Virus record (IMG/VR): IMGVR_UViG_3300035070_003426
Coordinates: 1 to 35,878 of that record
Origin: a virus
Strand: one strand, 5' to 3'
Length of the DNA: 35,878 nucleotides
Under the pieces are notes generated by a model. That model was not told where the DNA came from. It saw nothing but the letters and a program-made list of their open reading frames with translations, and ran no database searches. The translations under genes were made by a program, and so were the position numbers. Positions 1 through 35,878 of the stretch are shown in pieces (position 1 is the first letter of the stretch; every line of letters begins with the position of its first letter).

Positions 1-15
1 TTATGGGATTAGAAG

Positions 16-450
16 ATGTATCACGATATTGAAACAGTTAAGAACGAGGTGATAAACCTACTGGTGAACTATCAACAGGCCGCTATTGGAACAACAGGCA
101 ACAAATTTCCTGAGATTTCTAAAGTTACACCGGTACTGCTAGATGATGATAATATATATTTGTTGCTAAGTGATTTGAGTCAACATACCAAAAACATTAA
201 AACTATCAGTGAAAATGTTGCACTTTATTTTGCTGGAGAAAATAGACATAATACAGAAATGAATAATGCACGTGTTACCCTATTCGGTAAGTTAGAACTA
301 TACAATGACAAATCAGATGATATATTATCTGCATTTGAACGTAGGGATCCTGGTGCTAAAATGTATGGCAAATTTGGCGACTTTAATATATGGCGATTTG
401 TAGAGAAAGACAGACTTTATGTAGAAGGATTTGGAAAGGCTTATAAATGA
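16..450 (+). CDS. FMN-binding split-barrel (PNPOx/HugZ-like) protein
   Basis: This 144-residue protein resembles the pyridoxamine 5'-phosphate oxidase-like split-barrel family, especially the haem-utilisation HugZ-type branch. Visible signals are the N-terminal PEISKVTPV strand, the IYLLLSDLSQHTKNI segment (S-x-L-x-x-H-T-x-N, typical of the flavin-phosphate binding region) and the C-terminal VEGFGKAYK, which matches the family's closing G-F-G-x-A. Family members bind FMN or haem; the substrate here cannot be read. It is a single-domain protein, shorter than fused HugZ proteins. Its stop overlaps the next start (ATGA), so it is probably translationally coupled to the gene behind it. The window begins just upstream, so its promoter is not visible. 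Confidence 0.6.
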   Translation: MYHDIETVKNEVINLLVNYQQAAIGTTGNKFPEISKVTPVLLDDDNIYLLLSDLSQHTKNIKTISENVALYFAGENRHNTEMNNARVTLFGKLELYNDKSDDILSAFERRDPGAKMYGKFGDFNIWRFVEKDRLYVEGFGKAYK

Positions 451-608
451 GTAAAAAGACATGTGCTGCATTTTTATGTTCAAATAAAACAAATGCAAAA
501 TATAGATACTGTTATGAATGTGCAAAACGCAAAGGTCACGTTGGTGGTAGTACTAATTGGCTTACTTGGATTGTGCTTATTATGATCATAATGGCGATAT
601 TCGGATGA
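447..608 (+). CDS. Small Cys-rich single-TM protein
   Basis: This reading frame encodes 53 residues. It starts at the ATGA overlap with the preceding gene and ends at an ATGA overlap with the following MazG gene. The N-terminal half carries four cysteines (C6, C11, C23, C26), which could form a small zinc knuckle. The last ~18 residues (WLTWIVLIMIIMAIFG) form one hydrophobic membrane segment. No family is recognised. The precise chaining at both ends is the main argument that it is real. Confidence 0.55.
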   Translation: MSKKTCAAFLCSNKTNAKYRYCYECAKRKGHVGGSTNWLTWIVLIMIIMAIFG

Positions 609-886
609 AACAATATCCTATAAATGAACTACAACAACTAATGGCAATTACTGCTGAAGAATGTGGTGAACTAACACAAGTATGTATGAAACACTTACGC
701 AAATATAGATACAAAGAAGAGATCAATGATAAGTGGAAATCAAAATTAATCGAAGAGACTGGTGATGTTCTTTGTATGATTGAATTACTGATTGAAAATG
801 GACTATTGACTGATAATGATTTACGTGATAGAATAGAAGTTAAGAGAAAAAAATTAAAAGCCTGGAGTAATTTAATTAATGAGTAA
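605..886 (+). CDS. MazG-like nucleotide pyrophosphohydrolase
   Basis: This 93-residue all-helical protein belongs to the MazG/dUTPase-type NTP pyrophosphohydrolase group. The metal-binding pattern is visible as EECGE near residue 19 and EETGDVLCMI near residue 51 (E-x-x-E and E-x-x-D). The tail with K-R-K-K-L-K-x-W is typical of phage MazG-like proteins. Such enzymes hydrolyse (d)NTPs or ppGpp-like nucleotides to monophosphates. The ATG at 605 was chosen because it overlaps the previous stop as ATGA; a TTG at 557 in the same frame would run through the membrane-segment codons of the preceding gene. It overlaps the next gene by 8 nt. A second MazG-like gene lies at 28260. Confidence 0.75.
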   Translation: MKQYPINELQQLMAITAEECGELTQVCMKHLRKYRYKEEINDKWKSKLIEETGDVLCMIELLIENGLLTDNDLRDRIEVKRKKLKAWSNLINE

Positions 887-1121
887 AAACAATTCCGATT
901 TAAAAGAATTTAAAATTACACGCTCCACAGACGATAGTAAATTAGATGATACGGATTATGCATTTATATTTGATATTGATGGTGACATAAGATGTATTCA
1001 ACTGCCATATCATTTAGGTGATAATGATTCATTACCAAATCAGATTGATGCAGTATTAAAATTGGTAACAGATTTAAGACAGAACCAATTTAACAATATT
1101 AAAGGGAGAACATACCATTGA
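879..1121 (+). CDS. Small acidic protein of unknown function
   Basis: This encodes 80 residues and starts 8 nt before the end of the MazG gene. It is rich in Asp and has no recognisable domain; a beta-rich middle (YAFIFDIDGDIRCIQLPYHL) is followed by a helix. A GGGAG Shine-Dalgarno sequence for the downstream DHFR gene lies inside its 3' end, and its TGA overlaps the TTG start of DHFR. Its position between MazG and DHFR suggests membership of the same nucleotide-metabolism operon, but that is only context. Confidence 0.6.
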   Translation: MSKNNSDLKEFKITRSTDDSKLDDTDYAFIFDIDGDIRCIQLPYHLGDNDSLPNQIDAVLKLVTDLRQNQFNNIKGRTYH

Positions 1122-1600
1122 TTAAAGCAATACTAGCATGTGATGAATCTTGGGGTATCGGTAAAGATGGTGGACTTCCGTGGCCACATAATCCATCTGA
1201 TATGAAGTGGTTTAAGGCGACAACATTACACAGAACTATTGTCATGGGTAGAAATACGTGGGATAGTTTACCAATTAAACCTCTACCCGGCAGACATAAT
1301 ATTATTGTATCTGGTAAAATGAATATACCTGATAATTCTAGTTCAATTGAAGTAGTGCGTCCAGATATTTATAAATCAAGAATATATACAATAAGTGCAG
1401 AACAGGATGTATGTGTAATAGGTGGCGCTAAGTTAATATTAGATTGCATTGACTTGATTGATGAATTTAGATTAAGTAGAATTTCTGGTACATATAATTG
1501 TGATACATTTTTGCCCAGTACATTAATTGAAGAGAATTTCACATTGACTGAAAGCGGCCGCAACGATGGAGTGTATGTTGATGTGTGGAGTAAACTGTGA
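1118..1600 (+). CDS. folA: Dihydrofolate reductase
   Basis: This 160-residue protein reduces dihydrofolate to tetrahydrofolate with NADPH, supporting thymidylate synthesis for phage DNA replication. The usual length (E. coli 159) and motifs are present: WGIGKDGGLPWP near residues 12-23; the catalytic acid D28 in SDMKWFK; the cofactor motif MGRNTWDSLP; LPGRHNIIVS; and VIGGAKL near residue 105. The start is a TTG at 1118 that overlaps the upstream TGA and has a GGGAG ribosome site (1104-1108) at good spacing. No thymidylate synthase gene is seen in this window. T4-like phages commonly encode DHFR. Confidence 0.92.
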   Translation: MIKAILACDESWGIGKDGGLPWPHNPSDMKWFKATTLHRTIVMGRNTWDSLPIKPLPGRHNIIVSGKMNIPDNSSSIEVVRPDIYKSRIYTISAEQDVCVIGGAKLILDCIDLIDEFRLSRISGTYNCDTFLPSTLIEENFTLTESGRNDGVYVDVWSKL

Positions 1601-1836
1601 TTAAAGATTGGGATCTACAGGTTATTAAAAATGAAATAGATAAGATAGCATTTCAAGAAAGTAACCATGCTATGGATGGATATAATTGTTGGTATGCAAA
1701 AAAAGAATTATATCAAATTCTATGGTATGTTGAAGCAAAACTAAAACGAACTGGTATGTACGCTAATGAAGATGAATATATTAAAAATCATAAAATTGAG
1801 GAGATGTGGAGTATTTTAAAAAATGATAATTACTAA
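1597..1836 (+). CDS. Small protein of unknown function
   Basis: This encodes 79 residues from a GTG start overlapping the DHFR stop (GTGA). It is predicted helical and rich in Trp/Tyr (NCWYAKKELYQILWYVEAKLK). No catalytic motif is visible. The coupling to DHFR argues for a real gene in the same operon. Confidence 0.6.
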   Translation: MIKDWDLQVIKNEIDKIAFQESNHAMDGYNCWYAKKELYQILWYVEAKLKRTGMYANEDEYIKNHKIEEMWSILKNDNY

Positions 1837-1859
1837 TAGTAATAGGAGTAATTATCATT

Positions 1860-2150
1860 ATGAAAAAAATAATAACACCCGATGAAGATATAGAAATACC
1901 TACACCTAAATTAATTATTAGTTTGGCAGATATATATGAGAAACGTGCACTAAAAGAAAAAGAACTTGCATTTTATCAGACAGAATTAGAAAAATTAATG
2001 TTCAAGTTAGGTATGATCCAGCAAGAGATTGGGACAACAAATACTATCATTAAGATGATAGAGAATGAACAAGTACTTGACTTGCAGAATGCTATCAGAG
2101 AAAAGAAAACTTTACAAGAGTTGAAGGCCGATTCGGAACTAAAAAAGTGA
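1860..2150 (+). CDS. Coiled-coil protein of unknown function
   Basis: This encodes 96 residues. After a short Pro-rich N-terminus it is almost entirely heptad-like helix (residues ~25-95, rich in Glu, Lys, Leu and Ile), so a homodimeric coiled coil is likely. The ATG is preceded by an AGGAG-like site (1842-1848). It is the last gene before the strong promoter at 2185. No family is recognised. Confidence 0.6.
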   Translation: MKKIITPDEDIEIPTPKLIISLADIYEKRALKEKELAFYQTELEKLMFKLGMIQQEIGTTNTIIKMIENEQVLDLQNAIREKKTLQELKADSELKK

Positions 2151-2184
2151 AAAGAAAAAACAGATGATATCGCAGAAAAAACGG

Positions 2185-2213
2185 TTGACACGTTGTTTGA
2201 TTTGTGATATAGT
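2185..2213 (+). promoter_or_regulatory. Sigma70-type promoter for the GHKL ATPase gene
   Basis: TTGACA (2185-2190), a 17-bp spacer and TATAGT (2208-2213). It lies in frame with codons upstream of the true start at 2317, so the ATPase mRNA would have a leader of about 95 nt. The spacer does not contain the CGAATCA word seen in other promoters of this window. Confidence 0.75.
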
Positions 2214-2316
2214 AGAACTAATAAATATATTTCTTAATGACCAGTGTGTCATAACAAACATAAAAAAATTCATATCGAGTGGCATCCAGTGTGTTGCCCA
2301 AAAACAGGAGAAAAAT

Positions 2317-4113
2317 ATGAACGATACTAAGATAGGTATCGCGAATCAAGATTTCGCGATTTTAAGACTAATTAATGAAGCACCATTTAAAAAAATGTGG
2401 GTGCGAGAGTTACTTCGAAACTGTATAGAAGCAACTATAAATTATAAAAAATCACATACAATTGATATTTCAACGCCTATTAAAGTCAGAGCTCTTAAAT
2501 TAAATGACTTCTTTGGCCCAGGTACATACAGCGGATATAAAGTAAGTTTTCTCAATTATGGAGGAATGACAGGCGGCGATCTAAGACTTGCAACTAATTT
2601 TTACAGTAGTGTAGGAAAGACCCAAAGTGATAGTGATAACTATGGAGTTGGTGCAAAACTAATGACTTTGGGGTTTGGACAAACTATTTTTATTACATAT
2701 AAAAATGGAATAGCATCAACAGCAATGCTGGCGATTGAAAACGGATCACCTACAAGACTTGGCGACATTATAGAATGCACAGATTGGGTGAAAGACAATG
2801 CTAAAAATAGAGGATATGATCTTGATCATGATTGGACTGAAGTTATACTTTATGGCAAGGAAGATAAACAGGATACATTTAAACACCCTTATGGCACTGA
2901 TCTAAACAAGCAAGAATCTAATGTGCATTTAATTAGACACGCATTTGATAGATTTTACGATATTCCTGAAGGTATTGAAATTTTATTCGAAACTAGACAA
3001 TATCCTGTGCATAGTAAAGGAAGAACATATCCTAGTGGTGTAAAATTAAGCACATATGATATAGAATTTAACAGCAAGGTAGTCAAAAAATATCCTAATG
3101 CATTTTCAAAAAAAGTTTCTTTGGAGGATGGCACGGAATTAGTATATTATTATGATCCTAAAAAAGATACAGTTAATCAGCCTGCAAGTTATGGATACAT
3201 ATCTCCGTATTGTGAAAGCATAGCAAAATCTTATCTTGTATGGGGCAAAGTAAATGAAAGAGAATGCTATAGTTTGGTTGATATGAAAAAGTGGCAACGA
3301 TTTGCAACTCAACTAGGCATTCTTGTTGATCACAAATGTTTCAAGGTAGATGTCATATTGCCTTACCAGAAATTTAAATCTACAACTTATAGAGATAATT
3401 TACTACCAATTGATGCATTTGGAGAAAATGATCCTGTTCAGTACAAAGATTTCTTGTTGCTTATAAAAAATAATATGCCGGATGAGTGGGTAGAAAAAAT
3501 TAGAGAACATAATGCAACTAAACGTACAGAAGATATTGGTGAGCGTATCAAACAGTTTATGGAAGAACATTATGGAGATTATAGTTTTGACGGTGTTGCG
3601 AGTAATAAACTTAATGGAACATCAGAAACAAGATCACCATCTAAAAATAAACAAAGCAAGAAAGCAAGTTCAAAATTCCGTCCACGTCCAAATCCAAATA
3701 GGAAAGCAGGTCCTGTAACAGTATCTACTCCAGAGTTTGTAGAAAATTATGATATTGATTTTTTTGTAGACTATGTTGATAATGGTCACGGCGGCAAGGA
3801 CACAATTTACTACAATCCTCTACATAAATCAGTAGAGCAATTGTTTAATAAAATTGTGTTTGAAGATGATGCACATCCTGATGTTGTTAGCGCAGTGCTG
3901 CACGAAACGTGTGAATTGTTAAAGGTTAAAGTTGGTGCAAAAATTATTTTTGCAAAAAGCCTAATGAACAGTGATTGGTTCGACCCCGACACCTTTACAG
4001 CAGTAACCAAACCAAGTAGTCTGCACTTAGATGTGTTACAAAATGAACTTTTGACGCCTGTCTTACGCAAATTTAAAAGCGAAAAAGAAAAGGAAATTAT
4101 GCTTGACACCTGA
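2317..4113 (+). CDS. GHKL-type ATPase, rIIA-like
   Basis: This 598-residue protein has an N-terminal Bergerat (HSP90/GyrB/MutL/histidine kinase) ATP-binding fold. Visible are the N-box ELLRNCIEA (E31, N35), a NYGGM sequence in the place of the usual D-x-G-x-G, and GVGAKLMTLG as the G2-type lid. T4 rIIA is a phage protein with such an N-terminal domain, and this is my best guess at the relationship. The C-terminal half has a Lys/Arg/Ser/Pro-rich linker (about residues 430-475) and no recognised domain. The ATG at 2317 was chosen because an AGGAG site precedes it and a consensus promoter lies at 2185-2213; an in-frame start at 2164 would put codons over that promoter. No rIIB partner is seen here. 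Confidence 0.6.
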   Translation: MNDTKIGIANQDFAILRLINEAPFKKMWVRELLRNCIEATINYKKSHTIDISTPIKVRALKLNDFFGPGTYSGYKVSFLNYGGMTGGDLRLATNFYSSVGKTQSDSDNYGVGAKLMTLGFGQTIFITYKNGIASTAMLAIENGSPTRLGDIIECTDWVKDNAKNRGYDLDHDWTEVILYGKEDKQDTFKHPYGTDLNKQESNVHLIRHAFDRFYDIPEGIEILFETRQYPVHSKGRTYPSGVKLSTYDIEFNSKVVKKYPNAFSKKVSLEDGTELVYYYDPKKDTVNQPASYGYISPYCESIAKSYLVWGKVNERECYSLVDMKKWQRFATQLGILVDHKCFKVDVILPYQKFKSTTYRDNLLPIDAFGENDPVQYKDFLLLIKNNMPDEWVEKIREHNATKRTEDIGERIKQFMEEHYGDYSFDGVASNKLNGTSETRSPSKNKQSKKASSKFRPRPNPNRKAGPVTVSTPEFVENYDIDFFVDYVDNGHGGKDTIYYNPLHKSVEQLFNKIVFEDDAHPDVVSAVLHETCELLKVKVGAKIIFAKSLMNSDWFDPDTFTAVTKPSSLHLDVLQNELLTPVLRKFKSEKEKEIMLDT

Positions 4114-4172
4114 TGAATATCCTGCTATTGTAAGCATAAGAAACCGTTACATGAACTAGAAGAGGATGATAA

Positions 4173-4901
4173 ATGATATTAGTTATAGGCTGTGGTTTTG
4201 TAGGAAACGCGGTGGCACAGAGCTTAGAAGATTCTGGACAAGAAATTGTACGAATTGATCCCAAGTATAATACAAATAAAATAGAAGATTATGTAGATCA
4301 AGCCAGAGGTGCAATTGTATGTTTGCCAACACCCACTGTTGACGGTAAATGCGATGACAGTATAATACGTTCAGTATTAGAGCAATTAGGGGACCTCTCT
4401 GTGCTTCTGAAGTCTACTGTGATACCAACAATGTTAGAAGCATATGGCAAGAATGTAACATACAATCCAGAATTTATGAGAGCAAGTTTTGCACTAGAAG
4501 ACTTCAATAATCAAACACATTTTATTCTTGGCGGACAGCAAATGGAATGCTATAAATGGGAGCAAGTTTTCAATTATCTTCGCAATGTTGAATTCATTTA
4601 TACTGATAGAACAACTGCTAGTATGGTGAAATATGTTCACAATAATTGGCTTGCTTTAAAAGTTGCATTCTTCCACGAAATGTATAGTAACTTAGCTGAT
4701 GTATATGACCACACAAGTATGGTAAATATCCTTAGTAAATTCGAAAACATTGGACCATCACATATGAGTGCACCAAATAGTGAAGGTGGCTTGGGATTTG
4801 GTGGTCATTGTTTCCCAAAAGATACAGAAGCGTTTCTTGATTATACAAATAGTGATATTCTTAGACAAGTAATTGAAACGAACAACATGTTAAGAGGCTA
4901 A
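4173..4901 (+). CDS. UDP-glucose/GDP-mannose dehydrogenase-like protein lacking the C-terminal domain
   Basis: This 242-residue protein belongs to the NAD-dependent nucleotide-sugar dehydrogenase family, which oxidises UDP-sugars to uronic acids. Seen are the Rossmann motif VIGCGFVGNAVA near residue 4, LPTPTVDG, STVIPT, YNPEFMRA, the central helix with VKYVHNNWLALKVAFFHE, and the active-site loop GFGGHCFPKDT with catalytic Cys213. Full enzymes are about 390-450 residues; this one stops about 30 residues after the catalytic Cys, so the C-terminal UDP-binding domain is missing. It may act on another substrate or need a partner. It is followed 1 nt later by an exonuclease gene. Confidence 0.8.
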   Translation: MILVIGCGFVGNAVAQSLEDSGQEIVRIDPKYNTNKIEDYVDQARGAIVCLPTPTVDGKCDDSIIRSVLEQLGDLSVLLKSTVIPTMLEAYGKNVTYNPEFMRASFALEDFNNQTHFILGGQQMECYKWEQVFNYLRNVEFIYTDRTTASMVKYVHNNWLALKVAFFHEMYSNLADVYDHTSMVNILSKFENIGPSHMSAPNSEGGLGFGGHCFPKDTEAFLDYTNSDILRQVIETNNMLRG

Positions 4902-4902
4902 G

Positions 4903-5439
4903 ATGACGACCCACGCAACGATTGATATTGAAACATTAAGTACAAAGCCAGATGCAGTTGTATTAACTATCGGTGGGATTAAATTTAATCCATTTACAAA
5001 AGAAGATCCCCATAGTGAGTTTTATTACAGATTAGAAATAGATGACCAAAGTTCTAAAGGTAGAGATATTGAAGATGATACTTTAAAATGGTGGGGCACT
5101 CAGCCAGATGAAATTGTCGAAGAGGCATTGGGAGAACACAACCGTACAAGTGTTGAAACAACACTAAAAGACTTGAATAAGTGGTTAGTTGGGGCTGATA
5201 AGATTTGGTGTCAGGGCCCTGTCTTTGATATATGTATATTAGAAAACTTATATAGGCAATATGATAAACACTTTAATTGGGTGTTCTGGAATATAAGAGA
5301 TAGTAGAACCTTATTTGGTTTGATGCCTGAGGACCCTCGTAAAAAGTTTAAATTTGCAGCACATAATGCATTAGAAGATTGTAGAGTACAAAGTATGTGT
5401 ATCCAAGAAGTTTATAGTGAGTTACAATTGACACGATGA
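4903..5439 (+). CDS. DEDD-family 3'-5' exonuclease (Rv2179c/DexA-like)
   Basis: This 178-residue protein has the three DEDD exonuclease motifs: ExoI as TIDIETLS (D8, E10), ExoII as GPVFDICILENL and ExoIII as HNALEDCRVQ. The arrangement and LKWWGTQP spacing fit the Rv2179c-like 3'-5' exoribonuclease family, which includes phage DexA-type nucleases. Expected activity is metal-dependent 3'-5' hydrolysis of RNA or single-stranded DNA. The start codon is the first ATG after the dehydrogenase stop, and its 3' end overlaps the next gene (ATGATG). Confidence 0.82.
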   Translation: MTTHATIDIETLSTKPDAVVLTIGGIKFNPFTKEDPHSEFYYRLEIDDQSSKGRDIEDDTLKWWGTQPDEIVEEALGEHNRTSVETTLKDLNKWLVGADKIWCQGPVFDICILENLYRQYDKHFNWVFWNIRDSRTLFGLMPEDPRKKFKFAAHNALEDCRVQSMCIQEVYSELQLTR

Positions 5440-5843
5440 TGTTAGGTACGAATCTTGAATTTTGTTTGAGCGATTTACTTTCTGAAAAAGTAGATATTAC
5501 TGACGTATATTCTATCATAGTTAATAATATTAATTTCTTAGACACTAATACAGTTGACAACTGGTGGGATAATCAGTTAGATCCAATGACAATACACTGG
5601 AGCCAGGGTAAAAATTTGTTGTATCTATTTGATTATGATACAGTATATGATTTAATTATTGAGTTAAAAGATAATGGAACTATTGTTACAAGAGATAAAA
5701 TTAATCCCAGTAGAGCGATAGAAATTCAGACTATGGCATCAAAATCTCATTGGTACCGTATAAATTTAAGAGAAGAAGATATGGAACCCGCAGTTAAACT
5801 GGCTTGGGATCATTACAGGTTACTAGCAGGATTATGTAAATGA
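5436..5843 (+). CDS. Unknown protein, paralogue A of a tandem pair
   Basis: This encodes 135 residues beginning at an ATGA overlap with the exonuclease gene. It shares an overall plan with the next gene: an N-terminal helix with [NF]xxxCLxDL, a Trp-rich middle, and a nearly identical C-terminal signature V-x-x-A-W-[DN]-H-Y-[RQ]-x-[LV]-A-G-L-C-[KN]. No catalytic motif is seen. The two genes are linked by an ATGA overlap, so a tandem duplication within a coupled operon is the simplest reading. Confidence 0.6.
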   Translation: MMLGTNLEFCLSDLLSEKVDITDVYSIIVNNINFLDTNTVDNWWDNQLDPMTIHWSQGKNLLYLFDYDTVYDLIIELKDNGTIVTRDKINPSRAIEIQTMASKSHWYRINLREEDMEPAVKLAWDHYRLLAGLCK

Positions 5844-6232
5844 AAATAGGGATGAATTTTAGTAAATGTCTAATTGACTTATATGAAGACCGTGTACCCC
5901 CAATTGAAGTATTAGTTATTATGGTTAGAATATATAGATTTGATCCTAGAAAGACAAGTGAATGGGATCGTGCTTGGAAATCCTTCTTGGATGGGGTTGA
6001 AGGTTCAAGCAGTCAATATGATAAATTATCAAATGAATTTAGAAAATTAGTTATAACATTAGATGATTTAGGTAAGTTGCACATGCCACGTGCTTCGGGA
6101 TCAATAGATAGTTTCCCAATAGTCCCGTATGTTTGGTTAGATTGTGCAGTACCAGTAAGTGATTTAGAAAACTTACCATCAGTCAAACAAGCATGGAATC
6201 ATTATCAAATGGTAGCGGGACTTTGTAATTGA
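5840..6232 (+). CDS. Unknown protein, paralogue B of a tandem pair
   Basis: This encodes 130 residues and starts in an ATGA overlap with paralogue A. Both proteins end in the same AW-x-HY-x-x-x-AGLC signature and both start with a Cys-Leu-x-Asp-Leu helix, but the middle has diverged. It is the last plus-strand gene before the convergent minus-strand gene whose stop is only 2 nt away. Function unknown. Confidence 0.6.
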   Translation: MKIGMNFSKCLIDLYEDRVPPIEVLVIMVRIYRFDPRKTSEWDRAWKSFLDGVEGSSSQYDKLSNEFRKLVITLDDLGKLHMPRASGSIDSFPIVPYVWLDCAVPVSDLENLPSVKQAWNHYQMVAGLCN

Positions 6233-6234
6233 GT

Positions 6235-6699
6235 TCATCCAGTAAAGTATGATACTCCGACAGCAAAAATAATAGCCGCGATTACAAAAATACCACCGCC
6301 TAACACCCAAGCCATAAGCAGTTCCTTACGTTCTTCGGCGGCATAAACCATTTCTTTACGTTGTTTGCGCATTTTTGATTCTATAGATACAATTTCATCC
6401 CAGGCGGATGGCCCGTAATACAGAGAAATATACTGCCGTAATTCCTCACGCATTTCCTCTGCCTTCTTTTTATGCGCCCATGCTTCCAAGGCATCTTGCT
6501 CGATATTAGAAGCAAACACTTTTTTAAACAGTGGTGGATTTTTTGCTTTTTGGTGTGCAAAATCCAAGTCAGACTTGGCCTTAGCCCATTGCCCAAGTTG
6601 TGTGCCCATATCAGATATTTCTTTACCCGTTTCAATGGCTTTTTTAATACCATTAAAGGCAGTAGTTGCCAAACCAATGGCAGTTACTGGATCAATCAT
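6235..6699 (-). CDS. Tail-anchored membrane protein, only minus-strand gene
   Basis: This encodes 154 residues on the minus strand with a strong AGGAG site (revcomp of about 6704-6711) before its ATG. It starts MIDPVTAIGLATTAFNGIKKAIETGKEI, has a Lys/Glu-rich helical centre with NPPLFKKVF, and ends in one long hydrophobic segment (about residues 128-152) with a short tail. I recall proteins of this layout as conserved unknowns in T4-like marine phages. The helical body and single C-terminal membrane anchor suggest a peripheral membrane or virion-associated role, which is inference. No strong promoter was found for it. Confidence 0.7.
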   Translation of the reverse strand: MIDPVTAIGLATTAFNGIKKAIETGKEISDMGTQLGQWAKAKSDLDFAHQKAKNPPLFKKVFASNIEQDALEAWAHKKKAEEMREELRQYISLYYGPSAWDEIVSIESKMRKQRKEMVYAAEERKELLMAWVLGGGIFVIAAIIFAVGVSYFTG

Positions 6700-6801
6700 T
6701 ACCCTCTCCTAGTAATTAACTAGTTTCTCTCATTATTATTCTCTCAATTGTATTTAGTAGTAGTTAATTTAAGTTAACTGCTCTTATTTAAAAATTAACT
6801 A

Positions 6802-6830
6802 TTGACAATCAAAATTAGTTATGCTATATT
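6802..6830 (+). promoter_or_regulatory. Sigma70-type promoter
   Basis: TTGACA (6802-6807), 17 bp, TATATT (6825-6830). It lies in the 165-bp gap between the divergent genes ending at 6699 and starting at 6865 and drives the latter. No CGAATCA word is present in the spacer. Confidence 0.75.
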
Positions 6831-6864
6831 ATTGGCAATAATCAAATTTACTTAGGAGCGTAAA

Positions 6865-7257
6865 ATGTCTATGCACTTAGTTGGTCCCTATATGACCACA
6901 ACAAAATACAATAGCAAAAAATCTAATCGTAAGAAGACTGTAAAGCAATTGAAAGCAGAAGCAGAACACGAAAAGTTTATGCGCAAAATGGGAGTGAGTA
7001 CGGAACAACTTGAAGGCAAATTGTATGACAGGTATGGTAAGCGCAAGCATGTAAATCATATTCCCGATTATACAACAAATAAACCAAATATTAAACTAAG
7101 TAATGAGATTGCATCACACGGTCCTGCAAAAGAATCTCATACCTATAGTGGTGAACGACAATTACTTGGTATTGCCACGATGCATAAATCTAATATGGTT
7201 CCCATCTTCGCCGATAAAAAAGAAGATGCAAAAGATATTGCAAGTATGCGCAGATGA
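6865..7257 (+). CDS. Conserved marine-phage-type protein of unknown function
   Basis: This encodes 130 residues. The N-terminus HLVGPYMTTTKYN, a basic helical segment (KKTVKQLKAEAEHEKF) and the C-terminal DIASMRR ending are features I recall from a conserved unknown in marine T4-like phages. The protein is strongly basic and might bind nucleic acid, but no domain is identifiable. A TAGGAG ribosome site (6852-6857) precedes the ATG and a consensus promoter lies 35 nt upstream. It overlaps the next small gene as ATGA. Confidence 0.65.
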   Translation: MSMHLVGPYMTTTKYNSKKSNRKKTVKQLKAEAEHEKFMRKMGVSTEQLEGKLYDRYGKRKHVNHIPDYTTNKPNIKLSNEIASHGPAKESHTYSGERQLLGIATMHKSNMVPIFADKKEDAKDIASMRR

Positions 7258-7421
7258 ATAATACATGTGAAGATTGTCGCATTGCAGTAACAACTGATGG
7301 CATTGAGATTGATAGTAGTCAAGGTGATATAATTTCAGAAGGTATTTTACTGGGTGTTATTGTTACTGTGATTGCTGTATTATACGTTGGGAAGAAATGG
7401 ATAGATGGGAAATTTAGATGA
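7254..7421 (+). CDS. Small single-TM protein
   Basis: This frame encodes 55 residues from an ATGA overlap and ends at an ATGA overlap with the next gene. The N-terminus has a C-x-x-C pair (TCEDCR). A single hydrophobic segment (GILLGVIVTVIAVLYVG) is followed by a basic tail (KKWIDGKFR), which predicts an N-out, C-in membrane protein. No family is recognised. Confidence 0.55.
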   Translation: MNNTCEDCRIAVTTDGIEIDSSQGDIISEGILLGVIVTVIAVLYVGKKWIDGKFR

Positions 7422-7609
7422 TTAGATGGTATGATTATCTGGTGGCATTTCTTGCTGCCGATTTTATTTTTATGAACATTAGATTATTAATTACTGGAAA
7501 TATTCTTATGTCAGCAGTAGGTGGGCTGGGAATATATTTTATATTGAATCTATGGAATACTAGTTATACTGAATTTAGAATCAATCAAGAAACAAAGAAC
7601 AAAAAATGA
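7418..7609 (+). CDS. Small membrane protein with two TM segments
   Basis: This encodes 63 residues with two hydrophobic stretches (YLVAFLAADFIFMNIRLLI and MSAVGGLGIYFILNLW) and a charged C-terminal tail. It is joined by 4-nt overlaps to the genes on both sides. Function unknown. Confidence 0.55.
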   Translation: MIRWYDYLVAFLAADFIFMNIRLLITGNILMSAVGGLGIYFILNLWNTSYTEFRINQETKNKK

Positions 7610-7779
7610 AATATGCAATTAAATTGGAACTCGCCGAAGATGATTGGATTTACATTACTGAAGATACGCCAGGATGTACTAATCTAATCCCTCTTCTTTT
7701 TGACACAAAGCACGATGCGAAACGTATTGCATCTACTTGGAAACCAAAAAATACTAAGGTAGTAGAATATAATGACTGA
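7606..7779 (+). CDS. Small soluble protein of unknown function
   Basis: This frame encodes 57 residues starting in an ATGA overlap with the upstream membrane protein. The pattern MKYAIKLELAEDDWIYITE, then PLLFDTKHDAKRIASTW and VVEYND, resembles small beta-alpha proteins that recur in marine phages. It overlaps the next gene by 8 nt. No function can be assigned. Confidence 0.6.
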   Translation: MKYAIKLELAEDDWIYITEDTPGCTNLIPLLFDTKHDAKRIASTWKPKNTKVVEYND

Positions 7780-8197
7780 TAATATTATTAATTTTAGTGA
7801 CATTGTTAAATCTAAGAATAAGAAAATTCTAGAAGAAGATTTTTGGAAGAATTTAGACGAGATCATAAGTGAAACATATGACTTTACGAGTGGTCAAAAA
7901 GGTACACAGGATATTCCATGGCCATCATGTGAACCAGATGAAATGGAATATATTCTGGATAATTCTCCTATTGTGCGTATAACAAATTTTGTAATTACTG
8001 ATTTGTATGCAGCAGGTGATGATCCCAGTGAACAAGAACTTTCAGATGATATGATTATTATTGCAATGTTATATGAATCTGCAATACTTGAAAGTAAAAC
8101 AAAATCACATAAAAAAAGTAGTGGAGATTTAAATGCATTTTATCGACACTTTGATGCAATTAAAAAATCTATGAGCAAGGAAGAATTTTCACTATGA
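7772..8197 (+). CDS. Protein of unknown function
   Basis: This encodes 141 residues, acidic and helical, with no recognisable motif. It overlaps the preceding gene by 8 nt and the GreA-like gene by 4 nt (ATGA), so it is coupled to both. The middle contains a hydrophobic helix (MIIIAMLYESAIL) that looks like a buried core helix, not a membrane segment. Confidence 0.6.
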   Translation: MTDNIINFSDIVKSKNKKILEEDFWKNLDEIISETYDFTSGQKGTQDIPWPSCEPDEMEYILDNSPIVRITNFVITDLYAAGDDPSEQELSDDMIIIAMLYESAILESKTKSHKKSSGDLNAFYRHFDAIKKSMSKEEFSL

Positions 8198-8739
8198 TTA
8201 TTACTGGCTTTAAAACAATACAAAAAGATAAATATACCGACAATAATAATGATCAGGAATATAATAAAAATATGGACTTATTAACTAAAAATGGTCGTAC
8301 TGATCTAGAAAATAAAATTACAATTTTAAATAAAAAGAAACCCATTATTTCTGAACAACTTGCGGCTGCAAGAGAAAATGGCGGTGTAGAAGAAAATGAA
8401 GAATTGCATATGTCATTGGATGAAATGAATCGTATTGATATAGAAATATCTAGGCTTCAAGCAATCATTGAAAAAAGTACAATACTTGAAATTCCTAAAC
8501 CCGGTACATATGATAAGATCATTCCAGGTGTTACAGTAGAACTAGAAAATTTTTTCGTTGATAAAATCGTAACATATACTATACTTGGCGAAAGTGAAAG
8601 TAATCCAAGTCTTGGTAGTATTAGTTTTAAATCCCCACTTGGCAAAGAATTGTTGGGACTTGGAGTGGGAGATGTTGCTGAACTAATTCGTGGTGACGAT
8701 GTGATTGAATATGAAGTTTTAAAAATATATGTTAAATAA
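8194..8739 (+). CDS. GreA/GreB-type transcript cleavage factor
   Basis: This 181-residue protein has the two-domain Gre layout: an N-terminal helical hairpin (residues ~30-95) and a C-terminal FKBP-like domain with VTYTILGESESNP, ISFKSPLGKELLGLGVGDV and EYEVLKI, closely following E. coli GreA. Gre factors enter the RNA polymerase secondary channel and stimulate cleavage of backtracked RNA. At the hairpin tip the sequence is ENGGVEENEEL: E67 matches GreA Glu44, but the position of the catalytic Asp41 is Gly64. The N-terminus (residues 1-28) is an extra segment. A phage copy may redirect host or phage RNA polymerase behaviour. Confidence 0.85.
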   Translation: MIITGFKTIQKDKYTDNNNDQEYNKNMDLLTKNGRTDLENKITILNKKKPIISEQLAAARENGGVEENEELHMSLDEMNRIDIEISRLQAIIEKSTILEIPKPGTYDKIIPGVTVELENFFVDKIVTYTILGESESNPSLGSISFKSPLGKELLGLGVGDVAELIRGDDVIEYEVLKIYVK

Positions 8740-8742
8740 AGG

Positions 8743-8771
8743 TTGACATTATAAACGAATCACTTTATAAA
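8743..8771 (+). promoter_or_regulatory. CGAATCA-family promoter (endolysin)
   Basis: TTGACA (8743-8748), 17 bp, TATAAA (8766-8771). The spacer holds CGAATCAC at 8756-8763. It drives the SleB-type hydrolase gene. Confidence 0.8.
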
Positions 8772-8806
8772 GGGTGTATATAATAAACAACCGAGCAGGT
8801 ATAAAA

Positions 8807-9385
8807 ATGAAAATTTCTACAATTGCGGGATTAATCGCAAATATTACAGTTGTCGCAAGTATGACATTAGTAGGTGTCCGGGCGGAAGCTGAAACATTGG
8901 TGATGCTGAGTGACGATGATATTACTATTACACAATCATTGACATTCAACGAAAAACAGTTTCCAGAAGTAAACTGTATGGCTCTCAATATTTACTATGA
9001 AACTCGTAGTAGCAACCTCGCTGACAACTATGCAGTAGCAGATGTAGTTCTGAACAGAGTAGAAGATACTCGGTATCCAGATACTATATGTGGAGTTGTC
9101 AAAGAAGGTATGAAATATAAAGACGGCCGTATGAAGCGTAATATGTGTCAATTCAGTTGGTATTGTGATGGAAAGAATGATGTGCCACACAATCGTGAAA
9201 GCTGGAAGAAAGCACAAAGCGTTGCCTGGGATATTGTTAAATGGGATAATTTTCGTGGGTTAACTGAAGGCGCAACACATTATCACACTACATATGTTAA
9301 TCCAAAATGGAATAAATCTCGCAAGGGCTGGAGTATTACACGTGTGGGCAGAATTGGCGCTCACATTTATTATCGTTGGAACTAA
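8807..9385 (+). CDS. SleB-family cell-wall hydrolase (endolysin) with signal sequence
   Basis: This 192-residue protein carries an N-terminal export signal (positively charged start, then IAGLIANITVVASMTLVG and an AEA-like cleavage region) and a Hydrolase_2/SleB domain. Domain signatures are NCMALNIYYETR, the AVADVVLNRV helix, YPDTICGVV, CQFSWYCDG and GATHYHT near the end. SleB-type enzymes cleave the peptidoglycan glycan strand, so this is the likely phage endolysin, reaching the periplasm by Sec export or a signal-anchor-release route. The ATG at 8807 is preferred because it begins a proper signal sequence and clears the promoter at 8743-8771. Confidence 0.85.
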   Translation: MKISTIAGLIANITVVASMTLVGVRAEAETLVMLSDDDITITQSLTFNEKQFPEVNCMALNIYYETRSSNLADNYAVADVVLNRVEDTRYPDTICGVVKEGMKYKDGRMKRNMCQFSWYCDGKNDVPHNRESWKKAQSVAWDIVKWDNFRGLTEGATHYHTTYVNPKWNKSRKGWSITRVGRIGAHIYYRWN

Positions 9386-9394
9386 AAATAGTTC

Positions 9395-9423
9395 TTGACA
9401 AACTCACTAAAATATGCAATAAT
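9395..9423 (+). promoter_or_regulatory. Sigma70-type promoter
   Basis: TTGACA (9395-9400), 17 bp, AATAAT (9418-9423). It lies 47 nt before the gene at 9470. The spacer lacks the CGAATCA word. Confidence 0.6.
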
Positions 9424-9469
9424 TAATGTGTTAAACTTAAACGTAACTTGTCATAAGAGGAATGTATAA

Positions 9470-9748
9470 ATGACAAATCAACCAAATGTCCGTACTAATA
9501 ATTATAAGGGCAAACGATCACCACGACGAATGACACCTTCTATGGAAGAAGCAGTTCGTCTGGTGAAAAATTTGAGAGGCCGTGATAAACTTTACGGTAT
9601 GATGTCAACAAACGACCGAGGTGATGTAACTGAGGTGGGCGTATATAACGGAATTACAAAGCGATATGCGCTATATCGTTCCGAATTAGTAGATAATGAT
9701 ATTATTACTGAGTTTAAAGATGTTATGGGCCAGACTACTAAATCTTAA
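9470..9748 (+). CDS. Small basic protein of unknown function
   Basis: This encodes 92 residues with a very basic N-terminus (NNYKGKRSPRRMTPS) followed by a compact alpha/beta region. An AGAGGAA ribosome site precedes the ATG and a promoter stands at 9395, so it forms its own transcription unit ending at the GC-rich hairpin at 9762-9801. Nucleic-acid binding is possible but unproven. Confidence 0.6.
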   Translation: MTNQPNVRTNNYKGKRSPRRMTPSMEEAVRLVKNLRGRDKLYGMMSTNDRGDVTEVGVYNGITKRYALYRSELVDNDIITEFKDVMGQTTKS

Positions 9749-9761
9749 AACTGTCTCATAA

Positions 9762-9801
9762 CCCCGGGCGGAGACCCTAGCCGGCTAGACTTCGCCCGGG
9801 G
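9762..9801 (+). terminator. GC-rich stem-loop with nested palindrome
   Basis: A perfect 9-bp stem CCCCGGGCG / CGCCCGGGG (9762-9770 with 9793-9801) encloses a loop that contains the perfect palindrome CTAGCCGGCTAG (9777-9788). It is very GC-rich for this AT-rich sequence. There is no clean T-tract immediately after, so it could be a weak terminator, an mRNA 3'-end stabiliser or another structured RNA element. Confidence 0.55.
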
Positions 9802-9834
9802 GGCCAGATAAAATAATTTAAAAATAGGTATAAA

Positions 9835-10431
9835 ATGAAACATTATAGAATTGAACCTACCCACAAAAAATCTGTAATTGAAATCGCAACTTTCCGTCGT
9901 CCGCTAGAAGAACTAACTGGCAATGATGAAGACAAAGGACGGTGGGGCTACCTGCGTAAAGAACTAGGATGGCGGTGGGGATCATTTATGATTTCTGTTC
10001 CCGATACTGATGAAGAAATCAAAGAATTCCTAGAAGAACGTGGCGGCTATGATAATCTAACGCAGTATTTTACTGATTATCAAGGAGAAGAAGATCCAAG
10101 TGTTATTGAAACAGCAACACTCCAAGATTATCTACTCCCAGGTGAAGATGATGATTTCGTTGACTTAACAGAAGATTACGATGCAGAAATGATTGACTGT
10201 TGGGATGGATGTTGGGAAGATTGGGGCATTACAGTTCCCGGTGATGACCTTGAAAACACAGAAGAAATGATTGAAGAAATCGAAGAAGCATATTCAGAAG
10301 AATATGAAGAAGGTGTAGAAGCACTTGGCTGGCAATTCATCGATACATTCTTTGAAATTCAGTCTAGTGTAACTGTAACACAGTGTAATCATTATGGCCA
10401 AGTCGAAGTGACTGAAGAGGTACCTGTTTAA
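9835..10431 (+). CDS. Highly acidic protein of unknown function
   Basis: This 198-residue protein is strongly acidic, with Glu/Asp runs at residues ~100-120 and ~140-160, and contains many Trp and Tyr residues (WGYLRKELGWRWGSF). No known domain is recognised. Its charge resembles that of DNA-mimic or RNA-polymerase-binding phage proteins, but this is only a charge argument. Its stop overlaps the start of the GMP reductase gene by one base (TAATG), so the two are probably coupled. Confidence 0.6.
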   Translation: MKHYRIEPTHKKSVIEIATFRRPLEELTGNDEDKGRWGYLRKELGWRWGSFMISVPDTDEEIKEFLEERGGYDNLTQYFTDYQGEEDPSVIETATLQDYLLPGEDDDFVDLTEDYDAEMIDCWDGCWEDWGITVPGDDLENTEEMIEEIEEAYSEEYEEGVEALGWQFIDTFFEIQSSVTVTQCNHYGQVEVTEEVPV

Positions 10432-11576
10432 TGCGTATTGAAACAGAAGTATTATTGGATTATAGTGATGTACTAATTCGTCCAAAGCGTAGTACTCTTG
10501 GTAGTCGAAAAGAGGTAGACTTAAAACGTAAGTTTAATTTTCGTAATTATAAACCACATGGATATCCTACAGTACAGCATAAAGATTCGCATTACAATGG
10601 TATTCCTATCATGGCAAGTAATATGGATGGGGTAGGTACATTTGCAATGGCTACAACCCTTGCAGATAGTAACATCTTTACTTGCCTAGTTAAAACATAT
10701 AGTGCTGAAGAATTAATTGAATTTTTCAATAGTAATGAATCATATAAAGAAAATATCGCAATGAGCATCGGTATTGGCGACCGTGACTTAGAAAAATTTG
10801 TTAATGTATATAAGAATACTGACAATGGTCTAAAGTACGTATGTATTGATGTTGCAAATGGGTACAGTGAACGTTTCACAGATTTTGTTGCTAATTTTAG
10901 AATACTATATCCTAATATTGTAATCATCGCAGGTAATGTTGTCACTGCGGATCAAACACAGGAGTTAATTTTAAATGGGGCTGATGTTGTTAAAGTCGGG
11001 ATTGGTCCTGGCAGTGTTTGTACTACTCGTATACAAACTGGTGTTGGATATCCGCAACTTTCGGCAGTTATTGAATGTGCAGATGCTGCTCATGGTCTTG
11101 GCGGACATATTATCGCTGATGGTGGTTGCACTTGTTCTGGGGATGTGGCTAAAGCATTTGCAGCCGGTGCTGACTTTGTGATGCTAGGTGGTATGCTTGC
11201 TGGTCACATTGAAGGCGGTGGTGAAGTTATTACTAAAATATTCGAAACTAATGAAGTCACTAAAACAGATGATAACTTCTATGAAGCAGTATATGAAGAA
11301 AAGAAGTTTGTACAATTCTACGGTATGAGTAGTGATGCTGCTAACACAAAACACTTTGGTGGATTAAAAGATTATCGTTCATCAGAAGGACGGGAAGTGT
11401 TAGTTCCTTATCGTGGCGAAGTTAATGATACTTTACAGGCTATTCTTGGTGGCATTAGATCGACTTGCACTTATTCTGGTGCAGAAAAATTAAAGCAGTT
11501 GACAAAGTGTACAACATTTGTTAGAGTAAATAATCAATTCAATAGAACATACGAATCAACTACAACAAAGCTCTAG
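10431..11576 (+). CDS. guaC: GMP reductase
   Basis: This 381-residue TIM-barrel enzyme converts GMP to IMP with NADPH and ammonia release. It matches GuaC over its whole length: [13 protein letters not shown] near the start; the catalytic loop [13 protein letters not shown] with Cys197; [65 protein letters not shown]; and [16 protein letters not shown] with TTFVRV. It lacks the CBS domains of IMP dehydrogenase, and the FYGMSS segment is diagnostic for GMP reductase. E. coli GuaC is 347 residues. In a phage it would rebalance guanine nucleotides from host pools towards adenine. Confidence 0.92.
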
Positions 11577-11583
11577 GTAGGCA

Positions 11584-11841
11584 ATGATGCAAGAAACCTT
11601 TCTCATATGGTTAACACTATTACTTACTATTTGTTTGGTAGTTATGATTATAGTAGTAATAATGATGATAGTATCATTACCTAAAAATCCAGACGATATG
11701 GTTCTAACTATATCCAGTGTTATTATTATTATAATTGCAGCAGGATTTATACCGATGATGTGGTATTTTATTTTAGGATTTAATGTGAACCAAACATGTT
11801 TGGAATCTTTGACTGGTATGAAAGAAGTATGCTTAGACTAA
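11584..11841 (+). CDS. Small membrane protein with two TM segments
   Basis: This encodes 85 residues with two long hydrophobic stretches (residues ~5-32 and ~42-68), an intervening polar loop (PKNPDDM) and a C-terminal tail with two Cys. ATGs at 11584 and 11587 are both possible. The next gene overlaps it by 46 nt, or by 13 nt if the later start is used. No family is recognised; holin-like topology is possible but not supported by position. Confidence 0.55.
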   Translation: MMQETFLIWLTLLLTICLVVMIIVVIMMIVSLPKNPDDMVLTISSVIIIIIAAGFIPMMWYFILGFNVNQTCLESLTGMKEVCLD

Positions 11842-12053
11842 AACTAGTAAAATCATTAACTATCAAAGATGTAAAACTACCTTATACAGTAGTTGTCATA
11901 TATGATAATGAAAGTGATAACGATCTAAGGAATGATCTAGTCTCTCGGTATGAATCGAGAGACTTTTCTTGTCATGTAAACAAATATATTAGTACTGCAA
12001 CTATTAATTTCAGAAATGAAATGGATGCAGCAGATTTTTTAATGAGGTTATAA
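11796..12053 (+). CDS. Small protein of unknown function
   Basis: This encodes 85 residues from ATG 11796; an in-frame ATG at 11829 (74 residues, MLRLKLVKSLT) overlaps the upstream gene less and may be the real start. The core looks like a small beta-alpha fold (YTVVVIYDNES, then NFRNEMDAADFLMRL). Its stop overlaps the start of the cytidylyltransferase-like gene by one base. Confidence 0.5.
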   Translation: MFGIFDWYERSMLRLKLVKSLTIKDVKLPYTVVVIYDNESDNDLRNDLVSRYESRDFSCHVNKYISTATINFRNEMDAADFLMRL

Positions 12054-12466
12054 TGAAAGTAGGATTTACTTGTAGTACATTTGACTTATTACACGCAGGG
12101 CACATACTAATGCTTGAAGAAGCAAAGAAAAAATGTGATTATCTAATTGTAGGACTACAGACAGATCCTACGATTGATAGAAAAACAAAGAATTCGCCAG
12201 TACAGAGTGTAGTAGAACGTTACATTCAATTACGTGGATGTAAGTACGTTGACGAAATTATTCCATACTCCACTGAAAGTGATTTAGTTGATATTCTTAG
12301 TGGGATGCACATCGACATTCGTATTCTCGGAGTAGAGTATAGAGATAAAGATTTTACAGGCAGTGATATCTGTAAGAATAGAGACATTGAAATATTCTTC
12401 AATGAACGAGACCACAGATTCAGCACAAGTGATTTGAGAACAATGGTTTGCAGTGCAGGACAGTAA
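12053..12466 (+). CDS. Cytidylyltransferase-like nucleotidyltransferase
   Basis: This 137-residue protein belongs to the HxGH nucleotidyltransferase superfamily, closest in size and motif to glycerol-3-phosphate cytidylyltransferase (TagD) and the HldE nucleotidylyltransferase domain. The N-terminal TCSTFDLLHAGHI includes H14-x-G-H17, which contacts the nucleotide phosphates. The C-terminal RFSTSDLR corresponds to the conserved S-T-S/T motif. It would join CMP or AMP to a phosphorylated alcohol or sugar; which one cannot be told. It sits before SAM synthetase. Confidence 0.75.
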   Translation: MKVGFTCSTFDLLHAGHILMLEEAKKKCDYLIVGLQTDPTIDRKTKNSPVQSVVERYIQLRGCKYVDEIIPYSTESDLVDILSGMHIDIRILGVEYRDKDFTGSDICKNRDIEIFFNERDHRFSTSDLRTMVCSAGQ

Positions 12467-12495
12467 AAACATTTTAAAATTTTAAAGGAATATTA

Positions 12496-13581
12496 ATGAA
12501 CAACTATATATTTACAAGCGAAAGTGTTAGTGACGGTCATCCTGATAAAATAGCAGATCAAATTAGTGATGCACTAGTAGATGCAGGATTACGAGCAGGA
12601 GATGAAACAACTCGGGTTGCTATTGAAACACTGGTAACTACCAATCATGTAACATTGGCAGGCGAAGTAAAAAACTTTAACGTAAGCAAAGATGAAGTTA
12701 AAGAAATCGTGCGAAACAAAGTTAAAGAAATTGGTTATGAGCAAGAAGGGTTTCATTGGGACAAATTAAAAATTTATAATGAGATCCATGCACAAAGTGC
12801 AGACATTGCACTGGGCACAGATGACTTCGGCGCAGGCGATCAGGGTATTATGTTTGGTTATGCGTGTAACGATAATGATTCATACTTGCCTGCACCGATT
12901 TATTGTGCCCACAAAATACTTGAAGAATTAAAAGAAGTTAGAGATTTAGATAATATAATAGGGCCAGATGCAAAATCCCAGGTTAGTATACAATATGAAG
13001 GTGGTATAGCAAAACGGGCAAGTCAAATTGTTATTAGTACGCAACACGCGGAAGGAGAAATCGAGGCAGCTAGAATAATTGCAAAGCAATCTGCAAATCA
13101 CGCCATCGGAGATTTAATTGATGATGATACTGTCTGGCACCTTAATCCCACTGGTAACTTTGTTATTGGTGGACCTGATGGTGACGCTGGCGTTACTGGA
13201 CGTAAAATTATTGTTGATACCTATGGAGGTTTCGCTCCTCACGGCGGTGGCGCATTTAGTGGCAAAGATCCAACAAAGGTAGATAGAAGTGCTGCTTATA
13301 TGGCACGATGGTTAGCAAAAAACATAGTAGCAGATGATATGGCAGATTGGTGCCAAATACAATTGTCATATGCTATTGGTGTTAAGCAACCAATATCAAT
13401 CTATATAGATTCAAATGGACATAATCGTTCAATTCAAAAGTTTATTGAAAATAATATTGATTTAAGCCCAAAAGGAATTATTGATAAATTTGACTTGTTT
13501 AACTTTAATCAGTATAGTGAGAATTGTATATATGGACATTTTGGTAATAAGGATGTTCCATGGGAACGTATTGGATGGTAG
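12496..13581 (+). CDS. metK: S-adenosylmethionine synthetase
   Basis: This 361-residue enzyme makes S-adenosylmethionine from methionine and ATP. Family signatures are intact: FTSESVSDGHPDK with catalytic H15; AGEV; the methionine-adenosyltransferase motif GAGDQGIMFGYA; GPDGDAGVTGRK; and GGGAFSGKDPTKVDRSAAY. It is somewhat shorter than E. coli MetK (384). The AGGAATATTAATG start region is clear. In a phage it could raise SAM for DNA or RNA methylation, or offset SAM loss, but no methyltransferase is visible in this window. It is followed by glutaredoxin. Confidence 0.93.
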   Translation: MNNYIFTSESVSDGHPDKIADQISDALVDAGLRAGDETTRVAIETLVTTNHVTLAGEVKNFNVSKDEVKEIVRNKVKEIGYEQEGFHWDKLKIYNEIHAQSADIALGTDDFGAGDQGIMFGYACNDNDSYLPAPIYCAHKILEELKEVRDLDNIIGPDAKSQVSIQYEGGIAKRASQIVISTQHAEGEIEAARIIAKQSANHAIGDLIDDDTVWHLNPTGNFVIGGPDGDAGVTGRKIIVDTYGGFAPHGGGAFSGKDPTKVDRSAAYMARWLAKNIVADDMADWCQIQLSYAIGVKQPISIYIDSNGHNRSIQKFIENNIDLSPKGIIDKFDLFNFNQYSENCIYGHFGNKDVPWERIGW

Positions 13582-13629
13582 TTAAAATATATTGAATAAT
13601 TATATTCATAAAGTAAATGGAGAAATTTA

Positions 13630-13881
13630 ATGAACGCAGTGATATATAGTAAAGATGGATGCGGTTTTTGTGTTGCAGCAAAAAATCTATTAGACCAAAA
13701 GGGTATTAGTTATGTTGAATACAATATATCAACACAACCTGATAAACGTACAGAGTTATTAGAAGCAGCATCCCGTGAAAATGTGGTACCACGCACTGTT
13801 CCGCAAATATGGTTAAATAATAAATATATCGGAGGATATGATAAACTTGCACTATTCTTTTCAGAAGTGATAGATAAATAG
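13630..13881 (+). CDS. Glutaredoxin
   Basis: This 83-residue protein has the thioredoxin fold of dithiol glutaredoxins: the active site C11-G-F-C14 in DGCGFC, the cis-proline motif TVPQIW and the GGYDKL glutathione-binding motif. Phage glutaredoxins usually supply electrons to ribonucleotide reductase; no reductase gene lies in this window. A GGAG site precedes the ATG. A T4-late-like octamer overlaps its final codons. Confidence 0.9.
   Translation: MNAVIYSKDGCGFCVAAKNLLDQKGISYVEYNISTQPDKRTELLEAASRENVVPRTVPQIWLNNKYIGGYDKLALFFSEVIDK
13873..13880 (+). promoter_or_regulatory. Candidate T4-late-like promoter (GATAAATA)
   Basis: GATAAATA at 13873-13880 lies 37 nt before the start of the fibre-like structural gene, with an AGGAG ribosome site (13904-13908) in between. 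T4 late promoters are TATAAATA octamers. A second related octamer (AATAAATA) is at 13889-13896. Confidence 0.45.
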
Positions 13882-13916
13882 ATGTAACAATAAATATTTA
13901 TTTAGGAGAACAATAA

Positions 13917-15203
13917 ATGGCAAAATCAGTAAAGCTGCGCCAAGGGACAGCAGCAGAACATGCAGGATTTACAGGCCAAATGGCAGAAGTGACATTTGAT
14001 ACAACAAATAATACAGTAATATTACACGATGGTGCTACTGCTGGTGGTATCCCAATGGCAAAATTAAGCGATGTCCCGGTTGATTTAACTGACCTAACTG
14101 ATGTTGATGGTAATATTACAGTAGCACTCGGCGGTACAGTATTCAGCGGAACAACTTATGTAGTCACAGTTGGAATGGGTACAAACGGATATGGCTCTGG
14201 TAGCAAGTATTTTATTACTGATTTGGTAGGTGCTAGTCCAACAGTTACACTAACTGAAGGTGTAACTTACAGATTTAATCAAAGTGATAGTACTAATACC
14301 GGACACCCACTCAAGTTTAGCATAACTCCAGACGGCACACATGATAGCGGCATTGAATATACAACAGGTGTTACTTATAATGGTGTGCCTGGGCAAGAAG
14401 GCGCATACACAGAAATTGCAGTAGAAGTTGGTGCGCCAACTCTATATTATTATTGTGTTAATCACAGTGGTATGGGATTATATGTGCCACCGGCGCCTGC
14501 CGGCCCAACTCCGATTTTTTCACTATACGGAGATAGTTCATCGTTTGCAGCTACGACAACTGCTAAAGTAGATACAAATAATTCAGGTTATACAAGTCGT
14601 GGAGGTTATACTGCATTAAATCATCCACTTGACTGGGGCAATACTTGGATGCAGGTAGACGGCTCATATGTCTTGCGCAACAATTCAGAGCAAAAAAGTA
14701 ATCCATTGGACACTCCATTCCATATTTACTCAACTGACGATCTTAGCGAAGGAATGACCTACCAATTTTATATGAAGATTCACTCTTCCCAACCATCCTT
14801 CTGGAATGAAGTAGGGGCTATAGAAACAGTCATGATGAACACTTATCCGAAGACATACAACTATTACCATTGGATGATCGATGCTAATCAACTTGGATGG
14901 GGTGCTAACGGATTATTTGGTTATTATTCTAATGGTGCTACAAGTTTGGCGGATTCAGGATGGGTGCATCTTGCAGTTGAAGTTCAATCAAATGGGCGCC
15001 TAGTTCATTATCTTAATGGTCAAGTAGTTGTAAACGTAGATGCAAGTGATTTATCTACCCTTACAGAAAAAGCAAATTTCTATCTTGGAAGCGTAAGATC
15101 ATATATCACTGATATAGAAATTTATACGGGCGGTGGAATCCATAATCCAGACCTTCTTGCAACACCACCAGGCTTTACTCCCACAGCGAGAAAAACCTAT
15201 TAA
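13917..15203 (+). CDS. Tail-fibre-like virion protein with cupredoxin and LamG domains
   Basis: This 428-residue protein is modular. Residues 1-60 (KLRQGTAAEHAGFTGQMAEV, TVILHDGATAGGIPMAK) match the N-terminal repeat found in phage tail-fibre and tropism-determinant proteins. Residues ~85-190 form a cupredoxin-like domain, with TYRFNQSDSTNTGHPLKF and YYYCVNHSGMG giving a full set of possible copper ligands (H130, C180, H183, M186). Residues ~225-415 look like a LamG/concanavalin-type lectin domain (GWVHLAVEVQSNGRLVHYLN). It is probably an adhesin or capsid/tail decoration. A late-type octamer lies upstream and an intrinsic terminator downstream. Confidence 0.75.
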   Translation: MAKSVKLRQGTAAEHAGFTGQMAEVTFDTTNNTVILHDGATAGGIPMAKLSDVPVDLTDLTDVDGNITVALGGTVFSGTTYVVTVGMGTNGYGSGSKYFITDLVGASPTVTLTEGVTYRFNQSDSTNTGHPLKFSITPDGTHDSGIEYTTGVTYNGVPGQEGAYTEIAVEVGAPTLYYYCVNHSGMGLYVPPAPAGPTPIFSLYGDSSSFAATTTAKVDTNNSGYTSRGGYTALNHPLDWGNTWMQVDGSYVLRNNSEQKSNPLDTPFHIYSTDDLSEGMTYQFYMKIHSSQPSFWNEVGAIETVMMNTYPKTYNYYHWMIDANQLGWGANGLFGYYSNGATSLADSGWVHLAVEVQSNGRLVHYLNGQVVVNVDASDLSTLTEKANFYLGSVRSYITDIEIYTGGGIHNPDLLATPPGFTPTARKTY

Positions 15204-15258
15204 TGTTAGGAAAATAAAACATTCAATATGTATATAGTGGTTATTATGCTGCTACACT

Positions 15259-15280
15259 AAAGCGCCCTAAGGGGCGCTTT
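15259..15280 (+). terminator. Rho-independent terminator
   Basis: A perfect 9-bp stem AAAGCGCCC / GGGCGCTTT with loop TAAG, followed by an A/T-rich tail (ATTATTAT). It stands 55 nt after the fibre-like gene and isolates it from the next unit. Confidence 0.85.
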
Positions 15281-15293
15281 ATTATTATAAACG

Positions 15294-15301
15294 TATAAAT
15301 A
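15294..15301 (+). promoter_or_regulatory. T4-late-like promoter (TATAAATA)
   Basis: An exact TATAAATA octamer directly after the terminator and 24 nt before the ATG at 15326, with AGGGGA as ribosome site between. This is an exact match to the T4 late promoter consensus. Confidence 0.6.
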
Positions 15302-15325
15302 CATTATGTGTTATAGGGGACGAAT

Positions 15326-15754
15326 ATGTCAAATATAGATACGTTAAGTATGGATGTTAATAATATGCTACTTCCATGGATTGGTGTTTTGATTTCACTA
15401 ATAGTAACGATATGGATAAAAGACCTTGCTGCTGGCTTAGCTAAAGGACTCCGCTTTAAAATGAACCCAGCGTTTAATGAAGGCGATGAAGTAATATTGG
15501 ATGGCGAATTATCCATGATAGTAAAAATAGGTGTCAGAGAAACCGTATTTGGTATATATAGTGAACGTGGATACACGTGGAGATATGTACCGAATGAACG
15601 TATACCAGTTCTAAAGTTAGAAAAAGTAATTAAGAAAGATCTTCATATTGATACTGACGAAGAAAAAGCAATGCGAATGAAAAATATGATTGATACAGTT
15701 CAAGATGAAAATATCGCAAAAAATGCAGAGGAAATTAATCGTTTGAAGAAATAA
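15326..15754 (+). CDS. Membrane protein with MscS-like beta domain
   Basis: This 142-residue protein has one N-terminal membrane segment (LLPWIGVLISLIVTIWI) followed by FKMNPAFNEGDEVILDG, IVKIGVRETVFGIYS and YVPNERIPVLKLEKV. This sequence order resembles the pore helix and beta-barrel of MscS-type mechanosensitive channels (F-x-x-G-D-x-V, then G-x-R-x-T and the P-N-x-x motif). It is much shorter than MscS (286) and ends in a charged helix. It could be a minimal channel-like or membrane-anchoring protein. The resemblance is by eye only. Confidence 0.5.
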   Translation: MSNIDTLSMDVNNMLLPWIGVLISLIVTIWIKDLAAGLAKGLRFKMNPAFNEGDEVILDGELSMIVKIGVRETVFGIYSERGYTWRYVPNERIPVLKLEKVIKKDLHIDTDEEKAMRMKNMIDTVQDENIAKNAEEINRLKK

Positions 15755-15758
15755 TAAC

Positions 15759-15787
15759 TTGACATTGTATTAGAATCATTATATATT
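15759..15787 (+). promoter_or_regulatory. Sigma70-type promoter, variant spacer word
   Basis: TTGACA (15759-15764), 17 bp, TATATT (15782-15787). The spacer has AGAATCAT in the register where other promoters have CGAATCAC, so it looks like a degenerate member of the family. It drives the gene at 15808. Confidence 0.7.
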
Positions 15788-15807
15788 AGTGTATATAGGA
15801 GTTAAAA

Positions 15808-16023
15808 ATGGAAATGTTTACTGAACCTTCTGGATTGTGGGCTATATTAATTGCAATTGTTATCTTTCTTATGGGAAGACATCATGGACGTAAAATTGGT
15901 GTGATTAATGCAACTGATGTGATACTACAACAATTAGAAGAATTGAAATTCATACAAGTTAAAAGCCGTCGGACATTAGAAAACGGTGACCAACAAGTAG
16001 AATACAAACGTTTCGATGAATAG
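15808..16023 (+). CDS. Small single-TM protein
   Basis: This encodes 71 residues: one N-terminal membrane segment (LWAILIAIVIFLMG), a basic GRHHGRKIG stop-transfer sequence, and a soluble helical tail. A TAGGAG site precedes the ATG and a promoter lies at 15759. It overlaps the next gene by 8 nt. Function unknown. Confidence 0.6.
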   Translation: MEMFTEPSGLWAILIAIVIFLMGRHHGRKIGVINATDVILQQLEELKFIQVKSRRTLENGDQQVEYKRFDE

Positions 16024-16207
16024 TTTTAATTATAAATCGATATCTGATGTACCCGATTTTTTAATTAAATTAATCAAAGAACTGAAACCAATAAATGAAA
16101 AACATACAATTACTATATTTGAAGTAAATGATATGCTAAATGAGTTATGTATAGATGATATGGATAAATGGCCTCATGAGGATAGTGGCTCAGATAGAAT
16201 GGATTAA
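16016..16207 (+). CDS. Small soluble protein of unknown function
   Basis: This encodes 63 residues overlapping the preceding gene by 8 nt. It is acidic and helical with no motif. The next gene begins 4 nt after its stop. An overlapping reading of the +2 frame from 16155 was not preferred. Confidence 0.5.
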   Translation: MNSFNYKSISDVPDFLIKLIKELKPINEKHTITIFEVNDMLNELCIDDMDKWPHEDSGSDRMD

Positions 16208-16211
16208 TCAT

Positions 16212-16469
16212 ATGATAGATAAAAAAATAGATGCTGTAGTGTATGGACTTGATGATGCGAGTCCATTAGAATTAAAATCAGCATTGAGAAAACGTAAACG
16301 TATGTGGAGAGGACTAATGTTCAAATTGAACATTATTATTATCTTACTTGTTGCAAATCTATTTGCTACTCTATCAATTGATGTTATCACATGGCTCACA
16401 ACAGACGCATTAAATACTGTAATCGAACTTTGGTATACATTAGTTGATTTCTTCAAATCATTACTATAA
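16212..16469 (+). CDS. Small membrane protein with probable TM segments
   Basis: This encodes 85 residues. A basic stretch (LRKRKRMWRG) precedes a hydrophobic segment LMFKLNIIIILLVANLFATL, and a second amphipathic to hydrophobic region follows (LNTVIELWYTLVDFFKSLL). The ATG at 16212 is preferred over 16155 because it starts just after the stop of the preceding gene. No family is recognised. Confidence 0.55.
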   Translation: MIDKKIDAVVYGLDDASPLELKSALRKRKRMWRGLMFKLNIIIILLVANLFATLSIDVITWLTTDALNTVIELWYTLVDFFKSLL

Positions 16470-16480
16470 TAGGTAATAAA

Positions 16481-16711
16481 ATGGCTCTCTATAATTTAAC
16501 ACACGAACAGTGCCAAATGATGGATGCTATCTGGCAATTAGAAACACCCGACCAAATGAGAGATTTCAAAGATTCACTATTATATAGTGAACAATTAATG
16601 TTCGAAACTCTGGTTCAAATGCTGCTAGAAGATACATTAGATAGTCAAACGTTAGATAAAACCTCGTTAGCAAAAATAATGCTCGCAGATATTGGTGTAA
16701 AATGTATGTAA
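16481..16711 (+). CDS. Small helical protein of unknown function
   Basis: This encodes 76 residues, acidic and all-helical (THEQCQMMDAIWQLETPDQM). It starts 11 nt after the preceding stop with a TAGG site and overlaps the next small gene by 10 nt. No domain is recognised. Confidence 0.55.
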   Translation: MALYNLTHEQCQMMDAIWQLETPDQMRDFKDSLLYSEQLMFETLVQMLLEDTLDSQTLDKTSLAKIMLADIGVKCM

Positions 16712-16833
16712 TAACAGGAACTGTAAACGGTAAAACTATAAGTCGTTCATTTGATTGTCTATTTGATGCTATAGAATATCGTGACGATTTAGATGCTCAT
16801 TATATTCCATTAACTTTCAAAAAGGTACAGTAA
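16702..16833 (+). CDS. Very small protein of unknown function
   Basis: This frame encodes 43 residues, MYVITGTVNGKTISRSFDCL onwards, overlapping the previous gene by 10 nt and the next by one base (TAATG). The two-strand, one-helix pattern (VITGTVNGKTISRSF then DAIEYRDDLD) resembles other tiny beta-alpha phage proteins. Support is the perfect chaining. Confidence 0.5.
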   Translation: MYVITGTVNGKTISRSFDCLFDAIEYRDDLDAHYIPLTFKKVQ

Positions 16834-17156
16834 TGCTAGATTCGCATGCAGCAAAAATCTTTGCCAATAATATTAACATGATGGTGCCGTGGTATCTAAT
16901 GGCAGCATATGCATATTACAAAGATGATAATCCTATTTTTAGCGACAGTTTCTTTGATGAAATGGGAAAAACAATGCTAAGTGTATGGGATGATATCAAT
17001 CACTTTCATAAAGAATTAATTAACCCGGATGACTTACGGGCAGGTACATACTTGGGCAATTATCCAGCAAGAGTAGAAGGTGGGCTACAGAGTGTTAGAC
17101 AAACATACTATACTAAGTCGGGCACCGTGCGAAAAAGAATAACAATAAAAGATTAA
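16833..17156 (+). CDS. Conserved-looking protein of unknown function
   Basis: This encodes 107 residues. The segment YAYYKDDNPIFSDSFFDEMGKTML resembles the N-terminal subdomain of NAD-dependent DNA ligase (Y-Y-x-x-D-x-P-x-x-S-D-x-x-Y-D-x-L), which binds NMN, but nothing else of a ligase is present. The later part (AGTYLGNYPARVEGGL) looks conserved. I recall similar unknowns in marine T4-like phages. The ligase resemblance is weak and should not be taken as a function. Confidence 0.6.
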   Translation: MLDSHAAKIFANNINMMVPWYLMAAYAYYKDDNPIFSDSFFDEMGKTMLSVWDDINHFHKELINPDDLRAGTYLGNYPARVEGGLQSVRQTYYTKSGTVRKRITIKD

Positions 17157-17167
17157 AATGATAGACA

Positions 17168-17196
17168 TTGACAACAAAATGAAAATGTGTTATACT
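17168..17196 (+). promoter_or_regulatory. Sigma70-type promoter for the clamp-loader unit
   Basis: TTGACA (17168-17173), 17 bp, TATACT (17191-17196). There is no CGAATCA word. The leader to the TTG start at 17313 would be about 110 nt, which is long enough for translational control. Confidence 0.7.
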
Positions 17197-17312
17197 TAAT
17201 ACAATTAAAACAGAATTTAGATTAAATGCTTGGTGTACTAGAGTAAAAGACAAACAGTTTGGCGATGCAGCGATTAACGGTGCTAATCACGGCAAAAAAT
17301 ACGGAGAATAAC

Positions 17313-18245
17313 TTGAAAGAATTATGGGTAGAAAAGTATCGTCCGAATACAACAAAAGAGTATGTGTTTCGGGACGAGAAACAAAAGCGTCAAGTTAAAT
17401 CTTGGGTAGATAGTGGTGCAATTCCACATCTATTATTCAGTGGCGCAGCAGGAACAGGTAAAACTACACTTGCAAAAGTTCTACTAAATGAACTTGGCGT
17501 TGATGGCGGCGATATCATGATTATTAATGCGTCAAACGAAAATAATGTAGATACAATGAGAACTAAAATTAATGGGTTTGCTAGTAGTTTGCCTTTCGGC
17601 GGCGACTTTAAATATGTTCTATTGGATGAAGCTGATTATCTATCTCCTAGTGCGCAAGCAATCTTGCGTAATATGATGGAAGCATTCTCTATGACTTGCA
17701 GGTTTATTCTTACTTGTAATTATCCTAATAAAGTAATTCCAGCGATTCATTCACGGTGTCAAGGATATCATATTGAGAAATTAGATGAACAAGAATTTGC
17801 AGCAAGGGTAGCAACTATTCTTATCAATGAAGGTATTGATTTGGATATTGATACACTAGATATCTACGTTAAATCAGCATATCCAGATTTGCGTAAATGT
17901 ATTAATATGGTTCAACAATCTATTGTAGATAATAAATTACAACAGCCTGGACAAGGCGAGAGTGGTGAAAGTGATTGGGTATTAGAATATGTTGCACTGT
18001 TTCAGATTGGTAAGATTGCAGATGCACGTAAACTAATTGTTTCTAAAGCACAAGCACAAGAGTATGAAGGTGTATACCGAAAGTTATATGAAAATCTAAT
18101 ATGGTTTGGCGAAGATGATATTACGCAAGGTCGTGCGTTAATTTGTATTCGGGATGGCCTTGTCAATCATGCACTTGTAGCAGATCCAGAAATTAATCTT
18201 AGTGCAACTCTATTGGAATTACAGCATATTGGCAATAATAATTAA
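17313..18245 (+). CDS. Sliding-clamp loader ATPase (gp44/RFC-small-subunit-like)
   Basis: This 310-residue AAA+ ATPase loads the phage sliding clamp onto primer-template DNA. It begins MKELWVEKYRP, the classic RFC/gp44 box. It has Walker A GAAGTGKT (residues 44-51), Walker B YVLLDEADYL, sensor-1 ILTCNYPNK and the SRC arginine-finger motif in HSRCQGYHI. T4 gp44 is 319 residues. The start is a TTG at 17313 with CGGAG 6 nt upstream; an in-frame TTG at 17259 would add 18 unrelated residues and lacks a good ribosome site. No gp62-like small subunit or sliding clamp is recognised next to it. Confidence 0.88.
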   Translation: MKELWVEKYRPNTTKEYVFRDEKQKRQVKSWVDSGAIPHLLFSGAAGTGKTTLAKVLLNELGVDGGDIMIINASNENNVDTMRTKINGFASSLPFGGDFKYVLLDEADYLSPSAQAILRNMMEAFSMTCRFILTCNYPNKVIPAIHSRCQGYHIEKLDEQEFAARVATILINEGIDLDIDTLDIYVKSAYPDLRKCINMVQQSIVDNKLQQPGQGESGESDWVLEYVALFQIGKIADARKLIVSKAQAQEYEGVYRKLYENLIWFGEDDITQGRALICIRDGLVNHALVADPEINLSATLLELQHIGNNN

Positions 18246-18665
18246 ATGGAACACCCAGAGAAATACCAACCTAAAATAATTATCGCAGATTTAGATTATG
18301 ATTCTTACCTTTTGCAATTACACCGTGAAATAGTTGCAAATAAAATAGCAGAAGACCAGGATAATCCCAATCCTTTTCGTGGTAATATTGTAGAAGATAA
18401 TATAAAAATAATTGTCAACGATACAAATGACTTGTATTATGTATTAAAACATTTCGAAAAAAAGATTGATCTTGGAATATACGAATATGTTATAATTGGT
18501 GACCCACACGTACTGGGTTATAAATATGATACATTGCAAAGTATGTGCAGAGACATGAAATATCATACAAAGATAATTCAAATAAAGGACTGGATTATTT
18601 GCTTGATAAATATAAAAGATAATAATAAATTAATAATTAAAGATAATAAATTGGCAGTAATATAA
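18246..18665 (+). CDS. Protein of unknown function next to the clamp loader
   Basis: This encodes 139 residues beginning immediately after the clamp-loader stop. It looks alpha/beta (KIIIADLDYDSYLLQLHREI, then YEYVIIGDPHVLGYKYDTL) and might have a flavodoxin- or receiver-like layout, but no motif is decisive. In T4 the gene after gp44 is the small clamp-loader subunit gp62; I see no similarity to it, and this protein is shorter. Confidence 0.55.
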   Translation: MEHPEKYQPKIIIADLDYDSYLLQLHREIVANKIAEDQDNPNPFRGNIVEDNIKIIVNDTNDLYYVLKHFEKKIDLGIYEYVIIGDPHVLGYKYDTLQSMCRDMKYHTKIIQIKDWIICLINIKDNNKLIIKDNKLAVI

Positions 18666-18666
18666 C

Positions 18667-19008
18667 ATGGCAAAAAATGCATACATTGTTCTGGTTCATA
18701 AATTTAGACCAGCAGCTGGTGAAAATACATCAATGAAAGATTTTCTTAATAAAGGGAATTGGGAAATGTTCGAGGAAGTATTTTTTGTTACTCGAATTAG
18801 AAAACGTTGGTGGCAAGAAGCAACTACTATTATAAATATTACTAGTGGGAAAATAGAAACAAATAGAAGTGACACACGTGAATATAAAGATATTATGCAG
18901 CATGTTATAATAACATATCCAACGCATTACAATAATTTTCTAAAAGAATGTAAAGATGAAGGACTTGTTATGAAGGGCCGCCAAACACAAGATAGTGGAG
19001 AATTTTAG
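18667..19008 (+). CDS. Protein of unknown function
   Basis: This encodes 113 residues with a beta-rich N-terminus (AYIVLVHKFRPAAG) and conserved-looking aromatic residues (RIRKRWWQEATTI). It has no known domain. Its TAG stop overlaps the GTG start of the next gene by one base. Confidence 0.55.
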   Translation: MAKNAYIVLVHKFRPAAGENTSMKDFLNKGNWEMFEEVFFVTRIRKRWWQEATTIINITSGKIETNRSDTREYKDIMQHVIITYPTHYNNFLKECKDEGLVMKGRQTQDSGEF

Positions 19009-19457
19009 TGAGTAGAATTGCAGATTTACATGAGGCGCGCAAACTAAAAATGCCATTATGCAAACGTATGGGAAAAATATCATCTAATACAGAAAAATTT
19101 ATTAGAAAAATGATTTTGGTTGATAATTACTCTAATATTGAAGAGATTAAAAAAGATATTCAAGGCGTGCTACAGACTGTTGTTTCTGATATTAAAACAT
19201 ACTCAGAGGAGACTGATTATAATATTTCGTACCGGAATACACAAGAAATTCTGAATATATCATCTATATTTATTATAAATGTATCTCCTATAGCAGAGCC
19301 AGTAATAAATATTGAGAATGAAAGCTTTGATTTAGGTAAAAATATCATAACATTTATTAATCATAGATACGCATATGATATTTTGCATAATGCAAAAAGT
19401 AACACAATGCTTTTAACTGGGATGTTTGATTGGGACGTTAATAAACACGCAGATTAA
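19008..19457 (+). CDS. Protein of unknown function
   Basis: This encodes 149 residues from a GTG start overlapping the previous stop. The N-terminus is basic (MSRIADLHEARKLKMPLCKR) and the rest is mixed alpha/beta without motifs. It lies in the clamp-loader operon. Function unknown. Confidence 0.55.
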   Translation: MSRIADLHEARKLKMPLCKRMGKISSNTEKFIRKMILVDNYSNIEEIKKDIQGVLQTVVSDIKTYSEETDYNISYRNTQEILNISSIFIINVSPIAEPVINIENESFDLGKNIITFINHRYAYDILHNAKSNTMLLTGMFDWDVNKHAD

Positions 19458-19469
19458 AGATGATAGCCA

Positions 19470-19760
19470 ATGAATTTAGACTTACACGGATTAACAGTAC
19501 ATAATGCTTGGCAAAAATATAGAAGTCATACACGATTATGCTATTACAATCAAGTTAAAAAAATTACAGTTATAACCGGACACGGTATTATGTCAACTGA
19601 ATTTACAGGTTGGGTAAATGCAGATCCCTATGCAATTAAATGTGAACGATTGGATCCAAATACAGGTGCTTGGAGAGTATACATTCGTAAATCCTCTTCT
19701 AAACCCATCAACCGTGAACCTGTTAATTTATTAAATCTATATAAAAAGTTTCAGAAATGA
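19470..19760 (+). CDS. Stand-alone Smr-domain protein
   Basis: This 96-residue protein is essentially one Smr (small MutS-related) domain. Visible motifs are LDLHGLTVHNAW at residues 3-14 and ITVITGHGIMS near residue 30 (the D-L-H-G and T-G-H-G signatures), followed by GAWRVYIRK. Smr domains are nicking endonucleases or RNases, for example acting on branched DNA (MutS2) or collided-ribosome mRNA (SmrB). A phage copy next to replication genes could act on either. It overlaps the next gene as ATGA. Confidence 0.8.
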   Translation: MNLDLHGLTVHNAWQKYRSHTRLCYYNQVKKITVITGHGIMSTEFTGWVNADPYAIKCERLDPNTGAWRVYIRKSSSKPINREPVNLLNLYKKFQK

Positions 19761-20095
19761 TTTTACCCATACCAAAAATATCTACTACCAGAATACCAAC
19801 AACACCGTATAACATATCATATTATGAACCAATGCACAATTGGGAAATAAAAAAGAAATATGCTATATTGCCCCAAATTTTGTGGGAATATGAAGACAGC
19901 ACCAGTGTGATACATAGTATGATACCAGATGATTATAGAGTATTCATACACACCAATAATATTATATGGTTAGATTACTATTATGAAATAGTTGCATATA
20001 CTAGAAATTCTATAAACCCGACCAGAAATAGAACTAAAAATACTAAAAAAACTTTTGCAGTTGACGAATATTATTATCTTCAAAAACTTTTATGA
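19757..20095 (+). CDS. Protein of unknown function
   Basis: This encodes 112 residues, Tyr- and Ile-rich and beta-like (YRVFIHTNNIIWLDYYYEIV), starting in an ATGA overlap with the Smr gene. No motif is recognised. Confidence 0.55.
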   Translation: MILPIPKISTTRIPTTPYNISYYEPMHNWEIKKKYAILPQILWEYEDSTSVIHSMIPDDYRVFIHTNNIIWLDYYYEIVAYTRNSINPTRNRTKNTKKTFAVDEYYYLQKLL

Positions 20096-20146
20096 TTATA
20101 AAAATTAAATAAATATATTAAATATATTATTAAGGGTGATATTGGG

Positions 20147-20746
20147 ATGGATGATAGTGCAGAGGATTTTGTGTGGTATAATATTGATCCCAATGATATT
20201 TGGGGCTTAGATAAACTAATATTATCACGCAAATTGGGATATACGTGTGGGCCAGTTGGACTTAACGTTCCCAAGCCAGGTAATTATATTGTCAGACCTT
20301 GTATTAACATGTTGGGATTGGGTCTTGGTGCACAAAAGGTATGGATAGAAGATGAAACACTTGATTTGCCCATTGGACACTTTTGGTGTGAATTCTTTGA
20401 AGGTAGGCATTTCAGTATCGACTATTATAACGGTACACAATTTTTATGTGTCGAAGGTACAAAACCAGACAATACTTTTATTAAATGGCGTTCCTGGAGA
20501 AGAAATGATATTAGATTACCATTTCCAGAAATTCTAAGAGAACTATTGCCACGTAACCCATGGATGAATTGTGAGTTCATAGGAGATAAATTAATAGAAG
20601 TACATTATCGAAAAAATGAGGACTTTACTGGTAATATAAATCATTTTATTCCAGTCTGGCAAGGCGAATCAACAGAGCCACCTCCAGGATATACATATCG
20701 TGCATACCCGGATGTGCATGGAAGAATTGGTGCATTTGTAAAATAA
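20147..20746 (+). CDS. Conserved marine-phage-type protein of unknown function
   Basis: This encodes 199 residues. Distinctive segments are CGPVGLNVPKPGNYIVRPC, LGAQKVWIED, GHFWCEFFEGRHFSIDYY and NCEFIGDKLIEVHYRKNEDF. The alternation of glycine-rich beta strands and the final E-F-I-G-x-K-L-I-E-V-H-x-R-x-N segment is reminiscent of the metal-binding end of ATP-grasp enzymes, but I cannot place it with confidence. I recall homologues of unknown function in marine T4-like phages. An AAGGGTGA ribosome site precedes the ATG. Confidence 0.6.
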   Translation: MDDSAEDFVWYNIDPNDIWGLDKLILSRKLGYTCGPVGLNVPKPGNYIVRPCINMLGLGLGAQKVWIEDETLDLPIGHFWCEFFEGRHFSIDYYNGTQFLCVEGTKPDNTFIKWRSWRRNDIRLPFPEILRELLPRNPWMNCEFIGDKLIEVHYRKNEDFTGNINHFIPVWQGESTEPPPGYTYRAYPDVHGRIGAFVK

Positions 20747-20758
20747 TTTATTTTTATA

Positions 20759-20787
20759 TTGACAAATGAAACGAATCACTGTATAAG
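20759..20787 (+). promoter_or_regulatory. CGAATCA-family promoter
   Basis: TTGACA (20759-20764), 17 bp, TATAAG (20782-20787); the spacer contains ACGAATCACT. It drives the unit starting at 20818. Confidence 0.8.
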
Positions 20788-20817
20788 TAAGTAGTAATCA
20801 GAAAGAGGAACTCAATT

Positions 20818-21186
20818 ATGAAATTTGCAGTATATCAAATCATTCTTTCAAAAGCAGATATCGCCGCTATTAATGCCGGTGAGGCAAACACTAAGTTTAC
20901 TGCTAAAACTAAAATGTCAATGGACTTTGATGGTCATAAAATTGCAGGCCTTGCTTATGATGCGGTTGAAGATAATCTCTATAGTCATGTGGCAAACATC
21001 ACTGCTGTAGACTACAATGATTGTTTTGAAGTTGGCAATATCGGGCCTGAAGCGAACATTGAGCGTCTTGGTCGCATGCAATCTCTGTCAGTTGGCGATG
21101 TTATTGTTAACGAGGATGGCACTTGTGCAGTGATTGCAAACAAGGGGTTTGTTGCTTTCTCACATAATCCCAAGATGGTGGCTTGA
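20818..21186 (+). CDS. YodL-like small protein
   Basis: This 122-residue protein begins KFAVYQIILSKADIAAINAG and later has EVGNIGPEANIERLGRMQSLSVGDVIV followed by a short beta hairpin ending NKGFVAF. The 'MxSxSVGDVIV' region is typical of a family of small phage and mobile-element proteins related to the YodL-like domain. Function is unknown. An AGAGGAA site precedes the ATG and a CGAATCA promoter lies 31 nt upstream, so it is likely early-expressed. Confidence 0.65.
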   Translation: MKFAVYQIILSKADIAAINAGEANTKFTAKTKMSMDFDGHKIAGLAYDAVEDNLYSHVANITAVDYNDCFEVGNIGPEANIERLGRMQSLSVGDVIVNEDGTCAVIANKGFVAFSHNPKMVA

Positions 21187-21187
21187 T

Positions 21188-21370
21188 ATGACAAAATTTA
21201 TTTTTAAGGCATATGATAATAGTGTAACACTTGAAGGGCCCACCGCTATTAAAGTGATGGAAGAAGCAAACCGCCAATTGTTATGGAATAATCCCCAATA
21301 TAAGCAAGGTACTTGGTATGATATATCCGATAACACATTTGTTTGGGTTGAAGGTAACTTTTTTGATTAA
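21188..21370 (+). CDS. Small protein of unknown function
   Basis: This encodes 60 residues starting 1 nt after the preceding stop. It is compact alpha/beta with many aromatic residues (NPQYKQGTWYDISDNTFVWV). The ATG at 21188 is preferred over an in-frame upstream codon at 21134, which would overlap the previous gene by 50 nt. Confidence 0.55.
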   Translation: MTKFIFKAYDNSVTLEGPTAIKVMEEANRQLLWNNPQYKQGTWYDISDNTFVWVEGNFFD

Positions 21371-21384
21371 TTAAGGAATAATAA

Positions 21385-21585
21385 ATGTATGATACAATCG
21401 CAGTTTTAACCAACACAATGAATAATAATAGTGTTGAAGTGGAGGCAGATAACATGCGTCCAAAAAAATCATTTGATGCTTACATTGCAACTAATAAAAT
21501 TAGAATGAATTGGAACGGTAAAATATATGTTGGCAATGCTCACGGTATGGAATTTATTTCTACTGGACCAAAAGAAATAAATTAG
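21385..21585 (+). CDS. Small protein of unknown function
   Basis: This encodes 66 residues with an AAGGAA ribosome site. It looks like a small beta protein (FDAYIATNKIRMNWNGKIYV). It is the last gene before the promoter at 21607. Confidence 0.55.
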   Translation: MYDTIAVLTNTMNNNSVEVEADNMRPKKSFDAYIATNKIRMNWNGKIYVGNAHGMEFISTGPKEIN

Positions 21586-21606
21586 AAGGAATATAAAATA
21601 AAAAGG

Positions 21607-21635
21607 TTGACATTATAAACGAATCACTATATAAA
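21607..21635 (+). promoter_or_regulatory. CGAATCA-family promoter (exact duplicate of the one at 22167)
   Basis: TTGACA (21607-21612), 17 bp, TATAAA (21630-21635); spacer with CGAATCAC. The surrounding 49 nt (21601-21649) are identical to 22161-22209. Confidence 0.85.
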
Positions 21636-21669
21636 GAATGTATAAGTTAGATAAAACGGAGATCACGAT

Positions 21670-21921
21670 ATGTTTAGAATCCCTAGTTTTTATAAGTTTG
21701 ATACTTCCTTTGAAGATGCCAAAACAGTAATGACTTCTTATGGTCGTGGTGATTTGCTTGAAGGTATGGAAGCAATGAATCGTGTATGGGATGAACATTG
21801 TGCTAGTTATAATTGTGACCATGCACACTTTGCTGATGACTCAGATTTTTACGAATACTATGAAGCAGAGGTAAATGCTTACAACAAAGTTTTCGAAACA
21901 ATGCAACCACTTTTCGTGTAA
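21670..21921 (+). CDS. Small acidic protein of unknown function
   Basis: This encodes 83 residues, acidic and aromatic (HAHFADDSDFYEYYEAEVNAY). A CGAATCA promoter lies directly upstream. It and the next gene (11 nt later) form a two-gene unit. No family is recognised; size and promoter fit an early host-takeover protein. Confidence 0.55.
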   Translation: MFRIPSFYKFDTSFEDAKTVMTSYGRGDLLEGMEAMNRVWDEHCASYNCDHAHFADDSDFYEYYEAEVNAYNKVFETMQPLFV

Positions 21922-21931
21922 GGAGAGACTG

Positions 21932-22162
21932 ATGAAAGAATTTATGAACAACCTATATGGTGCAACAGGTTCAGAAGTTAGTGGTTTCTACGCTGGAGTC
22001 CCTTTCCTAGGTACTATTACAGATACCCGTGCCAAGTATGGCGGAGACATTCAGGTCGTAGTCGAAGATGAAAATGGCACTATGACTTATCTCATTGACG
22101 GGGTTGCATTGATGGATGGTGGAGATGCAATATACGACAACTTGCATGTTTACTTCAAATAA
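21932..22162 (+). CDS. Small beta-rich protein of unknown function
   Basis: This encodes 76 residues from ATG 21932 with a strong AAGGAGA site (21920-21926). The protein reads as a small beta barrel (YAGVPFLGTITDTRAKYGG, then IQVVVEDENGTMTYLIDGV). In-frame codons upstream to 21875 overlap the previous gene and were not used. Confidence 0.6.
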   Translation: MKEFMNNLYGATGSEVSGFYAGVPFLGTITDTRAKYGGDIQVVVEDENGTMTYLIDGVALMDGGDAIYDNLHVYFK

Positions 22163-22166
22163 AAGG

Positions 22167-22195
22167 TTGACATTATAAACGAATCACTATATAAA
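22167..22195 (+). promoter_or_regulatory. CGAATCA-family promoter (duplicate)
   Basis: TTGACA (22167-22172), 17 bp, TATAAA (22190-22195); identical in sequence to the promoter at 21607, including flanks. It drives the gene at 22225. Confidence 0.85.
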
Positions 22196-22224
22196 GAATG
22201 TATAAGTTAAAAAAGGAGACCAAT

Positions 22225-22674
22225 ATGGGTCGTTCAGTTTCTACACCACGTGATGCAATCGTTGCTTACTATGATGTAACCGAACATGGTCACGGTTGGG
22301 ACGATGAAAATGATTGTGTTGACTATGACAACTTCTGTGAGTTTCAAGCAGGAGATGATTGGGACTATTTCAAAGAATGGATGGTTGAGAAGGCAACAGA
22401 ACTTTTCCCATCAATGTCAGAGTGTGAAGAATGGGTTGGCCGTGAAGACCTGGCAATCGCAGAGAACCAACTTGCTTACTTTGGTGTTAGTCAATACTGT
22501 GGCTCTGCAGCGGTTTGGATCATTGCTAAAGAAGACTATTATGGTAATGAGAACCCACTAGCAGAAAACTGGGTCAAGCAAATTACTAAAAAGTTTCACG
22601 CAAATTTTGGCGAGTTTAATCGTATTGGTGTTTTCTCCAACGGCGAAGCAGTTTATGAAAAGAAAGTTGCATAA
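22225..22674 (+). CDS. Acidic aromatic-rich phage protein of unknown function
   Basis: This encodes 149 residues from ATG 22225 with an AGGAGA site; an upstream in-frame codon at 22198 lies too close to the promoter. The N-terminus GRSVSTPRDAIVAYYDV is a pattern I recall from small unknown proteins in several phages. It is acidic with repeated aromatic residues (GDDWDYFKEWMVEKA). Codon choice looks less A/T-driven than in neighbouring metabolic genes. Confidence 0.65.
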   Translation: MGRSVSTPRDAIVAYYDVTEHGHGWDDENDCVDYDNFCEFQAGDDWDYFKEWMVEKATELFPSMSECEEWVGREDLAIAENQLAYFGVSQYCGSAAVWIIAKEDYYGNENPLAENWVKQITKKFHANFGEFNRIGVFSNGEAVYEKKVA

Positions 22675-22679
22675 ACTAC

Positions 22680-22708
22680 TTGACATCTGAAACGAATCAC
22701 TGTATAAA
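22680..22708 (+). promoter_or_regulatory. CGAATCA-family promoter
   Basis: TTGACA (22680-22685), 17 bp, TATAAA (22703-22708); spacer word ACGAATCACT. It drives the gene at 22737. Confidence 0.82.
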
Positions 22709-22736
22709 GTAAGTATAGTAAGAAACAAAGGATCGT

Positions 22737-23078
22737 ATGATGAAAAATGAAATCAACACACTGCTTGAAACAATCAAAAATGATTATTTTAACTGGTCAT
22801 CGCGCAACGGCACTAAAGAACTGTCTGAGCATAATGTAAAGATGATTGATGACTTTAACAATGGTCTCGAAATCAAAGAAGGTCAGAAGTATATCAAAGT
22901 TATTTCTAATCGTTCTGTTTGGGGTTTTATCGTTAAGTCTGAAAACGACAAGTTGTTTAAGAAAGGCGATATTCTGAAAGCTGCAGGTTACAATGCTCCT
23001 GCTCGTAACGCTGCACGTGGTAACATCATTGACGGTGGATATACTGTCCAGTGGACAGGCCCTTTATATTTGAAATAA
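22737..23078 (+). CDS. Small phage protein of unknown function
   Basis: This encodes 113 residues: a helical N-terminal part and a compact C-terminal domain with KYIKVISNRSVWGFIV, KGDILKAAGYNAPARNAARG and YTVQWTGPLYLK. The C-terminal part looks strongly conserved in character and I recall similar proteins in unrelated phages. ATG 22737 or 22740 are equally possible. A CGAATCA promoter sits directly upstream. Confidence 0.65.
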   Translation: MMKNEINTLLETIKNDYFNWSSRNGTKELSEHNVKMIDDFNNGLEIKEGQKYIKVISNRSVWGFIVKSENDKLFKKGDILKAAGYNAPARNAARGNIIDGGYTVQWTGPLYLK

Positions 23079-23099
23079 TAATAGTTTATTAGGATCAAT

Positions 23100-23107
23100 G
23101 ATAAATA
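23100..23107 (+). promoter_or_regulatory. T4-late-like octamer in leaderless geometry
   Basis: GATAAATA (23100-23107) followed by exactly 5 nt (TTATC) and the ATG at 23113. With T4 late spacing, transcription would begin at or next to the A of the ATG. The same 14 nt TAAATATTATCATG recur at 24632-24645. Confidence 0.55.
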
Positions 23108-23112
23108 TTATC

Positions 23113-23817
23113 ATGAAAATAAATGAAATCATAATTCAAGAAAAAAGATTACAACCTGATGAAGACTTTCTTTCTCAGGTTGAAGAAATCATTGATGAAG
23201 CCAATAAAGAATACCAAGAATATCTTGCTGATAATGGTGACAAGGATGATATTGATGAACTTGAGGAAATTTTAAATGCTAACAATTTCGATGATTTGCC
23301 TATTGACTTTATTGCTGACCATTCGCCACGAAAAGATCCAGATGAATGGATTAGTGCTGCAGCAGATTGGGATCCAGAAGAAGGTAAAAGTGTAAGAATA
23401 TTTCTACACGCCAAAAATTTAGAGGGCAAATGGGGACCAAAAACATTTAAAAAAATTGCTATGAAAATGTTGGCTCATGAAACAATTCATTGGAACCAAT
23501 ATGATAAATTTGATCCAAACGTATTAAAGACATATAAAAGTGGATATATGAAAGGCGTCGAAAAGAAAAAATCTGGCGGTACAGAACAAGATTTAATGCG
23601 TATGTATTTGCGTGATCCCCATGAACTCATGGCATATGGGCACGATTTAGCAGATGAAATTAGAGATACTGATGCACCGGAAGAAACAATTCGTAATCCA
23701 GAAAAGTTTATAAATGAACTTCCTGTATATCAGAGATTTAGAAATATCTTCCCCAAAGATTCAAAACAAATAAAACAGTTAATGAAGTATACTGCAAATT
23801 ACTTCAACAATAATTAA
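23113..23817 (+). CDS. HExxH zinc-metalloprotease-like protein
   Basis: This encodes 234 residues. A zincin motif H122-E-T-I-H126 follows a helix (KIAMKMLAHETIHWNQ), and a glutamate in DPHELMAYGHDL (E171) could be the third zinc ligand, giving a gluzincin-like arrangement. The N-terminal 60 residues are a very acidic coiled helix. Phage proteins of this type may process virion proteins. The ATG at 23113 was chosen for its late-promoter spacing; an in-frame ATG at 23098 would precede the octamer. Confidence 0.6.
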   Translation: MKINEIIIQEKRLQPDEDFLSQVEEIIDEANKEYQEYLADNGDKDDIDELEEILNANNFDDLPIDFIADHSPRKDPDEWISAAADWDPEEGKSVRIFLHAKNLEGKWGPKTFKKIAMKMLAHETIHWNQYDKFDPNVLKTYKSGYMKGVEKKKSGGTEQDLMRMYLRDPHELMAYGHDLADEIRDTDAPEETIRNPEKFINELPVYQRFRNIFPKDSKQIKQLMKYTANYFNNN

Positions 23818-23837
23818 AAATTCGAAGAGGATTAGAA

Positions 23838-23927
23838 ATGGAAAGGGTTTTCTGGTCGATTGTGCAAGTTGCATTGTCGGGTGTAATAGTTACAATGCCA
23901 ATTCTTTGCTTATTCATTTATCTATGA
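23838..23927 (+). CDS. Tiny single-TM protein
   Basis: This frame encodes 29 residues with a GAAGAGGA ribosome site. Nearly the whole protein is one membrane helix (VFWSIVQVALSGVIVTMPIL). Its small size makes it uncertain, but the ribosome site and position after the metalloprotease-like gene support translation. Confidence 0.4.
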   Translation: MERVFWSIVQVALSGVIVTMPILCLFIYL

Positions 23928-23957
23928 TTTATAAGTCAATAAAATTTTAATTAGTTC

Positions 23958-23986
23958 TTGACATCTTAACCGAATCACTATATAAA
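23958..23986 (+). promoter_or_regulatory. CGAATCA-family promoter
   Basis: TTGACA (23958-23963), 17 bp, TATAAA (23981-23986); spacer word CCGAATCACT. It drives the pair of genes at 24014 and 24157. Confidence 0.82.
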
Positions 23987-24013
23987 GAGTGTATAAGTTG
24001 AGAGGGAATAATT

Positions 24014-24160
24014 ATGTTTACTGTTGAATATGGCTACTACAACTATCCCAAAAAGACAAAAGAATTCAAAACGTATGAAAGTGCAAAGAAGTTCTTCTTT
24101 TATATTGGGAAGCGTAACGGTGTAAAGCGAGTAAATCTCATGGTAGGAGATGTAGAATGA
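24014..24160 (+). CDS. Small basic protein of unknown function
   Basis: This frame encodes 48 residues (MFTVEYGYYNYPKKTKEF onwards). An AGAGGGAATA ribosome site and a CGAATCA promoter stand directly upstream, and its stop overlaps the next start as ATGA. The pattern (beta strand, T-Y-E-S-A-K-K-F-F helix, basic strand) is typical of tiny phage beta-alpha-beta proteins. Confidence 0.55.
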   Translation: MFTVEYGYYNYPKKTKEFKTYESAKKFFFYIGKRNGVKRVNLMVGDVE

Positions 24161-24489
24161 AAATTATTAATATTATTAATGATACTAGTGTTAAAGTCAC
24201 GGGTACTGCGCTACAAGGATTTATTAATACCACATATGATGATATTGTTGCTGCGTTTGGTGAGCCTACTTATACTCATGGTGACAAGACCAATGTTGAG
24301 TGGAACTTGGAATTTGTAATTAAATTACAAGATGCTCCTGGAAGTTTTATAGAAGAAGTCTGTGTAGCAACAATTTATGATTGGAAACTCCCTTCAACTC
24401 CGTATGGTTTATATAATTGGCATATTGGTGGTTTTTCCAATGAAGCAGTTGAATGTGTTTATTCATCATTACAACAAAAAGTTCTATAG
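24157..24489 (+). CDS. Small phage protein of unknown function
   Basis: This encodes 110 residues. The segments LQGFINTTYDDIVAAFGEPTY, KTNVEWNLEF and VATIYDWKLPSTPYG, ending WHIGGFSNEA, look like a recurrent small phage fold that I recall without known function. It is coupled by ATGA to the preceding gene. Confidence 0.65.
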   Translation: MKIINIINDTSVKVTGTALQGFINTTYDDIVAAFGEPTYTHGDKTNVEWNLEFVIKLQDAPGSFIEEVCVATIYDWKLPSTPYGLYNWHIGGFSNEAVECVYSSLQQKVL

Positions 24490-24550
24490 ATAGTTATCTT
24501 TATATCATTTTATTTTAAATACTATTGCAGGGATTAATTTCTCTGTACTT

Positions 24551-24572
24551 TAGGATGAATCGATTCATCCTA
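24551..24572. other. 22-bp perfect palindrome
   Basis: TAGGATGAATC followed by its exact complement GATTCATCCTA. It lies between the stop at 24489 and the terminator at 24594. It could be a protein-binding operator or a second RNA hairpin (11-bp stem with no separate loop). Confidence 0.6.
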
Positions 24573-24593
24573 TAGTCCTCTTCGCAAACTTGG

Positions 24594-24621
24594 CCCGGCT
24601 ACTTCGGTAGTCGGGTTCTTT
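24594..24621 (+). terminator. Rho-independent terminator with UUCG tetraloop
   Basis: Stem CCCGGCTAC / GTAGTCGGG (24594-24602 with 24607-24615, one G-U pair) closed by the stable C(UUCG)G tetraloop, then TTCTTTTTATT. It separates the early-type unit ending at 24489 from the Coq4-like/PutA unit. Confidence 0.88.
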
Positions 24622-24629
24622 TTATTCCG

Positions 24630-24637
24630 ACTAAATA
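24630..24637 (+). promoter_or_regulatory. T4-late-like octamer in leaderless geometry (Coq4-like/PutA unit)
   Basis: ACTAAATA (24630-24637) followed by the same 5 nt (TTATC) and ATG at 24643 as at 23100-23115. No other promoter is visible between the terminator and this start, and no ribosome site precedes the ATG. Confidence 0.5.
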
Positions 24638-24642
24638 TTATC

Positions 24643-25185
24643 ATGTTACACTACCGTGATTGGAATCCAGGAATAGAAAACGGCAATGACACTCTCATTT
24701 CTGTATTGAATACTTTACCTGGCAGTGACTCAATAGACATAAGTTGGTATGTAAAAATAATAGAAAATCCCAAATCTCCATTTAGTCTTCCGGGCGCAAT
24801 ATGTTTAGAATCGCACGATTGCATTCATGCATTATTGGGCAGAGGATTATTAAATCAGGATGAGGCATTTGTTATAGGTTATACTATGGGTAACGCAACG
24901 TCATTGAAAAATTGGCATGTAGCATTGTATAAATACTATGCATCGAATATATTTCCAAAAATATATCGTTTTGGCGAAAGAGAATTAATAGCGTTTGATT
25001 TAGGCATTGTCTATGGCAAAACACGCAGGACTAAGAATATACATCAAGTGAATTTTGACCTTTATAAAAATAAAACAATGGGTGAAATTCGTGCGATATT
25101 TGACATAAATTTAGATATACTTCGCCACAATAGATATATTGAAAGGACTTTATTTAAAAAAAGTAAGGCTAGTAAACGGTTATGA
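24643..25185 (+). CDS. Coq4-like protein (ubiquinone-biosynthesis family motif)
   Basis: This 180-residue protein contains H58-D-C-I-H62 followed by exactly 11 residues and E74, the HDxxH-(x)11-E metal motif established for Coq4. The neighbourhood LLGRGLLNQDEAFVIGYTMG fits the long helices of that family. Coq4 binds a quinone or precursor and is needed for ubiquinone synthesis. It overlaps putA by 4 nt (ATGA), so the two are translationally coupled. Because PutA passes electrons to membrane quinone, a joint quinone-related role is attractive but inferred. It starts 5 nt after a late-type octamer without a ribosome site. Confidence 0.6.
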   Translation: MLHYRDWNPGIENGNDTLISVLNTLPGSDSIDISWYVKIIENPKSPFSLPGAICLESHDCIHALLGRGLLNQDEAFVIGYTMGNATSLKNWHVALYKYYASNIFPKIYRFGERELIAFDLGIVYGKTRRTKNIHQVNFDLYKNKTMGEIRAIFDINLDILRHNRYIERTLFKKSKASKRL

Positions 25186-28025
25186 GAATTTATCAACATA
25201 ATATATATTATAGAATGGATGAAATAGAATTAATTCCAAAATTAATGCTGGCAGCAAGGCTTACAAAACAAGACAGAGCCGAAATATTAGAAACATCGAA
25301 TGTAATTAATTCTGCATTTAATGAATCTAGTATGATACATCAACTTATGACTGCATATGAATTATCAGGCAATGAAGGAATTGCGTTAATGACACTATGC
25401 GAATGTTTACTAAGAACACCGGATAAAAAAACACAAGATAAATTAATTAAAGAAAAACTAACAAATGCTGATTGGAACCTTCTGTCACAAAATAGTTTCT
25501 ATGCAACTTTAAGTGGTAAAGTATTAACTCAAGCCCAGAGTTTTGCAGCATATAATAATTTAATTAGTAGATTGGGATGGCCCACTGTTCGTAAGATTGT
25601 TAAAGAATCTGTTAAACGGATGGGCAACATATTTGTAATGGGCGAGACTATTGAAGAGGCAAAAAAAGCAATAAATGAGTCATACACATATTCAGTTGAT
25701 ATGTTGGGCGAAGCAGCAACAAATTGGCCAGATGCAAATGATTATTATGAAAAGTATATACAAGCGGCTGCGTGGTTTGAAGATAGCATTAGTATTAAAC
25801 TAAGTGCCATTCACCCAAGATATGAGTTGAAAAATCATGCTGATGTATTACTTCATTTAGTACCAAAATTGGCAGCAATTGCCAGGCTATGCGAAGAGAA
25901 AAATACCACAATGTTTATTGATGCTGAGGAAGCATCACGTTTAGATCTAAGTATAATGGTATTGGAAGAATTATTATTAACACATAAATTTAAAAAAAAT
26001 ACGATTGGGTTCGCAGTTCAAGCATATCAAAAACGTGCGTTCTGGGCAATAGAAACATTAGAACATATTGCAGAAGAATCCAATACATCAATATGTGTCC
26101 GTTTAGTTAAAGGGGCATATTGGGATACAGAAATAAAGATAGCACAACAAGAAGGCTTACACTATCCTGTATTCTCACGAAAGGAATATACCGACATAAG
26201 TTATCTAGCATGTGCAAGAAAGATTATGTTATCAGAGTATATCAAGCCTGCCTATGCCACGCACAATCCATTCACTGTGGCAGCCATATACTTTTACCAC
26301 GAAACCCTAGGAGGTGAATTTGAGTTTCAAAAGTTATATGGTATGGGTGATGGATTATTTGACCATCTACAGAATACATACAACACAAGTATTAGAGTAT
26401 ATGCGCCTGTAGGTGAATACAAAGATTTACTTGCATATCTTGTTCGTAGATTATTAGAAAATGGAGCAAACACTAGTTTTGTTTTTAACCAGCAATTGAC
26501 GGATCCATTTAAAGAAGCAAAAAAAGACAAAGAAAAATTACCAACGTATGAAGATTTATATCCCAATCGTAAGAATAGTAAAGGGTATGATTTAACTGAT
26601 CCTGCATCTATTGTACATCTAGTGGGAAGACCAAGTTATGAATTTATTGTACCTGAACAATTATCAGTAAATGACAGTATTTCAGTATTAGATGAAGGTA
26701 AAAAATTATGGAGTAAAACTACTTTTGAACAAAGAAAGAAAGTAGTTCTTGATTATGCAAACCATTTAGAAGATCATATGGAACAAGCAGCGAGTAATTT
26801 AGTTACACATGCAAATAAAACATATTTTAATGCTATTGGTGAAGTTCGTGAAGCCATAGATTTTATTAGATATTATACAGAACAAGCAGAAAAATTATAT
26901 AATAACGGCGATACTTTAAGTTATACGGGTGAAATAAATATGACCACATATCAATCTCACGGCGTGTGGATGGTTATTGCACCGTGGAATTTCCCACTCG
27001 CAATTTTTGTAGGGCCAATTATAGCAGCATTATTAACAGGCAATACAGTACTAGCAAAACCTGCCCCCCAGACAATTAGAGTTGCAGAGACTGCTGTTAG
27101 TTGTATGCTTGAATGTGGAATACCAGATTATGCTATTAGATTATGCAATCCAGATCCCAAAGAAGCAGAGATTGCAGTGGCAGATGAACGAATTAGAGGC
27201 ATAACATTTACTGGTTCACATAAAACTGCAAAGCGTATTCAACGTGTCTTAGCGGACCGTGAGGGACCTATTATACCGTTTATTGCAGAGACTGGTGGTA
27301 TTAATTGTATGATTGCAGATAGTACTTGTTTACCTGAACAATTAATTAAGGATGCAATACTTGGTGCATTTGATAGTGCTGGTCAGCGTTGTAGTGCAAC
27401 AAGATTTTTATTCATACAAAAAGATAATTCCAATGATATTTTAAAGATGCTGGGAAATGCTATTAAAGTTGTACAGATGGGGTTCAGTGATGATTTAAAT
27501 ACTGATGTTACCCGTGTTATTGATGGTGATGCATTTAGAAGTATACAAAATAGGATATCAGTATTAGAAGAAAATGAAATATTAATAGCGACAAGATCAA
27601 GAAATGGGGCAGAATTGCCCTCTTTAACAATTCCACCAAGTGCGTATTTAGTATCAGATTATAAAAAGTACTTTGACAAAGAAATATTCGGACCTCTATT
27701 GCATGTTTACGAATATGAAGTTGATGAACTAGATAGTATTATAAACTATATCAATGAAACCAAGTTTGGTTTAACAATGAGTATTCATTCTAGAATAGCA
27801 TCGTTTTATGATGGGATTATTAATAATGTCAATGTTGGTAATATTTATATTAATAGAGATCAAATTGGAGCAATTGTAGAAACGCAGCCATTTGGTGGTG
27901 TAGGATTATCAGGTACTGGTCCTAAGGCTGGGGGGCCGGATTATTTAAAATCATATGTTTGGGAAAAGCATGTGAGTATTAATACTACTGCTATTGGAGG
28001 CAATACTGTATTATTATCAAAATGA
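25182..28025 (+). CDS. putA: Bifunctional proline dehydrogenase / P5C dehydrogenase (PutA)
   Basis: This 947-residue protein is a complete two-domain PutA, oxidising proline to glutamate and giving electrons to quinone (via FAD) and NAD. The proline dehydrogenase barrel spans about residues 160-470, with VRLVKGAYWDTEIK (306-319), ATHNPFTVA and the proline-carboxylate arginines R422-R423 in RRLLENGANTSF. The aldehyde dehydrogenase domain covers about 490-935: WNFPLAIFVGP, FTGSHKTAKRI, E703 in AETGG and C737 in GQRCSATR, 34 residues apart as expected. There is no N-terminal DNA-binding domain, so it is not an autoregulating trifunctional PutA. The frame is intact. It overlaps the Coq4-like gene by 4 nt. 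Confidence 0.93.
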   Translation: MRIYQHNIYYRMDEIELIPKLMLAARLTKQDRAEILETSNVINSAFNESSMIHQLMTAYELSGNEGIALMTLCECLLRTPDKKTQDKLIKEKLTNADWNLLSQNSFYATLSGKVLTQAQSFAAYNNLISRLGWPTVRKIVKESVKRMGNIFVMGETIEEAKKAINESYTYSVDMLGEAATNWPDANDYYEKYIQAAAWFEDSISIKLSAIHPRYELKNHADVLLHLVPKLAAIARLCEEKNTTMFIDAEEASRLDLSIMVLEELLLTHKFKKNTIGFAVQAYQKRAFWAIETLEHIAEESNTSICVRLVKGAYWDTEIKIAQQEGLHYPVFSRKEYTDISYLACARKIMLSEYIKPAYATHNPFTVAAIYFYHETLGGEFEFQKLYGMGDGLFDHLQNTYNTSIRVYAPVGEYKDLLAYLVRRLLENGANTSFVFNQQLTDPFKEAKKDKEKLPTYEDLYPNRKNSKGYDLTDPASIVHLVGRPSYEFIVPEQLSVNDSISVLDEGKKLWSKTTFEQRKKVVLDYANHLEDHMEQAASNLVTHANKTYFNAIGEVREAIDFIRYYTEQAEKLYNNGDTLSYTGEINMTTYQSHGVWMVIAPWNFPLAIFVGPIIAALLTGNTVLAKPAPQTIRVAETAVSCMLECGIPDYAIRLCNPDPKEAEIAVADERIRGITFTGSHKTAKRIQRVLADREGPIIPFIAETGGINCMIADSTCLPEQLIKDAILGAFDSAGQRCSATRFLFIQKDNSNDILKMLGNAIKVVQMGFSDDLNTDVTRVIDGDAFRSIQNRISVLEENEILIATRSRNGAELPSLTIPPSAYLVSDYKKYFDKEIFGPLLHVYEYEVDELDSIINYINETKFGLTMSIHSRIASFYDGIINNVNVGNIYINRDQIGAIVETQPFGGVGLSGTGPKAGGPDYLKSYVWEKHVSINTTAIGGNTVLLSK

Positions 28026-28038
28026 GGGTAAAGATAAT

Positions 28039-28194
28039 ATGACGCCAAGAATAGAAGAACGTAGGACAAAAACAGGACATAGAGTTTTGTATTACCTTGT
28101 TATGGACGAGAATGATAATATTATTATTATAACAAAAAATAGTAATATAGCACGAAGCATTTTAGAAAAAAAATTAGCCAATAAAAAATATTAA
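28039..28194 (+). CDS. Small basic protein of unknown function
   Basis: This encodes 51 residues from ATG 28039, 13 nt after the putA stop, with GAGGGT upstream. It is beta-rich then helical (TGHRVLYYLVMDENDNIIII), ending in a basic helix. An in-frame start at 27994 would lie inside putA and was not preferred. Confidence 0.5.
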   Translation: MTPRIEERRTKTGHRVLYYLVMDENDNIIIITKNSNIARSILEKKLANKKY

Positions 28195-28197
28195 CTA

Positions 28198-28226
28198 TTG
28201 CATTTAATTAATAAATCATGTATAAT
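28198..28226 (+). promoter_or_regulatory. Sigma70-type promoter with weak -35
   Basis: TTGCAT (28198-28203), 17 bp, perfect TATAAT (28221-28226). It stands 33 nt before the second MazG-like gene. Confidence 0.55.
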
Positions 28227-28259
28227 GTAATCTATAATTAAATAAACTTATGAGGTAAT

Positions 28260-28616
28260 ATGACAAATCCATTTAATGATATTGAACGCTTTGCAACTGC
28301 TTGCGACCAACCAGCATCTCCAGAAAATTATAAAATGTATCTGGGATTAATTGATGAAGAGTATGGTGAATTAGTAGACGCAGTTGTAGCAGAAGATAAA
28401 GTAGAGCAACTTGATGCGCTAGTTGATATTTTAGTTGTTACTATGGGCGCTATTCGTGCTGCAGGCTGGGATAGTGAAGCAGCATGGAATGAAGTAATGA
28501 ATACTAACTTTGCTAAGATTAATCCCGAAACTGGCAAAGTAATTAAACGCGATGATGGTAAGGTATTAAAACCCGAAGGATGGGTTGCACCACAATTGAA
28601 ACAATTCATCAAATAA
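28260..28616 (+). CDS. MazG-like nucleotide pyrophosphohydrolase (second copy)
   Basis: This 118-residue protein has the helical MazG/HisE-like signature: GLIDEEYGELVDAV (E-E-x-x-E) near residue 30 and DALVDILVVTMGA with the second acidic pair. The loop NTNFAKINPETGKVIKRDDGK followed by KPEGW is typical of phage members of the phosphoribosyl-ATP-pyrophosphohydrolase-like group. Expected activity is cleavage of nucleoside triphosphates to monophosphates. A GAGG site and a TATAAT promoter precede it. It is only distantly similar to the MazG-like protein at 605. Confidence 0.85.
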   Translation: MTNPFNDIERFATACDQPASPENYKMYLGLIDEEYGELVDAVVAEDKVEQLDALVDILVVTMGAIRAAGWDSEAAWNEVMNTNFAKINPETGKVIKRDDGKVLKPEGWVAPQLKQFIK

Positions 28617-28624
28617 ATTCTTAT

Positions 28625-28632
28625 ACTAAATA
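28625..28632 (+). promoter_or_regulatory. Possible late-type octamer
   Basis: ACTAAATA, the same octamer as at 24630, 31 nt before the ATG at 28664, with AAGGA as ribosome site. A TATAGT at 28635-28640 without a convincing -35 box is an alternative. Confidence 0.35.
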
Positions 28633-28663
28633 ACTATAGTAAAGAGACATAAGGAATAAAATA

Positions 28664-28912
28664 ATGTTTCAAGAGTATAAGAGTCTCTCCGAAGAGGAAC
28701 TAGACACAAAAATGAGTGACGTTTTAAAGAAAATGAACATGGCTCATTCAATGGGGCTAGATGATGCAGTTGAACAATTGCAGAGTATATTAGAAACACT
28801 GCAATTCGAATTAACTGAGCGTCTAGAACGGCAACGATTTGATATTATAAGCGGTCGTACTCCAGAATCCCTAGTTGTAGGAGAAGACATAGATGACCCA
28901 GATGATGAATGA
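28664..28912 (+). CDS. Small helical protein of unknown function
   Basis: This encodes 82 residues. It is an acidic helical hairpin (LSEEELDTKMSDVLKKMN and DDAVEQLQSILETLQFELTE) with a disordered acidic tail. The next gene overlaps it by 20 nt. No family is recognised. Confidence 0.55.
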   Translation: MFQEYKSLSEEELDTKMSDVLKKMNMAHSMGLDDAVEQLQSILETLQFELTERLERQRFDIISGRTPESLVVGEDIDDPDDE

Positions 28913-29258
28913 AAATATCATTAAAACATATCACAGTATAACAGTAGATGGAACAGATATAGAAATTACTAAATTTTATGAATATATAAAAGACTCGTGG
29001 ATAGAATCCAATCAAGGCAGTCTTAATTTTGAAACGATGGCTTGGGATAACGGACACGATGTACTGAGATTTACAACCAATAGTAATTATAAAAATTTAA
29101 TTGATTTTATTAAACCATTAAGTGAATTATTTCCCAAAGTGTTTTTTATGTATGATTTTTATACAGATGAAACAGAGATTGATGATAATGTATATTGGCT
29201 TTATGAAGGTACAATTAATACAAATAAAAATGAAATAAAAGAGAGTTATAAAAAATGA
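28893..29258 (+). CDS. Protein of unknown function
   Basis: This encodes 121 residues overlapping the previous gene by 20 nt; ATGs at 28902 and 28905 are alternative starts with a smaller overlap. A mixed alpha/beta fold with aromatic strands (FPKVFFMYDFYTDETEID) is seen. It is coupled by ATGA to the next gene. Confidence 0.5.
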   Translation: MTQMMNENIIKTYHSITVDGTDIEITKFYEYIKDSWIESNQGSLNFETMAWDNGHDVLRFTTNSNYKNLIDFIKPLSELFPKVFFMYDFYTDETEIDDNVYWLYEGTINTNKNEIKESYKK

Positions 29259-29923
29259 CCGATACTGTAATTACCGCAAATAGTTTTACAACATTTAAGA
29301 CAATGTTTAGTACAACATTAATACAAGCAGAAGCATCATTGTATTCAGAAATTTTTGATGCAGAAATTGATTTTGTTTGGTGCACAACTGATTTAGCAAT
29401 GGGAAATGCTGCATTTCTAAAAGTAAAATTCTTCTTAGAAGAAGTATTACATCAAAGTATTTTTACACATAAGTCAGCACCAATTAAATTAGATGAAGTA
29501 GGTAATAAGATAGTTATGTTACCATATGTTCCCACAAGTGATATTATTGCTATGACACTACACGCTAAACTTAATTCAATAGCAGATGGGCATATAGATA
29601 TTTTAAGTGTGAAGATTACAAGTAAGTTTGAAAATCCCACAATGAGTTATACATATGCAGATGAAGATTATCCAGGATTGCCTGGCATTGAAACATGGAT
29701 CGGACAAAAAGAATATTATTATGATACACCATGGTGGTTTAGAAACTCTCCTGAAACACAAGATTATGAGGTAAATGAAGAAACAGACTTGACAAACCCT
29801 CCAGAATATGATAATGTATTAGATGAAATACAACAAGTAATTCTAGGTGAATTAAAACTTGTTGATGATCCAGGTGAGGTTATAAAAATACATGATTGGC
29901 AGCCAAAAATCGTCACGGATTGA
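29255..29923 (+). CDS. Protein of unknown function
   Basis: This encodes 222 residues. No motif is decisive; a helical N-terminal part (FTTFKTMFSTTLIQAEASLY) precedes a beta-rich middle and an acidic Pro/Tyr-rich C-terminus (YYYDTPWWFRNSPETQDYEV). It begins at an ATGA overlap and the following gene overlaps it by 32 nt. Confidence 0.55.
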   Translation: MTDTVITANSFTTFKTMFSTTLIQAEASLYSEIFDAEIDFVWCTTDLAMGNAAFLKVKFFLEEVLHQSIFTHKSAPIKLDEVGNKIVMLPYVPTSDIIAMTLHAKLNSIADGHIDILSVKITSKFENPTMSYTYADEDYPGLPGIETWIGQKEYYYDTPWWFRNSPETQDYEVNEETDLTNPPEYDNVLDEIQQVILGELKLVDDPGEVIKIHDWQPKIVTD

Positions 29924-30443
29924 TTCTTTAAAAGATCAATATGGTAGAGTTGTGTATAACAGGCATGATTTATACGAGATGCTATACAACCAAGAAGATA
30001 TTGAACCTGTAAAAAGTGTCGAATGGCATGAGGATTTTGAAAAATATAATACTGCTATTCAAAGTAATTATTTAAATATTAATCCTCTAACACCGATTGA
30101 AATAATAACTACAGAACTGGTGGAGTTTGATAAAAATAACCAATCAAGATGGTTCTTACCAGATGAATATAAAACAATTGATGTAACAGATTATGTAAAA
30201 AAATTATGTTACACAGAACAGGAACTAATAAGGGTCGATGAAGAATTAACAGAATTCTCAAAACGTGATATGATTATGCTATTACGATATATGATTTATT
30301 TAGTGGATTATATGCGAGAAAATAAAATAGTATGGGGCGTTGGCCGTGGAAGTAGTGTAGCAAGTTATGTGTTATACTTGATCGGAATACATAAGATAAA
30401 TAGTATTCACTATGATCTAGACTGGAAAGAGTTCCTTAGATAA
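29892..30443 (+). CDS. Stand-alone DnaE (Pol III alpha) palm-like protein
   Basis: This 183-residue protein ends with VWGVGRGSSVASYVLYLIGI and HYDLDWKEFLR, matching the C-family DNA polymerase palm segment that starts at the G-R-G-S motif (GRGS at residues 151-154) and runs to the F-x-x-F-L-N motif. The catalytic aspartates that follow in DnaE are absent because the protein stops there. It is far too short for a polymerase (DnaE is about 1160 residues). I recall similar short proteins in marine T4-like phages, so it may be a conserved derivative with another role and not debris. The start overlaps the previous gene by 32 nt. Confidence 0.65.
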   Translation: MIGSQKSSRIDSLKDQYGRVVYNRHDLYEMLYNQEDIEPVKSVEWHEDFEKYNTAIQSNYLNINPLTPIEIITTELVEFDKNNQSRWFLPDEYKTIDVTDYVKKLCYTEQELIRVDEELTEFSKRDMIMLLRYMIYLVDYMRENKIVWGVGRGSSVASYVLYLIGIHKINSIHYDLDWKEFLR

Positions 30444-30456
30444 AAAAGGCGAAGGT

Positions 30457-30882
30457 ATGAAAAATTATAAGAGTATGCGAGGTGTTAATATTGATATTGG
30501 CAAATTGTTAGCACAACAAGATAAAAATATAACAGTAGGTAATACTGCTTCTAATGCACGTGGTGATAAACTTGGTCGTGCAGGAAGAGTTATGAAAAGT
30601 GCTGACGAAATAGCAAGAGAACATTATAATAGAAATAATCCAAATGCAGTTAAAGCAGCAAGTATCAAGTTAGATGATACACCAAAACCTAAAACGGCAG
30701 ATAAACCAATGGAAGATGATTGGGATGAGCCTGTAATTCAAGAGATTAGCCCGGGACCGGTACCAAAACCTTTCTCCGAACCAGTAGAAGAAAATACTGA
30801 CCCAGAATGGTTAGAAGATGCTGATGGCAATTTTGTAAAAGCAGATGAATTAAAGAAAAACAAATCTAAAAAATCAAAATGA
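30457..30882 (+). CDS. Conserved-looking unknown phage protein
   Basis: This encodes 141 residues. The N-terminal part (RGVNIDIGKLLAQQDKNI, then NTASNARGDKLGRAG) looks conserved in character and I recall similar proteins in marine T4-like phages. The C-terminal half is low-complexity, Pro/Glu/Lys-rich and probably disordered. It ends just before the GroES-like gene. A structural or scaffolding role is possible but not shown. Confidence 0.6.
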   Translation: MKNYKSMRGVNIDIGKLLAQQDKNITVGNTASNARGDKLGRAGRVMKSADEIAREHYNRNNPNAVKAASIKLDDTPKPKTADKPMEDDWDEPVIQEISPGPVPKPFSEPVEENTDPEWLEDADGNFVKADELKKNKSKKSK

Positions 30883-30892
30883 GGAATTAATA

Positions 30893-31225
30893 ATGAAAAC
30901 GTTATCTCCAATTGGAAATAAAATTATTCTTACTAATATGGACACAGGATTTAAAAAATTAAATGGAATTATCCATTTAGATGATAGTACCGCAGAATCA
31001 GGTGATAGAGGCATTAGGCCACGATGGGCGGAAGTTTATGCAGTAGGACCAGAACAGAATGATGTGAAGGTTGGTGATTGGGTGCTAATGCAACACGGTA
31101 GATGGTCACAGGGACAAGACCTGAGACTTGCTGATGATACAAGTATTCGCTTTTGGTTAGGTGATCCAGACGGCATTTTGGGTGTGAGTGATAACGGGAG
31201 ACCGCCTGAGATCCAAGTGGCGTGA
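30893..31225 (+). CDS. GroES/gp31-like co-chaperonin
   Basis: This 110-residue protein has the GroES-type layout: a beta-barrel start (LSPIGNKIILTNM), a flexible stretch likely to be the mobile loop (DDSTAESGDRGIRP), and the barrel core AEVYAVGPEQNDVKVGDWVL, which corresponds to GroES G-x-V-x-A-V-G-x-G and V-x-x-G-D-x-V. T4 gp31 is 111 residues and replaces GroES for folding of the major capsid protein. The mobile loop is not obviously the standard I-V-L type, so GroEL binding is inferred. It is followed by a coupled GTG-start gene. Confidence 0.65.
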   Translation: MKTLSPIGNKIILTNMDTGFKKLNGIIHLDDSTAESGDRGIRPRWAEVYAVGPEQNDVKVGDWVLMQHGRWSQGQDLRLADDTSIRFWLGDPDGILGVSDNGRPPEIQVA

Positions 31226-31929
31226 TAGATGTATTCTATCTTACTTACCATGATGATTATTCAGATAACAATTTAAAAAGAATATTATCTAAGGTTGGCA
31301 AGAATCAGCGAGTCATTAATACTGCTGATGTAGATGGGGTATATGAAGCGCACAGAGTGTGTGCCGAACAAAGTATAACCGAAAACTTTTATGTTGTAGA
31401 TGGTGATGCTTGGATAATTGATGATTTTGATTTTTCGTATATACCATCTGATAGTATAGATGTATATCCAGAGGTACCACAGACCCAGTGTACTCACGTT
31501 TGGAGAGCATTAAACCCCGCAACGGGCGAACTTGCGGGATATGGCGGTGTTAAGTTATTTAATCGTAATTCATTCTTTGTTGAAAGTTCCACAAAAATAG
31601 TTGATGTGACCACCGGTGTTGCAAAGCTTGGCTTTCCATATTATCGTATAGATATACCTGCAAATGAAACTAGATTTGCAAGTACACCATTTAATGCATG
31701 GAAAGGTGCCTTTAGGGAATGTACCAAATTGGCAAGTGGTGTAGCAACTGATGATATACAATTAAGACTTGATCGTTGGAAATCTCCATTGCACATTGAA
31801 TATCATGAATTAATTTCTATCGGTGCAACGATGGGAGAAGGCTATGGTAAAAAATATATTAATTCACCATCAGACCTACAAAAAATAAACGATTTTGATT
31901 GGTTAAATAAAATATACCTTGACATTTAG
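31222..31929 (+). CDS. Glycosyltransferase-like (GT-A-like) protein
   Basis: This encodes 235 residues from a GTG start overlapping the preceding stop. The middle has FYVVDGDAWIIDDFDF, where D-G-D is in the position of a DxD nucleotide-sugar/metal motif, and later GYGGVKLFNRNSF and FNAWKGAFRECTKLAS. This reads as a GT-A-like fold protein; I recall relatives in marine phages. Donor and acceptor are unknown. A CGAATCA promoter for the next unit overlaps its last codons. Confidence 0.5.
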   Translation: MIDVFYLTYHDDYSDNNLKRILSKVGKNQRVINTADVDGVYEAHRVCAEQSITENFYVVDGDAWIIDDFDFSYIPSDSIDVYPEVPQTQCTHVWRALNPATGELAGYGGVKLFNRNSFFVESSTKIVDVTTGVAKLGFPYYRIDIPANETRFASTPFNAWKGAFRECTKLASGVATDDIQLRLDRWKSPLHIEYHELISIGATMGEGYGKKYINSPSDLQKINDFDWLNKIYLDI

Positions 31930-31947
31930 AACGAATCATAGTATAAC
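31919..31947 (+). promoter_or_regulatory. CGAATCA-family promoter
   Basis: TTGACA (31919-31924), 17 bp, TATAAC (31942-31947); spacer with ACGAATCATA. Its -35 box lies inside the end of the upstream gene. It drives the genes at 31976 and 32136. Confidence 0.78.
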
Positions 31948-31975
31948 ATAATAGTAATAACAAAAGAGGTATATT

Positions 31976-32143
31976 ATGAACGATGTATTGCAAGACATTC
32001 AAACACTTCAGAATGTAATCATTAACTTGACAGAAGGTGCAAGTGATGAAAAGCGTATGGCAATCAGTACTCTAGAATGTATGCTAGATGAAAAGAAAAA
32101 CTCATTCAATCAATTTGAAGCAGAGTATTCACCGCATGACTAA
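31976..32143 (+). CDS. Small helical protein of unknown function
   Basis: This frame encodes 55 residues with an AGAGGT ribosome site behind a CGAATCA promoter. It is a predicted helical hairpin (LQDIQTLQNVIINLTEGASD then RMAISTLECMLDEKK). It overlaps the next gene by 8 nt. Confidence 0.6.
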   Translation: MNDVLQDIQTLQNVIINLTEGASDEKRMAISTLECMLDEKKNSFNQFEAEYSPHD

Positions 32144-32267
32144 TCAAGAAAAAATTGATGAATTTCTTTGCTATGTTTTAGTCGGTGTATTTGCATTGGG
32201 CTGGATGGACTTTGGTCAAGGAACTGAATATACATGGTGGAATTTAATTAACTATTTTGGAAACTAA
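32136..32267 (+). CDS. Tiny single-TM protein
   Basis: This frame encodes 43 residues and overlaps the preceding gene by 8 nt. One hydrophobic stretch (FLCYVLVGVFALGWMDFG) is followed by an aromatic tail. Function unknown. Confidence 0.5.
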   Translation: MTNQEKIDEFLCYVLVGVFALGWMDFGQGTEYTWWNLINYFGN

Positions 32268-32270
32268 AGG

Positions 32271-32299
32271 TTGACAATCTAGAATCAATATGCTATAAC
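32271..32299 (+). promoter_or_regulatory. Sigma70-type promoter, shifted variant word
   Basis: TTGACA (32271-32276), 17 bp, TATAAC (32294-32299). The spacer contains AGAATCAA, three bases earlier than the usual register. It drives the gene at 32328 and may also supply the tRNA-Arg gene. Confidence 0.7.
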
Positions 32300-32327
32300 T
32301 AGTCTATAAGATAAAAAGGAACGCAGG

Positions 32328-32543
32328 ATGTCAGACGCACAAATGATTTGGGACGAAGTAAACAAGGTCAATGCTGGAACTGCTCAGGGCCAACAATCAA
32401 TTATGATGCAACTTGAAATGAAAGCATGGGCCATTGAAGTTGGTATGTGGACAAACGCTGAATATAAAGATATTGTTGATGCTCATGCTGAGGCACGTGG
32501 CTGGTCGCAATCTGATGTAGATGGTATGCAACTTATTTACTAA
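32328..32543 (+). CDS. Small helical protein of unknown function
   Basis: This encodes 71 residues with an AAGGAACGCAGG leader and a promoter just upstream. It is helical throughout (MQLEMKAWAIEVGMWTNAEY) with a final ARGWSQSDVDGMQLIY. No family is recognised. The tRNA-Arg gene follows 9 nt later. Confidence 0.6.
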   Translation: MSDAQMIWDEVNKVNAGTAQGQQSIMMQLEMKAWAIEVGMWTNAEYKDIVDAHAEARGWSQSDVDGMQLIY

Positions 32544-32552
32544 ACTAATAAT

Positions 32553-32629
32553 GGTTCCTTAGCTCAGCTGGATAGAGCGCCACTCTTCTAAAGTGGATGT
32601 CATAGGTTCGAATCCTATAGGGACCGCCA
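32553..32629 (+). tRNA. tRNA-Arg (anticodon TCT)
   Basis: A 77-nt cloverleaf with acceptor GGTTCCT/AGGGACC, D arm GCTC/GAGC, anticodon loop CTTCTAA giving TCT, T-loop TTCGAAT and an encoded CCA. It reads AGA, a common arginine codon in AT-rich phages. Confidence 0.95.
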
Positions 32630-32646
32630 AAAATGAAAAGACTGAA

Positions 32647-32946
32647 ATGAAAAACTTTATTATTAATAACTGGAATCTAGTGATGGATCATAATACGAAC
32701 CCACTACGAAATATCCCTTCATTGCCTGTCCGTCATATGTTAATGCAAGTTCTTGCTTGGATGTGGGTAAGCGTATTTACTATTGCAAGTGGCACTTGGG
32801 CATATGCAGGAGCCAATGTAGTTGTACATACTGTATTGATTACTGGTATCGTTTTAACAGTCGCAACATTTGAAACCGCCAAACGCAAGCCAAATGTACT
32901 TACTAAATTGCAAGGTCTACGCGGTCGCGGCGGCGAACACGAATAA
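32647..32946 (+). CDS. Membrane protein with two TM segments
   Basis: This encodes 99 residues from ATG 32647; in-frame codons further upstream lie inside the tRNA and are excluded. PLRNIPSLPVRHMLMQVLAWMW leads into two hydrophobic segments (LAWMWVSVFTIASGTW and VVHTVLITGIVLTVATF), followed by a basic tail. I recall similar conserved unknowns in marine phages. No clear ribosome site is seen. Confidence 0.65.
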   Translation: MKNFIINNWNLVMDHNTNPLRNIPSLPVRHMLMQVLAWMWVSVFTIASGTWAYAGANVVVHTVLITGIVLTVATFETAKRKPNVLTKLQGLRGRGGEHE

Positions 32947-32972
32947 AATAAAAATTATTAAGGAACAAAAGT

Positions 32973-33116
32973 ATGAGTGATTTTAACGGACTATTTCTAT
33001 CATTTTTATTAATTATTTTTCTAATGGTGGGTATTCCTATCTTGTCGGCAGCAATCGCTTGGCCAGATAATTGTTCCCAATCTATTATCATTCCATGCTT
33101 GGGATTAGGAGATTAA
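32973..33116 (+). CDS. Tiny single-TM protein
   Basis: This frame encodes 47 residues with an AAGGAA ribosome site. A single hydrophobic helix (LFLSFLLIIFLMVGIPILSA) is followed by a short Cys-containing tail. The stop is 2 nt before the next start. Confidence 0.5.
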   Translation: MSDFNGLFLSFLLIIFLMVGIPILSAAIAWPDNCSQSIIIPCLGLGD

Positions 33117-33118
33117 AA

Positions 33119-33379
33119 ATGAGCGAAGATAAATTTGAAATTCATCGTCCTGGAAAGATGCTAGATTATCTTGAAAGCCAAGTAACTGAATGGGCATTTG
33201 AGTTAATTCAAGAACACTTTGGGGTGGATTCACCTGATGAACTATCTCGGGAACAACTGGATGAAGTTATCGAACAATGGGACGAAATGTTAGAAATGTC
33301 CGGCGGTGACTTCTTAGCATTGGGATTACGCAATGCTATTGGTCAGTGGGAAAATGAACACGACGAATATATAATTTAA
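33119..33379 (+). CDS. Small acidic helical protein of unknown function
   Basis: This encodes 86 residues from ATG 33119 with a TAGGAG site (33106-33111). It is acidic and helical (SPDELSREQLDEVIEQWDEM). In-frame codons from 33071 overlap the previous gene and were not used. A tRNA-Leu gene follows 7 nt later. Confidence 0.55.
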   Translation: MSEDKFEIHRPGKMLDYLESQVTEWAFELIQEHFGVDSPDELSREQLDEVIEQWDEMLEMSGGDFLALGLRNAIGQWENEHDEYII

Positions 33380-33386
33380 CAGTTAT

Positions 33387-33472
33387 GCTCGTATGGCGGA
33401 ATCGGTAGACGCGCCAGACTTAAAATCTGTTGCCCTTGAGGCGTCCCGGTTCAAGTCCGGGTACGAGTACCA
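33387..33472 (+). tRNA. tRNA-Leu (anticodon TAA)
   Basis: An 86-nt class II tRNA with acceptor GCTCGTA/TACGAGT, anticodon loop CTTAAAA (TAA), a long variable arm TGCCCTTGAGGCG, T-loop TTCAAGT and encoded CCA. It reads UUA, the preferred leucine codon here. Confidence 0.95.
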
Positions 33473-33495
33473 AATATTATTAAGGAGAATACAAT

Positions 33496-33675
33496 ATGAC
33501 AGAGGGACCATTTAAAAATGCATTTGATGCTGATACTACTGGTGTCATTCGTAGAGAAATTGTTACATATCGTATGCGAGATGGTGTAATGGTCAAAGAG
33601 GTCGCGTATCGTGATTACTATGCAAGTGGTGACTATCATGATTCACAGGCTGCTACTCCTTTAGTAGAAAGATAA
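33496..33675 (+). CDS. Small protein of unknown function
   Basis: This frame encodes 59 residues with a strong AAGGAG ribosome site. It reads as a small beta protein (VIRREIVTYRMRDGVMVKEV) with a disordered tail. It lies between two tRNA genes. Confidence 0.6.
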   Translation: MTEGPFKNAFDADTTGVIRREIVTYRMRDGVMVKEVAYRDYYASGDYHDSQAATPLVER

Positions 33676-33683
33676 GATACAAA

Positions 33684-33758
33684 GCGGGTATCGTATAGTG
33701 GTTATTACGGTAGGTTTCCAACCTTTAGACAGGAGTTCGATTCTCCTTACCCGCTCCA
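33684..33758 (+). tRNA. tRNA-Gly (anticodon TCC)
   Basis: A 75-nt tRNA with acceptor GCGGGTA/TACCCGC, anticodon loop TTTCCAA (TCC), T arm AGGAG/CTCCT around TTCGATT, and encoded CCA. The anticodon stem has one T-T mismatch at the second pair. Confidence 0.9.
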
Positions 33759-33766
33759 GAAATAAT

Positions 33767-33804
33767 GCTCCTGTAGCTCAGTTGGTTAGAGCCACGACGC
33801 ATAC
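33767..33804 (+). pseudogene. 5' half of a split tRNA gene
   Basis: GCTCCTG (acceptor 5' strand), TA, a perfect D arm GCTC/GAGC with AGTTGGTTA loop and the start of an anticodon arm (CACGACGCAT), after which the tRNA breaks off. The matching acceptor 3' strand CGGGAGC plus A-CCA is found only at 34385-34395. The insertion between contains a complete CAT tRNA and an HNH gene. A former CAT anticodon is possible but unproven. Confidence 0.7.
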
Positions 33805-33899
33805 ACGGAAATTTGGGAGATTGGTGTAATAGTAACACGAGCCGCTCATAACGGTTGAGTCAGGGGAGCGTAACCTCTATCTCCTACCAAAATTTCTGT
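33805..33899. repeat. 10-bp inverted repeat exactly flanking the CAT tRNA
   Basis: ACGGAAATTT (33805-33814) abuts the first tRNA base and AAATTTCTGT (33890-33899) abuts its CCA. The two arms pair over 10 bp with one G-U, stacking on the acceptor stem. This might be a processing signal in the precursor or part of the mobile element's boundary. Confidence 0.65.
33815..33889 (+). tRNA. tRNA with CAT anticodon (Met or Ile2), odd T-loop
   Basis: A 75-nt cloverleaf with acceptor GGGAGAT/ATCTCCT, D stem GTGT/ACAC, anticodon stem AGCCG/CGGTT with loop CTCATAA (CAT), T stem AGGGG/CCTCT and encoded CCA. The T-loop is AGCGTAA, not the usual TTCRANY, which is unusual for an elongator tRNA. It may be Met, initiator Met or lysidine-modified Ile. 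Confidence 0.8.
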
Positions 33900-33924
33900 T
33901 ACGGACTGATTAATGGTTCAAAAA

Positions 33925-33932
33925 GATAAATA
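33925..33932 (+). promoter_or_regulatory. T4-late-like octamer in leaderless geometry (HNH gene)
   Basis: GATAAATA followed by exactly 5 nt (AAAGT) and the ATG at 33938. There is no ribosome site. This is the third case of this spacing in the window. Confidence 0.5.
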
Positions 33933-33937
33933 AAAGT

Positions 33938-34378
33938 ATGAACCAATGTATCACATGTAATAAAGAAACAACGAATCCTATATTTTGCAGCAGAAGTTGT
34001 TCTGCAAAATATAATAATAAAGGAAACCGTAGACACGGTAATGCACCAGGAGAATGTACACACTGTGGAAAACCTAAATTAAGTGCTAAACATAAGTATT
34101 GTTCTCGACAGTGTTCAGCAGAATCTAGAAAAAAAGACCCGAAATTAGTTGCTGCGGGTAATGCAGCGAGACAAGCAAGATATAGAGCAAAATATGGATA
34201 CAACAGATCACATGCTCCCAATGCAAACAAAGAAAAGATAACACAAATATATGAAAATTGCCCAGTAGGATACGAAGTAGATCATATTATACCGTTATCA
34301 AAAGGTGGATTGCATCATGAAGATAATTTGCAATACCTTACTATAGCAGAAAATAGGTCTAAAGGAAACCGTGTTTAG
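33938..34378 (+). CDS. HNH homing endonuclease
   Basis: This 146-residue protein has two CxxC zinc-knuckle pairs (CITCNKE and FCSRSC; CTHCGK and YCSRQC) and a C-terminal HNH nuclease domain: YEVDHIIPLSKGGLHHEDNLQ followed by NRSKGNR, with the D-H general base pair, N and the last conserved N. Such free-standing HNH endonucleases cut a target site and spread by repair. It sits inside the interrupted tRNA, with its TAG stop directly against the tRNA 3' remnant. It is AT-rich with a late-type octamer and no ribosome site. Confidence 0.9.
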   Translation: MNQCITCNKETTNPIFCSRSCSAKYNNKGNRRHGNAPGECTHCGKPKLSAKHKYCSRQCSAESRKKDPKLVAAGNAARQARYRAKYGYNRSHAPNANKEKITQIYENCPVGYEVDHIIPLSKGGLHHEDNLQYLTIAENRSKGNRV

Positions 34379-34395
34379 TCCTACCGGGAGCACCA
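34379..34395 (+). pseudogene. 3' end of the split tRNA gene
   Basis: TCCTAC (T-stem 3' strand), CGGGAGC (acceptor 3' strand) and ACCA. CGGGAGC pairs with the GCTCCTG at 33767-33773 over all 7 bp (one G-U). The anticodon 3' strand, variable loop and T-stem 5' strand are missing. Confidence 0.7.
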
Positions 34396-34402
34396 ACAAA
34401 TT

Positions 34403-34493
34403 GGAAGTGAGACTTGGTAGTCAGAGGAGTCTTATATGCTCTTTGCGCCAGATTAGCGCCTTTGAGGTGGTTCGAATCCACCCACTTCTACCA
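34403..34493 (+). tRNA. Atypical class II tRNA, apparent anticodon TAT
   Basis: A 91-nt tRNA with acceptor GGAAGTG/CACTTCT, T arm GGTGG-TTCGAAT-CCACC and encoded CCA. Between them lie three hairpins: GAC-TTGGTA-GTC, GGAGT-CTTATAT-GCTCT and GCGC-CAGATTA-GCGC. Reading the second as the anticodon arm gives TAT (Ile, AUA) on a scaffold with a long variable arm, normally restricted to Leu, Ser and Tyr. The isotype is therefore uncertain. Confidence 0.7.
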
Positions 34494-34502
34494 AATACAT
34501 GT

Positions 34503-34586
34503 GGGCGACAGGCCGCAAGGTGTGGCAGGGGACTGTAACTCCCTCGCGGAGACGCACGCCTGGTTCGATTCCAGGGTCGCCCACCA
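34503..34586 (+). tRNA. tRNA-Tyr (anticodon GTA)
   Basis: An 84-nt class II tRNA with acceptor GGGCGAC/GTCGCCC, anticodon stem GGGGA/TCCCT with loop CTGTAAC (GTA), a variable arm, T arm CCTGG-TTCGATT-CCAGG and encoded CCA. Confidence 0.93.
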
Positions 34587-34605
34587 AATTAAATTAAATA
34601 AAAGG

Positions 34606-34634
34606 TTGACATTCTAAACGAATCACTGTATAAA
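34606..34634 (+). promoter_or_regulatory. CGAATCA-family promoter
   Basis: TTGACA (34606-34611), 17 bp, TATAAA (34629-34634); spacer word ACGAATCACT. It drives the gene at 34667 and probably the three tRNAs behind it. Confidence 0.83.
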
Positions 34635-34666
34635 GTAAGAGTAAGTTAACAAAGAAGGCATACAAC

Positions 34667-34864
34667 ATGAACGACATGATTAACGACTTGTTTGAAATTG
34701 TAGAAGACTTGAAAGATATCGAAACCTTTGGCAGTGATTCCCCAGCGTTTGAGAATATCCTTATCAAGTGGGAAGCACGTTTGATTGACGCACAAGATGA
34801 AGCAGAGCGTCAATATGAAATGTTTGCAGGAGTGGCTAAAATCCTCGACAAACGTTATGAATAG
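34667..34864 (+). CDS. Small acidic helical protein of unknown function
   Basis: This encodes 65 residues, acidic and helical (MINDLFEIVEDLKDIE), with AAGAAGG upstream and a CGAATCA promoter. The tRNA-Asp gene starts 6 nt after its stop, so it may share a transcript with tRNA-Asp, -Glu and -Ser. Confidence 0.6.
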   Translation: MNDMINDLFEIVEDLKDIETFGSDSPAFENILIKWEARLIDAQDEAERQYEMFAGVAKILDKRYE

Positions 34865-34870
34865 TATGAA

Positions 34871-34945
34871 GGACTGTTAGTTTATCGGTTAGAATTCTCG
34901 CCTGTCACGCGAGGGAGACGGGTTCGATTCCCGTACAGTCCGCCA
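34871..34945 (+). tRNA. tRNA-Asp (anticodon GTC)
   Basis: A 75-nt tRNA: acceptor GGACTGT/ACAGTCC, anticodon arm TCGC-CTGTCAC-GCGA (GTC), T arm CGGG-TTCGATT-CCCG and encoded CCA. Confidence 0.95.
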
Positions 34946-34949
34946 TTAT

Positions 34950-35024
34950 GTCCCGTTCGTCTATCGGTTAGGACGTCAGGTTTTCAACCTGAAAAGAGGG
35001 GTTCGATTCCCCTACGGGATACCA
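34950..35024 (+). tRNA. tRNA-Glu (anticodon TTC)
   Basis: A 75-nt tRNA: acceptor GTCCCGT/ACGGGAT, anticodon arm CAGG-TTTTCAA-CCTG (TTC), T arm GGGG-TTCGATT-CCCC and encoded CCA. Four nt separate it from tRNA-Asp. Confidence 0.95.
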
Positions 35025-35030
35025 CAATAC

Positions 35031-35118
35031 GGACAGGTGGCTGAGTGGCCGAAAGCAGCGGATTACTAATCCGCCGAACCGAGAGGTTCCGTGGGTTCGA
35101 ATCCCACCCTGTCTGCCA
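35031..35118 (+). tRNA. tRNA-Ser with unusual anticodon ACT
   Basis: An 88-nt class II tRNA: acceptor GGACAGG/CCTGTCT, anticodon stem GCGGA/TCCGC with loop TTACTAA, giving ACT, a variable arm AACCGAGAGGTT, T arm GTGGG-TTCGAAT-CCCAC and encoded CCA. Bacterial and phage serine tRNAs for AGY normally have GCT; an A at position 34 is rare. Confidence 0.9.
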
Positions 35119-35319
35119 AGCACGTGTAAGTTTACTACTTACTAGTATGGGTTGCAAGATCCCATATGACAAGAAGCGGAGTTGTTTCCGTACAGAAAAA
35201 TGCCGAAGCAGAGTAATGCCGTACAGCGGAGTGCGTAAGTGTTGATGACCGGACTACAGTTTAATAGACTGGTGGGTTGATGGGATAAAGATGCATCCTA
35301 ACTAATTTACGGTAATCAT
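35119..35319 (+). other. Structured 200-nt non-coding stretch
   Basis: No convincing gene lies between tRNA-Ser and the gene at 35320. It is less AT-rich than typical intergenic DNA here and holds hairpins such as TATGGG/CCCATA (35146-35151 with 35161-35166) and CAGT/ACTG (35257-35260 with 35268-35271), a repeated CCGTACAG, and the palindrome GATGCATC (35290-35297). It may be an RNA gene or decayed tRNA sequence. Confidence 0.4.
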
Positions 35320-35505
35320 ATGACTGAATATAATTTATCTGAACTTATTGCGAGTGCCTGGTGTGATAAAACAACTTGGGCTGATATTAAATCTCAGTAT
35401 GATTTAACCGAAGATGCCGTTATGAAAATAATGAAACATAATCTTAAAAAACGTAGTTATGTTGTATGGCGAGAACGTGTTCGCAGGCATAAAAAACAAA
35501 ATTAA
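35320..35505 (+). CDS. TIGR03643/DUF2805-like small protein
   Basis: This encodes 61 residues: LSELIASAWCDKTTWADIKS, a helix with LTEDAVMKIMKHNLKKRSY, and VVWRERVRRHKK. The order SAWCDKTTW, DIK, L-T-E, I-M-x-x-N-L-K and W-R-x-R-V-x-x-R-x-x-K matches the small TIGR03643 family known from many marine bacteria, likely a helix-turn-helix-type basic protein. Function is unknown. No strong ribosome site is seen. A CGAATCA promoter starts just after its stop. Confidence 0.75.
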   Translation: MTEYNLSELIASAWCDKTTWADIKSQYDLTEDAVMKIMKHNLKKRSYVVWRERVRRHKKQN

Positions 35506-35508
35506 TAC

Positions 35509-35537
35509 TTGACATATCTTCGAATCACTGCTATAAC
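35509..35537 (+). promoter_or_regulatory. CGAATCA-family promoter
   Basis: TTGACA (35509-35514), 17 bp, TATAAC (35532-35537). The spacer word CGAATCAC is one base earlier than usual. It drives the gene at 35567. Confidence 0.8.
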
Positions 35538-35566
35538 AGTAAATGTGATTAAAGGGAGATATGCAC

Positions 35567-35845
35567 ATGATGTTTTTTTATAGCGACACTGAAAAACGCA
35601 CATTCAATTCATCTTTCTATGCAGAAGACTACGATGCCAATCATATGATTTGTAAGCATCTAGAAAACTATTTTTTCCTGAAATTTATATTATTGAAAAG
35701 TGACGATAGAGTTGAAAAACATCATGCCTCTAAAGAGTTAGACATATGTGAGCGTAAGATGAACTTTTGGAAACGTCAGTCTAATTTCTGTTCAAAACAG
35801 TATGAGAAAGATATCGAAGCATATCGTAAATTATATACAAATTAA
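35567..35845 (+). CDS. Small protein of unknown function
   Basis: This encodes 92 residues, charged and helical (ASKELDICERKMNFWKRQSN) with three Cys. ATG 35567 gives an 8-nt spacing from GGGAG (35554-35558); ATGs at 35561 and 35570 are possible. It stands alone between two CGAATCA promoters, as expected for a short early unit. Confidence 0.58.
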   Translation: MMFFYSDTEKRTFNSSFYAEDYDANHMICKHLENYFFLKFILLKSDDRVEKHHASKELDICERKMNFWKRQSNFCSKQYEKDIEAYRKLYTN

Positions 35846-35848
35846 TAC

Positions 35849-35877
35849 TTGACAATCCATTCGAATCACTATATAAA
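35849..35877 (+). promoter_or_regulatory. CGAATCA-family promoter at window end
   Basis: TTGACA (35849-35854), 17 bp, TATAAA (35872-35877); spacer word TCGAATCACT. Its gene lies beyond the window. Confidence 0.8.
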
Positions 35878-35878
35878 G

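Follow-up and report, generated by a model that had tools for sequence, protein, structure and literature searches.

A proposed auxiliary metabolic operon with predicted PutA and Coq4-like proteins in a bacterial virus

A stretch of viral DNA of 35,878 nucleotides (IMG/VR record IMGVR_UViG_3300035070_003426, positions 1 to 35,878), referred to here as the window, was found to carry two overlapping genes, the first encoding a protein with likeness to Coq4 (P0001) and the second a predicted complete PutA (P0002). Auxiliary metabolic genes are a known kind, and since these are metabolic genes in a virus genome that are conserved and under selection the pair is regarded as an auxiliary metabolic operon. 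The reading favoured here, to which we give slightly less than an even chance, is that in this large (jumbo-type) bacterial virus the operon unites quinone-linked proline oxidation with a Coq4-like protein. The features of the locus are as follows.

23958-23987, plus strand: early-type promoter repeat, TTGACA..CGAATCACTATATAAAG, placed before the terminator and of a promoter class other than that of the unit
24157-24489, plus strand: open reading frame for a 110-residue neighbour preceding the terminator; similar frames, compared by eye, lie at 6979-7311 in contig L011, 5852-6175 in L014 and 7028-7363 in L012
24592-24617, plus strand: intrinsic terminator separating the unit from the upstream genes, with an 11-pair stem, TTCG loop and T-rich tail
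24630-24637, plus strand: late-type promoter-like motif ACTAAATA with a TAAATA core, 5 nt before the ATG; the core is kept in relatives and the function is putative
24643-25185, plus strand: Coq4-like protein of 180 residues (P0001), assigned from its motif, the phage family alignment A4, hhalign, AlphaFold, Foldseek and a PDB profile search
24814-24864, plus strand: putative metal site HDxxH-(x)11-E (H58, D59, H62 and E74), invariant in 41 phage sequences
25182-25185, plus strand: ATGA stop/start overlap, read from the sequence and kept in contigs L007, L009, L010, L011 and L013
25182-28025, plus strand: predicted type-A PutA of 947 residues (P0002), a bifunctional proline dehydrogenase/P5C dehydrogenase, assigned from NCBIfam NF008869, Pfam and alignment with PDB 3haz
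25653-26483, plus strand: proline dehydrogenase (PRODH) domain, residues 158-434 (PF01619; K310, R422, R423, E426)
26670-27974, plus strand: P5C dehydrogenase (P5CDH) domain, residues 497-931 (PF00171; E703, C737, anchor loop SGTGPKAGG)

The PutA gene and its expression signals

PutA oxidises proline, passing two electrons to the membrane quinone, and its products are glutamate and NADH. The initial annotation had described the second gene as a full-length PutA with intact R422-R423, E703 and C737, and had proposed profile searches for the PRODH and aldehyde dehydrogenase (ALDH) families; the description was borne out and both families were recovered. P0002 scored 999 bits against the NCBIfam PutA equivalog NF008869 (cut-off 747) and matched Pfam Pro_dh (270 bits), Aldedh (278 bits) and Pro_dh-DNA_bdg, the PutA helical domain (77 bits), while domain searches gave no match to a ribbon-helix-helix DNA-binding domain. 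Residues 10-946 align with the PutA of Bradyrhizobium (3haz), with which P0002 has in common the full PRODH and P5CDH architecture and the catalytic and anchor-loop residues. K310, R422, R423, E426, E703, C737 and D724 are all found and are invariant among seven phage PutAs, D724 aligning with the tunnel aspartate of BjPutA, D779. On these sequence grounds P0002 is judged to be a complete type-A PutA with both catalytic sites, and enzyme activity is predicted. It differs from bacterial type-A PutA in being carried by a phage, where its gene is coupled to a Coq4-like one, in falling ~100 residues below the bacterial median length and in having only ~40% identity. The phage PutAs form one deep branch of their own with at most ~41% identity to their best bacterial matches, and PutA is therefore regarded as an old phage gene; its dN/dS of 0.08-0.14 indicates purifying selection.

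The unit had been proposed to be insulated by a strong terminator, and the hairpin at 24592-24617 agrees with this, its 11-pair stem being capped by a UUCG loop (dG -17.9 kcal/mol, z -2.9). The same stem stands upstream of the Coq4-like gene in L007, L009, L010, L011 and L013. The late-type octamer proposed for the start of the unit held in part. The motif ACTAAATA matches the octamer TATAAATA at 6 of 8 positions (the version in L011 is AATAAATA) and intact copies of the octamer show no enrichment in the window, where 6 were found and 8.5 were expected; its TAAATA core, however, precedes 25 of the 97 long open reading frames in a 146-kb relative (G002), as against 3.1 expected, and the genes so preceded include terminase, tail and virion genes. 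Lying so close to the ATG, ACTAAATA would yield a nearly leaderless transcript. The early-type promoter, TTGACA..CGAATCACT.TATAAAG, is present in 7 copies in the window and 7 in G002. Late expression of the unit is likely, as far as such motifs can indicate.

The Coq4-like protein and its phage family

The motif HDxxH-(x)11-E is the metal motif of human COQ4 and of the Nostoc Coq4 homologue Alr8543, in which this site binds metal and hydrophobic helices bind lipid (PMC9774615). COQ4 has been reported both to organise a complex and to carry out the oxidative decarboxylation of CoQ precursors at C1 (PMC11495197). The exact motif previously noted in the protein starting at 24643 is indeed present, as H58-D59-x-x-H62-(x)11-E74, and its metal-ligand positions are invariant in 41 homologues. 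P0001 on its own had zero matches in Pfam, PHROGs and NCBIfam. Among PDB sequences nothing matched a profile made from its five close relatives, and tblastn against GenBank phages at E 0.01 was likewise negative. Coq4 could not be read from the sequence of P0001 alone, because the three family collections yielded no match, and a family profile and a structure model were needed. A relaxed search gave a chance-level match (E 0.6) to a protein of cyanophage S-TIM5 with the same motif, and it was this match that exposed the common motif, led to a motif scan and so to the discovery of a phage family.

The scan, which used a degenerate DNA pattern for HDxxHx5Gx4DEAx3G over viral contigs, indicated a family of more than 100 members. 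Among the matches listed all but a few were true family members, and these fell into size classes of ~107 residues (the cyanophage type), ~148 residues and ~180-217 residues, with P0001 matching members of the two larger classes at E 1e-26 to 1e-53. In an alignment of 41 phage members (A4) H58, D59, H62, G68, D73, E74, A75, G79, G83 and P105 were among 12 invariant positions. A further profile scan of viral contigs for the P0001 family returned the five known loci and no others, and the phage-type gene was present in 0 of 299 sampled proteobacterial genomes. The gene is under purifying selection (dN/dS 0.04-0.06). The family is, as such, previously undescribed.

The identification with Coq4 itself stood only as remote homology. 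A Pfam profile search, one of the checks put forward at the outset, left P0001 unmatched to PF05019 (gathering cut-off 22.9 bits), and there was no match in six viral records either; in one relative (L087) Coq4 was the sole Pfam hit, below threshold at 12.6 bits (E 0.086), in an alignment that begins at the motif and runs through to the C-terminal end. When a profile of the phage family with S-TIM5 (A3) was compared with PDB sequences the top match (E 0.11) was to 3msq, a putative protein of ubiquinone biosynthesis, and here too the aligned part stretches from the HD motif as far as the EIRxxLG segment near the C terminus. Comparison of the phage family by hhalign with Coq4, represented by 20 Pfam-Coq4-positive proteins of the sphingomonad family, gave a probability of 96.2% (E 2.3e-9) over 103 columns on the C-terminal side only, the N-terminal half of Coq4 being unmatched by the phage family; the negative control, a PutA profile, gave 0.2%.

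Structure prediction had also been put forward at the outset. With a deep alignment the AlphaFold model of P0001 reached a pLDDT of 91.7 and a pTM of 0.90 (pLDDT 37 from just five near-identical sequences). In a Foldseek search of the PDB both chains of 6E12, the structure of Alr8543, were recovered at probabilities of 0.92 and 0.85 with the rest at or below 0.06, making 6E12 the only credible match, albeit a weak one in E (0.18) and TM (0.43). A fold search of BFVD with the model found nothing credible. P0001 resembles Coq4 (PF05019, Alr8543 in 6E12, and 3msq) in its HDxxH-(x)11-E motif, the helical fold of the C-terminal half and a C-terminal IR..(L/F)xI segment, whereas it lacks a Pfam-level match and the N-terminal half and is of a phage-only sequence type. 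Profiles and the predicted fold together place P0001 outside PF05019, as a phage-specific protein remotely homologous to the C-terminal, metal-binding half of Coq4.

Association of the two genes among phages

The coupling of the two reading frames is exact, 24643-25185 and 25182-28025 overlapping as had been stated. Contigs L001-L015 are viral, and the PutA locus is common to at least seven viral contigs. In five of the related contigs (L007, L009, L010, L011 and L013) the ATGA overlap, the terminator and the TAAATA before the start are all kept, with 83-97% identity between the Coq4-like proteins. The adjacency, which had been proposed as something to look for in other viral contigs, is missing in two deeper PutA phages (68% and 65% identity), G003 (342 kb) and G004, in which PutA is present and the Coq4-like gene absent. 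Both have upstream genes similar to those of the window, and the 110-residue neighbour, compared by eye, also lies upstream of PutA in relatives without the Coq4-like gene. Conversely, G062 and G072, with clamp loaders 59-60% identical to that of the window phage, have the Coq4-like gene and no proline dehydrogenase over 49 and 76 kb of available sequence. In most of the phages that have Coq4-like genes (the 148- and 107-residue types, G062 and G072) no proline dehydrogenase was seen. The Coq4-like protein is so commonly found without proline genes that it is not regarded as a dedicated partner of PutA and its role is probably wider, and both a fixed two-protein module and a role in quinone synthesis stand as conjecture.

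A PutA profile search of the other Coq4-like phage records revealed a second lineage, with separate monofunctional proline dehydrogenases (Pro_dh above cut-off, the closest solved structure being PDB 4h6q) and generic ALDHs. These ALDHs were considered as P5C dehydrogenases, fell far under the P5CDH cut-offs, resemble generic ALDHs and were not counted as evidence. A scan for the second-lineage PRODH yielded 34 viral contigs, 12 of which also had a Coq4-like gene, at a distance of 0.7 to ~17 kb and within 2 kb in five cases; in L257 the gene order is PRODH, a Tat-signal protein, the Coq4-like protein and a PnuC-like membrane protein. Other members of the lineage (G064, G065, G069 and G071) have the Coq4-like gene without PRODH. 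The same quinone-linked reaction is expected of this PRODH as of the window PutA, with a Coq4-like gene nearby in each case, but the enzyme is of another family with its ALDH separate and generic; the clamp loaders score only 18-21 bits against that of the window phage and are, where comparable, unrelated, and the Coq4-like proteins form a clade apart from the PutA-linked ones. Among comparators, defined as 27 contigs of at least 25 kb with a ribonucleotide reductase motif, neither gene was found (0/27 for each), as against a Coq4-like gene in 11 of the 19 PRODH contigs of at least 25 kb (Fisher p 6e-6, with relatedness ignored). This p value is not taken as evidence in its own right, since the PRODH phages are related to one another and the co-occurrence counts as two lineages rather than 11 events.

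The main rival to our favoured reading is that PutA and the Coq4-like protein are separately useful genes of host takeover that lie together in a late accessory region. The role of the Coq4-like protein would then be a general one (e.g. binding or sequestering a lipid, or an effect on host Coq4 or on respiration) with no specific link to proline oxidation. We consider this a real possibility, if well short of an even chance. It would account for the wide occurrence of the family in phages that lack PRODH, S-TIM5 and other cyanophages among them, for the PutA of G003 and G004 without a Coq4-like gene and for the variable distance (0.7 to ~17 kb) in the second lineage. It sits less easily with an exact ATGA coupling kept across divergent relatives, and with co-occurrence in two lineages that have unrelated clamp loaders when none of the 27 comparators has either gene.

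Proposed role in the infected cell

Under the favoured reading, quinone-linked proline oxidation accompanied by a Coq4-like protein, the viral PutA would turn host proline into glutamate in two steps, the first delivering electrons to the membrane quinone pool and the second producing NADH. The Coq4-like protein, as a minimal phage version of Coq4's metal-binding half, would act on or bind quinones or prenylated precursors and may thereby support the quinone-dependent respiration of the infected cell. The simplest link between the two would be the quinone pool, which the Coq4-like protein would sustain or modify and PutA or PRODH would load. The terminator would shield the unit from early transcription and the late-type promoter would probably drive the unit. 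We infer all three of the elements on which this depends, namely enzyme activity, the quinone as common link and the timing. Counting against the proposal are a homology that covers just ~103 columns of Coq4, with Foldseek values of E 0.18 and TM 0.43; the absence of a Coq4-like gene from G003 and G004 and of PRODH from most Coq4-like phages; and a co-occurrence that amounts to two lineages and few independent events.

It is also conceivable, but improbable, that PutA serves mainly to dispose of proline, or to provide glutamate from which late proteins and nucleotides would draw nitrogen and carbon, with electron flow to quinone incidental. Glutamate and NADH are the established end of the PutA pathway, and the window also encodes an S-adenosylmethionine synthetase and an IMPDH/GMP reductase-like protein, pointing to a phage that steers biosynthesis too. 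In the second lineage, however, PRODH is accompanied by a generic ALDH below the P5CDH cut-offs, leaving the quinone-reducing step as the common one, and the Coq4-like gene lies near the proline enzyme in both lineages. That PutA is a chance host fragment in a viral assembly, or a decaying captured gene, is scarcely credible and was rejected, for although PutA is a common proteobacterial enzyme and most of its matches among GenBank phages are to records that are contaminated or look cellular, the locus recurs in at least seven viral contigs, the phage PutAs branch deeply apart from the bacterial ones, and the frames are intact, under purifying selection and flanked by phage genes and phage-type promoters.

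In the open-access literature, where absence is not proof, neither a phage PutA nor a phage Coq4 nor their combination was found. A phage ubiG has been reported from Baltic Sea viromes (PMC9301287) and is likewise a virus-borne gene pointing to ubiquinone metabolism, but it encodes a methyltransferase of another step in the pathway and has no proline gene with it. The broader proposition, that phages own a minimal Coq4-type protein modifying or binding quinone and that two lineages independently joined such a protein to proline oxidation, powering infection via a virus-tuned quinone pool, is considered less likely than not. If it is true the phage family would be the Coq4 metal core in its smallest working form, from which the chemistry of that protein could be learned; at 107-217 residues built around the metal motif it offers a compact, testable system for a chemistry that is debated. 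The findings suggest that viruses tap the host respiratory chain in a previously undescribed manner. If the link is real, viruses would feed electrons from an amino acid directly into that chain, and models of the energy that hosts use while infected would change for aquatic systems.

PutA DNA in the paired relative

When the phage PutA gene (25182-28025) was compared with that of L011, a viral locus with the same ATGA pairing, the DNA was found to be near-identical over codons ~50-400 and 83-87% identical in the flanks. The near-identical stretch would reflect either recent recombination or an assembly mosaic.

Other genes and repeats in the window

Two further metabolic genes are carried by the same phage as PutA, together with a replication gene piece, clustered tRNA genes and a repeated motif:

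10431-11576, IMP dehydrogenase/GMP reductase-like protein
12496-13581, S-adenosylmethionine synthetase
29892-30443, stand-alone 183-aa piece, DNA polymerase III alpha NTPase domain
32553-35118, eight tRNA genes in a cluster
8743, 21607, 22167, 22680, 23958, 34606 and 35849, early-type promoter repeat TTGACA-N8-CGAATCACT(A/T/G)TATAAAG

An ORF resembling the 183-aa piece was found in L011 (12917-13483), and G002, a 146-kb relative, has seven copies of the early-type repeat, as in the window.

Phage proteins with the Coq4 metal motif

The motif HDxxH-(x)11-E is common to a big, hitherto undescribed family of phage proteins of 107-217 aa (viral loci L017-L135 are among the matches listed), for which Pfam and PHROG have no entry. 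In L257 (6425-7959), from the phage lineage with a separate monofunctional proline dehydrogenase, the Coq4-like gene has a gene for a Tat-signal protein on one side and one for a PnuC-like membrane protein on the other. Family members are also encoded by cyanophages, e.g. S-TIM5 (UTS51936.1), and by many further viral contigs.
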